NCBI RefSeq assembly: GCF_025144665.1
Contig: NZ_CP102294.1
Location: forward strand, 248,001-312,000
Length of the DNA: 64,000 nucleotides
Reading direction: 5' to 3'
Source of the DNA: Alistipes ihumii AP11
Lineage (GTDB): Bacteria > Bacteroidota > Bacteroidia > Bacteroidales > Rikenellaceae
Positions 1 to 64,000 of this stretch are shown in pieces. The notes under the pieces are model-generated. The model was not told where the DNA came from. It searched no databases and saw nothing but the letters and a program-made list of their open reading frames with translations. A program made the translations under genes and the position numbers. Each line of letters starts with the position of its first letter. Position 1 is the first letter of the stretch.

Positions 1-39
1 CGCATTCGGAAGTCCGGACGCGGCCTGCTCGAGCAGTAG
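1..39 (+). CDS. C-terminal end of an upstream gene, possibly NusB (partial)
   Basis: The window opens in frame 1 with twelve codons ending RKSGRGLLEQ and a TAG stop. A basic Lys-x-Gly-Arg-Gly-Leu tail resembles the C-terminus of NusB in Bacteroidales, and NusB commonly lies just upstream of yajC in these genomes, so a truncated nusB is my best guess. Another frame is also open until base 94, so the assignment is weak. Only the preceding sequence would settle it. Confidence 0.3.
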   Translation, partial: RIRKSGRGLLEQ

Positions 40-95
40 CGGAGTGGCACCGAAGTTGCTCTCCGGCCGATGTTCCGTAAAAATCGCAAGGTAGG

Positions 96-515
96 ATGAC
101 AAAGTCGATTCTTTTTCTCGTGGCGGTCGTTTGTGCCGTCGGCTGCGTGGACCGCACGTCTCTGAACGACGGTACCCGCGAGGCCGTTGCATCGAGAACG
201 ATTCTGCTTGCAGACTCGATGTCGCGCGATACGGTCGATCTGGGACGCATGCGTCAAGGCGAGATCGTCCGGCAGCGTCTGCTGCTCGAGAACGGATACC
301 GGGAACCTATGGTGATCCTGTCCGTCTCGACGAGTTGCGGCTGCACGTCGGCCGAGTTCGACCGACATCCCGTACAGCCCGGAGCCCTTTCCGATTTTTC
401 GTTCGAGTTCGACAGCAAGGGATTCGCGGGCGATCAGATCAAGCATATCACGCTGCGCACATCGGCTTCTCCGAAGCCGTTCACGATCGTCGTAACGGGC
501 TGTGTGGCCCGGTAA
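96..515 (+). CDS. DUF1573 family lipoprotein
   Basis: A 139-residue secreted protein. The N-terminus is a lipoprotein signal peptide (hydrophobic residues 5-15, lipobox AVGC with Cys17). The rest fits a DUF1573 domain, an Ig-like beta sandwich: the family signature of a Ser-x-Ser-Cys-Gly-Cys-Thr core is visible around residues 77-84, preceded by a segment in which the protein is said to be reduced relative to a reference (DLGRMRQGE) and followed by the pattern PGALSDFSFEFDS. DUF1573 proteins are abundant in Bacteroidetes envelopes and have no firm biochemical role. The ATG at 96 has a purine-rich AAGGTAGG directly before it. It lies in the usual Bacteroidales slot between nusB and yajC. Confidence 0.8.
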   Translation: MTKSILFLVAVVCAVGCVDRTSLNDGTREAVASRTILLADSMSRDTVDLGRMRQGEIVRQRLLLENGYREPMVILSVSTSCGCTSAEFDRHPVQPGALSDFSFEFDSKGFAGDQIKHITLRTSASPKPFTIVVTGCVAR

Positions 516-559
516 TCTTTCGGACAGACGAATGAAACCGAATTTACCTTTCCTGCGCG

Positions 560-589
560 TTGGTAAATCCGAATTATCGCTTAACTTTG
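560..589 (+). promoter_or_regulatory. Bacteroidetes-type promoter of yajC
   Basis: TAACTTTG at 582-589 matches the -7 consensus TAnnTTTG. A TTGG at 560-563 sits 18 bases upstream in the position of the -33 TTTG element. Transcription would begin about 20 bases before the yajC ATG. Confidence 0.6.
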
Positions 590-612
590 CAAGAAACAAT
601 TTATAATACTTG

Positions 613-942
613 ATGAATATGGATTTGATGACAGTTATGCTTCAAGCTGCCGCTCCTGCCGGCGGAGGAAGCGCCTCTTTTCTGATTATGATGGTGCTGA
701 TTTTCGCCGTGATGTATTTCTTTATGATCCGTCCTCAGCAGAAGCGTCAGAAAGAGCTGGTGAAATTCCGCAACGCGCTCGAGAAAGGGCAGAAAATCAT
801 AACGGCCGGCGGTATCTACGGTACGATCAAAGAGGTGAAGGAGACTTACGTTCTGGTCGAAGTCGATAGCAACGTGGCTATCCGGGTCGACAAGAACATG
901 GTGATGAAAGATCCGTCCGATCTGGCCGCTCAGGCCAAATAG
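613..942 (+). CDS. yajC: Sec translocon accessory subunit YajC
   Basis: A 109-residue inner-membrane protein of the SecDF-YajC complex, which assists Sec-dependent export. It has one transmembrane helix (about residues 20-40) followed directly by the family hallmark MIRPQQKRQKE and a small soluble domain containing AGGIYGTIKEV and the acidic, valine-rich strand LVEVDSNVAIRVDK. Length and motif order are typical. I chose the ATG at 613; a TTG at 610 precedes it, and an ATG at 619 is also possible. A promoter at 560-589 and a strong terminator at 1026-1060 suggest it is a single-gene unit. Confidence 0.95.
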   Translation: MNMDLMTVMLQAAAPAGGGSASFLIMMVLIFAVMYFFMIRPQQKRQKELVKFRNALEKGQKIITAGGIYGTIKEVKETYVLVEVDSNVAIRVDKNMVMKDPSDLAAQAK

Positions 943-1025
943 GCTCGGCGGGGCAAAAGCGACGAGAGGCGACTTGCGGATCGAGCGATCGACGAGGGCC
1001 TCTGCGTACGGAATACGTAATTTCG

Positions 1026-1060
1026 GCGATGCTGCGATTTTCGTAGCATCGCTGTTTTTT
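1026..1060 (+). terminator. Rho-independent terminator of yajC
   Basis: An 11-bp stem (1026-1036 with 1042-1052, one G-U pair), a short T-rich loop, then TGTTTTTT. This is the only clear element in the 362-base gap 943-1304; no gene is supported there. Confidence 0.8.
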
Positions 1061-1304
1061 GCGCGTCGGACCGCGTTCCGTGCGGGAGCTCCGACGAGGC
1101 GCGTTCGCCGGGCAGTAATATGGAATCCCGTCCGCTCGGGAGTTTCGCCTCTGTTAGCGGAAGGCAAGGGGCGGATGGTTGCTCTTCTAAGGTCGGAACG
1201 GTACATCCGCTGATCCTTGTTGCGAAAGAGCGAGGCCGGGTAGGTCGGAATAGCGCTGTGTGCGGGACGGGCATGATCCGGAAGGGAAACCGTTTCCCAG
1301 TCGC

Positions 1305-2396
1305 TCAGACGCCGAACAGAAATGGGAAAGGCTCGCTTTCCCGGAACTCCCCGGCCGCATTCCCTGCGTAGATTTCCCCTCCGGTGAGCGACAGTTTCTT
1401 GACCGGAGCTCCGGAGGAAAAATCGAGTCCTTTCAGGTCGATCCAGAAAATATCGGGGCTGAGGGTCGATTCGAAAAAGTAGACGCGGTTTTTCTGGTCC
1501 GATACGGTCCTCCAGCGGGTGGAGGCGATATAGGGCCTTTCGGGCAGGGATATGCCGAGCGGGACCGAAACGTTGCGCATTACGCTGAAAACGGCGGCTA
1601 CGGCCGTGCGCGGGTCGGCCGTCTGCTCTACGGCATTGATATAGAACGAGGCCCGGACGAAACGGTCGGTCGCCCGGTTCGTTCCCGGAAGCATGACCAG
1701 ACCGCCGATCTGCTCCCAATAGTCGTTCAGCGTGATTTGTTTGTCGTAGGTGGGCGAGTTAGTCATCACCTGACATTGCCGTCCGTGATGTACGATCAGC
1801 TTTCCCTCGATGTATTCGAAGATGGCGCTGTTGCCGGTCGTGTCCGATATCGACAAGTGAAGCGTCGACCGGCTCCCGTTCGGCAGGTCGGGCGCGTCGA
1901 TGCGGAACTCGTCCCGGCTCAGCGCGGCGACGGCCTCGTCGACCGTGGCGAAGTTGTCGAGCACATACTGGGTCCAGATGCTCAGGCCCATCACCGGGCG
2001 GTCGTCGTTCGGCCGCGTGTACGACGACTCGGTCAGAAACAGCAGATTGGCCACGAGTCCCCGCTCGTTCATGCCGTCGCAAGTGCCGATGTCGTATCCG
2101 GCCGTGACGACGCTGCCGTAGCGGGAGGTCCACCGGACCGAATGCTCGCCGAGACCGCCCTTTTTATGCATGCCTCGCGGAAACAGGTAGATGTTCGACT
2201 GAGGGTCTTCCTTCCAATCCATCGTGCGGCCGGTGACGATCATGCCGTCGGGACCCAGATATACGGCTCTCGTGCAGGCTTCCGAACGGGCCGGGACGAA
2301 CAGAGCCCCGGCAGCGGCCGCAAAAGCGATCATAAAGGCTGCGGCGCTCGGGCCGCGGCGTTTGGACGGAGTATGAAACGAATCGATGTATGACAT
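1305..2396 (-). CDS. Secreted choloylglycine hydrolase (bile salt hydrolase-like)
   Basis: A 363-residue Ntn-hydrolase of the choloylglycine hydrolase / penicillin V acylase family, which cleaves linear amides such as conjugated bile salts. A signal peptide ends at SEA, so cleavage exposes Cys41 as the N-terminal nucleophile (start CTRAVYLG). Other catalytic positions of the family are visible: Arg and Asp in GRTMDW, Asn in NERGLVANLL, Asn in VMTNSPTYDKQ, and Arg in NRATDRFVRAS. The ATG at 2396 gives a normal signal peptide; an ATG at 2333 would also work. The open frame extends further upstream but that part is not protein-like. Substrate (bile salt, penicillin V or an N-acyl amide) cannot be decided from sequence. 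It stands alone, facing away from yajC. Confidence 0.88.
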   Translation of the reverse strand: MSYIDSFHTPSKRRGPSAAAFMIAFAAAAGALFVPARSEACTRAVYLGPDGMIVTGRTMDWKEDPQSNIYLFPRGMHKKGGLGEHSVRWTSRYGSVVTAGYDIGTCDGMNERGLVANLLFLTESSYTRPNDDRPVMGLSIWTQYVLDNFATVDEAVAALSRDEFRIDAPDLPNGSRSTLHLSISDTTGNSAIFEYIEGKLIVHHGRQCQVMTNSPTYDKQITLNDYWEQIGGLVMLPGTNRATDRFVRASFYINAVEQTADPRTAVAAVFSVMRNVSVPLGISLPERPYIASTRWRTVSDQKNRVYFFESTLSPDIFWIDLKGLDFSSGAPVKKLSLTGGEIYAGNAAGEFRESEPFPFLFGV

Positions 2397-2592
2397 GGCA
2401 AGGCGTTTTGGCTTGCCGGAGAAAAAATCCCGGCGAAGATCGATGATCTGTTCGCTGTCAAATATCGTACCCGTTCGTCGTCCCGGCGACTCCGGATGCC
2501 ATTGGGCCGAATCGGAATACGCGTTTGCCGGAAATCGGGCAGGTGTGTCGCGGTAAGGGATAAACGCGGCTGCCTGAATTTTAACGTATAGC

Positions 2593-2637
2593 AAGCGAGC
2601 CCCGCGAGGGATAGAATAACCGTCGCGGGGCTCGCTT
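2593..2637 (-). terminator. Large perfect hairpin downstream of the DUF5606 gene
   Basis: A 15-bp perfect stem (2593-2607 with 2623-2637) around a 15-base loop, lying 52 bases beyond the stop of the minus-strand DUF5606 gene. There is no long T tract, so it may act as a processing or stabilising stem as well as a terminator. Confidence 0.6.
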
Positions 2638-2688
2638 ACCATTGGACTTTCGGAGAACGTCGGGCGTCTCGCTGCGGAAACAACGGTT

Positions 2689-3114
2689 CTATTCCGCGTC
2701 TTGCGTTTTCCCGTCCGCTTGCTCGTCGTCCTTGAAGTCGGTCATTCCCGCTTCCAAAAGCAGGTTGTACCACAGTGCCACTTTCTTGATATCCGATACG
2801 TGCACGCGGTCGCGGTCGTATTCGGGAAGGGCTTCGGCGAAGAATTTTTTCAAATCTTCCGGAGCGGATTTGTGGCTCAGGACGGGCTGGCCGGCATGCT
2901 TGTCGTAAATCTGTTGGAATACCTGCGCCAGCGGAGCGTCGTCGTTCTCGGTGAAAATGGCGATTTCTCCCAGCGAGCTGACCTTGGCGGATGCCGAGGC
3001 GCAGGAGCGGACGCCGCTGCCGAGTTGCTCGACGATGATGCCGTTCTTGCTCTGCGCGACGAACTTGTACAGCCCGCTTTGTCCCGAAATAGCCAGTATC
3101 TCTTTCAGTTTCAT
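2689..3114 (-). CDS. DUF5606 domain protein
   Basis: A 141-residue soluble protein beginning MKLKEILAISGQSGLYKF, the conserved opening of the DUF5606 family, which is largely confined to Bacteroidetes. The N-terminal 50 residues form the conserved domain (KNGIIVEQLGSG). The middle holds EIAIFTEND and a helical section with LALWYN-type residues (VALWYNLLLEAGM), and the C-terminus is acidic and probably disordered (EQADGKTQDAE). No signal peptide or membrane segment is seen. The function is unknown. A promoter -7 box (3139-3146, minus strand) lies 25 bases upstream and a large hairpin follows, so it is probably monocistronic. Confidence 0.8.
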   Translation of the reverse strand: MKLKEILAISGQSGLYKFVAQSKNGIIVEQLGSGVRSCASASAKVSSLGEIAIFTENDDAPLAQVFQQIYDKHAGQPVLSHKSAPEDLKKFFAEALPEYDRDRVHVSDIKKVALWYNLLLEAGMTDFKDDEQADGKTQDAE

Positions 3115-3138
3115 AGTCGTAAAGGTTTAAATCCGGAG

Positions 3139-3146
3139 CAAATATA
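3139..3146 (-). promoter_or_regulatory. -7 promoter element of the DUF5606 gene
   Basis: Minus-strand TATATTTG matches TAnnTTTG and sits 25 bases upstream of the ATG at 3114. Confidence 0.5.
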
Positions 3147-3441
3147 GCAAAATATGCCGTAGGCGCTTGCGTGTCGGCCGATTTTTGTTCCGTCCGGTCC
3201 GATCATGCTATATAGATTTTATCTAAACGTTAAAATTAGGAAATTTCTGTATTTTTTTCTAAAATTGCAAATTGGAAAAGTCCGAAAATGAGCGGCCGGA
3301 CCGGCGTGTGCGCATGGCGTGCCGGGAGACGGCGGGAGTTTTCCTGCATAACGAATATCGAACCCACTGATGTAAAGAAGGTGCGGCGGATCGCGGAGGC
3401 GGTCGGGTCGCTCGAAATCAAAAAAACAGAGAGAAGAACCG
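3147..3441 (+). other. Leader region upstream of thrA
   Basis: About 295 bases between divergent genes. It is AT-rich at 3200-3280 and contains TAAAATTG at 3260-3267, one mismatch from the Bacteroidetes -7 box, the best promoter candidate for the threonine operon. I looked for a leader peptide rich in Thr/Ile codons with a terminator/antiterminator pair and did not find one. Confidence 0.35.
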
Positions 3442-5877
3442 ATGAAAGTGTTGAAGTTTGGCGGATCGTCCGTAGGTTCCGCAGAAGGATTGTCACAGGT
3501 GAAGAAGGTGGTCGGAGCATGTACGGAGGACGCGATCGTCGTCGTATCGGCTTTGGGCGGCATAACCGACCAGCTTTTGCAGACGGCCCGGACGGCCGCT
3601 GCGGGCGATGACGGCTATGCCGCTTCGTTGGCGGAAATGGTCGCGCGGCATTACGGGTTGGCCGATACGGTCGTGCTGAAGGAGAACCTGCCGTCGGTTC
3701 GCGAGCAAATCGGCCGCCTGCTCGACGAGCTCTCCAATATTTTCAAAGGAGTCTATCTGATCAAGGACCTTTCGCCGAAAACGACCGACGCGATCGTCAG
3801 CTATGGCGAGCGGCTTTCATCGGTGATCGTTTGCGGAGCACTTCCCGGAGCGGTCCGTTACGATGCGCGCCGGTTCGTCAAGACGAAGCCCTATTTCGGG
3901 CGGCATATCGTCGACTTCGCATCGACCGAGGAACTGATCCGCGAGACGTTCCGGCAGATGCCGCACACGGTGGTCGTGCCCGGCTTCATCGCGAGCGATC
4001 TGGCGAGCGGGGACGCTACGAACCTCGGCCGAGGAGGTTCGGACTATACGGCGGCGATTCTCGCCTCGACCCTCGATGCCGCGATGCTCGAAATCTGGAC
4101 CGACGTCGACGGTTTCATGACCGCCGACCCGAAAGTGATCAACAACGCCTACGTGATCGAGCGTCTGAGCTATGTCGAGGCGATGGAGCTGTGCAATTTC
4201 GGCGCGAAGGTGATCTATCCGCCGACGATTTTCCCCGCCTACCACAAGAATATTCCGATCGTCATCAGGAATACGTTCAATCTCGATTCGCCCGGCACGT
4301 TCATCTCGCGCGAGCATGTGAAGGACCCCAGCCGGGCGATCAAGGGGATTTCGTCGATCAACGACACCTGCCTGATTACGATTCAGGGACTGGGCATGGT
4401 CGGCGTGATCGGCGTCAATTACAGGATATTCAAGACGCTGGCCAAATCGGGCATCAGCGTGTTCTTCGTCTCGCAGGCGGCTTCCGAGAATACGACGTCG
4501 ATAGGCGTCCGCAACGCCGACGCTGCGGTGGCGGTCGAAGTGCTCTCGGCCGAGTTCGCTCAGGAAATCGCCATGGGAGAGATCAACCGGATCAAGCAGG
4601 AGCCCAATCTGGCCACGATCGCGATCGTGGGCGAGAACATGAAGCATACGCCCGGCATCGCGGGACGGCTTTTCGGTACGCTGGGGCGCAACGGCATCAA
4701 TGTGATCGCCTGCGCTCAGGGCGCGTCGGAGACCAACATTTCGTTCGTCGTCTCGCTCGAGAGCTTGCGCAAGTCGCTCAACGTGATCCATGATTCGTTC
4801 TTTCTGTCGGACTATCAGGTGCTCAATATTTTCATCGCCGGCGTCGGGCTCGTGGGCAGCAATCTGCTCGAGCAGATACGGTTGCAGCAGCAGACACTGA
4901 TGAAGAACAACTCGCTGCAAATCCGCGTCGTCGGGGCGACCAACTCCCGGCGCTTCGTCGTCAACCGCGACGGACTCGACCTGACGACTTACAAGCAGGA
5001 GCTGGAGCATTCCCGGAACGAATCGTCGCCCGAGCGTTTCCGCGACGAGATTCTGAGGATGAACATCTTCAACTCGGTTTTCGTCGATTGTACGGCGAGC
5101 GCCGAAGTGGCCGGAATCTACAAGGATCTGCTCGAGCACAACGTGTCGGTCGTGGCGGCCAACAAGATCGCCGCCTCGTCGTCCTACGAGCGTTATGCCG
5201 AGCTCAAGTCGATCGCGCGCAAGCGGGGCGTCAAGTTTCTTTTCGAAACGAACGTGGGCGCCGGCCTGCCGATCATCAACACGATCAGCGATCTGATCAA
5301 CAGCGGTGACCGCATTATCAAGATCGAGGCGGTCGTGTCGGGTACGCTGAACTTCATTTTCAACGAGATGAGCGCGACCGTTCCGATGAGCCGGGCGATC
5401 CGTATGGCGCAGGAGGCCGGATACGCCGAGCCCGATCCGAGGGTCGATCTGAGCGGTACGGACGTGATCCGCAAGCTCGTGATCCTGTCGCGCGAGGCGG
5501 GTTACCGCGTCGAGCAGGCCGATGTCAAGAAAGAGTTGTTCATTCCCGAGAAGTATTTCGAGGGGTCGGTCGAGGAGTTCTGGCGCCGGATTCCCGAGGT
5601 GGACGCCGATTTCGAGCAGCGCCGCCGGAGGCTGGAAGCCGCCGGGTTGCGCTGGCGTTTCGTGGCCTGCATGGAGAACGGCCGGACCGAAGTATCGCTG
5701 CGCGAGGTGGATAGCGAGAGTCCTTTCTATCACTTGGCCGGCAGCAACAACGTGATTCTGCTGACGACCGAGCGGTACAAGGAGTACCCGATGCAAATCA
5801 AGGGCTACGGAGCCGGGGCGAGCGTGACTGCTGCCGGCGTGTTCGCCGATATCATCAGCATCGCCAATATCCGGTAA
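3442..5877 (+). CDS. thrA: Bifunctional aspartate kinase / homoserine dehydrogenase
   Basis: An 811-residue fusion catalysing the first and third steps from aspartate to threonine and methionine. Residues 1 to about 290 are the aspartokinase domain, starting with the phosphate-binding KFGGSSVGS and containing GRGGSDYTAAIL and the WTDVDGFMTADP loop. Two ACT regulatory domains follow (about 310-455; GLGMVGVIGV and GENMKHTPGIAGRLF), which usually mediate threonine feedback inhibition. The homoserine dehydrogenase part (about 465-811) has an NAD(P)-binding GVGLVGS and the catalytic-region sequence GAGLPIINTISDL. Length equals that of E. coli ThrA. The ATG at 3442 follows AGAGAAG. It is first in the operon thrA-apgM-thrC. 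Confidence 0.97.
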   Translation: MKVLKFGGSSVGSAEGLSQVKKVVGACTEDAIVVVSALGGITDQLLQTARTAAAGDDGYAASLAEMVARHYGLADTVVLKENLPSVREQIGRLLDELSNIFKGVYLIKDLSPKTTDAIVSYGERLSSVIVCGALPGAVRYDARRFVKTKPYFGRHIVDFASTEELIRETFRQMPHTVVVPGFIASDLASGDATNLGRGGSDYTAAILASTLDAAMLEIWTDVDGFMTADPKVINNAYVIERLSYVEAMELCNFGAKVIYPPTIFPAYHKNIPIVIRNTFNLDSPGTFISREHVKDPSRAIKGISSINDTCLITIQGLGMVGVIGVNYRIFKTLAKSGISVFFVSQAASENTTSIGVRNADAAVAVEVLSAEFAQEIAMGEINRIKQEPNLATIAIVGENMKHTPGIAGRLFGTLGRNGINVIACAQGASETNISFVVSLESLRKSLNVIHDSFFLSDYQVLNIFIAGVGLVGSNLLEQIRLQQQTLMKNNSLQIRVVGATNSRRFVVNRDGLDLTTYKQELEHSRNESSPERFRDEILRMNIFNSVFVDCTASAEVAGIYKDLLEHNVSVVAANKIAASSSYERYAELKSIARKRGVKFLFETNVGAGLPIINTISDLINSGDRIIKIEAVVSGTLNFIFNEMSATVPMSRAIRMAQEAGYAEPDPRVDLSGTDVIRKLVILSREAGYRVEQADVKKELFIPEKYFEGSVEEFWRRIPEVDADFEQRRRRLEAAGLRWRFVACMENGRTEVSLREVDSESPFYHLAGSNNVILLTTERYKEYPMQIKGYGAGASVTAAGVFADIISIANIR

Positions 5878-6069
5878 GCTCCTGCTCCGGCGGCGTGATT
5901 GCGGCCGGACGATTCTTCGATTCCGACTGCCGGAAAGAGAGAAGACGGAGGCGGCCTTCGCTGCGGGACGGGAGTCTTTCGCGTACGGTGAGACCGGGGG
6001 CGAGGACGATATGAGGCGCAGAGCATTGTCGGAGGAGAGGCTTTGGAAAAGACAATAAACGAGTTGCAG

Positions 6070-7281
6070 ATGAAATACATCATTATTCTGGGAGACGGCA
6101 TGGCGGACGAGCCGATCGGCTCTTTGGGGGGGAGAACGCCTCTTCAGGCCGCCTGCAAGCCGTCGATCGACCGGGTCGCGGCGTTGGGGCGGAGCGGAAT
6201 GCTCGCCACGGTTCCTGCCGGGTTCGCTCCCGGCAGCGAGATCGCCAACCTTTCTGTTCTGGGATACGACCTGCCGAAAGTGTTCGAGGGGCGCGGTTCG
6301 CTCGAAGCGGCCAGCATGGGCGTGCGGATCGAGGACGGCGAGATGGCCATGCGCTGCAATCTGCTGACGATCGAGCAGGGACGGATCAAAAACCATTCGG
6401 CCGGGCATATTACCAGCGAGGAGGCCGCCGAGCTGATCGTTTTTCTCCAGAAGGAGCTGGGCGGCGGGGACGCTAATTTTTTTCCCGGCGTGTCCTATCG
6501 TCATCTGCTGAAGCTCAAGGGCGGCGACAAGCGGATTGCGACGACGCCTCCTCACGACGTGCCGGGGACTCCGTACCGGGATGTGCTGGTCCGGGCCTTG
6601 GTCCCCGAAGCCGAGGCGACGGCCGTCCGCATCAACGAGTTGGTCGAGCGTTCGCAGGAGTTACTGAAGGATCATCCGGTCAACCGGGCCCGAGTGGCGG
6701 CCGGCAAGGAGCCTGCCAACAGCATTTGGCCCTGGTCGCCGGGTTACCGTCCGCGAATGGAAACGCTGATGCAGCGTTACGGCATCCGTGACGGAGTCGT
6801 GATTTCGGCCGTCGACCTGATCAAGGGTATCGGCGTTTATGCCGGCCTGAAGCCGGTCGACGTCGAGGGGGCGACCGGGCTGTATACGACCAATTACGAA
6901 GGCAAGGCACGGGCCGCGCTCGATGCGCTGCGCACGCACGATTTCGTTTTTCTGCATATCGAGGCGAGCGACGAGGCCGGACACGAGGGCGATGCCGAGC
7001 TGAAGGTCCGGACGATCGAGTACCTCGACTCGCGGGTCGTGAAGACGATTCTCGATGAGATATCCGGCTGGGACGAGCCCGTGTCGATGGCCATTCTGCC
7101 CGATCATCCGACGCCCTGCGCCCTGCGGACGCATACGGCCAAGCCGGTACCGTTCACGATTTACCGTACCGGTGTGTCGGGCGACGGCGTGCAGCGTTTC
7201 GACGAGCGGTCCGCGCAGGAGGGCAGTTACGGAAACCTGTCGGGCGACGAGTTTATGAATTTGTTTATCGACGGCGACTGA
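6070..7281 (+). CDS. apgM: ApgM-like enzyme, presumed homoserine kinase
   Basis: A 403-residue alkaline phosphatase-superfamily protein of the archaeal-type cofactor-independent phosphoglycerate mutase (ApgM) group. Metal-ligand motifs are visible: GDGMADEP near the N-terminus, the region ending FEGRGSLEAAS with the candidate nucleophilic Ser, DEAGHEGD, and LPDHPTPCALRTHT. Automated pipelines would call it phosphoglycerate mutase. It sits between thrA and thrC, no GHMP-type ThrB is in the operon, and this subfamily has been proposed to be the homoserine kinase of Bacteroidetes and some other bacteria. I therefore infer homoserine kinase. The start is the ATG at 6070, since the residues from a TTG at 6043 do not belong to the conserved N-terminus MKYIIILGDG. 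Confidence 0.85.
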   Translation: MKYIIILGDGMADEPIGSLGGRTPLQAACKPSIDRVAALGRSGMLATVPAGFAPGSEIANLSVLGYDLPKVFEGRGSLEAASMGVRIEDGEMAMRCNLLTIEQGRIKNHSAGHITSEEAAELIVFLQKELGGGDANFFPGVSYRHLLKLKGGDKRIATTPPHDVPGTPYRDVLVRALVPEAEATAVRINELVERSQELLKDHPVNRARVAAGKEPANSIWPWSPGYRPRMETLMQRYGIRDGVVISAVDLIKGIGVYAGLKPVDVEGATGLYTTNYEGKARAALDALRTHDFVFLHIEASDEAGHEGDAELKVRTIEYLDSRVVKTILDEISGWDEPVSMAILPDHPTPCALRTHTAKPVPFTIYRTGVSGDGVQRFDERSAQEGSYGNLSGDEFMNLFIDGD

Positions 7282-7372
7282 TAGCGCGCACGCTCGGTTG
7301 CCGGATCGACCGGCCGCCTCGGCGCGTTCGGATAGCCGGCCGGAACGGTCCGGATATTTCAATAGAAAACAG

Positions 7373-8680
7373 ATGAATTACTACAGTACCAACCGCCGTG
7401 CCGCGGAAGCCTCGCTCAAGGAGGCCGTCGTGCGCGGACTGGCCCCGGACAGGGGGCTCTACATGCCCGGGCGCATCGAGCGTTTGCCCGAGTCGTTTTT
7501 CCGCGAGATGCCGGGCCTTTCTTTCGTACAGATCGCCTGCCGCGTGGCCGAGGCGTTCTTCGGCGAGGATGTCGATGCGGACGCTTTGCAGCGCATAGTG
7601 ACCGATACGCTGAGTTTCGACGCGCCGGTGGTCCGGGTCGAGGACCGCGTCTGGTCTTTGGAACTTTTTCACGGACCGACGCTGGCGTTCAAGGATGTCG
7701 GCGGCCGTTTCATGGCCCGCATGCTTTCCTATTTTCTCGGGCGCGGGGGAGACCGCGTCACGGTACTGGTCGCCACGTCGGGCGATACGGGCAGCGCCGT
7801 AGCCAACGGGTTTCTGGACGTGGAGGGTATCGACGTAGTCGTACTCTATCCGAAAGGGAAGGTCAGCGAGATTCAGGAGAAGCAGTTCACGACGCTGGGT
7901 CGTAACATTACGGCGCTCGAGATCGACGGCACGTTCGACGATTGTCAGCGGCTGGTCAAGGCCGCGTTTATGGACCGGGAGCTCGGCGAGCGCCTTTCGC
8001 TGACCTCGGCTAATTCGATCAACGTCGCGCGCTTTCTGCCGCAGGCGTTCTACTATTTCAACGCCTATGCCCGGCTGCGCGAGGCCGGCCTGTCGGGACC
8101 GATCGTCGTCAGCGTGCCGAGCGGCAATTTCGGCAATCTGACGGCGGGACTGTTCGCCAAAAGGATGGGATTGCCAGTGAAGCGGTTCATTGCGGCCAAT
8201 AACCGGAACGATATTTTCTATCACTATTTGCAGACGGGAAATTACGAGCCCCGGCCGTCGGTCGCTACGATCGCCAATGCGATGGACGTAGGCGATCCGA
8301 GCAATTTCGCCCGCATACTCGACTTGTACGGCCGTTCTCTCGAAGCGATCCGGGCCGACATATCCGCTGCCCGCTACGACGACGAGCAGATTTGCCGGGC
8401 GATTGCCGAGACGCTTGAGCGGACGGGGTATTTGCTCGATCCGCACGGGGCATGCGGTTACCTCGCTTTGTGCGAAGGGCTGCGCGAGGACGAGACGGGA
8501 GTCTTTCTCGAAACGGCGCATCCGGCCAAGTTCCGCGACCGCGTGGAGCCGGTTATCGGCCGGAGCATCGAAATTCCGGCTCGCCTCGCCGAGTTCATGA
8601 GAGGGAAGAAGCTGTCGGTCGAGTTACCGGCCGATTTTGAAACTTTCAAAAAATACCTGATCGGGGAATCGGATATTTAA
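7373..8680 (+). CDS. thrC: Threonine synthase
   Basis: A 435-residue PLP enzyme converting O-phosphohomoserine to threonine. The N-terminal YYSTNRRA begins the family domain; the PLP lysine is Lys107 in HGPTLAFKD; the phosphate-binding loop TSGDTGSA follows and PSGNFGN lies in the second domain. Length and order match the E. coli ThrC type. The ATG at 7373 begins the conserved N-terminus; upstream in-frame codons are not conserved. It lies 91 bases after apgM and completes the local aspartate-to-threonine set, apart from aspartate semialdehyde dehydrogenase, which is not in the window. Confidence 0.96.
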   Translation: MNYYSTNRRAAEASLKEAVVRGLAPDRGLYMPGRIERLPESFFREMPGLSFVQIACRVAEAFFGEDVDADALQRIVTDTLSFDAPVVRVEDRVWSLELFHGPTLAFKDVGGRFMARMLSYFLGRGGDRVTVLVATSGDTGSAVANGFLDVEGIDVVVLYPKGKVSEIQEKQFTTLGRNITALEIDGTFDDCQRLVKAAFMDRELGERLSLTSANSINVARFLPQAFYYFNAYARLREAGLSGPIVVSVPSGNFGNLTAGLFAKRMGLPVKRFIAANNRNDIFYHYLQTGNYEPRPSVATIANAMDVGDPSNFARILDLYGRSLEAIRADISAARYDDEQICRAIAETLERTGYLLDPHGACGYLALCEGLREDETGVFLETAHPAKFRDRVEPVIGRSIEIPARLAEFMRGKKLSVELPADFETFKKYLIGESDI

Positions 8681-8788
8681 CCCATTGTTGATCAGGGCTG
8701 TTGAAACGGTTCGAGCAGAAAGGGAGGGCCTTGGAAATATCGCTGTTAATTCTTAACTTGGCGAAAGTAAGTATTAATCCATTTCGTC

Positions 8789-10138
8789 ATGGGTCGTTTG
8801 TGCATCTTTCTTTTCCTGTCCTTTCTGTCGGTATCGGCCGCTTCCGGGTCAAAACGGATTCAACCTTGAAGCAAGAATCCTCTTTACTGGCAGTACAAAA
8901 AACGGCCGGTCCTTTTGTTGGGAGCTTCCGGTAATGACAATTTGTTCCAAAGTCCGAATCTTGAAACCCATCTCGATTCTCTGATTGCCGCAGGGGGCAA
9001 TTACGTACGCAATACGATGAGCGACCGGGATGCGGGGGACGTAAGGGCCTATGAAAGGATGTCCGACGGCAGGTACGATTTGAACCGGTGGAATCCCGAG
9101 TATTGGGAAAGGTTCGAACGATTGCTCCGTTATACTCGAAAGCGGGACGTTATCGTCCAAATCGAGATTTGGGATCGTTTCGATCATTCCCAGCGATTTT
9201 GGGACAGCGACCCGTATAACCCCAAAAACAATGTGAATTACACGTCCGCCGAGTCCGGGCTCGCCGAGTCGTATCCGTTTCATCCTGGCCTGAATCGGCA
9301 ACCGTTCTTTTTCAGCGTACCCGCGCTGGACGACAATGCCGTTCTGCTCGCATATCAGCAGGCGTTCGTTCGCAAACTGCTCGACATTTCGCTGAAATAT
9401 CCCCATGTGCTTTACTGCATTGACAACGAAACGAGCGGACGGGAGGAGTGGTCCGCGTATTGGGCCGCTTTCATCCGCGAGGCCGCCGGCGATAGGACGG
9501 TCTGCCTGACCGAAATGTGGGACGACTGGAATATGCGCTCGGCCATGCACAAACAAACGCTGGATTATCCTGCACGGTATGATTTTGTGGATATTTCGCA
9601 AAATGCGCATGCTCAAGGCGATGCCAATTGGGACGGCATCCTTTATGTCCGCGAGTATGTCCGGCAGTCGCCCCGGCCCTTGAATAGCGTGAAGATCTAC
9701 GGTAGCGGTGCCCGAACGCACGGAGGAGATTCGGAACATGCGGTCGCTACGTTCTGCCGAAATGTGTTGGGAGGACTGGCCTCGAGTCGTTTCCATCGTC
9801 CGCCGGCCGGGTTGGGACTTTGCGAGATTTCGATGCATTGTATCGGTACGATCCGCCAGATCGAGCGATGCGTCCGCTTTTGGGACCTCCGTCCGCGGAA
9901 AGCCGTCCGCGAGGGTGTGTATTCGTCCCGTGCCGCCAATGGGATCGAGGTGGTGTTTTTTTCGCTCGGCGTGCCCGTGATCTATCGTCCGGCGGATTCG
10001 GGACGGAGTTTCGAAGTGCGCTGGTTCGATGCAGCTTCCGGTGCACAGACGACGGAGAAGGTGGTCGTCGGCGCGGACGGAGTGGACCTGAAGCCGCCTT
10101 ATCCGCGAAATTGTTTCGCTGTGCTCATTCCTGTCTGA
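8789..10138 (+). pseudogene. Secreted TIM-barrel glycosidase-like gene with an in-frame TGA
   Basis: An ATG at 8789 starts a good signal peptide (MGRLCIFLFLSFLSVSAASG), but codon 27 is TGA (8867-8869). The same frame then continues open to 10138 for about 423 codons, beginning SKNPLYWQYKKRPVLLLGAS, a typical mature N-terminus for Bacteroidetes family GH-A-like hydrolases. Barrel-type features follow: NYVRNTMSD, VIVQIEIWDRFD, and LYCIDNETSG with a candidate catalytic Glu after strand 4, then a beta-rich C-terminal domain. The only ATG-like start after the stop is a TTG at 8915, which would remove the signal and first strand. I read it as a gene disabled by a nonsense mutation or a sequencing error. 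Exact family and substrate are not recognised. It lies between thrC and a convergent acyl-CoA synthetase. Confidence 0.7.
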
Positions 10139-10262
10139 TGGGCACACGGCTTCCGTTATTTCGATGAATCCTACTCAGTGTAAGTAGCCGTCGCCGACAA
10201 AAGTCGAAACGGGGTATGTTACGGACGGAAAAGTCCCTGTAGCGGCGGACGGATTTAAAAAG

Positions 10263-10290
10263 CAAAAAACTGCAGGAAAATCCTGCAGTT
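10263..10290 (-). terminator. Terminator of the acyl-CoA synthetase operon
   Basis: A 10-bp perfect stem (10268-10277 with 10281-10290) with a 3-base loop. Read on the minus strand it is followed by a T run (complement of AAAAAA at 10264-10269), right after the stop of the minus-strand gene. Confidence 0.8.
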
Positions 10291-10295
10291 CTCGA

Positions 10296-11948
10296 TTAAA
10301 TGACTTCGACTCCTTTTTCTTTTAACAGACGGAGACCGACGTCCTTCAGCTTGTATTTCTGAATCTTGCCGCTGGCGGTCATCGGATAGCCGTCGACGAA
10401 GAAGATGTATTTCGGGATTTTGTAACGTGCGATCTGTCCCCGGCAGTACAGTCTTACTTCTTCCTCGGTCAGCGAGCTTCCCTCCTTGATCTTGATGAAC
10501 GCTCCGACCTCCTCGCCGTATTTCGGGCTCGGAATGCCGGCCACTTCGACCGCCTCGATCTGGGGCATCTTATAGAGGAAGTTCTCGATCTCGCGCGGAT
10601 AGATATTCTCGCCGCCCCGGATAATCATCTCCTTGATACGTCCCGTAATGCGGAAGTAGCCGTTCTCGTCCATGACGCCCAGATCGCCCGAGTGCAGAAA
10701 TCCGTTCTCGTCGATGATGGCCGCCGTCGCTTCCGGATTCTTGTAGTAGCCCTTCATGATATTGTAGCCCTTGCAGCACATCTCGCCCGGCGTGCCCGGA
10801 GGACACTCCTTGTTCGTCGCGGGGTCGAGCACTTTCACTTCGACGTTCGGGAACGCGCAGCCTACGGTCGTCGCCCGGATTTCCATCGAGTCCGTCACGC
10901 GCGAAGCGGTCATGCCCGGCGATGCCTCGGTCAGGCCGTAAACGCTGATGATCTCTTTGCAGTACATTTTATCCATGACCTGCTTCATCGTCTCGATAGG
11001 GCAGGGGGCTCCGGCCATAATGCCCGTTCGCAGCGACGACAGATCGAACATGTCGAACATCGGGTGGTTCAGCTCGGCGATGAACATCGTCGGCACGCCG
11101 TGCAGCGCCGTGCAGCGCTCTCTGTGGACCGACGCGAGCACCTTCAGCGGATCGAAGTCCTCGACCATTACCATGGTCGATCCGTGCGTGATGACCGAGC
11201 AGACGCCCAGCACGCATCCGAAGCAGTGGAACAACGGCACGCAGATCAGCAGCCGGTCGGCCGACGTGAAGTGCATGCAGTCGCCGATCGTCTGCCCGTT
11301 GTTCAGAATGTTGTGGCTCGTCAGCATGACCCCTTTCGGGAAGCCGGTCGTGCCGGAAGTGTATTGCATGTTGATTTCGTCGTGGCAGCCGACCTGCGCT
11401 TTCGCTTCGCTGAGCATCGCGTCGTCCGTCAGCGATCCGAGCGTCATCAGCTCGGAGGTGTTGTACATGCCCCGCTGCTTTTCCTGTCCGATGTATACTA
11501 CGTTGCGCAGTTCGGGAAAACGTTCGCTATGCAGATGGCCCCGGGGCAATGTTTTCAGCTCGGGCACCAGATCGTACAGTATCTGCACGTAGTCGCTGTC
11601 GCGGTAGCCGTTCACCATACACATGGTATGAATGTCGGCGTTCTTCATAATGTACTCGAGCTCGGCGGCCTTGTAGTTCGTATTGACGGTGACCAGCACG
11701 GCGCCGATCTTGGCCGTCGCGAACATCAGCGTCATCCAGTCGGGCACGTTCTTGGCCCATACGCCGACCTTGCTGCCCTTGCGCACGCCGATGGCGAGCA
11801 GGCCCTTGGCGAAAATATCGACTCGCTCGTCGAACTCCTTGTACGAGAAGCGCAGTCCCCGGTCGGGGTATATCATGAATTCGTGATCCGGCTGTTCGCG
11901 CACCCATTTCTCGAGGATGCCGCCCAGCGTATAGTCGATCAATTCCAT
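10296..11948 (-). CDS. AMP-dependent acyl-CoA synthetase (FadD-like)
   Basis: A 550-residue adenylate-forming enzyme that activates a carboxylic acid, probably a medium- or long-chain fatty acid, to its CoA thioester. Motifs in order: the ATP phosphate loop [13 protein letters not shown], the A5-type [10 protein letters not shown], the adenine-contact aspartate in [20 protein letters not shown], the hinge-region [13 protein letters not shown], and the catalytic lysine in the C-terminal [11 protein letters not shown]. No signal or membrane segment is present. It lies 21 bases downstream of an XRE-cupin regulator gene in the same direction, an arrangement that suggests co-transcription and control by a small acid or acyl-CoA effector. 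The chain-length preference cannot be read from the sequence. Confidence 0.9.
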
Positions 11949-11969
11949 TTTTCTACGAAAGCCAACGGA

Positions 11970-12545
11970 TTAATACGGAGTGTAGACTACGGCCAGTATC
12001 CTGGCTTTGGCGCCGGGCTCCGTGCTCGACAGACTGTGGGGAACGATCGAGTCGAAATAGATGCTGTCGCCCGGGTGCAGCAGATATTTTTCCTGACCGT
12101 ACGCGAGTTCCACGTCGCCGTTCAGTACGTACAGAAACTCCTCGCCCTCGTGATTCGACGGCTTCGCGTCGGGAACCGTGTATTCCACGTTGACGATGAA
12201 CGGTTCCATATTCCGGTCGGCCTTGTTTTGCGCCAAGGCGTAGAATTTCAGATGTTCCATGTCACTGCCCTTGCCCTCGGCCAGATTGATCGTGGGGCGG
12301 GGGGCCTGGCTTCCGTTTTGGGTAACGGCCGGCTCGGTCGACTCCATTCCGTCGAGGAAAGTTCCCAGACGCACTCCCAGCGAGCGCGAGAGCTTGACGA
12401 GCGTAGCGACCGAGGGAATCAGCTCCCCTTTTTCGATCGATTCGATCTGAGACGGATGAACGCCCGATTGCGACGATATGTCGCTGACCGACATGTTGTT
12501 GTCTTCGCGCAAACGTCTTAGCTTATATCCGATATTCTCTGTCAT
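11970..12545 (-). CDS. XRE-family regulator with C-terminal cupin domain
   Basis: A 191-residue transcription factor. Residues 7-62 are a helix-turn-helix of the XRE/Cro type (LRRLREDNNMSVSDIS, then QSGVHPSQIESIEKG), and residues 105-190 are a cupin_2 barrel (HEGEEFLYVLNGDVEL and LHPGDSIYFDS.VPHSL, with the usual His/Glu ligand positions). Such proteins often sense a small ligand and control the adjacent metabolic gene. Here the neighbour is the acyl-CoA synthetase 21 bases downstream, so self-regulation of this two-gene unit is likely. A -7 box lies 31 bases upstream of the ATG. Confidence 0.9.
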   Translation of the reverse strand: MTENIGYKLRRLREDNNMSVSDISSQSGVHPSQIESIEKGELIPSVATLVKLSRSLGVRLGTFLDGMESTEPAVTQNGSQAPRPTINLAEGKGSDMEHLKFYALAQNKADRNMEPFIVNVEYTVPDAKPSNHEGEEFLYVLNGDVELAYGQEKYLLHPGDSIYFDSIVPHSLSSTEPGAKARILAVVYTPY

Positions 12546-12575
12546 GGTTGTCTCGGTTTATGTCCTTACTGAGAT

Positions 12576-12583
12576 CAAAGTTA
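12576..12583 (-). promoter_or_regulatory. -7 promoter element of the XRE-cupin / acyl-CoA synthetase operon
   Basis: Minus-strand TAACTTTG fits TAnnTTTG exactly, 31 bases before the ATG at 12545. Confidence 0.55.
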
Positions 12584-12690
12584 TCCTGTGCTTTCAGCGC
12601 CGCCAAATATTTTTTCAGGGAAAATACGAAATCCAACGGACCCGATATCGAATGAGGAGCCGGCCGGCTCGGCTTAACCGATATTTTTCT

Positions 12691-12698
12691 TAACTTTG
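12691..12698 (+). promoter_or_regulatory. -7 promoter element of the proline operon
   Basis: TAACTTTG matches TAnnTTTG. It overlaps an in-frame TTG at 12696, which rules that codon out as a start and leaves the ATG at 12720, about 15 bases beyond the expected transcription start. No convincing -33 TTTG is seen. Confidence 0.6.
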
Positions 12699-12719
12699 AG
12701 CGTTCAAAAGAGCGAATCT

Positions 12720-13511
12720 ATGAAAATTACGATTATCGGCGGCGGTAACATGGGCGGTGCGATCGCCGGAGGGCTGGCTGCCGGGAACATGATAGCGGCC
12801 GGCGATATTACCGTAACGGCCCGAACCGCCCGGACTTTGGACAGAATCAAAGAGTGTAATTCCGCCATTGTTACGATGTCCGACAATCGGGCGGCCGTCG
12901 AAAGCGCCGATCTTGTCCTGTTTGCCGTCAAGCCGTGGCTGCTGGAGGAAATTGCGGCCGGCGTGCGCGACGTGCTCGATTACCGGCGCCAGCAGGTGGC
13001 CTCGGTCGTGGCGGGAGTTTCGTTCGAGCGTCTGACCGAGATGCTCGATAACGGCAGCGGGATTGCGCCCGTGCTTTACCGCATCATCCCGAATACGGCC
13101 ATTTCGCTGGGACGCAGCGTTACCTTTATCGCGCATAGCGGCGCGACCGGCGAGCAGCTGAATGCCGTCGTGGCGATGTTCGACCAGTTGGGCCGAACAT
13201 TCGTCGTGACCGAGGAAATGATGACGGCCGGTACGTCGCTCGCCTCCTGCGGAATTGCCTTTGCGCTCAAGTATATAGACGCTTCGATACGTGGCGGCGT
13301 CGAGCTCGGGTTCTCGGCGGCCGAGTCGCGCGAGGTGGTGATGCAGACGATGAGGGGCGCTTTGGCGCTGCTCGAATGCAACGACACGATGCCCCAGCAG
13401 GAGATCGATAAAGTGACAACGCCCGGAGGCATTACGCTCAAGGGACTGGAAGCCATGACGAGGGACGGTTTCGAAGGCGCGGTGCGGGCCGGATTGCTCG
13501 AAAGCCGGTAG
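12720..13511 (+). CDS. proC: Pyrroline-5-carboxylate reductase
   Basis: A 263-residue NAD(P)H-dependent enzyme for the last step of proline synthesis. The N-terminal Rossmann motif is IIGGGNMGGAIAGGL (residues 4-18), followed by LVLFAVKPW, and the C-terminal dimerisation domain contains the family signature VTTPGGITLKGLEAM. Length is standard. The start at 12720 is fixed by the promoter position and by the conserved opening MKITIIGGGNMG. It is the first gene of proC-proB-proA, which would carry glutamate all the way to proline. Confidence 0.96.
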   Translation: MKITIIGGGNMGGAIAGGLAAGNMIAAGDITVTARTARTLDRIKECNSAIVTMSDNRAAVESADLVLFAVKPWLLEEIAAGVRDVLDYRRQQVASVVAGVSFERLTEMLDNGSGIAPVLYRIIPNTAISLGRSVTFIAHSGATGEQLNAVVAMFDQLGRTFVVTEEMMTAGTSLASCGIAFALKYIDASIRGGVELGFSAAESREVVMQTMRGALALLECNDTMPQQEIDKVTTPGGITLKGLEAMTRDGFEGAVRAGLLESR

Positions 13512-13580
13512 AACCGGCGCGACGAGACCGACGGGAGATCGAAAAGGAATTCAAGCGGAAAGAGGCAAGGAGAAGATTTT

Positions 13581-14669
13581 ATGGAACGATATCGATTCGG
13601 ACGGGTGGTTGTCAAGGTGGGCAGCAATGTGCTGACGAGGGATGACGGTACGCTCGATACGACGCGCATGTCTGCGCTTTCCGACCAGATCGCGCAGTTG
13701 CATAGGGGGGGAGTCGAGATCATATTGGTTTCGTCCGGAGCCGTGGCCGCGGGCCGTAGCGAGTTGGGGACGGAGCGCAAGCTCGACTCGGTCTCGGCGC
13801 GCCAGCTGTTCTCGGCCGTCGGACAGGTCAAGCTGATCAATCGCTATTACGAGCTGATGCGCGACCGCGGCATCCTCTGCGGCCAAGTGCTGACGACCAA
13901 AGAGAGCTTTTCGACCCGGCGCCATTACCTGAATCAGCAGCACTGCATGACGGTCATGCTCGATCACGGCGTGATTCCGATCGTCAACGAGAACGATACG
14001 GTCTCGGTAACCGAGCTGATGTTCACCGACAACGACGAGCTTTCGGGCCTGATCGCGGCGATGATGGATGCCGAGGCCCTGATCATTCTGAGCAATATAG
14101 ACGGAATATATAACGGCGATCCTTCCGATCCCGCTTCGGCCGTCATCCGAACGGTCGAGCCGCACCGCGACGATCTGAGCGGGTATATTCAGACCGGTCG
14201 CTCGCAGTTCGGGCGGGGAGGGATGCTGACCAAGTACCGCATGGCGAGCAAGGTGGCGGACGAGGGAATCGAGGTGACGGTCGCCAACGGCAAGCGCGAC
14301 GGTATACTGACCGACCTGCTGTCGCCGGGATCGGACGTCGTATCGACCCGTTTCGTTCCGGCCTCGCATTCGATTTCGCAGGTCAAGAAGTGGATCGCTC
14401 ATAGCGAGGGTTTCGCCAAGGGAGAATTGCATATCAACGAGGGGGCGTACGAGGCTTTGTTGCGCCCCGAGGCGACGAGCCTGCTTCCGGTGGGCGTTTG
14501 TCGTGTCGAGGGCGAATTCGAGAAGGACGACATCGTGAAGATCGTTTCGCCCGACGGCATCGCGATCGGCGTCGGCCGCGTCGCATGCGACAGCGAGCGG
14601 GCCCGGCAGGTGGCGGGGCGCAAAGGCGGCCGACCGCTCGTGCATTACGATTATCTTTATATGGATTAA
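13581..14669 (+). CDS. proB: Glutamate 5-kinase
   Basis: A 362-residue enzyme phosphorylating glutamate, the first step to proline. The amino-acid kinase domain (about 1-260) shows [10 protein letters not shown], the [12 protein letters not shown] loop, VNENDTVS and [14 protein letters not shown]-terminal PUA domain (about 275-360; [14 protein letters not shown] through GVGRVACDS) is present, as in the full-length enterobacterial form. The kinase domain is the usual site of proline feedback. The ATG at 13581 follows GGAGAAG at a good distance. It lies 69 bases after proC and 14 bases before proA. Confidence 0.96.
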
Positions 14670-14683
14670 GCGAAACAAAGCAT

Positions 14684-15931
14684 ATGGAACCGAAATCTCT
14701 TTTCGAACGGGCCGTCGAGGCTTCGCGCTGGCTGAACCGGATCGAGCCGGAACGGATCGACCGGGTGCTGTTCTCCGTAGCCGATGCGGCGGAGCGCCGA
14801 TCGGACGATATTCTCGCGGCCAACCGCGAGGATTTGGCGCGCAAGGATCCTTCCGATCCGATGTACGACCGATTGCAGCTCACTCCGGAGCGGATTGCCG
14901 GTATTGCGGCCGACATGCGCAACGTGGCCTCGCTGCCTTCGCCGCTGGGGCTGACGCTCGACGAGCGGATGCGGCCAAACGGCATGAAAATCCGGAAAGT
15001 GTCCGTTCCGTTCGGCGTGATCGGCGTGATTTACGAGGCCCGGCCGAACGTAGGCTTCGACGTGTTCTCGCTTTGCCTGAAGGCCGGAAGCGCTTGCGTA
15101 CTGAAGGGCGGAAGCGATGCCCGCGACTCGAATGCCGCCATTGCCGAGCTGATCCGGGACGTATTGCGCGAAAACGGTTTCGACGAGCATTGCGTCACGC
15201 TGATGCCTCCCGGGCGCGAGGCGACGACCGCCCTGTTGGAGGCCGTGGGACAGATCGATCTGGTGATTCCGCGCGGCAGCAAGGGACTGATCGACTATGT
15301 ACGCGACCATGCGCGGGTTCCTGTGATCGAGACCGGGGCCGGTGTCTGCCATACCTATTTCGACCGCGAGGGCGATCTGGAAAAGGGTGCCCGTATCGTC
15401 TTCAATGCGAAGACGCGCCGCGTGAGCGTGTGCAATGCGCTCGACTGCCTCGTCGTGCACCGCGAGCGTTTGGCCGATCTGCCGGAGCTTTGCGGCCCGC
15501 TGGCGGAGCGACAGGTCGTGATTCTTGCCGATTCCCCGGCCTACGAGGCGCTCGACGGACGTTATCCCGGAGCGTTGTTACGACATGCCGACGAGCATAG
15601 CTATGGGACCGAGTTCCTCGCGTACCGTATGTCGATCCGCACGGTCGGGTCGCTCGACGAGGCGGTAGAGCATATCGCTCGCTACTCGTCGCGTCACAGC
15701 GAGGCGGTCGTGTCCGAGAATGCCGGAACGATTCGAGAATTCCAGCAGCGTGTCGACGCGGCTTGCGTTTATGCCAACGTTTCTACGGCCTTTACGGACG
15801 GAGCCCAGTTCGGTTTGGGCGCCGAGATCGGTATCAGTACGCAGAAGTTGCACGCCCGGGGACCGATGGCTCTGCGCGAGCTGACGACATACAAGTATCT
15901 GATCGACGGAGACGGCCAGACCCGCGCGTAA
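14684..15931 (+). CDS. proA: Glutamate-5-semialdehyde dehydrogenase
   Basis: A 415-residue NADPH-dependent gamma-glutamyl phosphate reductase of the aldehyde dehydrogenase superfamily, acting with ProB. Visible features: the nucleotide-binding [28 protein letters not shown], the [12 protein letters not shown] segment, the catalytic cysteine in [14 protein letters not shown], and [20 protein letters not shown] near the C-terminus. Length is typical. The ATG at 14684 was chosen because the open frame before it overlaps proB and is not protein-like. Last gene of the proline operon; 492 bases without a gene follow. Confidence 0.96.
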
Positions 15932-16423
15932 TGGGGACAGACCAATTCTCTGCTCGGCCGTCTTGAGCCGGAGAATCCGCAATTTCTTCTGTGTGTGTCG
16001 TTTGGGCTGTACATACGGCTGCCGGTTAGCCCGCGTGCATTTTGCCGATAGAGACAGACATCGCGGAAAAAGAGAATAGAATCTTTCCCCCGAACGGATA
16101 TGACGAGGTGAGAGGGAAACAAGATGAACTTCCTCTAAAAAATATCTGCATGCTTGAATGTACTGAATGTATAAGATAGCGGTTTTTAAGAAAGCTGATG
16201 TCTCCAGTGCCTGAAAATGAGTGATAATCAGTCGTAATATGCGAGATATTTGGAAGAACCGGAAGGTCTGAAATAGACTATGCTGTTCTGGACGATCCAG
16301 TTTGGCAGGGACGACCTCGGTGCGTTCTTCTTTTCAACTGCTCGTGTTTTTTGAAACGGCGTGTTCCCTATTCCTGCGATCCGGATCCGCCATATGGCGA
16401 AGAAACGATATTTAACAACATCT
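15932..16423 (+). other. 492-base intergenic stretch with no recognised gene
   Basis: It begins GC-rich and becomes AT-richer after 16100. No ORF with family signatures, no clear terminator and no exact TAnnTTTG box was found. It may hold the control region of the membrane protein that follows. Confidence 0.4.
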
Positions 16424-17173
16424 ATGACGAAAAAAGAAAAGACCTTATCTTTTCTCTGGCAACATTTTCTGCTCCTGATCTCATTGTATCTGATGACATT
16501 GGGAGTCGTTCTTTGCGTAAAATCGTGTTTGGGCAGCAGCGTGATCTCCTCGCTGCCGTTCGTTTTTTCGCTGGCCGGCCCGATAAGCCGTGTTCCGGCA
16601 TGGACGATCGGCGGATATACGATTGCGATGAATGCGGTCCTGGTACTCTGTCAGATTCTTATCCTGCGAAGGAGATTCGACCCCATGCAGCTTTTCCAGC
16701 TGGTCATAGGATTTATTTTCGGGTGGCTGATCGACCTGAATATGGCATTGACATCCGGACTGGAATGCACGACGCTGACTTCGCAGTTGCTCACCCAGTT
16801 GGCAGGCTGTACGATCATGGGTATCGGCATCGCCTTCGAGGTCCGGTGCGGTTCGGTAACCATGCCGGGCGAAGGAATTTCGATCGTCATCAGTCAGGTG
16901 ACGCGCCGTCCGTTCGCAAAAGTCAAGATCGGAGTGGATACGACCCTCGTACTGCTCGCCGTGGCGAGTTGCTATCTGTTTTTCGGAAGTTGGCAATGGA
17001 ATGTCATAGGTGTCGGAACGCTTTTCGCGATGATCTACGTCGGACTCGTGATTAAATTCATTGCTCCGCATCTGGGTTGGTTCGACCGCCTGCTGGCCTA
17101 TGTCCCGGGATTTCGACGTTATCTGTTCGGACTGGCGCGACTCCTCTATCGCCGTAGCGATGGTGCCGAATAG
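16424..17173 (+). CDS. YczE-like / DUF6198 integral membrane protein
   Basis: A polytopic membrane protein of about 249 residues with roughly five to six helices (for example LLLISLYLMTLGVVLCV, MGIGIAFEV and VDTTLVLLAVASCYLFF). The layout resembles the YczE/YitT-type family annotated as DUF6198: a GVVL.VKS.LGSS.ISSLPFV segment after helix 1 and a later TMPGEGIS motif, in which this family's MGxGExI-type loop sits. The function is unknown; transport has been suggested for relatives. In-frame ATGs exist at 16361, 16394 and 16424. I prefer 16424 because it begins directly before the charged MTKKEK and the first helix. It stands alone with long flanks. Confidence 0.7.
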   Translation: MTKKEKTLSFLWQHFLLLISLYLMTLGVVLCVKSCLGSSVISSLPFVFSLAGPISRVPAWTIGGYTIAMNAVLVLCQILILRRRFDPMQLFQLVIGFIFGWLIDLNMALTSGLECTTLTSQLLTQLAGCTIMGIGIAFEVRCGSVTMPGEGISIVISQVTRRPFAKVKIGVDTTLVLLAVASCYLFFGSWQWNVIGVGTLFAMIYVGLVIKFIAPHLGWFDRLLAYVPGFRRYLFGLARLLYRRSDGAE

Positions 17174-17289
17174 GCTGAAAATTGCCTGCTTACGAATGTC
17201 CGACTCTTCCCGGTAGCGATTCTTCCCCGGATTTGTTTCGTACCCGACGGTTTGCGCTTGCACAACGCATACGGTAAAGTTTGAATCGG

Positions 17290-17575
17290 TCATATCGAAA
17301 TCGAGCGGTTTTCGCCGGTATTAGGAACGATAGCCTCCGTATCGTACGGTGACTGCTTCGTCTTGCACAGTTTGCCGATCGATTCCGGCTGCAGATTGAG
17401 TAATCGGGCCGCATTCTCGGCGAAGGAATGCCCGCAAAAACCGGGAAACAGAACCGTGCTTACGAGCTCCCTTAGTTTCTCTTGTGCGCAAGCGTTATAG
17501 CACGGCGTCACGGTGTTGTGAGAATCGTTTCTCTTCTTCCCGTCGCATACGGTTTGTGCTTCGGCAAACCGTTGT
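17290..17575 (-). pseudogene. Possible remnant of a serine O-acetyltransferase
   Basis: A minus-strand open stretch with no good start (a TGA at 17576-17578, then no ATG before a GTG at 17511). It encodes KLRELVSTVLFPGFCGHS, which resembles the LRAVLFPGYFG motif in the N-terminal domain of Bacteroidales serine acetyltransferases. The expected hexapeptide-repeat catalytic domain is missing and the rest does not match. I rate this as a weak relic call. The remainder of the gap 17174-17574 shows nothing else. Confidence 0.22.
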
Positions 17576-18213
17576 CACCGTATTTTAATGTCGGGCAGGG
17601 CCTCTTGCAAGGCGGTTCGGTCTATCTCGAAGTAATGGTAGGGGTAGAGTACGGCCGGGCGGATCAGCCGGGCGGCCTCGATGAACATCTGGTCGCTCAT
17701 CGTGTACGGCAGGTTCTTCGGCAGGAAAGCGATGTCGATCGGGCCCAGATGCTCCATTTCGGGGATCAGCTCGGTATCGCCGGCGATGTATATGCGAAGC
17801 CTCTCGATTTCGAGCAGATAGCCGTTGCCTTCGCCTCGGATATGGAACGGAACTCCGGGCGAACGCATCGAGATGCGATTGTAGGCGGGGACGGCGCGTA
17901 TCGGAATCTCGTTCCATACGGTCTGGGAGCCATTGCGAAGCGCTTTCCCCCGCTTCAGCTCGCGGATCACGGTCGGACTGCCGATGATTTGCGTCGTCGG
18001 CCGCTCGATTTCGGCGATCGCCAGCGTGTCGAGATGGTCGCCGTGGTGATGCGTGATCAGAATCAGATCGGCATCCGGCAGCTGGCCGTAGTCGGCCACG
18101 TCGCCGTAAGGATCGACATGAATGATCCGTTCGCCATAGCGCATCATGATCGAGGCGTGGCCCACGCAGGTTACCTCCAGCGTCTTGTCCCGTGTCAGAT
18201 ATTGGTCCGTCAT
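17575..18213 (-). CDS. MBL-fold metallohydrolase (UPF0173/UlaG-like)
   Basis: A 212-residue cytoplasmic metallo-beta-lactamase-fold protein. The zinc motif HHHGDHLD is at residues 55-62, with a further ligand region in IYIAGDTELIPEM and a terminal histidine in YPYHYFEI. The opening VTCVGHASIMM.YGE and VDPYGDVADY resembles the UPF0173/YtkL group of L-ascorbate-6-phosphate lactonase-like hydrolases, whose substrates are mostly unknown. No signal peptide. It is transcribed divergently from the DUF486 gene, 87 bases away. Confidence 0.85.
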   Translation of the reverse strand: MTDQYLTRDKTLEVTCVGHASIMMRYGERIIHVDPYGDVADYGQLPDADLILITHHHGDHLDTLAIAEIERPTTQIIGSPTVIRELKRGKALRNGSQTVWNEIPIRAVPAYNRISMRSPGVPFHIRGEGNGYLLEIERLRIYIAGDTELIPEMEHLGPIDIAFLPKNLPYTMSDQMFIEAARLIRPAVLYPYHYFEIDRTALQEALPDIKIR

Positions 18214-18266
18214 AGTCGTTTCGATTCGTACTGTCGTTTGCGTTCCGTAAATTTACGAATAGTTTG

Positions 18267-18274
18267 TAAATTTG
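18267..18274 (+). promoter_or_regulatory. -7 promoter element of the DUF486 gene
   Basis: TAAATTTG fits TAnnTTTG, 26 bases before the ATG at 18301. Confidence 0.5.
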
Positions 18275-18300
18275 GCGCTCCGAAACTGTTTTTGCGTACA

Positions 18301-18669
18301 ATGAAACCTTATCTTACGATCGGCCTGCTCGTTATTTCCAATATATTCATGACTTTCGCCTGGTACGGGCAGCTGCGGCTCAAGGGTCATAAGTGGTTCG
18401 ACAACCTTCCGTTTTTGCTGGTGGTCGTCTTCTGCTGGGGTATTGCGTTCTTGGAATACCTGTTTCAGGTACCGGCGAACCGGATCGGTTTTCGCGAGAA
18501 CGGGGGACCTTTCACGCTGTTCCAGCTCAAGGTGATCCAAGAAGTCGTTTCGCTGACGGTTTTCACCGTTTTCGCCCTGCTGATGTTCAAAACGGAAACG
18601 TTCCGTTGGAATCATGCCGCGGCATTCGCTTGCCTCGTTCTGGCGGTTTACTTCGTGTTCAGGAAATAA
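18301..18669 (+). CDS. DUF486 (DMT-superfamily) membrane protein
   Basis: A 122-residue protein with four predicted membrane helices (residues 4-22, 38-56, about 72-92 and 101-118). The family hallmarks are FMTFAWYGQL in helix 1, PFLLVVVFCWGIAFLEYLFQVPANRIG in the second region, and FTLFQLKVIQEV before helix 3. DUF486 proteins are small relatives of drug/metabolite transporters with no known substrate. The ATG at 18301 is the first methionine and lies 26 bases after a promoter -7 box. Confidence 0.88.
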   Translation: MKPYLTIGLLVISNIFMTFAWYGQLRLKGHKWFDNLPFLLVVVFCWGIAFLEYLFQVPANRIGFRENGGPFTLFQLKVIQEVVSLTVFTVFALLMFKTETFRWNHAAAFACLVLAVYFVFRK

Positions 18670-18747
18670 TTTGCAGGATAGCGCACTTCCACCATTCTTG
18701 CGAAGAATACCGAGCTGACTTTTTTCAATAAAAATAGTCGAAAAAGG

Positions 18748-18778
18748 TTTGTCTGTTGTGAAAAAAGAGATAAATTTG
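18748..18778 (+). promoter_or_regulatory. Near-consensus promoter of the PerR-like gene
   Basis: TTTG (18748-18751), exactly 19 bases, then TAAATTTG (18771-18778): a textbook Bacteroidetes -33/-7 pair. Transcription should start near 18785, in front of the palindrome at 18793-18807. Confidence 0.7.
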
Positions 18779-18792
18779 CATTGTTTTTAAAA

Positions 18793-18807
18793 TTGTAATC
18801 GATACAA
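18793..18807 (+). promoter_or_regulatory. Candidate Fur/PerR operator
   Basis: TTGTA-ATCGA-TACAA is a 15-bp inverted repeat ending one base before the regulator ATG at 18808 and just downstream of the promoter. Position and AT-rich 5-5-5 symmetry resemble PerR-box operators, so autorepression is inferred. Confidence 0.45.
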
Positions 18808-19230
18808 ATGAAGGCTCGGGATATGCAGGACTGTCTGCTCGGCCACGGCATCAAGCCGTCGGTTCAGCGTCTGGCCGTGATGGAATACCTGAAAACGCAT
18901 TGTACGCATCCGACGGCCGACGAGATATTCTCCGCCCTGAGCCCGACGATGCCGACTCTGTCGAGAACGACCGTGTATAATACGCTGAGACTGTTGGCAA
19001 GTCGAGGCGCCGTACTGTCTCTCGACATCGACGGGAAAAATACCCGTTTCGACGGAGATATCCGGCCCCATGCCCATTGGCTTTGCCGGGGTTGCGGCGC
19101 CGTGCGCGACCTGCCGCTGCCGGTCGACTCCCGGAGTCTGACAGTCCGGTTCGAGGAAGGGACGGTCGACGAGGTGCAGCTTTATTATAAGGGATATTGC
19201 GAAAATTGCCGAATGCAGTCGGAAGGCTGA
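18808..19230 (+). CDS. Fur-family peroxide/metal regulator (PerR-like)
   Basis: A 140-residue metalloregulator. A winged helix domain (residues 8-80) contains [13 protein letters not shown] and the recognition helix region [15 protein letters not shown]; the dimerisation domain carries [12 protein letters not shown] and a second zinc pair CENC at the end, the structural Cys4 site. The regulatory site residues [10 protein letters not shown] are compatible with PerR. PerR proteins repress peroxide defence genes until iron-catalysed histidine oxidation. The next gene, 31 bases on, is a rubrerythrin peroxidase, the classical PerR target. A palindrome next to the start suggests self-control. Fur or Zur cannot be excluded, but the neighbour favours PerR. 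Confidence 0.88.
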
Positions 19231-19261
19231 ACGAATAACAAAATCAAACTTAAACAGAAAG

Positions 19262-19819
19262 ATGGCTATGAAAAAGAAGTTTATCTGTACCGTATGCGGT
19301 TACGTGCACGAGGGAGAGGAAGCTCCCGAATTTTGCCCGCAGTGCAAGCAGCCCCGCTCGAAATTCAAGGAAGTGGTCGAGGGCGAGGCCATGACGTGGG
19401 CCGACGAACATGTGATCGGCGTGGCCAAGGGCGTCGATCCGGAAGTGCTGGAAGGTCTGCGCGCGCATTTCTCGGGCGAGTGCAGCGAGGTGGGAATGTA
19501 CCTGGCGATGAGCCGTCAGGCCGACCGCGAGGGATATCCCGAGATTGCCGAGGCTTTCAAGCGTTATGCATGGGAGGAAGCCGAGCATGCCGCCAAGTTC
19601 GCCGAGCTGCTGGGCGAGATCGTGTGGGACACGAAGACCAATGTCAAGGCCCGTATGGAGGCCGAGTGCGGCGCATGCGAGGACAAGAAGCGTATCGCTA
19701 CGCTGGCCAAGAAGCTGAACCTGGATGCGATTCACGATACGGTACATGAAATGTGCAAGGACGAAGCGCGTCACGGCAAAGGTTTTGAGGGCCTTTACAA
19801 TCGTTACTTCAAGAAATAG
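19262..19819 (+). CDS. Reverse rubrerythrin (NADH peroxidase)
   Basis: A 185-residue non-heme diiron peroxidase. The rubredoxin domain is at the N-terminus ([22 protein letters not shown], with two CxxC pairs), the reverse of classical rubrerythrin. The ferritin-like four-helix domain follows, with carboxylate ligands in [33 protein letters not shown] and [10 protein letters not shown]. It reduces hydrogen peroxide in the cytoplasm of anaerobes. It lies 31 bases after the PerR-like gene and is followed by tandem hairpins. The ATG at 19262 (MAMKKKF) is probable; 19268 is equally possible. Confidence 0.94.
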
Positions 19820-19827
19820 TCGAACTG

Positions 19828-19897
19828 TCTGCGGGCAACACCCGCAGACGAGCGATCGTGGAAAGGGAGGCTTTGCAGGGCCTCCCTTCGTTTTTTT
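19828..19897 (+). terminator. Tandem hairpins ending the perR-rubrerythrin unit
   Basis: First an 8-bp stem (19828-19835 with 19841-19848), then a 9-bp stem (19863-19871 with 19880-19888) followed by CG and seven Ts (19891-19897). The second is a canonical intrinsic terminator. Confidence 0.85.
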
Positions 19898-19987
19898 GAG
19901 TGTTTCGTGATCGGAAACGAATTTCCGACGGCGCAAGGACGGAATACCCATACCGTTGTATCCGCGCGAATGCACGGAACGCTTGAT

Positions 19988-20518
19988 CTAGTCCCGCTTC
20001 ATGACGATGCTGCGCAGATCGCGGTCGAACCGGTCGTATTGGGGCTGCGTGATCGTTCCGGGGTAGGAAAGCACGGTCAGCATGAATCCGCGGGGATCGT
20101 CCTCGTGGTAGAGATGCTGCGTGTGGCGGTAAGGATTCGTCCGGAACCCGAGTTTTTCGTAAAAGCGAAGCCGCCGCGTAGTCGGTTCGTCGACTACGGG
20201 CTCGATTTCGAGGATGACCGTCTTGTCGGTCGATCCGCACAGATGTTTCATGATCCGACTGCCGTACCCTCCGCTCCGAAGCGACGGATCGATGCACAGG
20301 TGCTCGATATATACGTAAGAGTCGAACTCCCAGTAACCGACCAGTCCGACGAGTTTCCCTTCGTCGGTATAAGCGAGCAGACTGTAAAGTTCCGATCGCA
20401 AAGCCGTTCTTTGGTGCTCGAGCGTCCGTCGCTCGACCCGAGGAAAGCTGTCGTTATACAGTTTCCAAATCTGGGCGAACAGGGGGTGCTCGGTCGTCTC
20501 GATTCGTATGGGCTCCAT
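19988..20518 (-). CDS. GNAT family N-acetyltransferase
   Basis: A 176-residue GCN5-related acetyltransferase. The core shows a beta-bulge strand VYIEHLCIDPSLR followed by the acetyl-CoA loop SGGYGSRIMKHL and a late motif RRLRFYEKLGFRTN. No signal or membrane part. The ATG at 20518 begins MEPIRIETTEHPLF; a further methionine six codons upstream overlaps the promoter -7 box and is unlikely. The substrate is unknown. It is convergent with rubrerythrin and divergent from glpD. Confidence 0.85.
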   Translation of the reverse strand: MEPIRIETTEHPLFAQIWKLYNDSFPRVERRTLEHQRTALRSELYSLLAYTDEGKLVGLVGYWEFDSYVYIEHLCIDPSLRSGGYGSRIMKHLCGSTDKTVILEIEPVVDEPTTRRLRFYEKLGFRTNPYRHTQHLYHEDDPRGFMLTVLSYPGTITQPQYDRFDRDLRSIVMKRD

Positions 20519-20523
20519 GCGGG

Positions 20524-20531
20524 CAAAGATA
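20524..20531 (-). promoter_or_regulatory. -7 element almost touching the GNAT start codon
   Basis: Minus-strand TATCTTTG ends five bases before the ATG at 20518. At the usual spacing the transcript would start at or next to the A of ATG. Confidence 0.5.
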
Positions 20532-20765
20532 GTCAAATGAACGGAACGGACAAAAAATGGTATGCCGTTTGGGAAATGTCGCCGATTATTTTATATTTGT
20601 ATATCGTTGCTTGCGGACGCGGACAATCGGGGAACCTGCGGCGAGAAGTGTCTGAGAAACAACGGGGCGGAAGGAGGAAAAAAGCAGTCTGTCGCTTGTC
20701 TTTGGTCGACCGGATCGAGTTTAGCATTCTATTTGTTGGACGTTCAGAGTTCAAATCTTAATCGT

Positions 20766-22337
20766 ATGAATAGGGACCAATTGTTGGAAAGGCTGGAGCG
20801 CGAGCGCTCGTGGGATTTCGTCGTGATCGGAGGGGGCGCTACCGGGCTGGGAATCGCCGTCGATGCGGCTTCGCGCGGATTCCGGGTGGCTTTGCTGGAG
20901 CAGGCCGATTTTACCAAATCGACGTCGAGCAAAAGTACGAAGCTCGTACACGGAGGCGTTCGCTATCTGGCTCAGGGCGACGTGAGGCTGGTGCTCGAGG
21001 CGCTCAAGGAGCGGGGGCTGATGCGTCGCAACGCGCCTCATCTGGTCAGGGACCAGTCGTTCGTCATTCCTTGCTATCGATGGTGGGAAGCTCCCTTTTA
21101 CGGAATCGGGCTGACGCTTTACGACCTGATGGCCGGCCGCCTTTCCTTCGGTCGGTCCCGCTATCTGAGCCGCAAACGCGCGCTGGAAGCGGTTCCCGCG
21201 CTGTCCGCCGACAAGCTGAGGGGCGGTATCCTGTATCATGACGGGCAATTCGACGATTCGCGCATGGCGGTCAATTTGGCTCAGACCGCTGTCGAGCACG
21301 GAGCCGTCGCGGTCAATTACGTCCGGGTCGAAAAGCTGCTCAAGACCGACGGCAGGCTTTCGGGCGTCGAGGCGGTCGATCTCGAAAGCGGCCGTCGCTT
21401 TCGGCTCGATGCGAAAACCGTTGTCAATGCGACGGGCGTTTTCGTCGATTCGATCCTTCAGATGGACGACCCGACCGGCATTCATCTGGTGCGTCCCAGT
21501 CAGGGAGTCCATTTGGTGCTCGACCGAAAGTTCCTTCGTAGCGAACAGGCCGTGATGATCCCGAAAACCGATGACGGCCGTGTGCTGTTCGCCGTTCCGT
21601 GGCATAACTACGTGGTGGTCGGCACGACCGACACGACGGTCGAGCGGCCGTCGCTCGAGCCCCGTCCGCTGGAGGAGGAGATCGATTTCATTCTCCGTAC
21701 GGCCGACCGTTACCTGAGCGGCCGTCCCCGGCGCGAGGACGTGCTGTCCGTCTTCGCCGGACTTCGTCCGCTGGCCGCCCCGAAATCGAGCGGGGAAAGT
21801 ACGAAGGAAATTTCGCGCAGTCACAAAATTATGGTGTCCGGGTCGAACCTGATCACGATCATCGGAGGCAAGTGGACGACCTATCGCCGGATGGCGCAGG
21901 ATACGGTCGACCGGGCCATTTCGCTGGGACTCGTTGCTCGGGCCCGCTGCGTGACCGAGAATCTGCGCATTCACGGATATCGCGAGACGACCGATTTCGA
22001 TCATTATCTTTATGTCTACGGATCGGATTTGGAAAAGGTAGAAGCGCTGATCCGCAGTTCGGAGGAAAACGGCCGGCAACTGCATCCCCGTTTCGGATTC
22101 CGCGTCGGACAGGTCGTGTGGGCCGTGCGCGAGGAGATGGCGCTGCATGTCGAGGATGTGCTGTCGAGGCGTATCCGGGCCCTGTTCCTCGATGCCCGGG
22201 CCGCGCGGGAAATGGCCCGTCCCGTGGCGGAGATCATGGCGCGCGAGCTGGGTCGTCCGGGAGAGTGGATCGAGTCCGAGACTCGCAGCTTCCAGTCTTT
22301 GTGCGACGGGTACGTATTGCAACGGGAACGAGTTTGA
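20766..22337 (+). CDS. glpD: Glycerol-3-phosphate dehydrogenase (FAD-dependent)
   Basis: A 523-residue flavoprotein oxidising glycerol-3-phosphate to dihydroxyacetone phosphate and passing electrons to the quinone pool at the membrane. The FAD-binding dinucleotide fold is FVVIGGGATGLGIAVDAASRG (residues 18-38). SSKSTKLVHGGVRYL is the family signature, and GLRPLAAPKSSG and IIGGKWTTYRRMA form the later FAD contacts. A C-terminal cap follows. The ATG at 20766 starts the conserved MNRDQLLERL; the upstream open frame is not conserved. First gene of glpD-glpK-glpF. No exact -7 box was found. Confidence 0.94.
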   Translation: MNRDQLLERLERERSWDFVVIGGGATGLGIAVDAASRGFRVALLEQADFTKSTSSKSTKLVHGGVRYLAQGDVRLVLEALKERGLMRRNAPHLVRDQSFVIPCYRWWEAPFYGIGLTLYDLMAGRLSFGRSRYLSRKRALEAVPALSADKLRGGILYHDGQFDDSRMAVNLAQTAVEHGAVAVNYVRVEKLLKTDGRLSGVEAVDLESGRRFRLDAKTVVNATGVFVDSILQMDDPTGIHLVRPSQGVHLVLDRKFLRSEQAVMIPKTDDGRVLFAVPWHNYVVVGTTDTTVERPSLEPRPLEEEIDFILRTADRYLSGRPRREDVLSVFAGLRPLAAPKSSGESTKEISRSHKIMVSGSNLITIIGGKWTTYRRMAQDTVDRAISLGLVARARCVTENLRIHGYRETTDFDHYLYVYGSDLEKVEALIRSSEENGRQLHPRFGFRVGQVVWAVREEMALHVEDVLSRRIRALFLDARAAREMARPVAEIMARELGRPGEWIESETRSFQSLCDGYVLQRERV

Positions 22338-22358
22338 CAATTCAAAAATCATATCGAA

Positions 22359-23861
22359 ATGGACAGTGAAAAATACATACTCGCCCTGGATCAGGGAACT
22401 ACTTCGTCCCGGGCCATTATCGTCAATCGGCAGGGGCAGGTCGTGGCCTCGTCTCAGCGCGGTTTCGAGCAGATCTTTCCCCGTCCCGGATGGGTCGAGC
22501 ACGATGCCTCGGAAATATGGTACACCCAGTCGTCGGTTGCCGCCGAGGCGGTCGCCAAAGCGAATCTGACCGGGCTGGACATCGCCTGCATAGGGATCAC
22601 CAACCAGCGGGAAACGACCGTGATCTGGGATCGGGAGACATCGCTGCCGGTCTATAACGCGATCGTGTGGCAGGACCGCAGGACCGCCGCCTACTGCGAG
22701 GAGCTCAAAGGCAAGGGCTACGAGCAGGCGATTCATCAGAAGACCGGCCTGATTCTGGACGCCTATTTCTCGGCGACCAAGATCAAGTGGATTCTCGATA
22801 ACATCGAGGGCGTGCGCGAGCGCGCGGAGAAGGGCAAGCTCTGCTTCGGAACGATCGACAGCTGGCTGGTCTGGCGGTTTACGCGGGGTGGGGCGCATGT
22901 GACCGACGTGTCGAATGCGTCGCGTACGATGCTCTTCAATATCCACACGCAGCAGTGGGACGACGATCTGCTCGAATTGTTCGATATTCCCCGAGCGATT
23001 CTGCCCGAAGTAAAGGCCAGCAGCGAAGTTTACTGCGATACGGCCACGACGCTCTTTTCGACGAAGATACCCATTTCGGGCATTGCCGGCGACCAGCAGG
23101 CCGCTCTTTTCGGACAGCTTTGCGTCGAGCAGGGCATGTCCAAGACGACCTACGGAACGGGTTGCTTCGTGATGATGAATACCGGCGACCGGCCGGTTTT
23201 TTCCCAAAACGGGATGCTGACTACGATCGCATGGAAGATAGGGGAGCAAATAACTTATGCGCTCGAGGGGAGCGTCTTCGTCGGCGGAGCCGCGATTCAA
23301 TGGCTGCGCGACGGCTTGGAAATCGTCCGCTCGGCGCACGAGACCGAAGAGTTGGCGCTGTCGGTCGCCGACAGCGACGGAGTCTATTTCGTTCCGGCCC
23401 TGACGGGCCTGGGCGCGCCCTATTGGGATCAGTACGCGCGGGGACTTCTGGTCGGTCTGACCCGAGGAACGACGAGGGCCCATATAGTCCGTGCGGCGCT
23501 CGAGGGCATCGCTTTCGAGGTGTACGACGTGATCCGGGCCATGGAGCACGACGCGACGCGGCGCTCGACGGAAATGAAAGTGGACGGAGGTGCCGTGGCG
23601 AACAATTTCCTGATGCAGTTCCAGTCCGACCTGACGCGCGGCGGGGTCGTCCGGCCGAAGATTCTGGAAACGACGGCGATGGGAGCGGCCTATCTGGCCG
23701 GACTGGCCGTCGGCTTCTGGAAGGATACGGAGGAGATCGGCCGCTACGCCGAGGTCGAGCGACGCTTCGAGCCCGAAATGCCGCAGTCCGAGGCCGAGCG
23801 CAGGATCGAGCGCTGGCATGAAGCCGTCGGCCGCGCCGGAGGCTGGGCCAAGGACGACTGA
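22359..23861 (+). CDS. glpK: Glycerol kinase
   Basis: A 500-residue FGGY kinase making glycerol-3-phosphate with ATP. The N-terminal [14 protein letters not shown] phosphate loop, the [10 protein letters not shown] and IVWQDRRTA glycerol-site region, [10 protein letters not shown], and [14 protein letters not shown] in the second domain are all as in canonical GlpK; the C-terminal [18 protein letters not shown] closes the adenine pocket. It starts 21 bases after glpD, so the kinase and the dehydrogenase are likely translated from one message. Confidence 0.97.
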
Positions 23862-24093
23862 CGGGGCGTACCGCTTTTCATTGCGGCCCCTCAGGCCGGC
23901 GGGCGACGGGGCCTAATCGCTCCCTGAACCCTGCTCATAGGCGGGAGATGACAGCCGGTCCTGCCTTGATATGAGAAGACTCGGCGCGCCGGACGCTGCG
24001 GCCCGTCGCTCGTACTATGCCCGGATTGCGGGCCTGACAGGAAAGCGAAAGGGCGAAACGGAAGAAACCCTACGAAACGAATACAATGGAGTT

Positions 24094-24834
24094 ATGACAC
24101 CTTTTACAGCGGAATTACTCGGGACGATGCTTATGATCCTGATGGGCGACGGCGTAGTCGCCAACGTGGTACTCGACAAAACCAAGGGACATGCCGGAGG
24201 CTGGATGGTCGTTACGACGGCATGGGCGTTGGCCGTGTTCGTCGGGGTCGTCGTGGCGGCTCCCTACAGCGGCGCTCACCTGAACCCGGCCGTTACGTTC
24301 GCTTTTGCGCTGACGGGACAGTTTCCTTGGGAGCGGGTGCTCCCGTACGTGTCGGCCCAGATGATCGGGGCCGCGCTCGGGGCGGTTCTGGTTTGGCTGG
24401 CCTACAGGCCTCATTTCGAAGCGACGCCGGACCCTCGGACCAAGCTGGCCGTTTTCTGTACGGCTCCGGAAATTCGGCGCACCGGCTGGAATTTTCTCAC
24501 CGAGATGATCGGGACGTTCTCGTTGCTGTTCATCATCTTTTACATTACGGTCGGAGAGATCACGCTGTCGGACAATATCTCCACGTTGCCCGTTGGACTG
24601 GGCTCGGTCGGCGCCCTGCCGGTCGCGTTCACGGTCTGGGTGATCGGCCTTTCGTTGGGCGGTCCGACGGGCTATGCGATCAATCCTGCCAGAGACTTAG
24701 CGCCGCGCGTTGTCCATGCCCTGTTGCCGATCCGAGGCAAGGGCGGAAGCGACTGGAGCTATGCGTGGATTCCGGTCGCGGCACCTCTGTGCGGCGCGGC
24801 GTTGGCAGCGTGGCTTTATAATATGCTTCTGTAG
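24094..24834 (+). CDS. glpF: Glycerol facilitator (aquaglyceroporin)
   Basis: A 246-residue membrane channel of the MIP family with six helices and two half-helices. Both pore motifs are intact: HLNPAV (NPA at 64-66) and AINPARD (NPA at 197-199). The Arg-Asp following the second NPA is the mark of glycerol-conducting channels rather than water-only aquaporins. The ATG at 24094 begins MTPFTAELLG; the upstream open frame has no family similarity. It is 232 bases after glpK, a gap in which I see no promoter or gene, so a shared transcript is likely. Confidence 0.94.
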   Translation: MTPFTAELLGTMLMILMGDGVVANVVLDKTKGHAGGWMVVTTAWALAVFVGVVVAAPYSGAHLNPAVTFAFALTGQFPWERVLPYVSAQMIGAALGAVLVWLAYRPHFEATPDPRTKLAVFCTAPEIRRTGWNFLTEMIGTFSLLFIIFYITVGEITLSDNISTLPVGLGSVGALPVAFTVWVIGLSLGGPTGYAINPARDLAPRVVHALLPIRGKGGSDWSYAWIPVAAPLCGAALAAWLYNMLL

Positions 24835-24965
24835 CCGATTGCCCGGTTGCGCGGCGTTTTCGGTTTGACAGCGGGCGTTCAGAAGAACGAGATGCGCACG
24901 ATATTACCGGGGCCGGTTCAGAAGCTTTGGTGCAAAGAGGACCGCCGTTTGGGTGAGCGCTCACG

Positions 24966-24992
24966 GAAAAGCCCCGTCTGAAAACGGGGCTT
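24966..24992 (-). terminator. Terminator of the lipocalin-like gene
   Basis: A 9-bp perfect stem (24969-24977 with 24984-24992). On the minus strand it is followed by TTTTCC. It may also stop glpF transcription from the other side. Confidence 0.7.
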
Positions 24993-25018
24993 GAGGAAGA
25001 CTAAGGGTTCGCAGCCGC

Positions 25019-25582
25019 TTAATTTTCTTTTTCCAACACGGTCTCCGTTCCGTCGAGGCTCAGGAATGTCTTGCCGTCTTTCTCGACGATCGTGGCTGTT
25101 TGGGTATAATCGCTGGTCTGTCCGTTGCCGATGCTTCGGCCTTTGAGGATCACCTTGTCTGCCTCGCCCTGCAACTCCCACGATTCGATAGGGAGCGTCG
25201 CCATGTTGATGGAGCCGGCCTTGCCTTCGATTTGCAGTTCGACTCCCATCCGCTTCGTCGAATCGATCGGATCGGGCATGGTCCATTTGCCTATGGCTTT
25301 CGCATAGGTCGCGTCCGTGGCGACCTGGGTCGCCGGGGTGACTTCCGACATTTTCCCCTGATAAGTGACCGAAATCAGGTTGCCGATGAGCAGGCCGTTC
25401 GCATCCGTCTTGTCCGCTTCTTCGAGCGAGAACGTGTGCGTGTCGTCTCCCGTGAGGGCCTTCACCGTAACGGTATTCATCGAGGCGTCTACGATCACCC
25501 CGTCGAATCGGTTCGGCGTATTGTCCTTACACGCGGTCGAGGTCAACACTGCGGCGAGCGCGAGGGATAAGATTTTTTTCAT
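25019..25582 (-). CDS. Lipocalin-like lipoprotein
   Basis: A 187-residue exported protein. The signal peptide MKKILSLALAAVLTSTAC ends in a probable lipoprotein cysteine at residue 18. A first small beta domain (DGVIVDASMNTVTVKAL) is followed by a lipocalin-like domain opening with AIGKWTMPDPID, similar to the G.W..P lipocalin-like proteins common in Bacteroidales. The function is not known. The ATG at 25582 gives the signal peptide its normal Lys-Lys start. A sharp terminator lies behind it. Confidence 0.75.
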   Translation of the reverse strand: MKKILSLALAAVLTSTACKDNTPNRFDGVIVDASMNTVTVKALTGDDTHTFSLEEADKTDANGLLIGNLISVTYQGKMSEVTPATQVATDATYAKAIGKWTMPDPIDSTKRMGVELQIEGKAGSINMATLPIESWELQGEADKVILKGRSIGNGQTSDYTQTATIVEKDGKTFLSLDGTETVLEKEN

Positions 25583-25706
25583 AATCTTGACTTTTAATAA
25601 GAAAACGTTGTAAAGATAATTGTTTTTTGTCAAGTCGTGCCGAAACCGGTATAAAAATATATTCCCTTTACGTGGAGACGGAATCGCTTTGTCGGCCGGG
25701 GACGGG

Positions 25707-26207
25707 CTAACAGGTTTCATTTTGTTCCGAACCGCTCGGAGGCAGGTTTTCGTGTAGCGACAGATGGAGGATCGGATGCCTGATTCCGTGCGGATCGAAT
25801 TCGTCGCGTCCCGTTATCCGGAATCCTCTTTTCAGGTAGAATGTCTTGGCCGGGCGATTTTGCTCGTTCACGTCTACTCGCGTAGCTCTCAGTTCTTGGA
25901 TTGCCCGATCGAGCAGGCGGGAGCCCAACCCGCGTCCCTGATGTTCCGGTGCGACGAAAAGCATTTCGATCGTTTCGTCCTGCACGGCGCAGAACGCCGC
26001 GATCGTTTTCCCTATGCGGATGCCGAAAGGGGAGAGCGTGACAAGATAGCGGTCGTGTACGGCCTGCCGGTATAAAAGGATTTCGTGCTCGTTCAGAAAA
26101 TCGTGGGTCTTGCGTACCGACGCTTCCCAAACGTCGGTCAGCTCGTCGATGTCCGATTCTGAGAACCATTGAATCGTCGCGGTACGGAATGGATCGTCTT
26201 TCTGCAT
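25707..26207 (-). CDS. GNAT family N-acetyltransferase
   Basis: A 166-residue acetyltransferase. The central strand EMLFVAPEHQGRGLGSRLLDRA holds the acetyl-CoA pyrophosphate loop (Q/RxxGxG), and AKTFYLKRGFRITGRDEFD is the typical late motif. The N-terminal SDIDELTDVWEASVRKTHDFL resembles YjaB/YjdJ-type enzymes of this fold. The substrate is unknown. The ATG at 26207 begins MQKDDPFRTATI; earlier in-frame residues cross the promoter box. Confidence 0.85.
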   Translation of the reverse strand: MQKDDPFRTATIQWFSESDIDELTDVWEASVRKTHDFLNEHEILLYRQAVHDRYLVTLSPFGIRIGKTIAAFCAVQDETIEMLFVAPEHQGRGLGSRLLDRAIQELRATRVDVNEQNRPAKTFYLKRGFRITGRDEFDPHGIRHPILHLSLHENLPPSGSEQNETC

Positions 26208-26262
26208 AAGATGCGAGATATTACTGTCGGGCGGGCATTTCTTCCCGATCCGCGACTGGTTA

Positions 26263-26270
26263 CAAATATA
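26263..26270 (-). promoter_or_regulatory. -7 promoter element of the GNAT gene
   Basis: Minus-strand TATATTTG matches TAnnTTTG and lies 56 bases upstream of the ATG at 26207. Confidence 0.4.
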
Positions 26271-26358
26271 TGAAATATTTGCCGTCTGTCGCATGCGTTA
26301 TGACGACCATTCGATCCGCCGGATTGCAAGATGCGACCCTTCTTTCTATGTACGCCCG

Positions 26359-28116
26359 CTACAGAGTTGCCGTTTGGGGAGCCGCATCGGGCGGCAGGCG
26401 GCAGACGATCGCCTCGAAAGGCCGGAGCGCGATCGGGCCGGACGGCTCGATGCGGGTGCGATCGCTGTAGTTGCTCAGCAGGACTTCCGCATCCGTCGTG
26501 TCGGTATCGACCGTGGCGCAGGCTTCTTTCGGCGTGAAGTTGAGCAGAATGAGGAACCGTTCGTGGTTGCTTTCGCGCACGTAGGCGAATACTTGCTTGT
26601 TGTCGGCGTCGGTCAGTCGGAAGCTTCCGATTATCAGTTCGCGGTTCGACCTGCGGAGCCGCATCGCCTTTTTGAAATAGTTCAGCACCGAATCGGGGTC
26701 GTTCTGCTCGTCCTCCGCGTTGACCCGTTTTCGGTTCGGGTTGATTTTCAGCCAAGGCACTCCTGTGGTGAATCCCGCCCGTTCGCTGCCGTCCCATTGG
26801 AAAGGCGTTCGGGCATTGTCGCGGGCCGTTTGCTTCTGCTCCTCGAGAAAGGCTTTCGGGTCGCCTCCTTCCTTTCGGATCTGCAAGTAACGGTTTCGCG
26901 TATCGATGTCGTTGTAGTCGTCGATGTTCTCGAAGCGGATGTTGCTCATGCCGATTTCGTCTCCGGCCAGCCAGAAAGGCGTCCCGCGCATCGTGAGCAG
27001 GAAGGTGGCGAGCATCTTGGCCGCGTTTTCGCGATGCTCCGGCGCATCGCTTCCGAAGCGGCTGACCATGCGGGGCTGATCGTGGTTGCCCAAATAGACG
27101 GCCGGCCAGCCGTCGCCGGCCGCTCGGTCCAGTTCGGCGAACATCTTCTTGACCGCCAGCAGGCTATAGTCGATCCCGGTATCCGGTGCGTCGGGCTTGG
27201 TCGTCTTGCGCAAGTCGGGAATCTCGAACGTGTAAAGCATGTTCAGCTCTCGCCGCGACGGCTCGACGAAACGGTGCAGGTCCGGCGGCTTGACGCCCGA
27301 GCCTTCGCCGACGGTCATTACGGCATACCGGCTCGTGACCTGCTCGTTCATTTCCCGTAGGTAATCGTGCAGATGCGGCCCTTGGGAATAGTAGTCGAAC
27401 ATGTCGGGATATTTGCGCGAGTCGACTTCCGGGTACGAGATGTCTTTCGATATGTAGGGGATCGAGTCCATCCGGAAGCCGTCGATCCCTTTGTCGAACC
27501 AGAATCTCATCAGTTCGTAGATTTCATGCCGAACCCGGGGATTCTCCCATTTCAGGTCGGGCTGTTTGCGGGAGAAATAGTGCAGGTAGTAGGACATCGT
27601 CGCGAAATTGTACCTCCATGCGTTCCCTTCCTCGTCGAAAAAGCTTTTGCGTCGCGGAGGCTCTCCGTTCTCGATCGGCCACCAGTGGTAGAAGTCGTAG
27701 AAGGGATTCAGGCGCGATTTGCGGGCTTCGACGAACCACGGATGTTCGTCGCTCGTATGATTGACGACCAGATCGAGTACGAGTTTCATTCCCCGGAAAT
27801 GGACTTCGGCGAGCAGGTTGTCGAAATCGTCCATCGTGCCGAAATCGGCCATGATCCGGCGGTAGTTGCGTATGTCGTACCCGTTGTCGTCGTTCGGCGA
27901 ATCGTAGATCGGATTCAGCCAGATCACGTCGACGCCCAGATTCTTGACGTAGTCCAGGCGGGAAACGATTCCCTGCAGATCGCCGATGCCGTCGCCGTCG
28001 CTGTCCATGAAACTGCGCGGATAGATCTGATAGACCACGGCTTCTTTCCACCATGCGTTATGGGAGTCTGCGCTTGGCTCGGCTTGGAGTTCTCCGGCTC
28101 GTTCGTGCGAATTCAT
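26359..28116 (-). CDS. GH13 alpha-glucosidase (oligo-1,6-glucosidase-like)
   Basis: A 585-residue TIM-barrel enzyme hydrolysing alpha-glucosidic bonds of oligosaccharides, probably in the cytoplasm since no signal peptide is seen. Conserved GH13 regions: DLVVNHTSDEHPWF (I), GFRMDSIPYI with nucleophile Asp217 (II), VMTVGEGSG with acid/base Glu271 (III), and YLGNHDQPR with Asp346 (IV). The residue after the nucleophile is Ser, where oligo-1,6-glucosidases have Val and alpha-1,4-maltases have Thr, so linkage specificity is open. The usual QGEEIGM loop reads AGDEIGM. A C-terminal beta domain is present. It is flanked by unrelated genes on the same strand. Confidence 0.92.
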   Translation of the reverse strand: MNSHERAGELQAEPSADSHNAWWKEAVVYQIYPRSFMDSDGDGIGDLQGIVSRLDYVKNLGVDVIWLNPIYDSPNDDNGYDIRNYRRIMADFGTMDDFDNLLAEVHFRGMKLVLDLVVNHTSDEHPWFVEARKSRLNPFYDFYHWWPIENGEPPRRKSFFDEEGNAWRYNFATMSYYLHYFSRKQPDLKWENPRVRHEIYELMRFWFDKGIDGFRMDSIPYISKDISYPEVDSRKYPDMFDYYSQGPHLHDYLREMNEQVTSRYAVMTVGEGSGVKPPDLHRFVEPSRRELNMLYTFEIPDLRKTTKPDAPDTGIDYSLLAVKKMFAELDRAAGDGWPAVYLGNHDQPRMVSRFGSDAPEHRENAAKMLATFLLTMRGTPFWLAGDEIGMSNIRFENIDDYNDIDTRNRYLQIRKEGGDPKAFLEEQKQTARDNARTPFQWDGSERAGFTTGVPWLKINPNRKRVNAEDEQNDPDSVLNYFKKAMRLRRSNRELIIGSFRLTDADNKQVFAYVRESNHERFLILLNFTPKEACATVDTDTTDAEVLLSNYSDRTRIEPSGPIALRPFEAIVCRLPPDAAPQTATL

Positions 28117-28246
28117 AAAGTCGTTTTTCGGGATTGTCCTGCGAAAATTATACCGTTTTCCTGTTACGGTCCGACGCTTTGGCCCGATGGCGGAAACGGG
28201 ACGGGACGTTTGGAAAAGTGCGCGTTCGTTTATTCGTTTTTGAAAC

Positions 28247-28283
28247 GTAGCAGAGGCCGGGCTAATCCCCCGGCCTCTACTAC
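28247..28283 (-). terminator. Terminator of the coiled-coil protein gene
   Basis: A 10-bp GC-rich stem (28252-28261 with 28269-28278), extended by GTAG/CTAC outside a one-base bulge on each side. On the minus strand GTTTCAAAAA follows. It lies just past the stop at 28296. Confidence 0.7.
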
Positions 28284-28295
28284 TTACCTTATGAG

Positions 28296-28871
28296 TTACA
28301 GACGGTCTACTTTCTTGCGTATGCGCTCGGCCACGTCGTTTACGTCTTGCTGCATTCGCTCGGCGGTTCGGTCGGCATGGTCCAGTATCCGTTCCTCGTA
28401 ATTGTTTACGGTGCCGTAAGCGTCTCTTGCCCGATAGTTGCCCTCGGAGCTCATAGGAGCCGTTCCCGACGTGCGATAGTCATGGTACTGCGATTCGTCG
28501 GTCAAGTCGTCCCGAATGCTTTCTACGCCTTCCTTGAAACGATTTTTGCGCTCTTTGATCTCCTTTTTAGCCTGCTTGGCTTCCTGACGGATTTCTTTTT
28601 TCAGCTCGCGGGCGCGTTTGTCGATATCGTCGACGCGGTTTTCATACCGGTTCGAGTACTCCTCGGCATGGTCCTTGACTTCGCCTACGCGCTCCTTGAG
28701 GTCTCGGATTTGATCCCGTTTTTGTTGTCTTACTTCCTGCTTGGCGTCGCGGGCTTCCTGCCTTATCTCTTTCTTCGTGTCTCTGACCGTCCGGTCGAAT
28801 TCGTCTATCCGGTCGCTCAGCCGGTCTTCGTAGCTGTCGCTGCGATACTCGTACGGGCCTTCTTTTTTCAT
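28296..28871 (-). CDS. Highly charged coiled-coil protein with internal duplication
   Basis: A 191-residue protein with no family I can name. About half of its residues are Lys, Arg, Glu or Asp, and Cys is absent. Two copies of a helical unit are visible: DTKKEIRQEARDAKQEV (residues 31-47) and ELKKEIRQEAKQAKKEI (89-105), offset by 58 residues and each preceded by a D-x-I-D/V-D-D-I-D pattern. The pattern is compatible with long amphipathic helices as in LEA- or apolipoprotein-like proteins. The C-terminal third is less charged and ends in another amphipathic helix (RMQQDVNDVAERIRKKV). No signal peptide. It lies downstream of a small acidic hypothetical gene on the same strand, probably in one unit. 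A stress or envelope-stabilising role is speculation. Confidence 0.75.
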   Translation of the reverse strand: MKKEGPYEYRSDSYEDRLSDRIDEFDRTVRDTKKEIRQEARDAKQEVRQQKRDQIRDLKERVGEVKDHAEEYSNRYENRVDDIDKRARELKKEIRQEAKQAKKEIKERKNRFKEGVESIRDDLTDESQYHDYRTSGTAPMSSEGNYRARDAYGTVNNYEERILDHADRTAERMQQDVNDVAERIRKKVDRL

Positions 28872-28907
28872 GATTCTATGCTTTTTACGTTAAACGATCG
28901 AGAGGGG

Positions 28908-29123
28908 TTATCCTCGGCTGTCCATGCTGTTGATGTCCGGATTGATCGCGGTGACATCCTGTTCGACGGTCCGTTCGGGGACGACCTCGTCCGAGTTTTG
29001 CTCGGTTCTCCTCGGAACCGGAGGCGTGTCGCAAGGCGTCAGTTGCGTTCTGGTGCTGACATGCTCCGGTCCCGAGCAGTCCGGCTGACTGTCGGTCCGA
29101 GCGGTCGTATTTTTTCTGTTCAT
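28908..29123 (-). CDS. Small hydrophilic hypothetical protein
   Basis: A 71-residue reading frame, MNRKNTTARTDS at the start and NPDINSMDSRG at the end, rich in Thr, Pro, Asp and Glu with two cysteines, probably unstructured. No family is recognised. I include it because it lies 36 bases upstream of the coiled-coil gene on the same strand, its composition is protein-like and no competing gene occupies the space. It could be a chance frame. Confidence 0.4.
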   Translation of the reverse strand: MNRKNTTARTDSQPDCSGPEHVSTRTQLTPCDTPPVPRRTEQNSDEVVPERTVEQDVTAINPDINSMDSRG

Positions 29124-29216
29124 TCCCAATGCGTTTTTTCGATTTGTTCCGGTTTGGCCGGCTTACGTCGTTTCTGGGAACAACGTTCGTACCACAGTTT
29201 TCTCGGCGATTCGTTT

Positions 29217-29230
29217 CGGAAGCGCTTCCG
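29217..29230. promoter_or_regulatory. 14-bp perfect palindrome, candidate operator
   Basis: CGGAAGCGCTTCCG reads the same on both strands with a central CG, the style of LacI-family operators. It lies about 94 bases upstream of the small hypothetical gene (minus strand) within the gap 29124-29405, which otherwise shows no gene. Confidence 0.3.
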
Positions 29231-29405
29231 GCTCTATTGAACGGATACACATGCCGTAGCGACGCGGTGGAAATTTGTTGCCGGAACCGGAATACGAGAA
29301 CTGCCGGATTCGGTGTGAGCAGCTATTTTCGGCGTTCGTGCCCGGATGCGGGAGATAAAGGGCGGGGGCCGGATCACGGTTTGTCGGCCGGCCCATGACA
29401 GACAA

Positions 29406-29738
29406 TCATCGTCCGAAGATTTCCCCGAGCCAGTGAGCGATCGCCCTCCGGGGAGAGTAAAGCAGCATGCGTGGCCCCGAGAAACGCATGACGCGTCTCA
29501 TCTTTTCCCGCATGGCCGGCCGGTAACAATGAACGGGACAGCGGCGGCAACTCGTTTTCGCTTCGCCGAAAACGCATCGGTCCAGCCTGTCGTGCGCATA
29601 CCGGATCAGGGCGGCGCATTCGGCGCACGGTATCGGATGTCCCTCCTTTTTCCTGCAGTACAGGCCGACCATGTATTCTACGGTTCGTTTTTCCCGGTCT
29701 ATTCGTGAGCGCGACGGTTTTTTCCGGTTGACAGGCAT
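29406..29738 (-). CDS. YgbA-like (nitrous oxide-stimulated promoter family) protein
   Basis: A 110-residue cysteine-rich cytoplasmic protein. The family pattern is clear: EKRTVEYMVGLYCRKKEG, CAEC (about residues 38-41), then CRRCPVHCYRPAMREKMRRVMRFSGPRMLLYSPRRA. The invariant cysteines suggest a metal or Fe-S site. E. coli YgbA is induced by nitrosative stress and linked to Fe-S cluster repair; the exact reaction is not known. This agrees with the flavodiiron protein elsewhere in the window. The ATG at 29738 lies 56 bases after a -7 box. Confidence 0.88.
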   Translation of the reverse strand: MPVNRKKPSRSRIDREKRTVEYMVGLYCRKKEGHPIPCAECAALIRYAHDRLDRCVFGEAKTSCRRCPVHCYRPAMREKMRRVMRFSGPRMLLYSPRRAIAHWLGEIFGR

Positions 29739-29794
29739 ATGGGTCGTTTTTTCGATAAGACGAGAATCGCCGGTTTCTATTTTTCTCGCTATTG

Positions 29795-29802
29795 CAAAGA
29801 TA
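29795..29802 (-). promoter_or_regulatory. -7 promoter element of the ygbA-like gene
   Basis: Minus-strand TATCTTTG, an exact TAnnTTTG match, 56 bases before the ATG at 29738. Confidence 0.5.
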
Positions 29803-29925
29803 AGAGCAATATTAAATATTCTCTCTGACGGGAGGAAAGGGCTTTCCAGATTATATCCTTATCTTACGCGTTTTAAGAGAAGACAGCTTGATCGTTTTGA
29901 GCGAGCAGTCTTTTCTGCAGGTAGG

Positions 29926-31263
29926 TCACTTTACTCCGTAGCTTTCCAGTTTGCGGTAGAGCGTTGCGATACCGATGTCCAAAAGTCGCGCGGCTTCGGC
30001 TTTGTTGCCATGCGTGTGCTCCAGCACGCGAAGGATATGGCGGCGCTCGATCTCTTCGAGGGTCAGGGAATCGGCCGAGGCGCCGCCTTCGGAAGTCATG
30101 CGGAATTCCGGCGAAAGGCAGTCGGAGGTCAGCGTATCCCCATCAGCCATAATCAGGCTGCGTTCCACTACATTGCGCAATTCGCGGACGTTGCCATGCC
30201 ATGCGTGGCGTTCGAGGGCCTCGATATAGGCCTTGTCGATCGTCTTGATGCGCTTGCCCATTTTCGAGGCGAATTGTGCGGCGAAAAAGTCGATGTAGCC
30301 GCCTATATCGCCCGGACGTTCGCGCAAAGAGGGCAGGTGAATATGGAACACGGACAGCCGGAAATAAAGGTCCTCGCGGAAATTGCCGGCGGCGATCTCT
30401 TTTTCGAGGTTACGGTTCGTGGCGGCGATGATACGCAGATCGACCTTGGTCGGTAGGGTTTCGCCGATCTTGATGAATTCGCCGCTTTCGAGTACGCGCA
30501 ACAGCTTGGCTTGCAGTTCGACAGGCATTTCTCCGATTTCGTCGAGAAACAGTGTGCCGTGGTCGGCTTCTTCGAATAGCCCTTTTTTGTCTTTTGTCGC
30601 ACCCGTGAAGCTGCCGGCACGGTATCCGAAAAGTTCGCTTTCGAGCAGGTCTTTCGTAAAGGCCGAGCAGTTGACGGCGACGAATGTCTCTTTGGCACGG
30701 GAACCGGCGTGGTGGATCGCTTGCGCGAAGACCTCTTTGCCTGTTCCGGTTTCGCCCGTGAGCAGCACCGACGTGTCCGTCGCGGCGACTTTGCGTGCCA
30801 GATCCACGGCCTGACGGAGCGCTCCGGAGGAACCGATGATACGGTCGAACGAATGTTCGTCGGACATTTTTGCTTCAAAACGCGCCAGGCGCCGCTGCAT
30901 CTGCGCTTTCTCCGTCGCACGGCTCAGCAACGGAAGGATTTTGTTATTGTCGTCTCCCTTGGTGATATAATCGAACGCGCCGTTCTTGATAGCCCGTACT
31001 CCGTCGGGTATGTTGCCGTAAGCCGTCAGAAGAATCACTTCGGATTCCGGTACCGCCGCTTTGATTTTCGCCACCAGATCGACTCCGTTACCGTCGGGTA
31101 ATTTCACATCGCACAATACCACGTCGGGAGTTTCGCGTTGTAGTATCTTCAGTCCCGATGCGCAATTTTCCGCTTGCAAGACATCGTATCCCTCCAGAGA
31201 AATGATACGCGCCAACAACCCCCGTAGTTGCGGTTCGTCGTCTATGATTAGAATTTTCGACAT
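29926..31263 (-). CDS. NtrC-family sigma54-dependent response regulator
   Basis: A 445-residue activator of RpoN promoters. The receiver domain (1-120) has acidic pocket DDE (8-10), phospho-acceptor Asp52 in VVLCDVKLPDG and Lys102. The AAA+ domain has Walker A GETGTGKE (170-177), Walker B GTLFLDEIGE (236-245) and the sigma54-contact loop GSFTGA (217-222), where the consensus is GAFTGA. A Fis-type helix-turn-helix (about 405-445; HGNKAEAARLLDIGIATLYRKL) ends the protein. The start at 31263 is favoured because the earlier in-frame methionine lies within the promoter box at 31291-31298. No histidine kinase gene is adjacent, so it is an orphan regulator here. Confidence 0.93.
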   Translation of the reverse strand: MSKILIIDDEPQLRGLLARIISLEGYDVLQAENCASGLKILQRETPDVVLCDVKLPDGNGVDLVAKIKAAVPESEVILLTAYGNIPDGVRAIKNGAFDYITKGDDNNKILPLLSRATEKAQMQRRLARFEAKMSDEHSFDRIIGSSGALRQAVDLARKVAATDTSVLLTGETGTGKEVFAQAIHHAGSRAKETFVAVNCSAFTKDLLESELFGYRAGSFTGATKDKKGLFEEADHGTLFLDEIGEMPVELQAKLLRVLESGEFIKIGETLPTKVDLRIIAATNRNLEKEIAAGNFREDLYFRLSVFHIHLPSLRERPGDIGGYIDFFAAQFASKMGKRIKTIDKAYIEALERHAWHGNVRELRNVVERSLIMADGDTLTSDCLSPEFRMTSEGGASADSLTLEEIERRHILRVLEHTHGNKAEAARLLDIGIATLYRKLESYGVK

Positions 31264-31290
31264 AACTGCCATAATACCATTCTTTACTTG

Positions 31291-31298
31291 CAAAGATA
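31291..31298 (-). promoter_or_regulatory. -7 promoter element of the response regulator gene
   Basis: Minus-strand TATCTTTG, 28 bases before the ATG at 31263; this decides against the upstream in-frame start at 31293. Confidence 0.55.
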
Positions 31299-32128
31299 GC
31301 TGTTTATCTTTATTTTGATAATTTATCGACCGGAACGGGCAGGGCGGAAAATTATGACGTTATTTGCTGGTAGGGACTCTCCGACTATTCTGTTATTTAT
31401 TCTAAGATCAGGATACGAGCATCTATCGCATCTTATTTCCTATATGTGTTCGTCGGAAAGTATTTATGATATTTACAGGCGTTTCAATGCTCCAAACATG
31501 AAGAACATACGACCGAACTTCGAAACATTTGTTGCTTCGAATTGTCGTTCGGGATAATATGTCTATTCTATTTTGCAGTATTGTAAATTTTCAAAAGTGG
31601 CGCAAATGTATAGAATAATGCTGCAATATTTCAAATATTTTCATTGAATCTTTCAAATCATCCTCTAAAAAACCATGTGAGACTTAAGAGGCTGTCCAAT
31701 ATGCTATGATTCGAATACTTCGCAATAATGGTTTGCAATATTTATCAAATGTATTGTATGAAATTTCATAGATGATGATTTCTGCTGTTATATTCAAATA
31801 TGTTAACTGTTTGATTGTTAGAAGTAATTATGGCTGGAAAACAATTTCAGTTCTATTGGGATATTATCTGTAACTTGGATAAGTTTTACATGGTACTGAT
31901 AAAATTTGCCTATTTACCACCGTTAAATTGCACGAGGGACAGAATTTTGTCCCTTGTATCCGTTCAGGGAACAAACGGGGGACAAAATCAGGAAAAATTG
32001 ATACAATGCTTTATTATCCCTGTGTGTTTAATGTGGTGATTATCAATATTATCGAAATTGGATTATTTCTTCTTTTACTTCCCATTGTGTATTGTTTAAC
32101 ATATTTATAATCAATTAATTACATATGG
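31299..32128. other. AT-rich intergenic island of about 830 bases
   Basis: Base composition drops sharply to AT-rich relative to both flanks. No reading frame with recognisable family features is present; a 74-codon frame at 31815-32039 lacks protein-like character. It contains GGGACA-GAATTT-TGTCCC (31936-31953 approx.) followed by a second GGGGGACAAAAT at about 31977-31988, and TTAAGAGGCTGTCC near 31684, similar to ends of some insertion sequences. It may be acquired or decayed DNA, or hold an unrecognised RNA. Confidence 0.5.
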
Positions 32129-33526
32129 TTATTTGCCCACGCAAAACCGGGAAAATATCGAACCGAGAATATCGTTCGTCGTAATTTCTCCTGTAATGGT
32201 GCCGAGATGGTGGAGTACCTCGCGGATATCTTGAGAGAGCAGGTCGCCCGGCAAGCCTTCCTCTATGCCCTGTCGGGCTCGGGCGAGCGATTCGGAGGCA
32301 TGAAGCAGGGCTTCGTGATGGCGGGCGTTGAAAACTACGGTTGCTCCCGCGTTGTCCAGATCGTCCGTGCGTACGCTCTCGCGCAGCGAACGGAGCAGTC
32401 CGTCCAAATGAGTTTCGAACTTGGCCGACAGCCATTCGACGGGAACGGATATCCGTTCTCGGAGAGTTGCCTGCTTGGATGCGAGTTCTTGCGCATCCAG
32501 CCGGTCGCATTTGTTCAGGACGATGATGAGCCGTTGTTCGGCCCGGAGCGGAATCCCGGCGTAGAGGGCGCTTATTTCTTCCGCGTCGTCGCGGGCATCG
32601 GCTACCAGCAGTACGACGGCAGCCTTGCCTATCCGATCGTACGTTCGCTCGATACCCATGCTTTCGAGCGGGTCGTCGGTTTCGCGGATACCTGCCGTAT
32701 CGATGAAGCGGAACGGCAGCCCGTCTATGTTCAGCGTCTCTTCGATGACGTCGCGCGTCGTGCCTGCGATGTCGGATACCAAGGCTCTGTCTTCTTTCAG
32801 CAAGGCGTTCAGCAGGGTGGACTTGCCGACGTTCGGAGCGCCGGCAATGGCTACGGGAATACCGTTTTTGACAGAGTTGCCCAGTGCGAAAGAGGATATC
32901 AATCGGGTTATTTTCCGTTCGACGGCCGTCAATATTTCGAGCAATTGTTCCCGATCGGCAAACTCCACGTCTTCTTCGCCGAAGTCCAGTTCCAGCTCGA
33001 GTAGAGATACGAGGTGTACGAGTTTTTCCCTGAGTTGGCCGAACTCGTCCGAGTAGCCTCCTCGCATTTGTCTGAACGCCAAATCGTGTGCGGCGCGGTT
33101 GTCGGACGCGATGACGTCTGCGACGGCTTCGGCCTGCGACAGGTCCATTTTGCCGGCCAGAAACGCCCGTAGCGTGAACTCGCCCGGCCGCGCTGTCCGG
33201 GCGCCGTGCCGGATCGCCAGTTCCATCACGCGGCGAAGAATGTAGTCGGAGGCGTGGCACGATATTTCGATCATGTCCTCGCCCGTATAGGAGTGCGGAG
33301 CGCGGAAAAGAGAGACCAGCACTTCGTCTATAACGGTTTCGCCGTCGCGAATCGTCCCGTAATGGATCGTATATCCTTTCTGCGTAGACAGGGGCTTCCC
33401 TTGTATGTTTCTGAACAGCACGTCACCGATCGGCACGGCCCGTTCTCCGCTGATCCGGATCAGCGCGACGGCGCCGCCTGTACCCGTCGCGACGGCGGCA
33501 ATCGTGTCGTTTCGCTCGCTGGTCAT
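32129..33526 (-). CDS. mnmE: tRNA modification GTPase MnmE
   Basis: A 465-residue GTPase that, with MnmG, installs the (carboxymethyl)aminomethyl group on uridine 34 of certain tRNAs. The N-terminal folate-binding domain opens DTIAAVATGTGGAVALIRISG. The embedded G domain shows GAPNVGKSTLLNAL, GTTRDVIEE, DTAGIRETDD and NKCD. The C-terminus ends in FCVGK, the invariant cysteine motif needed for catalysis. Its start overlaps the end of mltD by four bases (ATGA), indicating translational coupling. Last gene of the parA operon on this strand. Confidence 0.97.
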   Translation of the reverse strand: MTSERNDTIAAVATGTGGAVALIRISGERAVPIGDVLFRNIQGKPLSTQKGYTIHYGTIRDGETVIDEVLVSLFRAPHSYTGEDMIEISCHASDYILRRVMELAIRHGARTARPGEFTLRAFLAGKMDLSQAEAVADVIASDNRAAHDLAFRQMRGGYSDEFGQLREKLVHLVSLLELELDFGEEDVEFADREQLLEILTAVERKITRLISSFALGNSVKNGIPVAIAGAPNVGKSTLLNALLKEDRALVSDIAGTTRDVIEETLNIDGLPFRFIDTAGIRETDDPLESMGIERTYDRIGKAAVVLLVADARDDAEEISALYAGIPLRAEQRLIIVLNKCDRLDAQELASKQATLRERISVPVEWLSAKFETHLDGLLRSLRESVRTDDLDNAGATVVFNARHHEALLHASESLARARQGIEEGLPGDLLSQDIREVLHHLGTITGEITTNDILGSIFSRFCVGK

Positions 33527-34809
33527 TTGCCGATGTATAGTATTTGGCCGATTCGCAGTCGCGTATCCGGCAGGTTATTCCGGCGCATGATTCCTTTGAC
33601 GGTCGTACCGTATCGCTTGGCAATGGCCCCGAGCGTGTCGCCCTTCTTAACCTTATATTTCGTGCCGACCGGTTCTTTCGGTTTGTAGTCCTCGCCGGTC
33701 TGTCCGTATTCCGCCTGCTTCTGTCCGTTCAGACGCTCCTCGTCGCTGTCGTCGTTGCGGGCGAACAGCGCGCTCTGGCAATCGATGAACCGGGAGATTT
33801 CGCGTTGCGGCAGCACGAGCGGGTAGGGCTTGGTCGTGGCCGGAATGATTCCCTGTTTGTACTGGGGGTTCAGCAGCCGAATCATTTCTTCGGGGATGCC
33901 GAGCGCCTTGGCCACTTGATCCAGATGCAGATGGCGGTCGATCATGACCGTGTCGGTCGCCAGAGGAATCGGCGGATCGTTCGGCGTGATACCGTAGTCC
34001 GGGTAATAATGGTACAGATAGGTCATGGCGACCAGCGCCGGGATGTAATCCCGTGTCGCTTGAGGCAAGTAAGGGTAAATGTCCCAGTAGGTCGAGGCCT
34101 TTCCGCCGGCTCGCTTCAGTGCCTTGATTACGTTGCCGGGACCGTAGTTGTACGACGCGAGGGCGAGCGTCCAGTCGTCGAACATGTCGTACAGGTCTTT
34201 CAGATAGCGGCAGGCGGCCTGCGTCGAAGCGACCGGATCGCGTCGGGCGTCTACCATCGAAGAGATTTCGAGCCCGTAATAGCGGCCTGTCACGAGCGTG
34301 AACTGCCACAAACCTACGGCGCCGGCCGGCGATGTAGCGGTCGGTTGCAACGCCGATTCGATTACGGGCAGGAATTTGAGTTCCAGCGGCAGTCCGTTTT
34401 TCTCCAATTCCCGTTCGAAGATCGGGAAATAATACCGGCAGTAGGTCAGCATGCGCCGCGTAAGCGCCTTGTGGGTCGTCGTGTAGGCGGCGATCTGTTT
34501 GCGGACGATTTCGTTGTACGGAAGATGGATCGGCGAGACGATCGTCTTGAGCCGCTGACGGCAGACCGTTTCCGTGACGGTCGAGAGAGCCGGCAGAAAG
34601 CGCGACGTGTCGAGCCCGATGAAATCGCGGGCATAATTGTCGAACGTCTCGGATACGGCGTTGGCTTTCCAGCTGGCGACGATCGAGTCGTAACCTGCCG
34701 GTGTCGTCCGGATGTGCAGTTTCTCCCGTGCGTCGGGCGCATCTGCGACGGCAACCGTCCACAGACCGCAGAACATGCCGAAAAGGAGGGTCAGCGGTTT
34801 CGGTTTCAT
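33523..34809 (-). CDS. mltD: Membrane-bound lytic murein transglycosylase with LysM domain
   Basis: A 428-residue periplasmic enzyme cleaving peptidoglycan glycan strands. After a signal peptide (hydrophobic residues 7-21) comes an SLT domain with the catalytic glutamate Glu151 in FLPVIESALQP, then GAVGLWQF and ALASYNYGPGNV, the family motifs. One LysM peptidoglycan-binding repeat is at the C-terminus (KYKVKKGDTLGAIAKRYG to GQILYIGK). MltD proteins often have two or more LysM repeats; a degraded one may lie at about 300-345. It lies six bases after the DUF5683 gene and overlaps mnmE by four bases. Confidence 0.92.
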   Translation of the reverse strand: MKPKPLTLLFGMFCGLWTVAVADAPDAREKLHIRTTPAGYDSIVASWKANAVSETFDNYARDFIGLDTSRFLPALSTVTETVCRQRLKTIVSPIHLPYNEIVRKQIAAYTTTHKALTRRMLTYCRYYFPIFERELEKNGLPLELKFLPVIESALQPTATSPAGAVGLWQFTLVTGRYYGLEISSMVDARRDPVASTQAACRYLKDLYDMFDDWTLALASYNYGPGNVIKALKRAGGKASTYWDIYPYLPQATRDYIPALVAMTYLYHYYPDYGITPNDPPIPLATDTVMIDRHLHLDQVAKALGIPEEMIRLLNPQYKQGIIPATTKPYPLVLPQREISRFIDCQSALFARNDDSDEERLNGQKQAEYGQTGEDYKPKEPVGTKYKVKKGDTLGAIAKRYGTTVKGIMRRNNLPDTRLRIGQILYIGK

Positions 34810-34815
34810 TCGGAA

Positions 34816-35913
34816 TCAGAAAGTTAGTTTGAATGCCAGTCCCAGTCCGTTGACATTGCTCGTCTGCATCGTATACAGGTTGATGAGCGTAGGTTCGAGC
34901 GTCATGGAGAGATCGTCGCTGATGTCGTAGTCTTTCATTTGTGCATCCACATGGGCATCGACGATATTGAGCAGATACAGTCCGGCCGTGATGATGATGC
35001 ACAAGTCCCGGTTACGGCGGTAGTTTTTCCGCATTTTGGCCAGATAGTCGAGCGTGTACCGGCCGTTGAATTCGTTCGTTCCTCCGGCGGCCTGTATGTC
35101 ATAGGCGAGCTTGAACCGCTGATAGCCCCGGTTGTTGAAGTCGATGACGAACCCCATCGTCGCCAGTCCCCCGAGCACGATCGGCAGTTTCCAGTAGCTG
35201 CGGTTGTAGAGCTGGCCGGCTCCCGGGCATATAGTAGAGAGCGTCGTAGCTTTTTTCACGCTGTTGACAGACCCCTGATAGTTCAGCGCGGCATCGCCGA
35301 TGAAGTAGATATAGGAGGCGATCGAGCCTATCCACAGCAGTGTGCGCCCCGTGTTGTGGCGGATCATTTCGCTCTGTATCGGATCGACGTCTTCTTGAGG
35401 CGCATTGTCCCGTCTCAGCGCGTCGTACTGGCGCTTGTAGTCGCGGAACTTGCTGTTTTCTCGGAAGCCGAAGTAGGCTGTCGTGGCGACGGTCCCGTAC
35501 AGAATCGGTATCTTCCATGCCTGTTTGTTATACAGTTGGCCGAAGCCGGGGGCGACCGCCGATATCCAGCATACGCGCGAAATCGGCATCGTGTCCCGGA
35601 AAAGCTTGCTGTACCGAACGCTCGACGTGTCGCGTGCCATGCGAGCCAGTTGACGGCGCTGTCGGGCGGTCGTCGTCGTGTCGAGCTCGACGGGCGACAG
35701 GCTCTGCTGGGTTATGGCTACCGTGTCGGCTTTTGCGGTCGATGCGCTGTCGGATACGACGATCCGGGTACGAACTCCGTTGACGATTTTGTAGCGTTCC
35801 TCCGGGGCTTGGGCTCGGGCGTGAGTCCACACTAGCACCGATGCGAGCAAAAAGGCCGCTGTTCGGGCAAAAGCCGCTCCCCGTAGAAATATGTTCCTAT
35901 TTCTCGATACCAT
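34816..35913 (-). CDS. DUF5683 membrane protein
   Basis: A 365-residue envelope protein with a signal peptide (residues 10-35, ending ARAQ) and an N-terminal low-complexity stretch. The DUF5683 core follows: two similar segments, APGFGQLYNKQAWKIPILYG and CPGAGQLYNRSYWKLPIVLG, show an internal duplication of a G-x-x-QLYN-x-x-x-WK-x-P motif before membrane helices. The family is Bacteroidetes-specific and regularly sits next to parB and mltD, as here. Its role is unknown; a link between envelope and chromosome partition has only positional support. It overlaps the end of parB by 17 bases. Confidence 0.85.
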   Translation of the reverse strand: MVSRNRNIFLRGAAFARTAAFLLASVLVWTHARAQAPEERYKIVNGVRTRIVVSDSASTAKADTVAITQQSLSPVELDTTTTARQRRQLARMARDTSSVRYSKLFRDTMPISRVCWISAVAPGFGQLYNKQAWKIPILYGTVATTAYFGFRENSKFRDYKRQYDALRRDNAPQEDVDPIQSEMIRHNTGRTLLWIGSIASYIYFIGDAALNYQGSVNSVKKATTLSTICPGAGQLYNRSYWKLPIVLGGLATMGFVIDFNNRGYQRFKLAYDIQAAGGTNEFNGRYTLDYLAKMRKNYRRNRDLCIIITAGLYLLNIVDAHVDAQMKDYDISDDLSMTLEPTLINLYTMQTSNVNGLGLAFKLTF

Positions 35914-36775
35914 TCAGTTTTCCGATAAACGTCTCTATGTCGTCGTCCGAACCGAATCCGATAACGATCTTTCCGCCTCCTTTATTGTTTTTCTTGATGC
36001 TGATTTCCTGCGTAAAAAGCCTTTCGAGGTGCTCCACCAGCCGCGAGTAGCTTTCGGGGAATTCTTCGTCGGCTTCGGCCTTGCGGGGCTTTGCCGAGTT
36101 GAGTTCCTTGACCGCTTCTTCGACCTGACGGACCGACAGACCTTTCTTGATCGTTTTCTTGAGCAGGGCGATCTGTTGCTGCTCGGACTCCAGGTTGATC
36201 AGCGCCCGGGCATGACCCATCGAGATCAATTCTTCGCGGACGGCCAGCTGCACTTCGACCGGAAGTTTAAGCAACCGGAGGTAATTGGCTACGGTCGAGC
36301 GTTTTTTGCCTACTCGTTCGCCGAGCGAGTCTTGCGTCAGGTGGCACTCGTCGACCAACCGCTGAAGGCTCAGCGCGACTTCGATCGCATTGAGGTCCTG
36401 TCGCTGAATGTTCTCGACGATGGCCATCGCGAGCATGGATTCCTCGTCCGCCTCGCGGATATAGGCCGGCATCGAAGTCAGTCCGGCCAGCTTCGAGGCG
36501 CGCCAGCGGCGCTCTCCGCTGATGATCGTATATCGTCCGTCCGCTTCCTTACGCACGGTGATCGGCTGAATGACGCCGAGCGTGCGGATCGACTCGGCCA
36601 GCTCGTCCAAAGCCTGTTCGCCGAAATGGGTGCGCGGTTGTTTGGGATTCGGGGCGATCCGGTCGATCTCGATCTCCTCGAAAGCGCTGCGCTTCGTTTT
36701 CTCGGGCAATGCCGAGCCTTCTATTTCAAAAATTGCGCCCAGACCACGGCCCAAGCCTTTGGTTTTCGCGTTCAT
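35897..36775 (-). CDS. parB: Chromosome partitioning protein ParB
   Basis: A 292-residue parS-binding CTPase. The N-terminal KGLGRGLGAIF start is typical, the ParB/Srx domain carries ISGERRWRASKLAG (the CTP-binding GERRxR motif), and the HTH region has LTQDSLGERVGKKRSTVANYLRLL. A C-terminal dimerisation domain follows (EHLERLFTQEISIKKNN). It binds parS sites and loads SMC near the replication origin. I did not find a parS-like 16-mer inside this window. It lies 12 bases after parA. Confidence 0.95.
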   Translation of the reverse strand: MNAKTKGLGRGLGAIFEIEGSALPEKTKRSAFEEIEIDRIAPNPKQPRTHFGEQALDELAESIRTLGVIQPITVRKEADGRYTIISGERRWRASKLAGLTSMPAYIREADEESMLAMAIVENIQRQDLNAIEVALSLQRLVDECHLTQDSLGERVGKKRSTVANYLRLLKLPVEVQLAVREELISMGHARALINLESEQQQIALLKKTIKKGLSVRQVEEAVKELNSAKPRKAEADEEFPESYSRLVEHLERLFTQEISIKKNNKGGGKIVIGFGSDDDIETFIGKLNGIEK

Positions 36776-36787
36776 GGTGGGGTTCCG

Positions 36788-37555
36788 TTATTTTTTTCGG
36801 TTTTTCTTGATGAATTCTTTGGCCAGATTCAGATAGTTGACGCTGCCCGACGAGGATGCGTCGTACAATAGCGCCGGTTTCCCGAAGCTGGGTGCTTCGG
36901 AGAGTCTCGTGTTGCGCTGGATGATCGTTTGGAACGCCAGATCGCCGAAGTGTTCGCGCACCTCGCCGGCTACCTGGTTGGCCAGTCTCAAACGGGCGTC
37001 GTACATGGTCAGCAGAAAGCCTTCGATCTGCAGCTGGGGATTCAGCTTCGATTGGGTCATGCGGATCGTGTTGAGCAGCTTGCCGAGACCTTCCAGCGCG
37101 AAATACTCGCACTGGACAGGGATCAGTACGCTGTCGGCCGCGACCAGCGCGTTGAGCGTAACGAGTCCGAGCGAAGGGGAGCAGTCGATCAGAATGAAGT
37201 CGTAACGCTGGCGCAGAGGGGCGAGCAGGTTTCGCATCCGCTTTTGTCCGTCCTCGATTTCGAGCAGTTCGGTTTCGGCTCCGACCAGATTGATGCTCGA
37301 CGGTAGGATGTCCAGCTTCTTTATGTCGGCGAAAGCTTGGATTACGTCCTCGGGCTGCGCTTCGCCCGTGATGCAGTCGTATATGCTCCGGCCGTTGATG
37401 TCCAGTCCGAGGCCCGACGTGGCGTTGGCTTGCGGATCGGCATCGACAAGCAGAATCTTTTTGCCGAGTACGGCCATGCTTGCCGCCAGGTTGATGGCTG
37501 TCGTCGTTTTCCCGACGCCTCCTTTCTGATTGGCCAGTGCAACGATTTTTCCCAT
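36788..37555 (-). CDS. parA: Chromosome partitioning ATPase ParA
   Basis: A 255-residue Walker-type ATPase of the ParA/Soj family. The deviant Walker A motif ANQKGGVGKTTTAINLA (residues 8-24) with its signature lysine is followed by VDADPQANATSGLG (switch I) and FILIDCSPSLGLVT (Walker B). No N-terminal DNA-binding extension, so it is the chromosomal Soj type. It interacts with ParB to segregate origins. First gene of a five-gene operon parA-parB-DUF5683-mltD-mnmE, divergent from argF across 287 bases. Confidence 0.96.
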   Translation of the reverse strand: MGKIVALANQKGGVGKTTTAINLAASMAVLGKKILLVDADPQANATSGLGLDINGRSIYDCITGEAQPEDVIQAFADIKKLDILPSSINLVGAETELLEIEDGQKRMRNLLAPLRQRYDFILIDCSPSLGLVTLNALVAADSVLIPVQCEYFALEGLGKLLNTIRMTQSKLNPQLQIEGFLLTMYDARLRLANQVAGEVREHFGDLAFQTIIQRNTRLSEAPSFGKPALLYDASSSGSVNYLNLAKEFIKKNRKK

Positions 37556-37750
37556 AGCGAGGTTGTGCTTTAACGGTCTTGATCTTCAGTGCGTATCGTT
37601 TCGAAAGACCCGAGATGCGGACGTTTCCGGCAACCGGGAAATCCGGTGCAAGATAGGTAAAATTTCGCAATTTCTCAGGCCGGGTTTCGCCGCTTTCCCC
37701 GAATCGGTACGATATGTGCCCGCGCGCAATGATTTATGGATTAAAGTTTT

Positions 37751-37758
37751 TATCTTTG
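37751..37758 (+). promoter_or_regulatory. -7 promoter element of the ornithine carbamoyltransferase gene
   Basis: TATCTTTG, an exact TAnnTTTG match, 84 bases before the ATG at 37843. The long untranslated leader contains no hairpin that I could call regulatory. Confidence 0.5.
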
Positions 37759-37842
37759 AACCCGGAACGGGCTTTTCTGCGACTGACGAAAGCGGAAACC
37801 GGTTCGCCACAGTAAAAAGAAGAAATGTAAAAAATCATAGGA

Positions 37843-38847
37843 ATGGTTGATCTGAGCAAGAGAAGTTTGCTGACCCTGCTCGATTTCTCCGCCGAAGAGA
37901 TCGGGTATTTGCTGGAGCTGGCCGTTCGGCTGAAGAACGACAAGTATACCGGTCGGGAAAGAAAGACGCTGCAGGGCAAGAACATCGTGCTGCTGTTCGA
38001 GAAGGATTCGACCCGTACGCGATGCTCTTTCGAAGTGGCCGCTTACGATCAGGGCGCGCGAGTGACCTATCTGGGACCGACCGGCTCTCAGGTAGGCAAG
38101 AAGGAGTCCATCAAAGATACGGCCCGGGTGTTGGGACGCATGTACGACGGGATCGAATACAGAGGGTTCGCCCAGCGTATCGTGCATACGCTGGCGGAAT
38201 ACTCGGGCGTGCCCGTATGGAACGGCCTGACCAACGAATTTCATCCGACGCAGGCTCTGGCGGATATGATGACGATGCGCGAGCATACGCAGAAGCCGCT
38301 CTCGGAATGGAAAATCTGTTTTTTGGGCGACGCGCACAACAATGTGGCCAATTCGCTGATGGTGGCCTCGGCCAAGATGGGGATGGACTTCCGGGCGGTC
38401 TCGCCCGTCGAGTGCGCTCCCGATGCTTCGCTGGTAAGGCAGTGCCGGACGCTGGCCGGGCAGAGCGGAGGGAAGATCGCCGTGACGGACGATCTGGTCG
38501 CCGGCGTCGACGGATGCGATTTCGTCTATACCGACGTATGGGTTTCGATGGGGGAGCCCGACGAAATGTGGCAGCGTCGGATCGATTTGCTTCGGCCGTA
38601 TCAGGTCAACGGGGCCGTGATGGAGGCCACGCATAATCCCGGAGCCAAATTCATGCATTGCCTTCCGGCGTTTCACAATCTGGAAACCAAGGTCGGCAAG
38701 GACATATTCGAAAAATTCGGTCTGACCGAAATGGAAGTGACCGAGGAGGTCTTCGAGTCGGATGCCTCGATCGTTTTCGATCAGGCCGAGAACCGGATGC
38801 ACACGATCAAGGCCGTGATGGTCGCGACGCTCGGGGGCGAATACTGA
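37843..38847 (+). CDS. argF: Ornithine carbamoyltransferase
   Basis: A 334-residue enzyme forming citrulline from ornithine and carbamoyl phosphate. The carbamoyl phosphate motif STRTR is at 56-60, HPTQ at 134-137, the ornithine-binding DVWVSMGE around 227-234, and the catalytic cysteine in HCLPAFH. These motifs, especially the SMG loop, fit true ornithine carbamoyltransferase of the E. coli ArgF/ArgI type. Many Bacteroidetes instead use N-acetyl- or N-succinylornithine carbamoyltransferase, so this is noteworthy. It could be anabolic (ArgF) or catabolic (ArcB); no arginine deiminase or carbamate kinase gene is adjacent to decide. Confidence 0.92.
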
Positions 38848-38898
38848 AATCAAACAGGCACGGAATTGGCTGTTCCGTCGAATCATTCGTGAGATTAC

Positions 38899-39783
38899 AT
38901 GAGGGCTGAAAGCAAATACGGAATCTATCCGACGTGGAGCGACATGCTGGCGTTGCTGGGCGTTTTCGTCGCCGCGACGGTTTTGTGCAATATGCTGGGC
39001 GTTTTGTTGGTGCGCACGGGGAGCGTTTCGGAAGGATTCAGCGCATTTGTCTGTTACGGCGTTCAATTCGCCGTGACCATATTGTACGCGCTTTGGGTCA
39101 GGCGCCATCGGACGGCACGCGGGACCAAGCTGCTTCGTTTCGGAGTCCGACGGGTCGATCCTGCGGTCGTCTTGTGGGGACTCGTGATGACGATCGCCAC
39201 CTCGCTGGTGGTCGAGCCGCTCGTCGACTGGATGCCCAAGGGAATGCTCGAGTTGCTTAACCGGCAGATGGGACTCGGCGGCTGGATGATGCTCACGTCG
39301 ATCGTGCTGGCCCCCGTTTTGGAGGAAATTCTTTTCCGGGGTATCGTGCAGGACTCGCTGACCGAAAAGCTCGGCCCGCTGCGGGGCATTCTGATCGGGG
39401 CCTGCGTTTTCGGAATCGTGCATATCATACCGCAGCAGGTAATCAATGCTTTTTTCGTCGGAATCGTGCTCGGGTTCATTTACTATCGTTCCGGATCGCT
39501 GGTGCCGGTCATTCTGATCCATATGATCAACAATGCCATCTCGTATTTTTCATGGGTGCTGAGCGGGGAGCGGATCGTGTCGACCCGCCAGATGATCGGT
39601 AACGATACGATTTATTATATCGTGTACGCTTTGGCCTGTGCGGTTTTCGTGGTAGCCTTGATTACGATCGTGCGGACCCTGTCCCGGGACAAGGCGGGGC
39701 GTTTCGTCGGCTCGGCCGACCGAGAGGAAGCGACCGGAAGGGAGAAAGTTTCCTCGTCTGACGATAATATAAACGGACTTTAG
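38899..39783 (+). CDS. CPBP family intramembrane metalloprotease
   Basis: A 294-residue polytopic membrane protein of the CAAX-protease/bacteriocin-processing (ABI) family. The three motifs lie in order: EEILFRG (about 136-142), the second motif FGIVHIIPQQVINAF, and IHMINNAISYF. About seven helices are apparent. Relatives cleave membrane-embedded substrates or take part in bacteriocin immunity; the target here is unknown. The ATG at 38899 follows argF by 51 bases. The C-terminal tail (about 30 residues) is charged and probably cytoplasmic. Confidence 0.88.
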   Translation: MRAESKYGIYPTWSDMLALLGVFVAATVLCNMLGVLLVRTGSVSEGFSAFVCYGVQFAVTILYALWVRRHRTARGTKLLRFGVRRVDPAVVLWGLVMTIATSLVVEPLVDWMPKGMLELLNRQMGLGGWMMLTSIVLAPVLEEILFRGIVQDSLTEKLGPLRGILIGACVFGIVHIIPQQVINAFFVGIVLGFIYYRSGSLVPVILIHMINNAISYFSWVLSGERIVSTRQMIGNDTIYYIVYALACAVFVVALITIVRTLSRDKAGRFVGSADREEATGREKVSSSDDNINGL

Positions 39784-39805
39784 TCGTTGTTAACGCAGAA
39801 GATCA

Positions 39806-39813
39806 TATCTTTG
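39806..39813 (+). promoter_or_regulatory. -7 promoter element of the SurA-like / OstA operon
   Basis: TATCTTTG ends 11 bases before the ATG at 39825, so the message would have a very short leader. GTTG at 39786-39789 may act as the -33 element. Confidence 0.6.
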
Positions 39814-39824
39814 CGACGGAAAAT

Positions 39825-40712
39825 ATGAGGTCGATCCTGAAAATAGCGCTTCTTCTGATGGTGACGATACCGGTGTCGTGCAAGCGTTTTGCGAATCCTT
39901 TCGCCGGAGGCGACAAGGTGCTGGCCGAGGTAGGCGGCGAGAAGCTGTACGTCCACGATCTTTCGTTCATCTTCACTCCGGACATGGCGCCGGAGGACAG
40001 CGTGAAGATACTCGGCTCCTATGTCGATCGCTGGGTGAAGATGCAGTTGAAGATTCAGGAAGCGGAGCGCATGTTCGAGAGCAGTCAGCAGGACATCGAC
40101 CGTATGGTCGAGGAGTACCGCAATTCGCTGCTGACTCATAAAGTCGACCAATATTATGTCGACAAGCTGATCGATACGCTGTTCACGGATTCTCAGATCG
40201 GCGAGTACTACCGGAAGAATCAGGCCGACTTCGTGCTCGACAAGACGCTGCTCAAGGCGCGCGTCGTGCGGCTCCCCCGCAGCTACGGTCCGAAAAACAA
40301 GATCAAGGAGCTGATGATGGCTTCGGGCGAAGACCGTTATCAGGATCTGGTGGACCTTTGCGTCAAGAACAATTTCGAGTTGACGGAGCTCAACGGCTGG
40401 ACCGATTTTTCCACGTTGCTCTCCCTGCTTCCGACCGACAGGACGGAAAATTACGACGATTTGCTGACAACCGACCGGGTCAGCGAAATGGAGACTTCCT
40501 CCGACGTATATTACGTGCGGATTCTGGTGTTCCGGCGGCCCGGAGACCGGGCTCCTCAGGAGAGCGTGCAGGATCTGATCCGCCGGGTGATTTTCAATCA
40601 GAGAAAGGAAGAGATCGTGCGGGCGCATGAAGACAGCCTCTACCGGCACGCGATGGAGAATAAGGAAATAATAGTGAATGTAAAAACAGACGATAGCGAT
40701 GATATTCAGTAA
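39825..40712 (+). CDS. Periplasmic lipoprotein related to SurA/PrsA chaperones
   Basis: A 295-residue exported lipoprotein (MRSILKIALLLMVTIPVSC, Cys19). After the lipid anchor comes KVLAEVGGEKLYVHDL, the opening typical of SurA/PrsA-type N-terminal chaperone domains, then a helical section (KILGSYVDRWVKMQLKIQEAERMF). The parvulin (rotamase) fold is not evident, although the C-terminal part keeps the helical piece that packs against it. It is probably a non-catalytic chaperone partner for the outer-membrane pathway. Its last 14 bases overlap the start of the next gene, a catalytic SurA-like protein, which supports joint action. Confidence 0.75.
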   Translation: MRSILKIALLLMVTIPVSCKRFANPFAGGDKVLAEVGGEKLYVHDLSFIFTPDMAPEDSVKILGSYVDRWVKMQLKIQEAERMFESSQQDIDRMVEEYRNSLLTHKVDQYYVDKLIDTLFTDSQIGEYYRKNQADFVLDKTLLKARVVRLPRSYGPKNKIKELMMASGEDRYQDLVDLCVKNNFELTELNGWTDFSTLLSLLPTDRTENYDDLLTTDRVSEMETSSDVYYVRILVFRRPGDRAPQESVQDLIRRVIFNQRKEEIVRAHEDSLYRHAMENKEIIVNVKTDDSDDIQ

Positions 40713-42096
40713 ATGGGTGGCCGCGACGGCCGGTTTGTTCGCCTGCGCGGTTTCGGGCAGCAACGCTCAGGACAAGTTTACGGCGGACAAGGTGGTGGCC
40801 GTTGTCGGTCAGTCGGTGGTACTTTATTCCGAGGTGGAGCGATATGGTAAGGCTTTGGTCGAACAGAGCAAGCAGCAGGGCTACACCTCGCAGCGCGATC
40901 CGCGTTGCGAGGCACTGGAGCACCTGATTATCCAAAAGCTGCTCTACAACCAGTCTCAGATCGACTCGCTGACGGTCCCTATGGACCGTGTCGCCGAACG
41001 CGTGCAGCAGCTCGTGGACGAGCAGATTCTGGAACGGGGATCGGTCGCGGCGCTCGAGATGTACTATCATAAGCCGATATTCAATATCAGAGAAGAGTTG
41101 CGCGAGACGATCGAGGAGGGAGCCTATGCCAGCGAAATGGAGCGTACGATCAAGGATAAGGTGCACGTCACGCCCGGCGAGGTGGAAAAGTTCGTCAAAG
41201 GCATGTCCAAGGACAGCGTGCCTATCATTCCCGAGCAGTATGTGTTTGCGCAGATCGTGCGTTATCCGAGCAATGCCGACGAGGCGAAGCTTCGGGCGCA
41301 GGAGCGTTTGCTGGAACTTAGGGAGCGGATTATCAACGGCGACAAGTTCGATATGCTTGCCAGAACCTACTCCGAAGACCCGCAGTCGGCGATCCGGGGC
41401 GGGGATCTGGGGTTAATGACCAAGGAGATGCTCGTTCCCGAGTTTGCCGAGGCCATGATGAAACTCAAGCCGGGGCAGGTGTCGGGCGTTGTCGAGACCG
41501 ATTACGGGTTTCACCTGATTCAGTTGATAGAAAAGATAGGCAGTCAGTACCATGCCCGTCATATTCTGCTCAAGCCTCAGTATACCGACATGGATATGGA
41601 AGAGCCCTACAACGTGCTCGACAGCGTGCAAAGGCAGATCGTGGACGGTACGATCACGTTCGAGGAAGCCGCCATGAAATATTCGCAGGACAAGTATTCC
41701 AAGCAGAACGGGGGGCTCGCCTCGAATCTGGAACAGCTGGAGATCATGAACTACGGCGATCCGACGGAGGCTTCGGTCAAGTTTTACAAGGACTACCTGA
41801 ATCCGGACGATTTCCGGGCGCTCGAAAAGTTGGAGATAGACGGCGTGTCGAAACCTTACACCACGCAGGACTACAGGCAACGGACGCTTTGCAAGGTTGT
41901 CAAGCTCAAAGAGGTTATTCCCGCTCATCCGGCCAATATCAAGGAAGATTACGTACAGTTGGAGAAGCTCGCTCTGGCCGTCAAGCAGGAGAGAGAGTTC
42001 GTCCGGTGGCTGAAGTCGAAGGTCGACGGTATGTATATCCGGATCGACGAGGATTTCAAAGACTGCGAGTTCGAGCATTCGTTCTTATTGAAATAG
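40699..42096 (+). CDS. surA: Periplasmic peptidyl-prolyl isomerase (SurA-like)
   Basis: A 465-residue secreted chaperone-isomerase assisting outer-membrane protein folding. A signal peptide ends at SNAQ (residues 1-24). The N-terminal chaperone domain begins KVVAVVGQSVVLYSEVE. A clear parvulin domain spans about 175-275 (PEQYVFAQIVRYP to YGFHLIQLIEKI, with GGDLGLM), and a second, more divergent one starts at QYHARHILLKP (about 285). The two rotamase domains are the SurA arrangement. It overlaps the preceding lipoprotein gene by 14 bases and is 16 bases before the OstA-like gene. Confidence 0.88.
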   Translation: MIFSKWVAATAGLFACAVSGSNAQDKFTADKVVAVVGQSVVLYSEVERYGKALVEQSKQQGYTSQRDPRCEALEHLIIQKLLYNQSQIDSLTVPMDRVAERVQQLVDEQILERGSVAALEMYYHKPIFNIREELRETIEEGAYASEMERTIKDKVHVTPGEVEKFVKGMSKDSVPIIPEQYVFAQIVRYPSNADEAKLRAQERLLELRERIINGDKFDMLARTYSEDPQSAIRGGDLGLMTKEMLVPEFAEAMMKLKPGQVSGVVETDYGFHLIQLIEKIGSQYHARHILLKPQYTDMDMEEPYNVLDSVQRQIVDGTITFEEAAMKYSQDKYSKQNGGLASNLEQLEIMNYGDPTEASVKFYKDYLNPDDFRALEKLEIDGVSKPYTTQDYRQRTLCKVVKLKEVIPAHPANIKEDYVQLEKLALAVKQEREFVRWLKSKVDGMYIRIDEDFKDCEFEHSFLLK

Positions 42097-42112
42097 CCTG
42101 CCGGAAGTTCGC

Positions 42113-44476
42113 ATGATTCGCCGTCTTCTTATTCTATTGTTGGCCGCGGCGGCCGCAGGCATGCTCGTTCTTCGGGCCCAGTCTCCGGCGGCGGTCGATT
42201 TCCGCGCCGACGTGATGTCGAGCCTCAAGGTGGGCGATTCGACGGCTTTGCTGTTGGTCGGCCATGTAGTCTTTCACCACAACGGAGCCGTGATTACCTG
42301 CGACAGCGCAATTCGCTATAACGACCGGCGGATGGACTGTTACAAGAATGTCGTGGTCAACAAGGACAGCACGTTCATTTTCGGAGACAAGGCCGATTAC
42401 GACGGCCTGTCGAACGAGGCGCATATCTACTCGCCGCTGATCAAGATGATCGACAAGGACGCCACGCTGTATACCTACCACTTCTCGTTCAATACGCTGA
42501 CCAACGTGGGCCATTACTGGGGCGGGGGGACCATGTCGCAGAAGGACAATCTGATGGAGTCTTCCGACGGGTACTATTACGTCGATACGCGCGATCTGGT
42601 CGGCGTGAGGAACGTCGAGATGCGCAATCCGGACTACGTGATGGAGTCGGACTCGGTTTCATACAACATGAATACCGAGATCGCGTCGTTTCATACGCTT
42701 TCATATATCTGGAACGCGCAGAACGAGTTTCTGACGGCATACCGGGGCATTTACGACCGGCGCGACGACCGGTATACGTTTACCGATCGCTCGTATATCA
42801 TGACCGAGACCCAGCAGATGTGGGCCGATACGATCGTATATCGCCCCGGGTCTCAGGATGCCTTGATGCTCAGCAATGTGCAGATCGTCGACGAGCAGCA
42901 GCGCGCACTCGCTTTCGGCGATTACGCCCGATATTGGGGTAATGAGCGCAAGGCGCTGCTGACTCGCGATCCGGTAGTCGCGGGATACGACGAGGGCGAG
43001 CAGGCCGATACGGTTTTCATGCGGGCCGATTCGATTTTTCTCTATACGGTCAATCGTTTCGCTCCGCCGAAAGACTCGCTGACGGCCGCTGCCGATTCTT
43101 CGGCGAGCGACTCGCTGGTCCGGCATAGACCCGGGTCCGGCAGAAACGTTTCCGGTCGGGCCCGCGACAGCTTGGGCGCAGGTCCGGGTCTGCCTCAGGA
43201 GCCCTTGACCGGGCCTGCGGCAAAGCGTCAGGAGCAGAACGAGGCGGAGGTTTCGGCCGAAGTTTCTTCGGAGGCCGATTCGACCGGATCGGTCATGGCC
43301 GTCGACTCGCTTCAGTCCGCTCAGCCTGCCGACAGCGTGGGGCGCCCGTTGACGGAGAAAGAGCTCAAGAAACTGGAGACGGCCCGTCTCCGTTATGAAA
43401 AAGAGCAGGCCAAGAAACAGAAACGGGAGGAGCGCGCGGTCCGTATCAAAGAAAAAATCAAGGCACAAAGGGAAAAGGCCCGTTTGGAGGCCGAGAAAAT
43501 CCGGGAGAAGGAGGAACAGCGTCAGCGTCGCGAGTTGGCCCGGCGCTTTGCCAAGGGCAAATCGACGAGCGCCGACACGCTCGCTTTGCATGCGCTCGAT
43601 TCGGCCGCTCAGGCCCGACGGGACTCGATTGCGCTGGCTGCCGATTCGTCCCTGCGTGCCGCGGATTCTCTTTCGTCCCGGGAAGAGATCGCCTCGGATT
43701 CCGTACAGCCGCAGGCCGGCGATTCGCTGGTCCGGATTATCAGGGCGTACAACAAGGTCCGTACTTATCGTACCGACTTTCAGGCCGTGTGCGACTCGCT
43801 GGTCGCCTTTTCGGCCGACTCGACCATTCATATGTACGTCGATCCGGTGCTGTGGAGCGAGCAGAATCAGATTACTTCGCAAGTCGTCGACATATTTACC
43901 AAGAATCAGACGATCGACAAGGCCGTTTTTACGGGCGAACCGCTGATGTGCTCGGAGGTGGAGCCCGAGCGGTATTACAATCAGGTGAAGGGAAAGGTCA
44001 TGGAGGCCTATTTCCGAAAGGGCGAAATATACAAGATGGATGTGAACGGAAACGGACAGACCTACTATTTCATGGAGGACGGCGACAGTACCGACCGTTA
44101 TGTCAACGGTTTTCTCGTCGCGGAATGCGCCGACATCACATTCCATTTCATCGACAGGCAACTCGATCAGATCGTCTATAAGGGAAAGCCGTCCTATACG
44201 ATCTATCCGATGGACAAGATTCCCGAGACCCAGCCGCTCGTCATGAAGGGCTTCCGGTGGGAGGCCGTGCGGAGACCGGCCAAACAGGATGTGTTCGACC
44301 GCTCGGTGAAGCCTTCCCAGCGCGAGCGCTACGAAAGTATGCCGAAGCCGACTTATCCGATCACCGGAGCAATCGATGAGGCGCGCAAGCGTCTCTCCTC
44401 CGAAGGGTGGAACGATCGCACGGACCGCCGGATCACCCCCGAAGCCGAGGAATTCGTCCGCTCGTTGGGAAATTGA
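42113..44476 (+). CDS. OstA-like LPS transport protein with charged insertion
   Basis: A 787-residue exported protein (signal peptide 1-24, LLLAAAAAGMLVLRAQ). Residues about 30-310 form OstA/LptA-like beta-jellyroll repeats (VGHVVFHHNGAVITCDSA, GDKADYDG), and a similar C-terminal part lies at about 545-720 (TDFQAVCDSLVAFSADS, ITFHFIDRQLDQIVYKG). The family carries LPS across the periplasm or forms part of its exit. Between the parts lies a 230-residue insertion: an Ser/Ala/Asp-rich linker and a Lys/Arg/Glu-rich helix (about residues 412-480) expected to form a coiled coil. The position after two SurA-like genes fits outer-membrane biogenesis. Confidence 0.82.
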   Translation: MIRRLLILLLAAAAAGMLVLRAQSPAAVDFRADVMSSLKVGDSTALLLVGHVVFHHNGAVITCDSAIRYNDRRMDCYKNVVVNKDSTFIFGDKADYDGLSNEAHIYSPLIKMIDKDATLYTYHFSFNTLTNVGHYWGGGTMSQKDNLMESSDGYYYVDTRDLVGVRNVEMRNPDYVMESDSVSYNMNTEIASFHTLSYIWNAQNEFLTAYRGIYDRRDDRYTFTDRSYIMTETQQMWADTIVYRPGSQDALMLSNVQIVDEQQRALAFGDYARYWGNERKALLTRDPVVAGYDEGEQADTVFMRADSIFLYTVNRFAPPKDSLTAAADSSASDSLVRHRPGSGRNVSGRARDSLGAGPGLPQEPLTGPAAKRQEQNEAEVSAEVSSEADSTGSVMAVDSLQSAQPADSVGRPLTEKELKKLETARLRYEKEQAKKQKREERAVRIKEKIKAQREKARLEAEKIREKEEQRQRRELARRFAKGKSTSADTLALHALDSAAQARRDSIALAADSSLRAADSLSSREEIASDSVQPQAGDSLVRIIRAYNKVRTYRTDFQAVCDSLVAFSADSTIHMYVDPVLWSEQNQITSQVVDIFTKNQTIDKAVFTGEPLMCSEVEPERYYNQVKGKVMEAYFRKGEIYKMDVNGNGQTYYFMEDGDSTDRYVNGFLVAECADITFHFIDRQLDQIVYKGKPSYTIYPMDKIPETQPLVMKGFRWEAVRRPAKQDVFDRSVKPSQRERYESMPKPTYPITGAIDEARKRLSSEGWNDRTDRRITPEAEEFVRSLGN

Positions 44477-44487
44477 AGTCAAAAAGC

Positions 44488-44495
44488 TATCTTTG
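44488..44495 (+). promoter_or_regulatory. -7 promoter element in front of the GH78-like gene
   Basis: TATCTTTG matches TAnnTTTG and lies 52 bases before the ATG at 44548, just upstream of the hairpin at 44498-44522. Confidence 0.4.
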
Positions 44496-44497
44496 TT

Positions 44498-44525
44498 AGG
44501 CCTGTCCCTCGGGAACAGGCCTTTG
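44498..44525 (+). terminator. Hairpin after the OstA-like gene
   Basis: An 8-bp perfect stem (44498-44505 with 44515-44522) with a 9-base loop whose CCC/GGG can pair further, followed by TTTG. It probably ends the SurA/OstA transcript; since a -7 box lies directly before it, it could instead be a 5' leader stem of the next gene. Confidence 0.5.
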
Positions 44526-44547
44526 CTGTCCATAACAATTCAGAATT

Positions 44548-46182
44548 ATGAGCATGATACGACAGTCGCTTTGGGCGATGGCGCTGCTGGTCGCGACGAC
44601 GGCCGGCGCTCAACGGGCATGGTTCGCTTCCGAACGGGATACTTGGCTGCGTGAGGCTGCGGAAAGCATTCCCCCTTTGACCGAACGGATAGAGACTCCG
44701 GTCGGTCTGGTCGAAAGCGTTCGGGATACCGGGGCTTTTCAGGGGTGGCGGATGATTCCGGCGGGCGACATGGACTCCCTCTACGGGCACTCTTTCAAGG
44801 AGCGTAAGGAAGTAATCGTCGATTTCGGACGACATATGACCGGCTATTTCTCTTTCGACATAGGACGGCTGAGCGCCGATGCGGATGCCCCGCTGCGCTT
44901 CCGGCTGACGTTCGCCGAGGTTCCTGCGGAGCTGAACACGCCTTTCGATCCGTACCCCGGCGGGCTGAGCCGGGCTTGGCTGCAGGACGAGGTGGTGACC
45001 GTCATGGACGCGCCTGCGACGGTCGAACTCTCTCGCCGGGTGGCGTTCCGCTATGTGAAAATCGAGTTGTTGGCTTGGTCCTCGTTCGATTTCGCCGTGA
45101 CCGGCATGCGGTTCCGGTCCGTCACTTCGGCATCGGGCGAGCCGAAGCCGCTGGCTTCGACCGCCGACCCGACGATCGTCCGGATCAACCGCATCGGGCT
45201 GGCCACGCTCGCCGAGTGCATGCAGACCGTGTACGAAGACGGGCCCAAGCGCGACCGGCGGCTTTGGATCGGGGACCTTTACCTGGAATCGCTGGCCAAT
45301 ACGTATTCGTTCCGGAATCACGGCCTGACGCGCCGCTGCCTCTATCTGCTCGCCGCTTTGGCCGACGAGGAGGGGTTGTTGCACGCCACGGTATTCGAGT
45401 ATCCGGAGCCGCATCCCCAGACCGGGCAGCACTGCATGGATTACAGTCTGCTGTACGGCGTGACGCTTTACGAGTATCTGAATGCTACGGGCGACAGGGC
45501 GACGGCCGAGGCGTTGTGGCCGGTCGTGGTCCGGCAGGTGGAGCATGCGATGACCTATCTGCGGGACGATGTGTACGATATGGAGAAGCAGCCGGCCTGG
45601 TGGCTGGTGTTCGACTGGAAGGACGACCTGAACCGGCATGCTCCGATGCAGGGCCTGATGACTTTCGCCATAGAGCAGAGCTATGAATTGGCCAAGCTGC
45701 TGGGACGCGAGAGCGAGGTGGCCGGTTGGCCCCGGATCGTATCCCGAATGAAGGCGGCTTCCCGTCGAGTTTTCTATGACCGTCTCGAAGGCGTCGTCGT
45801 TTCGGGTCCGGACCGTCAGCGCTCGTATCTGGGACAGGTGTGGATGATTCTTTCCGGCACGTTGTCGCCTCGGGAAGGGGAGCGCGCGTTGCGTACCGTA
45901 TTGGCCGACCCGGATGCGTGCTATCCCGGATCGCCTTATGCCTATCATTATCTGATCGAGGCGATGATCCGATGCGGCATGAACGACGAAGCCCGGCGGA
46001 GACTGACGGAATACTGGGGCGGAATGGCCGCTTTGGGTGCCGATACGTTCTGGGAGGTATACGATCCGACGGACCATTTCAAGTCGCCTTACAACTTCTT
46101 CCCGGTCAACAGCTATTGCCATGCATGGAGCTGTACGCCGGTGTACTTCATCAATAAGTACGCGGATATATTTCAGAAATAG
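44548..46182 (+). CDS. Secreted GH78-like alpha-L-rhamnosidase
   Basis: A 544-residue exported glycosidase (signal peptide MSMIRQSLWAMALLVATTAGAQ cleaved after GAQ). An N-terminal beta-sandwich (about 60-200; FGRHMTGYFSFDIG) precedes an (alpha/alpha)6 barrel with EDGPKRDRRLWIGDLYLES, the spot where GH78 enzymes carry their conserved acidic residues, then WWLVFDWKDD and DTFWEVYDP. The composition suits a GH78 rhamnosidase or a close relative; the precise sugar is inferred only from fold features. It stands alone, with no SusCD pair nearby. Confidence 0.75.
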   Translation: MSMIRQSLWAMALLVATTAGAQRAWFASERDTWLREAAESIPPLTERIETPVGLVESVRDTGAFQGWRMIPAGDMDSLYGHSFKERKEVIVDFGRHMTGYFSFDIGRLSADADAPLRFRLTFAEVPAELNTPFDPYPGGLSRAWLQDEVVTVMDAPATVELSRRVAFRYVKIELLAWSSFDFAVTGMRFRSVTSASGEPKPLASTADPTIVRINRIGLATLAECMQTVYEDGPKRDRRLWIGDLYLESLANTYSFRNHGLTRRCLYLLAALADEEGLLHATVFEYPEPHPQTGQHCMDYSLLYGVTLYEYLNATGDRATAEALWPVVVRQVEHAMTYLRDDVYDMEKQPAWWLVFDWKDDLNRHAPMQGLMTFAIEQSYELAKLLGRESEVAGWPRIVSRMKAASRRVFYDRLEGVVVSGPDRQRSYLGQVWMILSGTLSPREGERALRTVLADPDACYPGSPYAYHYLIEAMIRCGMNDEARRRLTEYWGGMAALGADTFWEVYDPTDHFKSPYNFFPVNSYCHAWSCTPVYFINKYADIFQK

Positions 46183-46346
46183 GAGTTTCTGCCGATACGT
46201 GTTCCGGCGATATGCTGGTCGGTCCGTGTCTGTCCGTGACACGTGCGGCCGGTCTGTTGTCGCGTACGCTCCGGGTTTGCAGGCGTGCCGGTCGGCTTTT
46301 CCTCTTTATACGAAAACCGTCTCCGGTTCGAGAGAGAGTTTCTTGC

Positions 46347-46919
46347 TCAGAGAAGCCCGGCCTCGTACAGCCTGATCAGTTCCTCGACCATCATGTCTTC
46401 GCCTTCCTTGTCGTACGTGTCCTTGAGGTTGGCGCCGAACAGCCGTGCGATGCTTTGCCAGAAAAACGCGCGAAAGCCGCCCCGGAGTTCCTTGACCAGT
46501 TCGTAGGAGGTCTGGTCCGTCTCCCGGTCGATCAACTTGATCAGCAGTTTGCCTTGCGAGAGGGTCATCTTTTTCAGCACGGGCGTGTATTTCTTTTTCA
46601 GCGCCCGCTCCATCTCCTTGACGAAAATCTGCTTCTCCCGCTTGGTCGCCAGCGTTTCCATATGGGCTTCCATCGCGTGGAGCGTCGCGTTGGCCTCTTT
46701 GGCGATCGGGTAGACCCGCTTGAGGTTGTATATCAGGCGCGCGAAGCGCCGCGTGTCGACCGCTTTCCGGAATACGAAAGAGGGACTGAGCTGTATCAGC
46801 ACGACGGTATCACCGTCGATAACGACATTCCTCGCCTGCCCGTACTCGGTCAGAGCCTGAGCCGACGAAGGCCGTGCGGCGGCCAACAGGAGTATCGCGA
46901 TGAGTATCGCTTTCTTCAT
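46347..46919 (-). CDS. DUF4294 secreted protein
   Basis: A 190-residue exported protein (signal peptide MKKAILIAILLLAAARPSSAQ). The DUF4294 domain follows: VVIDGDTVVLIQLSPSFVF, then the hallmark RRFARLIYNLKRVYPIAKEA, KREKQIFVKEMERALKKKY and the ending GKLLIKLIDRETDQTSYEL. The family is restricted to Bacteroidetes and has no assigned function. It is read from the minus-strand side of the palindromic promoter at 46941-46956. Confidence 0.85.
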   Translation of the reverse strand: MKKAILIAILLLAAARPSSAQALTEYGQARNVVIDGDTVVLIQLSPSFVFRKAVDTRRFARLIYNLKRVYPIAKEANATLHAMEAHMETLATKREKQIFVKEMERALKKKYTPVLKKMTLSQGKLLIKLIDRETDQTSYELVKELRGGFRAFFWQSIARLFGANLKDTYDKEGEDMMVEELIRLYEAGLL

Positions 46920-46940
46920 ACCCGATTCCCAAATAATTCG

Positions 46941-46956
46941 TACCTTTGCAAAGGTA
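46941..46956. promoter_or_regulatory. 16-bp palindrome carrying -7 boxes on both strands
   Basis: TACCTTTGCAAAGGTA is a perfect palindrome. Each half is a TAnnTTTG element on its own strand, placed to drive the DUF4294 gene leftward (ATG at 46919) and the flavodiiron gene rightward (ATG at 47145). The rightward leader would be about 190 bases. Confidence 0.55.
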
Positions 46957-47144
46957 ATTAAAAATGGCGACGCGAGACCGTGTCCGCCGTTCTATAAACG
47001 GGCGGGACGGCAGAATTGTTGCGACGAAGGCTCCCGGGCCTCTGCGGGACGGTTTCTGCTCGCTTGCGGGCGGGAGTCCGCTGAGCGTTTGCCATGTCGT
47101 CGGGGCCGCTGACGGTCTCGGCATTCATTCAAAACGTATCGCGT

Positions 47145-48335
47145 ATGTACTGTGGACAAAAACTGAGCGAGAGAATTTACTGGACCGGAGTCTATGACAG
47201 ACGGAAGCATCTTTTCGAGAACATGTGGCCTCTGCCCGAGGGCGTCTCGTACAATTCATACCTGATCAAGGACGAGAAGTGCGCCCTGATGGATACCGTC
47301 GAGAGCGGTAGCGACCGCAGCTATCTGGACTGGCTGGCCGATACGCTCGAGGGACGCCCGCTCGACTATCTGGTCATTCATCACATGGAGCTCGACCATT
47401 CGGGCGAGATCGAGAACCTGATCCGCCAATATCCCGACGTGCGGATCGTGGGCAATGCGAAAACTTTCCGCGTTCTGGAAGCCTACTTCGGCAAGCTGCC
47501 CAATCTGGTCGAGGTCAAGGACGGCGACACGCTTTCGCTGGGGTATCATAATCTGAAGTTCGTCTTTACGCCTTGGGTGCACTGGCCCGAGACGATGATG
47601 AGCTACGATACGACCGACGGCGTGCTTTTCTCGGGCGACGCTTTCGGCATGTTCGGCGCGACGGACGGCGGCGTATTCGACGACCAAGTCGATTTCGCCC
47701 GCTACGAAAGCGAGATGCGCCGCTATTACTCGAATATCGTCGGGAAGTACAGCGGAATGGTTCAGAAGGCGCTCGCGAAGCTTTCCTCGGCGCGGATCGG
47801 CGCGATCTGTCCGCTTCACGGACTGGTATGGCGCAGCGATCCGGCCCGCGTGATCGGCCTGTACGATCGCTGGAGCCGCTACGAGGCGGACGATGCCGCC
47901 GTCGTGATCTATGCGTCGATGTACGGCAATACGGCGCAGATGGCCGATCATGTCGCCCGCCGGATCGCCGAGGCCGGAGTACGGGACATTCGGGTTTACG
48001 ATGTGTCGAAGACGCACGTATCCTATCTTATCAGCGAGATATGGCGCTGCCGGGGCGTGCTGCTGGGCAGTTGCGCCTACAACACGCAGATGTTCCCGCT
48101 CATGGAGAACCTGACCCGCGATCTGCTGCATGCCGGCCCGAAAGACAGGCTGTTAGGCGTGTTCGGAACGTATAGTTGGAACGGCGGCGGCGTAAAGAAC
48201 CTGAACGCATTCGCCGAACAGATAGGGTGGGAGACGGTCGCTCCGTCGGCCGAGATCCTCGGCCGACCGACCTGCGAAAAATACGCGGCATGCGATGCGT
48301 TGGCCGATGCCATGGCGTGCAGGCTGAAAAAATAG
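47145..48335 (+). CDS. Flavodiiron protein (anaerobic O2/NO reductase)
   Basis: A 396-residue two-domain enzyme that reduces oxygen to water or nitric oxide to nitrous oxide in anaerobes. The N-terminal MBL-fold diiron domain has HHMELDHSGE (ligands H80, E82, D84, H85) and the later ligand-bearing SGDAFGMFG and CPLHGLVWR. The C-terminal flavodoxin domain starts about 250 with VVIYASMYGNTAQMADHV for FMN. It lacks the rubredoxin extension, as in FprA. The ATG at 47145 (MYCGQKLSERIYW) starts the conserved part. No partner reductase gene is adjacent; rubredoxin must be elsewhere. Confidence 0.93.
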   Translation: MYCGQKLSERIYWTGVYDRRKHLFENMWPLPEGVSYNSYLIKDEKCALMDTVESGSDRSYLDWLADTLEGRPLDYLVIHHMELDHSGEIENLIRQYPDVRIVGNAKTFRVLEAYFGKLPNLVEVKDGDTLSLGYHNLKFVFTPWVHWPETMMSYDTTDGVLFSGDAFGMFGATDGGVFDDQVDFARYESEMRRYYSNIVGKYSGMVQKALAKLSSARIGAICPLHGLVWRSDPARVIGLYDRWSRYEADDAAVVIYASMYGNTAQMADHVARRIAEAGVRDIRVYDVSKTHVSYLISEIWRCRGVLLGSCAYNTQMFPLMENLTRDLLHAGPKDRLLGVFGTYSWNGGGVKNLNAFAEQIGWETVAPSAEILGRPTCEKYAACDALADAMACRLKK

Positions 48336-48468
48336 ATGACCGTCTGCCCTTGGTTTCCGTATGCGTGGGTGGCGCCGAACGTGTAGCCGGATTTGCGGAT
48401 GCCGGTATTTTTAGCGCAGCAACGGGTAAAAAAGCGGCCGATTGTTAAAAAATATTAAAAATAAATCG

Positions 48469-48476
48469 TATTTTTG
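48469..48476 (+). promoter_or_regulatory. -7 promoter element of the pfp gene
   Basis: TATTTTTG matches TAnnTTTG, 69 bases before the ATG at 48546, in an AT-rich stretch. Confidence 0.5.
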
Positions 48477-48545
48477 GATCGCCCGAGGCCGTTTCGGCGG
48501 TTTTCGCGGGTGTGCTAACGAACTTAAACTTTAAAGTAAGCGAAG

Positions 48546-49781
48546 ATGGATGCAATTGCAATTTTGACGGGCGGCGGTCCCGCCCCCGGGATGAATACCG
48601 TTGTGGGCAGCGTGGCGAAGACTTTCCTCGAGAAGGGCTATCGCGTGCTGGGCCTGCACTGCGGATATTCGAGCCTGTTTACGAAGAATCCGCGTATTAC
48701 GGAGATCGATTTCCTGTTGGCGGACGATATTTTCAACCGGGGCGGATCGTTCCTGACGATGAGCCGCTTCAAACCGACGGACAAGAACTTCGAGGAGGAT
48801 TTCAATCTGGACCTGTTCGTCAAGAATAACATCAAACTGCTCGTCACCGTCGGGGGCGACGATACGGCGTCGACGGCCAACCGCATCGCCAAGTTCCTCG
48901 AGGCCAAAAAATATCCGATCGCCAATATTCATGTTCCCAAAACGATCGACAACGACCTGCCGCTTCCGGCCGGCTCGCCTACGTTCGGTTACCAGTCGGC
49001 CAAGGACATGGGGTCGATCATCGGCCGCACGGTCTATACCGATGCCCGCACGAGCGGCAACTGGTTCGTCGTGGCTGCTATGGGACGTTCGGCCGGACAT
49101 CTCGCTTTCGGTATCGGCACGGCCTGCCATTATCCGATGATCGTGATTCCCGAAATGTTCAACAAAACGGAGATCACCGTCGAGAAGATCGTCAATTTGG
49201 TCGTATCGTCGATCATCAAGCGCAAGATCATGGGAATCGATTACGGTGCCGCGATGATTTCCGAGGGCGTATTCCATTCGCTGAGCGATGCCGAGATCAA
49301 GAAGTCGGGTATCCACTTCTCCTATGACGATCACGGGCATCCCGAGCTCGGCAAGGTGTCCAAGGCGCATATCTTCAACGAAATGCTCGAGAAGAAGCTC
49401 GCCGAGCTGAAAATCAAGGTCAAGTCGCGTCCGGTCGAGATCGGATACGAGGTCCGTTGCCAGACGCCGGTAGCTTACGACCTGGTTTACTGCTCCCTGC
49501 TGGGGATGGGAACCTACAAGTTGTTCAGCGAGGGCAAGACGGGCTGCATGGTCTATGCCGATCCGGCCGGGGAAATCTCACCGCTCTATCTCAAAGATCT
49601 GCAGGACCCCGAGACGGGCAAGATTCCGCCCCGTTTGGTCGACATCCGTTCGGACAAGTTCAAGATGGTCGTAGACAATATCCTGAACTATATCACTCCT
49701 GCCGACTACGAGGCCGCCAAGAAGTACGTGGCCGATCCGGCGGTTTACGACTTCCGTAAGATTCTGGAGTGGGATAAATAA
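48546..49781 (+). CDS. pfp: Pyrophosphate-dependent 6-phosphofructokinase
   Basis: A 411-residue glycolytic enzyme phosphorylating fructose-6-phosphate with pyrophosphate, and reversible. The sequence carries both markers of PPi use: GGDD at 103-106 (ATP enzymes have GGDG) and PKTIDND at 131-137 (ATP enzymes have PGTIDND). The N-terminal ILTGGGPAPGMN and the sugar-site MGRSAGHLA are present. Length fits the non-allosteric homodimer class seen in anaerobes and Bacteroidetes. Confidence 0.95.
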   Translation: MDAIAILTGGGPAPGMNTVVGSVAKTFLEKGYRVLGLHCGYSSLFTKNPRITEIDFLLADDIFNRGGSFLTMSRFKPTDKNFEEDFNLDLFVKNNIKLLVTVGGDDTASTANRIAKFLEAKKYPIANIHVPKTIDNDLPLPAGSPTFGYQSAKDMGSIIGRTVYTDARTSGNWFVVAAMGRSAGHLAFGIGTACHYPMIVIPEMFNKTEITVEKIVNLVVSSIIKRKIMGIDYGAAMISEGVFHSLSDAEIKKSGIHFSYDDHGHPELGKVSKAHIFNEMLEKKLAELKIKVKSRPVEIGYEVRCQTPVAYDLVYCSLLGMGTYKLFSEGKTGCMVYADPAGEISPLYLKDLQDPETGKIPPRLVDIRSDKFKMVVDNILNYITPADYEAAKKYVADPAVYDFRKILEWDK

Positions 49782-49801
49782 ATCTTTCGAGAGAAACGAT
49801 C

Positions 49802-49838
49802 CGGGGGCGGCTTCATCGGGAGGCCGCTCCCGTTGTTT
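49802..49838 (+). terminator. Terminator of pfp
   Basis: An 11-bp GC-rich stem with one wobble (49802-49812 with 49822-49832), then TTGTTT. Confidence 0.7.
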
Positions 49839-49903
49839 GAATCCGGACTCGGTCCGGCCGCCGCGCCGGAGCGAAATATACGCTCATACTAAATACAATC
49901 CTT

Positions 49904-50713
49904 ATGAGAACGATATGGCTTTCTTTGCTGATCGGACCGCTTTTTGCGGCTTGTGCGGACAAGCCGCTGGATATGTCGAAGCCTGTGTACGTGACGGTCT
50001 CCACCGCAATGGGGGACGTGACCGTAGAGCTGTATGGCGATACGCCGCTTCACAGGGACAATTTTATCAGACTGTGCCGTTCGGGCGCCTACGACGGAGT
50101 GCTTTTCCACCGCGTGATCGAAGGGTTCGTCGTGCAAGGCGGCGATCCCGACAGTCGGAAACGGGAACCCGGCGTGCTTTACGGAGGCAACGACGGGGGA
50201 TATACGGTTCCGGCCGAAATACGTTCCGGGCATTTCAACAAGCGGGGAGCGTTGATCGATGCGAAGGCCGGCGACGAGACGAATCCGGAACGAGCCTCGG
50301 CCGGAACCCAGTTCTGCTTCGTTCAGGGACGTAGAATGACGGACGAGGAGCTGGACGAAGCAGAAAAGCAGATCAACGAGATTCGGAGGAATTGGCTTTT
50401 TCATCTGTTCAAGAAGCGCTTGAGCGGCCGTTCGACGACGGTTGCCGCCGAAGAAGGCGAACTGGAGCGTCGCGCGTGGCGCATGGTGGAAGATACGTTG
50501 AGCCTGCTGGGCCGTTACAGGATTCCGGAAGAGAGGCGCGAAGCGTATCGGACGATCGGCGGAGCGCCCCATCTCGACGGTTCGCTGACGGTTTTCGGCG
50601 AAGTAGTCGACGGGTTCGACGTGATCGACAGAATGGCTCGCGTGGAGACCGATCCGAGCGACCGGCCCGTGCACGATCTGGTGATCCGGTCGACCAAGGT
50701 GTTTCAGAAGTAG
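49904..50713 (+). CDS. Cyclophilin-type peptidyl-prolyl isomerase lipoprotein
   Basis: A 269-residue exported isomerase (signal peptide with lipobox FAAC, Cys17). The cyclophilin fold shows the strand YVTVSTAMGDVTVELY, the active-site region FHRVIEGFVVQGGDP, TQFCFVQG, and the closing APHLDGSLTVFGEVVDGFDVID. Between FVQG and APHLDG lies an insertion of about 80 charged residues, mostly helical (RRMTDEELDEAEKQINEIRR onward), where canonical cyclophilins have a short loop; a shorter form of this insertion is common in Bacteroidales homologues. It acts in the periplasm on protein folding. Confidence 0.9.
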   Translation: MRTIWLSLLIGPLFAACADKPLDMSKPVYVTVSTAMGDVTVELYGDTPLHRDNFIRLCRSGAYDGVLFHRVIEGFVVQGGDPDSRKREPGVLYGGNDGGYTVPAEIRSGHFNKRGALIDAKAGDETNPERASAGTQFCFVQGRRMTDEELDEAEKQINEIRRNWLFHLFKKRLSGRSTTVAAEEGELERRAWRMVEDTLSLLGRYRIPEERREAYRTIGGAPHLDGSLTVFGEVVDGFDVIDRMARVETDPSDRPVHDLVIRSTKVFQK

Positions 50714-50900
50714 GCCGTTTCCGGTCGGTTCGGAGAGCGGACGGCCGAAAAATGCCGAGGGCGGGCTGCCGGTTTCTGCTTGCGTTCCGTGTCTCCGGGC
50801 CCGCTGGCGCAGCGGCAGATTCCGGCAGACGGGACAGAAGGGCGAGGTAGCCGGTTCTCGGCTCGTGCGGATCGGATATGGCCGGCGAAGCGAAATAAGC

Positions 50901-50927
50901 AAGGCGGGTAAAACTTACCCGCCTTTT
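50901..50927. terminator. Bidirectional terminator
   Basis: An 11-bp perfect stem (50901-50911 with 50915-50925) with a 3-base loop and TTTT on the plus side. It separates the convergent cyclophilin and small acidic protein genes. Confidence 0.75.
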
Positions 50928-50950
50928 GCTATGCCTGTGCCGATTGCTAT

Positions 50951-51265
50951 CTATTCGTCGCTGTCGTCAGCTACGTCGCTTTCCATGATACCTTCGTCGT
51001 CCTTAATTTCCTCATCGCCGAAGAAATCCTTGTCTTCCTCCTCTTCGACTTGATCGTCGACTTTCACATCCACTTTGATCAGGTAGCTGGTGTCTTCCGT
51101 CTCGAGTACGATGGCATAAAAAAAGTCGCCCGGTCCTTTGTCGATCCGGATCATATGGTCGGTGTAGCCGAAAGGATATTTTTTCCTCACTTCTTCGCGA
51201 AGTTCAGCAGAGAGGTTCTTATAACTGACTACTACCCTTCTCTTTTGCTTCTTTTCGGAAATCAT
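50951..51265 (-). CDS. Small acidic hypothetical protein (Bacteroidetes family)
   Basis: A 104-residue cytoplasmic protein. The first 75 residues are the conserved part: RRVVVSYKNLSAELREEVRKK, YPFGYTDHMIRIDKG, and GDFFYAIVLETEDTSYLIKVDVKVD. The C-terminus is very acidic (EEEEDKDFFGDEE onward), probably disordered. I recognise the family from other Bacteroidetes, where it is listed as hypothetical and sometimes misnamed DNA primase; no function is established. The ATG at 51265 begins MISEKKQK; an earlier in-frame methionine lies in an AT-rich leader. Confidence 0.8.
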   Translation of the reverse strand: MISEKKQKRRVVVSYKNLSAELREEVRKKYPFGYTDHMIRIDKGPGDFFYAIVLETEDTSYLIKVDVKVDDQVEEEEDKDFFGDEEIKDDEGIMESDVADDSDE

Positions 51266-51308
51266 TGCTTCAAAAAAATTTTTTGCAAGTATAAGCAAAA
51301 TTTGGTAA

Positions 51309-53579
<2,271 letters not shown>

Positions 53580-53588
53580 TAAAATATG

Positions 53589-53596
53589 TATTTTTG
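53589..53596 (+). promoter_or_regulatory. -7 promoter element of dapA
   Basis: TATTTTTG, exact TAnnTTTG, 21 bases before the ATG at 53618. Confidence 0.55.
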
Positions 53597-53617
53597 CTGT
53601 AAAATTAACATTTTACG

Positions 53618-54505
53618 ATGAAAACTAACATTCGGGGGGTCGGAGTAGCTTTGGTCACGCCCTTTACCGACGAAGACGGGGTCGATTTCGCGGCATTGGA
53701 CAAACTGATCGAGCGTGTGATAGGCGGCGGAGCCGATTATTTGGTGGCGCTCGGCACGACGGCCGAGACTCCCGCGCTGAGCGGAAGCGAGAAAGAAGCG
53801 ATCCTACGCTTCGTCGTCGAGAGAAGCGCAGGGCGTGTGCCCGTGATAGCGGGCCTCGGAGGCAATTCGACGGCCGATGTCGTTTCGGCCCTCCGTTCGG
53901 CGAATCTCGACGGGGTCGATGCCGTGCTGTCGGTGACACCTTATTACAATAAGCCTTCGCAGGAAGGAATCTACCGTCACTACAAGGCGTTGGCCGAAGC
54001 CTCGCCTTGCGGGATCGTACTTTATAACGTGCCGGGCCGTACCGGCGTGAACATGACTGCCCAGACCGTGCTGCGGCTCGCGCACGATTGCGGAAACATC
54101 ATCGGCGTCAAGGAGGCGAGCGGCAACCTGTCGCAGGCGGCATACATTTTGAAAGACCGTCCCGAGGGATTTGCCGTGATCTCCGGCGACGACAGTTTGA
54201 CCGTTCCGATGGCGGCGCTGGGAGGCGACGGCATTATTTCGGTGGCGGCAAACGCGTTTACCGGCAAATTCTGCCGGATGGCCCATGAGGCGCTCGACGG
54301 TCGCTTCGACGAGGCTTCCGCGCTGCATATGCAGATGATCGAAGCGATCGACGCGCTGTTCGAGGAGGGAAATCCGGTCGGAATCAAGTGCGCCCTTTCT
54401 TGCATGGGCCTGATTCGTAACCGGCTCCGTCTGCCTTTGGTCCGTGCGTCCGAGTCGCTCGAACGGAAAATGTCGCGGCTGATCGAGGAGAACGAGCTGG
54501 CCTGA
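53618..54505 (+). CDS. dapA: 4-Hydroxy-tetrahydrodipicolinate synthase
   Basis: A 295-residue TIM-barrel aldolase condensing pyruvate with aspartate semialdehyde, the branch to lysine and diaminopimelate. The Schiff-base lysine is Lys165 in IIGVKEASGN; the other catalytic residues are in ALGTTAETPAL (Thr pair), TPYYNKPSQEG and LYNVPGRTG. Length and motif spacing are standard. The ATG at 53618 lies 21 bases after a promoter -7 box. It uses the same precursor as thrA makes available, but is a separate unit. Confidence 0.97.
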   Translation: MKTNIRGVGVALVTPFTDEDGVDFAALDKLIERVIGGGADYLVALGTTAETPALSGSEKEAILRFVVERSAGRVPVIAGLGGNSTADVVSALRSANLDGVDAVLSVTPYYNKPSQEGIYRHYKALAEASPCGIVLYNVPGRTGVNMTAQTVLRLAHDCGNIIGVKEASGNLSQAAYILKDRPEGFAVISGDDSLTVPMAALGGDGIISVAANAFTGKFCRMAHEALDGRFDEASALHMQMIEAIDALFEEGNPVGIKCALSCMGLIRNRLRLPLVRASESLERKMSRLIEENELA

Positions 54506-54555
54506 GCCTGAATCCCCGGCTCCGGGTTTTGTTTCGCCGTCGTCAAATATTTTTA

Positions 54556-54563
54556 TACTTTTG
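54556..54563 (+). promoter_or_regulatory. -7 promoter element of the DUF4919 gene
   Basis: TACTTTTG, exact TAnnTTTG, 27 bases before the ATG at 54591; TTTG at 54528-54531 is a possible -33 element at a slightly long spacing. Confidence 0.5.
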
Positions 54564-54590
54564 CCGTTTGAACAGTAAAACACGGAAAAT

Positions 54591-55346
54591 ATGAAGCGTA
54601 CGGCCTTACTGTATGGAGTCCTGCTGGCTTTCGCCGCCCTTCCGCTCGCCGCTCAGCAAGCGCCGGACAACGACGCGATTCTGCGCGAAACGATCGACAA
54701 GGGCTCGCCCTATTACTATCCGGCGATCTATATGCGCTATATGTCGGGCGATACGACGTTGACGCTCGAGGATTACCGCCATCTGTACTACGGTTATGCC
54801 TGGCAGCCGGGTTATAAGCCTTTCGAGACTCCGGCTGCCAAAGACCGTATACTGAACATTCTGGCCAAAGATTCGCTGGCGGAGGCCGATTATCTGAAGA
54901 TCGTCGAGTACGGCCGCGAAGTGATGCGCAGCGAACCGTATGATCCGAGCACGCTTAATTTTCTGGTATATGCTTACGGTGCCGTCGGGGACTCGGTCAA
55001 CGAGCGGATCAATTACAGCCGTCTGAAAGGGATTTTGGCGGCTATCGAGTCATCGGGCGGCGGGCTCAGCGAACAGTCGCCCTGGCATGTTCTCTACTTT
55101 TCTCATGCCCGAGACTTGCTTGCCAGCATGAATCTGGCGGCCGGCAAGGAGAAAGTGATCAGCCGTACGGTGGCATGGATGCCCCCGCTTGTCAAGCAGA
55201 AAGGCGTCAAGGGATACTATTTCGATTTCGGCCGCATCTATTGGCACAAACCCGACAAATTGCCCGAGAAGCGTAGCAACGGCTGGGAAATCAACGGAAT
55301 CCCGCTGAAAAGGAGGGTGGTTCCCGAAGTCCGCACGGTCGAGTGA
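54591..55346 (+). CDS. DUF4919 secreted protein
   Basis: A 251-residue exported protein (signal peptide ending PLAAQQ). The DUF4919 domain is recognised by YMRYMSGDTTLTLEDYRHLYYGYAWQPGYKP near the start, the helical middle (LAKDSLAEADYLKIVEYGREVM), and the closing strands KGYYFDFGRIYWHKPDK. The family is Bacteroidetes-specific and probably consists of helical repeats; its function is unknown. It lies 32 bases before lemA in the same direction. Confidence 0.85.
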   Translation: MKRTALLYGVLLAFAALPLAAQQAPDNDAILRETIDKGSPYYYPAIYMRYMSGDTTLTLEDYRHLYYGYAWQPGYKPFETPAAKDRILNILAKDSLAEADYLKIVEYGREVMRSEPYDPSTLNFLVYAYGAVGDSVNERINYSRLKGILAAIESSGGGLSEQSPWHVLYFSHARDLLASMNLAAGKEKVISRTVAWMPPLVKQKGVKGYYFDFGRIYWHKPDKLPEKRSNGWEINGIPLKRRVVPEVRTVE

Positions 55347-55378
55347 ATGGCAAAGCAACGAACTAATACGGAAATCAT

Positions 55379-55966
55379 ATGAAACGAAAAGGGTGGATTA
55401 TCCTGGCTGTCGCGGCGGTGCTTGTCATCGGCACGTACTCGTGGCTCAAGAGCAGTTACAACGACATGGTGTTGCGCCGCGAAGCTGCGACGGCTCAATT
55501 GGGAAATGTCGAGAACCAGTATCAGCGCCGAATGGACCTGATCCCGAATCTGGTCAATACCGTGAGAGGCTACGCCTCTCACGAGCAAAATACATTGAGC
55601 GAGGTTGTCGAAGCCCGGGCGCAGGCGACTCAGACCCGTATCGACGTGAACGACGCGGCCGCGATGGCCCGGTTCGCTCAGGCTCAGGGCGAGCTTTCCT
55701 CGGCACTGAGCCGTCTGATGGCCATTTCGGAAAGCTATCCCGATCTGAAGGCCAGTCAGAACTTCCGCGATTTGCAGACGCAGCTGGAGGGAACCGAAAA
55801 CCGGATTGCCGTCGAGCGCCGCAAGTATAACGAGGCTGCCCAGTTGTTCAATACCTATGTCAAAATGTTCCCGCGCAATTTGCTCGCCGGCATGTTCGGT
55901 TTTGCTTCGCTGAACTATTTCGAAGCGCAGCAAGGAGCGGAAAAGGCTCCGGAAGTGCAATTCTAA
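55379..55966 (+). CDS. lemA: LemA family protein
   Basis: A 195-residue membrane-anchored protein: one N-terminal helix (residues 6-23), then the LemA coiled-coil bundle with SYNDMVLRREAATAQLGNVENQYQRRMDLIPNLV (the family signature) and NYFEAQQGAEKAPEVQF at the end. LemA proteins often pair with a TPM-domain protein, as with the gene nine bases downstream here. Their molecular role is unclear. The N-terminal helix probably leaves the bundle in the periplasm. Confidence 0.92.
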   Translation: MKRKGWIILAVAAVLVIGTYSWLKSSYNDMVLRREAATAQLGNVENQYQRRMDLIPNLVNTVRGYASHEQNTLSEVVEARAQATQTRIDVNDAAAMARFAQAQGELSSALSRLMAISESYPDLKASQNFRDLQTQLEGTENRIAVERRKYNEAAQLFNTYVKMFPRNLLAGMFGFASLNYFEAQQGAEKAPEVQF

Positions 55967-55975
55967 TCGAAAGGC

Positions 55976-56755
55976 ATGATGCGACCGATATTGCGTTTTT
56001 TGCGGATGTTCTTGTTCTGGGCCGCGCTTGCGCCCGCCGGTATTTCGGCTCAGGATTTGCCCGAGCCGATGTCTCCGCGCCGGTTGGTCAACGATTTCGC
56101 AGGCTTGCTGAGCGACTCCCAACGGCAGGCGCTCGAGCGGAAACTGGTCGATTTCGACCGCGAGACTTCCACGCAAATCGCCGTCGTGACCGTCGACGAT
56201 CTGGGGGACTATGCCCCTTCCGATTTCGCGCAACGGTTGCACGACAAATGGGGCGTCGGTCGGGAAGGTAAGAACAACGGCATTCTGGTATTGGTCAAAC
56301 CGTCTGTTCCCGGTTCGAGAGGCGAGGCCTATATTTCGGTCGGATACGGTCTCGAAGGGGTCATTCCCGATATTACGGCGGGACGGATACTCGACAACGA
56401 AATGATTCCCCGGTTCCGGGAGGGGGATATCTACGGAGGGATCGACCGGACGGCCGATGTGCTGATGCAGCTTTCTCGCGGGGAGTTCACGGCCGAGCAA
56501 TACGACGAACGGAGCGGGGACGGAGCCGATGCCGCGGTGCTGTTCGTCCTGATACCTCTGATTCTTTTTATGATTCTTGCCGGCCGCAGAGGCGGTCGCG
56601 GGGGAGGATCGAGCGGCAGCCGGGGCGGAGGCTGGATTCCTCCGATCATTCTCGGCGGCGGATCGCACCGAGGAGGAGGCGGCTTCGGGCCGGGAGGTTT
56701 CGGCGGGTTCGGAGGAGGCCTTTCCGGTGGCGGAGGAGCCGGTCGTTCGTGGTAG
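55976..56755 (+). CDS. TPM-domain membrane protein (YgcG family)
   Basis: A 259-residue exported protein. Signal peptide (residues 1-25, ending GISAQ), a TPM domain (about 35-165) with the family sequence VNDFAGLLSDSQRQALERKL, TQIAVVTVDDLGDYAP, NNGILVLV and YISVGYGLEGVIPDI, one transmembrane helix (about 187-202, VLFVLIPLILFMIL) and a long Gly/Ser/Arg tail. TPM proteins are linked to photosystem assembly in plants and to membrane repair in bacteria; the function here is unknown. It follows lemA by nine bases, the usual pair. Confidence 0.9.
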   Translation: MMRPILRFLRMFLFWAALAPAGISAQDLPEPMSPRRLVNDFAGLLSDSQRQALERKLVDFDRETSTQIAVVTVDDLGDYAPSDFAQRLHDKWGVGREGKNNGILVLVKPSVPGSRGEAYISVGYGLEGVIPDITAGRILDNEMIPRFREGDIYGGIDRTADVLMQLSRGEFTAEQYDERSGDGADAAVLFVLIPLILFMILAGRRGGRGGGSSGSRGGGWIPPIILGGGSHRGGGGFGPGGFGGFGGGLSGGGGAGRSW

Positions 56756-56876
56756 CGCCTTTCGCCCTCTTCCTTGGAAAGATTTTCGTATATTTGCGGA
56801 TGAAACCATCTCTCCGGAGGATCGGTATGCCGAAGCGCGGAGGCGCGCGACGGCACTCGGCTGTAATGAAACTGTC

Positions 56877-58064
56877 ATGGGAAAAATATACCGTTGCCTG
56901 TTGCTTCTGACGCTCGCCTTTTTCACGTTTGCCTGCGAGAAAGACGACGACTTTCCGGCTCCCGACGTAGATCGCACGGTGCTGGTTTATCTGGCGTCCG
57001 ACAACAATCTGTACCGTTTTGCCCTGCAAAACCTGAACGATATGAAGTCGGCCATGAAGGGATTGGACGGTAACTTGCTCGTCTATATCGACGAGGCGAA
57101 CGGAACTTCCCGTCTGTCGAAGATCGAGAGCGACGGGACGGAGCGCGTGATCGAAACCTACGGAAAGGAAAATTCCGCTTCGGCCGCCGTGCTCCGACGG
57201 GTGGTCGACCGTGCGCTGACGCTATATCCGGCCGAGTCGTACGGTCTGATTCTTTGGTCTCATGGCATGGGGTGGATTCCGGCCGGGATAGAGGAGACCG
57301 GTACGAGCAGCGGTCTGTGCTGTCCGAGAGACACCGAAGCATACCCTGTGACGAAGCATTTCGGCGCGGACACGGAGAACGGTTCGTCCGTGCATATGGA
57401 AATTCCGGACCTGGTAGCCGCGCTGCCCGACGGCCTCACTTTCGATTTCATTCTGTTCGATGCCTGTTTCATGGGCGGGGTGGAAGTCTTGTACGAGATG
57501 CGCCATGCCGCGCACTATCTGATCGCCTCGCCGGCCGAAATCCTCGGCAGCGGGTTTCCCTATGACCGAATCATTCCTCTTATTTTCTCCGAGCGGTTGC
57601 AGCTGGAGGAAGTCTGCCGGCAGTTTATGGCCTATTACCGCGCGCAGTCGGGCTACAACCGGTCGGGAAGTATTACCCTGATTCGGGCCGATCAGCTCGA
57701 TGGACTGGCCGCCGCTGCCCGCGATGTATGGTCGGCAGGGAATCTCGCTGATGTGAGCGCCGGAGAGGTGCAGCCGTTCGAGAGGATGCATACGCACAAA
57801 TTTTTCGATCTGGCCGACTATTATTCCCGTCTGGTGCCGGTTCCTCAGTACACGGACTTCGATGAGCAACTGTCCCGGACGGTGCTTTTCTCGGACTATA
57901 CGGACCGGATATACAGCGCGGTCGAATACGGCAGTTACGGGTTCTTCGACGTGCGGACGTGTTGCGGCTTGTCCACTTATATCCCGCAACCAGGGTTGCC
58001 TTCGCATAACGAAGCGTATCGCTCGACGGCTTGGGCCCGGGCGATGGGCGCAGGAGGGCAATGA
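56877..58064 (+). CDS. Clostripain-like (peptidase C11) lipoprotein
   Basis: A 395-residue surface or periplasmic cysteine protease. The signal peptide ends in a lipobox (FTFAC, Cys20). The caspase-like fold shows strand RTVLVYLASDNNL, the catalytic histidine His129 in LILWSHGMGW, and the catalytic cysteine Cys197 in ILFDACFMGGVEV. C11 proteases cleave after arginine and several are secreted by gut Bacteroidales. The ATG at 56877 is the first that gives a signal peptide; the longer open frame upstream overlaps the TPM gene. It is convergent with the efflux operon, nine bases away. Confidence 0.9.
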   Translation: MGKIYRCLLLLTLAFFTFACEKDDDFPAPDVDRTVLVYLASDNNLYRFALQNLNDMKSAMKGLDGNLLVYIDEANGTSRLSKIESDGTERVIETYGKENSASAAVLRRVVDRALTLYPAESYGLILWSHGMGWIPAGIEETGTSSGLCCPRDTEAYPVTKHFGADTENGSSVHMEIPDLVAALPDGLTFDFILFDACFMGGVEVLYEMRHAAHYLIASPAEILGSGFPYDRIIPLIFSERLQLEEVCRQFMAYYRAQSGYNRSGSITLIRADQLDGLAAAARDVWSAGNLADVSAGEVQPFERMHTHKFFDLADYYSRLVPVPQYTDFDEQLSRTVLFSDYTDRIYSAVEYGSYGFFDVRTCCGLSTYIPQPGLPSHNEAYRSTAWARAMGAGGQ

Positions 58065-58072
58065 ACCGCGGG

Positions 58073-61000
58073 TCAGTTCGCCTCCGTCGCAGGCATGGTA
58101 ATTCCCCCGCCCAGAGCTTTGTATAGCGTTACGTAGCTGCTCATCGCGCTGCCGACCGCATCGGCATAGTCGGTTTGCGCTTCGAACAGCGTGCGCTCGG
58201 CGTCGAGCACGTCCAGATAATCGGTCAGTCCGCCTCGGTACCGCTGCATGGCTACCGTATCGGCGCGCTCGGCCGACCGGACGAGCGTTTTCATCGCTTC
58301 GATCTGGGCGCGGTAGGTGTTGACGGCTGTCAGCGCATCCTCTACCTCGCGAAGCGCCTGCAAGTAGCATTGCTCGTAATTGAGCACGCTTTCCCTGTGC
58401 TTTTCCCTTGCGATCTGCACGCGCCTTTTGTTGGCTCCGAACTGAAAGACGGGGCCGGTCAGGTTTCCGGCTACCGACCATAGGTACGACTTGCTGCCGA
58501 ACAGCCGGGAGACGTCGTCGCTGAGCGTTCCTCCGTTGGCTGTCAGCGCGATGCTCGGGAAGCGCATGGCTTGGGCCACTCCGATCTCGGCGTTCGCGGC
58601 CATGACCTGATAGTAGGCTTCCTGCATGTCCGGCCTTCGCTCGAGCAGATCGGACGGCAGGCCCGCCGGAATTTCCTCCGGCATATCCAGCTCGGCGAGC
58701 GACGCGTGTCTTCCGATCAGATCGTCGGACGGGTTTTGCCCGAGCAGCAGACTGAGCGCGTGGAGCGCTTGTTGCCGGGCTCGCTCGAACCGGGGGATGG
58801 CGGCTTGTGCCGTTGCGACGGCCGCTCTGCTTTGGCTCAGCTCCATTTCGTTGATCGTGCCGGCTCGGTAGCTCGATTCCATCAGCCGGTAGGTATCTTC
58901 GCGGGATCGCAGCGTGGAGCGTGAAATGTATTCGGCATATTCGTACTGCAGGTAGTCGAAATAAGTCGTCGCCACCTCGGCCGCCAGCGAAACCATCACG
59001 CCCTGTGCTGCCCGGTCGGTTGCAAGCATCTGAGCGCGGTCGGCTTCGCTCATCCGGCGGATTTTGCCGAACAGATCCACCTCCCAGCTGATCGTCGGCT
59101 TGATCATGTAGCTCTGTTCCGGCTTGTCGGTGGTCAGGCCCACGTACGACTCGGTGCCGTACTGGGCATCGAGACCGTATCCGACCGAAGGTCCGAGACT
59201 CGCTTTCGTGGCCTTGAGCGTGAGCCGGGCCTGCTCGACGCGCGACAGGGCTACGGCTATGTTGCGGTTATTTCTGAGGGCGGTCGAGACCAGCCTGACG
59301 AGCGTCGTGTCGTTGAACAGTTCCCACCACCCGAGGTCCGAGGCCGCATCGGATGCCTGACCGATGTAGCGCTGCGGAATTGCGACCGCAGGGGGCTCGA
59401 ACCGCGGGCCTACCGTGCAGCCGAACAGGGCTGCCGAGGCGAGGAGCAGAGGAAGGTATTTCGGATTTCTCATGACTTTTCGTTTTTCGTTTTTCGTTTT
59501 TCGTTTCTGCTCGTATCGGCTCATGCGGCCGACGAGTACGAACAGGGCCGGGTAGGCGTACAGCCCGATGACCGTAGCGACCAGCATGCCTCCGAAAAGC
59601 GCGAGGCCCATGATGTTGCGGGCGACGGCATTGCTTCCCGTGGCCAGTATCAGCGGAAGCACGCCCATCAGGAAGGCTACGGCCGTCATGACGACGGGGC
59701 GGACACGCAGCTTGGCTCCTTCCAGCGCGGCTTGTTGCAGGTCCATTCCCTCGTCGAACTTGTCGCGCGCGTATTCGACGATCAGAATCGCATTCTTGGC
59801 TGCTAGTCCGATCAGCATGATGAGCGATACTTGCAGAAAGATGTCGTTGATGTAGACCGGATTGAACAGGTGTCCCAGATAAGTGAACGCCAGAGCCCCG
59901 AATACCGCGAAAGGAATACCCAGCAGAATGCTGAGCGGAAGCGTCCAGCTTTCGTACAGCGCTGCGAGGATCAGGAAAACGAAGACGACCGCGTACAGGA
60001 ATACCGTGCCTGCTCCGCTTTTCTGCGCTTCCTGATACGACATGTTGCTCCAAGCGTAGCCCATGTCCGAGGGAAGCACCTCCTCGGCGACTTCTTCCAG
60101 TGCCTTCATGGCCTGAGCCGTCGAATATTCGGACGCCGGGAGTCCCGTCACGCCGGCGGCCCGGTACAGGTTGAAGCGATTCGTAAACTGCGGTCCCGTC
60201 GTGTCCCTCACGGTAATGAAGGCCGACAGCGGCACGCTTTCGCCTCGGTCGTTGGTCAGATAGAACATGTCCAGCTTCGACTCGTTGAGCCGGTACTCGT
60301 CCTCGGCCTGAATGTAAGTCTGGTACATGCGGCCGAAACGGTTGAAGTTATTGACGTACATGCCGCCCAGATACGAGCTGATCTGCGAGTGCAGCTCGTC
60401 GAGCGAGATGCCGGCCTTGAGCACTTTCTCGTTGTCGATCGAGATGGCCTTCTGGGGCTCGTCGGCCTGAAAGGTCGTGCTGATAGTCGCTATTTCGGGC
60501 CGCTGCCGGGCGGCGGCTATGAAGCGATCGGTATAGTCGGCCAGATAGCCGGGCGTGTTGCCGCCTTTGTCCTGGATCATGATCGTGAAGCCGGAGCCGG
60601 GGCCCAGTCCCGGTATCGAGGGAGGTCCGAACGTGTATACCTGAGCCGAGTTGATCTCATAGTAGAGCTGCTCGTTGAGCCGGGTCGTGATCTGCCCGGC
60701 CGTCATCTTGCGCTGGCTCCAGTCTTTCAGTCGGATGAAAATCAGGCCGCTGTTCGGCGATTGGTTGCCCGACAGAACGCTGAATCCGGCAACGGAGGTC
60801 ACCGATTGAACGTTGTCGTTCCGGCGCAGGATGGAGTTGATCCGGTCGATCGCCTCCTTGGTCCGGTTCAGCGAGGCGGCTTCCGGCAGCTGTACGTCCG
60901 CCATCAGATAGCCCTGATCCTCGTTGGGCAGGAATCCGGTGGGAACCGTTTTCAGCAGAAGCAGCACGGCTATGACGGATATCGCGATGAAAATCAGTGT

Positions 61001-62605
61001 TCGGGCGCTGTGTCGAACCATGATTTTGCTGGTTTTCAGGTAGCTGTCTACGCTCCGGCCGAAACGGCGGTTGAACCAGCCGAAAAATCCTTTGTTTTTT
61101 TTCCCGCTCTGAGGTCGCAGCAGGATCGAACAGAGCGCAGGGCTCAGCGACAGGGCATTGATACCCGACAGCGCGACGCTGATGGCAATCGTGATGGCGA
61201 ACTGTCCGTACAGCTTGCCGGCCGCTCCGGGCATCAGGCCGACGGGCAGAAAGACGGCCATCAGTACCGTGGTCGTCGCAATGATCGGGGAGGCTACCGT
61301 TTTCATCGCGGCGATCGTCGCGTCTTTCCCGTTCATGCCTTTTTCGATGTTGACCTGCACCGCTTCCACGACGACGATCGCGTCGTCGACGACCAGGCCG
61401 ATGGCAAGCACCAGACCGAGCAGCGAGAAGACGTTGATCGAAAAGCCGAACAGCGGAAAGACCATGAATGCCCCGACCAGCGAGACCGGAATCGCGATGA
61501 TCGGCACGATCGTGGCCCGAATGTTCTGCAGGAACAGGTAGATGACCAAGACGACCAGCAGCAGTGCCAGAGCGAGCGTGACGACGATATCGTGGATGCC
61601 GAGCAGGATCGTCCGGGTCGAGTCGACGATCGTGTGATAGTGCATTCCCTCGGGGAACGACTGCGAGAGCTCCCGCATCGCGGCGTTGACCTCCTTACCT
61701 ACCTCGACGGCATTGCTGCCCGGCGACTGGTTGATCATGATCATGCTGGAGGGCTGTTGCTGGTAGGTCGAGTAGACGTCGTAAGTCTGCGAGCCCAACT
61801 CGACGTCGGCCACGTCTTTCAGATACACGAGCGACCCGTCCGGCTCGGCGCGCAGAACGATCCGCTCGAATTGCTCGACCGTGTTGTACTGGGCCGGCAT
61901 GCGTACCGTATAGGTGAACTGGACCGAGCCGTCGTTAGGCTCGGCGCCGAGCTGGCCGCCGGGTATCACCTCGCTCTGCTGTTCGATGGCCGAAGCGATG
62001 TCGGCGACGGTCACTCCCAGATAGTCCATTCGGTCGGGCTTGACCCAAATGCGCATCGCATAGGCGCCTCCGCCCATGACCTGGACGCTTCCCACACCGT
62101 TGATCCGCGCCAGCCGGTCCTTGATATGCAGGATCGCGTAATTGCCCAAGAAGTTTTCGTCGTATCTGCCGTCCGAGTAGAGCGACAGTACCTGAATGAA
62201 ACTGCTCATCGTTTTCTCGGTCGTGACTCCTTGCTTGATGACGACCTGCGGGAGCATGGGCGTGGCCGACGATACGCGGTTCTGCGTGAAGATCGTATTC
62301 ATGTCGGGATCCGTGCCGACGGCGAACGACACCTGCAGCGACATGCTGCCGTTGTTCGAGTTGGTCGATTGCATGTAGATCATGTCGCTCACGCCGTTGA
62401 CGCTTTCTTCGAGCGGCGTGGCGACGCTCTGTTCGATCGTCAGCGCGTCGGCTCCGAGATACTCGGCCGATACCTCGACCACGGGCGGGGTGATGTCCGG
62501 ATACTGCTCGATCGGCATGTTCCGTATGGCGATCAGTCCGAGCACGACGATCATAATGGCTATGACCATTGCGAAGATCGGACGTCTGACGAAGATATTT
62601 CCCAT
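58073..62605 (-). CDS. RND efflux pump fused in frame to its outer-membrane factor
   Basis: One 1510-codon reading frame. Residues 1-1044 are a complete HAE1/AcrB-type transporter (twelve helices; IFVRRPIFAMVIAIMIVVLG at the start, LAIGLVVDDAIVVVEAV in helix 4 with the proton-relay aspartates, VSLIMLIGLAAKNAILIVEYA later). Residues 1045-1510 are a full NodT/TolC-type outer-membrane lipoprotein with its own Met and lipobox LFGC. The join, KRKTKNEKRKV, is encoded by a four-copy 7-bp repeat (59477-59504). The ATG at 62605 is preferred to a TTG at 62614. The frame starts five bases after the adaptor gene. The downstream signal peptide could still be cleaved by signal peptidase II, releasing two proteins. 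Substrates are unknown; relatives export drugs, bile acids and dyes. Confidence 0.9.
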   Translation of the reverse strand: MGNIFVRRPIFAMVIAIMIVVLGLIAIRNMPIEQYPDITPPVVEVSAEYLGADALTIEQSVATPLEESVNGVSDMIYMQSTNSNNGSMSLQVSFAVGTDPDMNTIFTQNRVSSATPMLPQVVIKQGVTTEKTMSSFIQVLSLYSDGRYDENFLGNYAILHIKDRLARINGVGSVQVMGGGAYAMRIWVKPDRMDYLGVTVADIASAIEQQSEVIPGGQLGAEPNDGSVQFTYTVRMPAQYNTVEQFERIVLRAEPDGSLVYLKDVADVELGSQTYDVYSTYQQQPSSMIMINQSPGSNAVEVGKEVNAAMRELSQSFPEGMHYHTIVDSTRTILLGIHDIVVTLALALLLVVLVIYLFLQNIRATIVPIIAIPVSLVGAFMVFPLFGFSINVFSLLGLVLAIGLVVDDAIVVVEAVQVNIEKGMNGKDATIAAMKTVASPIIATTTVLMAVFLPVGLMPGAAGKLYGQFAITIAISVALSGINALSLSPALCSILLRPQSGKKNKGFFGWFNRRFGRSVDSYLKTSKIMVRHSARTLIFIAISVIAVLLLLKTVPTGFLPNEDQGYLMADVQLPEAASLNRTKEAIDRINSILRRNDNVQSVTSVAGFSVLSGNQSPNSGLIFIRLKDWSQRKMTAGQITTRLNEQLYYEINSAQVYTFGPPSIPGLGPGSGFTIMIQDKGGNTPGYLADYTDRFIAAARQRPEIATISTTFQADEPQKAISIDNEKVLKAGISLDELHSQISSYLGGMYVNNFNRFGRMYQTYIQAEDEYRLNESKLDMFYLTNDRGESVPLSAFITVRDTTGPQFTNRFNLYRAAGVTGLPASEYSTAQAMKALEEVAEEVLPSDMGYAWSNMSYQEAQKSGAGTVFLYAVVFVFLILAALYESWTLPLSILLGIPFAVFGALAFTYLGHLFNPVYINDIFLQVSLIMLIGLAAKNAILIVEYARDKFDEGMDLQQAALEGAKLRVRPVVMTAVAFLMGVLPLILATGSNAVARNIMGLALFGGMLVATVIGLYAYPALFVLVGRMSRYEQKRKTKNEKRKVMRNPKYLPLLLASAALFGCTVGPRFEPPAVAIPQRYIGQASDAASDLGWWELFNDTTLVRLVSTALRNNRNIAVALSRVEQARLTLKATKASLGPSVGYGLDAQYGTESYVGLTTDKPEQSYMIKPTISWEVDLFGKIRRMSEADRAQMLATDRAAQGVMVSLAAEVATTYFDYLQYEYAEYISRSTLRSREDTYRLMESSYRAGTINEMELSQSRAAVATAQAAIPRFERARQQALHALSLLLGQNPSDDLIGRHASLAELDMPEEIPAGLPSDLLERRPDMQEAYYQVMAANAEIGVAQAMRFPSIALTANGGTLSDDVSRLFGSKSYLWSVAGNLTGPVFQFGANKRRVQIAREKHRESVLNYEQCYLQALREVEDALTAVNTYRAQIEAMKTLVRSAERADTVAMQRYRGGLTDYLDVLDAERTLFEAQTDYADAVGSAMSSYVTLYKALGGGITMPATEAN
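59477..59504 (-). repeat. Heptanucleotide tandem repeat at the RND/outer-membrane junction
   Basis: Four perfect copies of TTTTCGT on the plus strand (ACGAAAA on the coding strand). The unit length is not a multiple of three. The coding strand ends the repeat with GTCATGAG: the ATG at 59473-59471 is in frame now, while TGA, one base to the right, would be used if one unit were lost. Confidence 0.9.
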
Positions 62606-62610
62606 ATTTT

Positions 62611-63729
62611 TCAATGCTTTACGGTTGAATCGGCCGTCGGATCCGGCTCGACGACAGCCCCTTCGCGCAGTTTATGGAATCCGGAGGTGACGATCCGTTC
62701 GCCGGCGTTCACTCCGGAAGTGACGATCCGTCGGTCGCCGTACGTCCCTCCGAGCGTGACGATCCGCTGCCGTGCGCGGTTGTCTTTGTCGAGCACGTAG
62801 ACGCTATATACGTTCTGCGTCTGGACGACGGCCGTCTGTGGAATCAGGAGCGCTCCGTAAACCGTGTCGGCCACGACCTCGATCCGGGCGAACTGTCCCG
62901 GCCGGAGCAGCGTGTCGGGATTGGGAAACGTGACCTGCGCATCCAGCGATCCGGTTTGTTGTTGGACGGCCCGGCCGATGAAGTCGAAACGGCCTTTCTG
63001 CGGATAGACGACATTGCCTGCGATACGTAGCGTAATATCGTACATCCGGGTTCTGTCCCGGCTGAGCATGTCGTAATAGGTCTGTTCCGGTATGTAAAAG
63101 AGAACGCGTATGGAATCGACCTGCGAGACAGTGTTCAGAACGGTGTACTGAGACCCTTCGCCCACATAGTCTCCCACGCGGGCCAGCGTTCGGCCGATAA
63201 TGCCGTTGAGCGGAGAGGAGATGCGCGTATAGCCCTGCTCTATGCGTGTGTAGTCGAGCGAGGCTTGGGCTGCGTTGAGCGAGGCGCGGGCGGCCGAGAG
63301 GCGAGCTACGGCCTGGTCCAGATCGCTTTTGCTGGCGGCGCTGGTCTCTGCCAGCGGTTTGACCCGGTCGTAGTTCTGTCTGGCGGCGATCATTTCCGCT
63401 TCGGCTTGCCGGACTGCGGCCGTGCTGCGGGCCGTTTGCGCTTCGTAAGGCTGCGGCTCGATCACGTACAGCAACTCGCCCTTGCGGACGAACGAGCCTT
63501 CCTTGAAATGGATGCTGCGGAGGAAGCCGCTGACCCGCGCTTGAATCGAAATGTCGTTGCGTCCGTAAGTCTGCCCCACGAAACTCATCGTAACCGGGAC
63601 GTCCCCGGCGATGACTTCGGCGACCGGCAAGCGGAGCGGAGGAGAAGATACGCTTTTTTCTTGACGGCATCCCCAGATCATGACAGCGGAGATAATCGGA
63701 AATAAGAAAATGGTACGGACATTTTTCAT
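62611..63729 (-). CDS. RND efflux periplasmic adaptor lipoprotein (AcrA-like)
   Basis: A 372-residue membrane fusion protein. The signal peptide ends at a lipobox (IWGC, Cys21). The lipoyl half-motifs are GDVPVTMSFVGQT / FLRSIHFKEGSFVRKGELLYVI and YTRISSPLNGIIGRTLARVGDYVGEG, separated by a helical hairpin (about 100-165, TARSTAAVRQAEAEMIAAR). Beta-barrel and membrane-proximal domains follow. It links the inner-membrane pump with the outer-membrane factor. First gene of the operon; its stop is five bases before the pump ATG. Confidence 0.94.
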   Translation of the reverse strand: MKNVRTIFLFPIISAVMIWGCRQEKSVSSPPLRLPVAEVIAGDVPVTMSFVGQTYGRNDISIQARVSGFLRSIHFKEGSFVRKGELLYVIEPQPYEAQTARSTAAVRQAEAEMIAARQNYDRVKPLAETSAASKSDLDQAVARLSAARASLNAAQASLDYTRIEQGYTRISSPLNGIIGRTLARVGDYVGEGSQYTVLNTVSQVDSIRVLFYIPEQTYYDMLSRDRTRMYDITLRIAGNVVYPQKGRFDFIGRAVQQQTGSLDAQVTFPNPDTLLRPGQFARIEVVADTVYGALLIPQTAVVQTQNVYSVYVLDKDNRARQRIVTLGGTYGDRRIVTSGVNAGERIVTSGFHKLREGAVVEPDPTADSTVKH

Positions 63730-64000
63730 GGAATCGAATTTTGTTCTGCCGATTCGTCAAAAAACATACCGTTCGGCGAGTCGAAATGCCGATTTCGAGG
63801 CTTCTTCCCCCGATTTTTAGCCTGTGCACGATTTTCTAAAAAAAAGATATCGTCTGAAAAAATAGAGGAAAAACGGAGGATAAATCTTGATGTATTCTGT
63901 TTGGAAAGGATTTGCATTTCAGTATTAACCGATTGATTTTGAACTCAAAGTACGTATGCCAATGATCCGCTGTTTGTAGAAAATATTCTCTTATTGTTTC
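63730..64000. other. Upstream region of the efflux operon, AT-rich, to the window end
   Basis: 271 bases with an AA/TT-rich centre (63830-63880). No exact TAnnTTTG box on the minus strand and no gene were seen. It probably holds the efflux promoter and part of a regulatory region that continues outside the window. Confidence 0.4.

Follow-up and report, generated by a model that had tools for sequence, protein, structure and literature searches.

The 64-kb window, by which we mean the whole stretch of DNA analysed, carries a three-gene efflux operon of HAE1 type (Table 1). Genes for a periplasmic adaptor, an RND permease and a NodT-type outer-membrane factor (OMF) follow one another in that order, and all three score above the curated NCBIfam cut-offs. 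Between the C-terminal codons of the permease and the ATG of the OMF lies a tandem array of the heptanucleotide ACGAAAA. A first, sequence-only reading had placed four copies of this unit exactly at the border, where Tandem Repeats Finder now reports the array, and had held that four units join the genes in frame to encode 1510 aa. Both statements are borne out: the open frame 62614..58073 (-) runs unbroken across the two genes and encodes 1513 aa from a TTG or 1510 aa from the ATG at 62605. Within this single ORF, Pfam finds ACR_tran (5-1028) together with OEP in two stretches; i.e. permease and OMF are fused. The lipobox that had been expected inside the fusion is also there, as part of an internal signal sequence that reads KYLPLLLASAALFGC. 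The fusion is not of the obligate kind in which the OMF start codon has been lost, the ATG at 59473 still being present.

Table 1. Coordinates, within the window, of the efflux genes and of the features at their junction
Feature	Position	Strand	Basis
RND periplasmic adaptor gene, first of three-gene operon	62611..63729	-	TIGR01730 (RND_mfp), 265 bits over cut-off
RND (HAE1/AcrB-type) permease gene, up to NodT ATG; likely start ATG 62605	59474..62614	-	TIGR00915, 1065 bits over cut-off; Pfam ACR_tran
NodT/TolC-type OMF gene with lipoprotein signal KYLPLLLASAALFGC; ATG at 59473, in pump frame in four-unit allele	58073..59473	-	TIGR01845 outer_NodT, 371 bits over cut-off
Heptanucleotide tandem array, ACGAAAA x4.3 on coding strand	59477..59506	-	Tandem Repeats Finder: period 7, 100% match
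ATGA; TGA is the pump stop at 0, 3 or 6 units	59470..59473	-	In-silico unit counts; ATGA overlap in 27/75 distinct junctions of relatives
Stop codon of third frame (2, 5 or 8 units)	59268..59270	-	In-silico unit counts

A solitary heptamer array

We recomputed the junction frames in silico for 0-9 ACGAAAA units. With 1, 4 or 7 units, pump and OMF are fused in one frame; with 0, 3 or 6, the pump frame closes with TCA TGA, the TGA overlapping the ATG of the OMF; and with 2, 5 or 8, a third frame continues for ~68 further codons and stops at 59268. The frames worked out earlier for three or six and for two or five units are thereby reproduced. The array has two features of a contingency locus: it is a tandem repeat in a coding frame with a unit length not divisible by three, and the predicted product changes with unit number. 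Given that unit length, a three-state junction is possible.

Arrays with periods of 4-15 were surveyed in 464 kb of this genome (the 64-kb window and 20 further stretches). The ACGAAAA array was the longest perfect one, at 30 bp against 24 bp for the runner-up, and the only one with at least four units. A pattern search for ~3 units found no second site anywhere in the 2.78-Mb genome, and a 25-base pattern of the same unit gave no match in the sample of 394 other Bacteroidota genomes. Only slippage or repeated duplication can sensibly account for the growth of such an array. Short repeats are prone to miscounting, and same-genus relatives have separate genes (see below), both of which would fit an error of assembly or culture in the unit number. 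However, the genome is a single contig, 99.98% complete, and any ordinary read spans a 30-bp array; we regard an artefact as extremely improbable.

At two orthologous junctions from the same genus, G005 (NodT 66%) and G007 (56%), the genes are separate and there is no repeat, whereas the four units of the sequenced allele merge both genes into one frame. Because of these two orthologues, the comparison identifies the fused allele as the derived state. The repeat unit resembles codons of a conserved YE(E/Q)KR pump tail, for which G005 and G007 keep the YEEKR/YEQKR seed codons, and this tail, as YEQKR, is the probable source of the unit. We also considered the ATGA coupling in the three-unit frame as proof of the ancestral state but rejected it as weak, since ATGA arises for any OMF with a second codon beginning in A. 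Among the orthologues examined in other species, none had a repeat of another length at the pump/OMF junction.

A recent duplication could have fused the genes in this lineage as a neutral accident, stable or drifting and of no regulatory meaning. The repeat is indeed a one-off in the genus and phylum samples, and fusions arise repeatedly via other routes. Nevertheless, the array is perfect over 30 bp and, in the 464 kb sampled, has no parallel in the genome, which points to repeated slippage rather than a single event, and we think a mere accident quite unlikely.

Fusions and heptamer arrays in relatives

Of the 75 distinct junctions compared across family and order, 42 were separate in various ways, 27 had the ATGA overlap and six were fused. 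In a tree built from the junction region, the fused label must change three times: in this genome, in a four-species clade of genus g208, and in G032. The g208 species (L270-L273; one clade, supports 99/98) carry obligate HAE-type pump-NodT fusions, and G032 (L091), another member of the order, has a further, independent one. These fusions unite the same two protein families as in our allele, likewise with a lipobox inside, but they lack the heptamer, the linker is shortened in g208, and the OMF start is lost in some. A hydrophobic segment ending in the lipobox Cys is retained in all five. In G647 the interval from the last permease helix to this Cys contains no ATG, GTG or TTG, and the OMF signal must therefore be read as an internal signal. 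Long open frames in G532, G564, G478 and G601 were rejected as extra fusions, being open alternative frames over separate genes. In several relatives (L274-L279), the OMF shares the reading frame of the pump and is parted from it by just one or two stops, one small step short of fusion.

Natural RND-OMF fusions are commoner than the sequence-only reading had allowed for. Across Bacteroidota, permeases of CusA/CzcA type frequently have an OMF fused to them behind an internal signal peptide. A scan for these permeases in 61 Bacteroidota genomes listed at least about 30 matches with frames of 1440-1506 aa. In the four that we read (L331, L335, L339 and L341), a hydrophobic signal-like segment with an Ala-x-Ala-type end is followed by an OMF region, with OEP confirmed by Pfam in one of the four. 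Like our ORF, they hold an RND permease, an internal signal and an OMF in one frame; in contrast, they belong to the heavy-metal subfamily, their signals look to be of the signal-peptidase-I type with no lipobox, and the junctions read contain no repeat. Since the long CusA/CzcA frames occur with internal signals before the OMF in those read, permease-OMF polyproteins with internal signals are, as judged from sequence, a recurrent architecture in Bacteroidota. The comparison as a whole predicts internal lipoprotein signals within RND pump polyproteins, for which internal signal cleavage of the Bradyrhizobium cytochrome b/c1 polyprotein is an analogue. The literature searched contained no direct description of natural RND-OMF fusions. 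The earlier suggestion that the fused state is a working product is plausible because relatives carry permanent fusions that retain the lipobox; the fused allele is probably functional.

Repeats related to the array occur elsewhere in the family. The exact ACGAAAA unit was rare in a pattern search, and ACG(A/G)AAA arrays were present in 8/250 family genomes, numerous in some, mostly with four units and near gene ends. One such array falls within a loop encoded by orthologous genes for a substrate-binding lipoprotein: with four units it is in frame in G546 (L300), with nine it is in frame in G591 (L311), and with seven it is out of frame in G547 (L314), where the ORF ends early. In most species the same loop is short and without the repeat. 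These sequences show that species differ in the length of their ACG(A/G)AAA arrays and that such an array can disrupt a frame, and they make the lipoprotein gene of G546, G547 and G591 a candidate phase-variable uptake gene.

Genus g208 (G546, G547, G591, G611 and G658; L220-L249) also has dispersed (ACGGAAA)4 arrays, with 8-21 matches per genome, often right behind stop codons or intergenic, and near them are further period-seven repeats, e.g. GCTAATG, GAGAACT and AATTGTC. At L097, near position 1500, a heptamer array is flanked on either side by the palindrome ATTGTTCCACGAGGAACAAT, which resembles the parS sites bound by ParB. The exact ACGAAAA array was seen on at least 16 contigs of a Bacillota MAG, Emb289P3bin92 (L108, L109, L114, L125-L127, L130, L139, L141, L147, L149, L155, L166, L168, L170 and L171), in some cases as facing inverted pairs. 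We rejected the unit as a lineage mark, a pattern scan of contigs having turned up this heptamer in many unrelated phyla.

Proposed slippage, processing and change of subunit linkage

The explanation that we favour, and hold to be somewhat better than an even bet, is that a slippage-prone heptamer fused the two genes, that the product is cut at its internal lipoprotein signal, and that the copy number drifts among three states with modest effect. The repeat would have expanded by slippage from the conserved pump-tail codons (Y-E-Q-K-R) at the pump/OMF border. The fused product would be inserted as a polyprotein; its Lys/Arg-rich linker would remain cytoplasmic and the lipoprotein signal of the OMF would work as an internal signal; Lgt and the lipoprotein signal peptidase LspA would then release the lipidated OMF from the pump. 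Gain or loss of units would move the junction among the fused, ATGA-coupled and out-of-frame forms. As the fused and coupled forms probably give similar final parts, unit changes would chiefly alter the OMF:pump ratio and would not act as a clean on/off switch; should the internal signal be cleaved, these two forms may differ little.

Free OMF may also be initiated at its own ATG. In Bacteroidota, translation starts without Shine-Dalgarno pairing, and its efficiency tracks mRNA structure and the bases ahead of the start codon, A being preferred at -3 (PMC6847099). With four units, the leader of the OMF start is ~63% A and predicted to be 78% unpaired over the start region, and the predicted openness rises from 0.57 at two units to 0.78 at four. 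Internal initiation behind this A-rich, weakly structured leader could therefore allow the fused allele to yield free OMF as well. One might go further and propose that the repeat is chiefly an unstructured leader for the OMF start, with in-frame read-through as a side effect. The tuning of Bacteroidota starts by structure and upstream bases in place of Shine-Dalgarno signals (PMC6847099) and the rising openness would suit such a role; against it, the base at -3 is G and relatives start their OMF without any such repeat, and we judge it very unlikely as the main function. The G at -3, where A is favoured, also counts against our favoured explanation, as does the length of the array, four units being short for a highly mutable repeat.

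Slippage of a heptamer is an established mechanism of phase variation in neuO of E. coli K1, where the repeat is (AAGACTC)n and alleles have 3 to 53 units, with 20 the most common (PMC13001214). Both systems are seven-base coding repeats in which the repeat number modulo three sets the frame; in neuO, however, one enzyme is turned on or off near its N-terminus, usually with many more units, whereas the predicted variation of the present repeat would join or part two adjacent genes. This precedent, the unit length with its three distinct predicted outcomes, and the related array that differs in unit number and frame among sister species would all be expected of a true contingency switch, with the heptamer kept by selection and fused, coupled and frame-lost forms differing in efflux within mixed populations. 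Yet no orthologue has a repeat at the junction, hence there is no sign of long-term maintenance, and the obligate fusions suggest that the pump works whether fused or separate, which may leave little contrast. Switching makes a good hypothesis; on balance, though, a switch kept by selection seems unlikely. Slightly less probable again is reversible phase variation of subunit linkage, in which slippage would alternate a tethered polyprotein with separate subunits and with a third, OMF-poor state, so that efflux differs within a clone; linkage, in place of gene expression, would be what varies.

Two further systems bear comparison. In Campylobacter jejuni, a polyG tract decides whether cj0031/cj0032 is one frame or two annotated genes (PMC4889913). 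Repeat length again sets one long frame versus two separate frames, but there a single enzyme is split and inactivated, whereas each of the two proteins here is complete, with a start codon of its own for the second. Direct repeats of seven bases lie ahead of starts in Beggiatoaceae, e.g. TAACTGA, and in some Bacteroidetes (PMC4679880), and heptanucleotides are the most abundant long simple-repeat class in most genomes surveyed, according to earlier work as cited in that paper. The Beggiatoaceae repeats are likewise seven-base direct repeats, often immediately upstream of start codons; unlike the single site here, they are dispersed in many copies per genome and have a different unit. None of these three precedents bears on how two complete efflux subunits are linked, and the literature searched held no direct description of simple-sequence-repeat phase variation of RND pumps or of such repeats in Alistipes/Bacteroidales. 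If such switching is real, it would widen phase variation from turning a gene on or off to altering the connection between components of a single machine, and would reveal one way in which the permanent pump-channel fusions of Bacteroidota arise.
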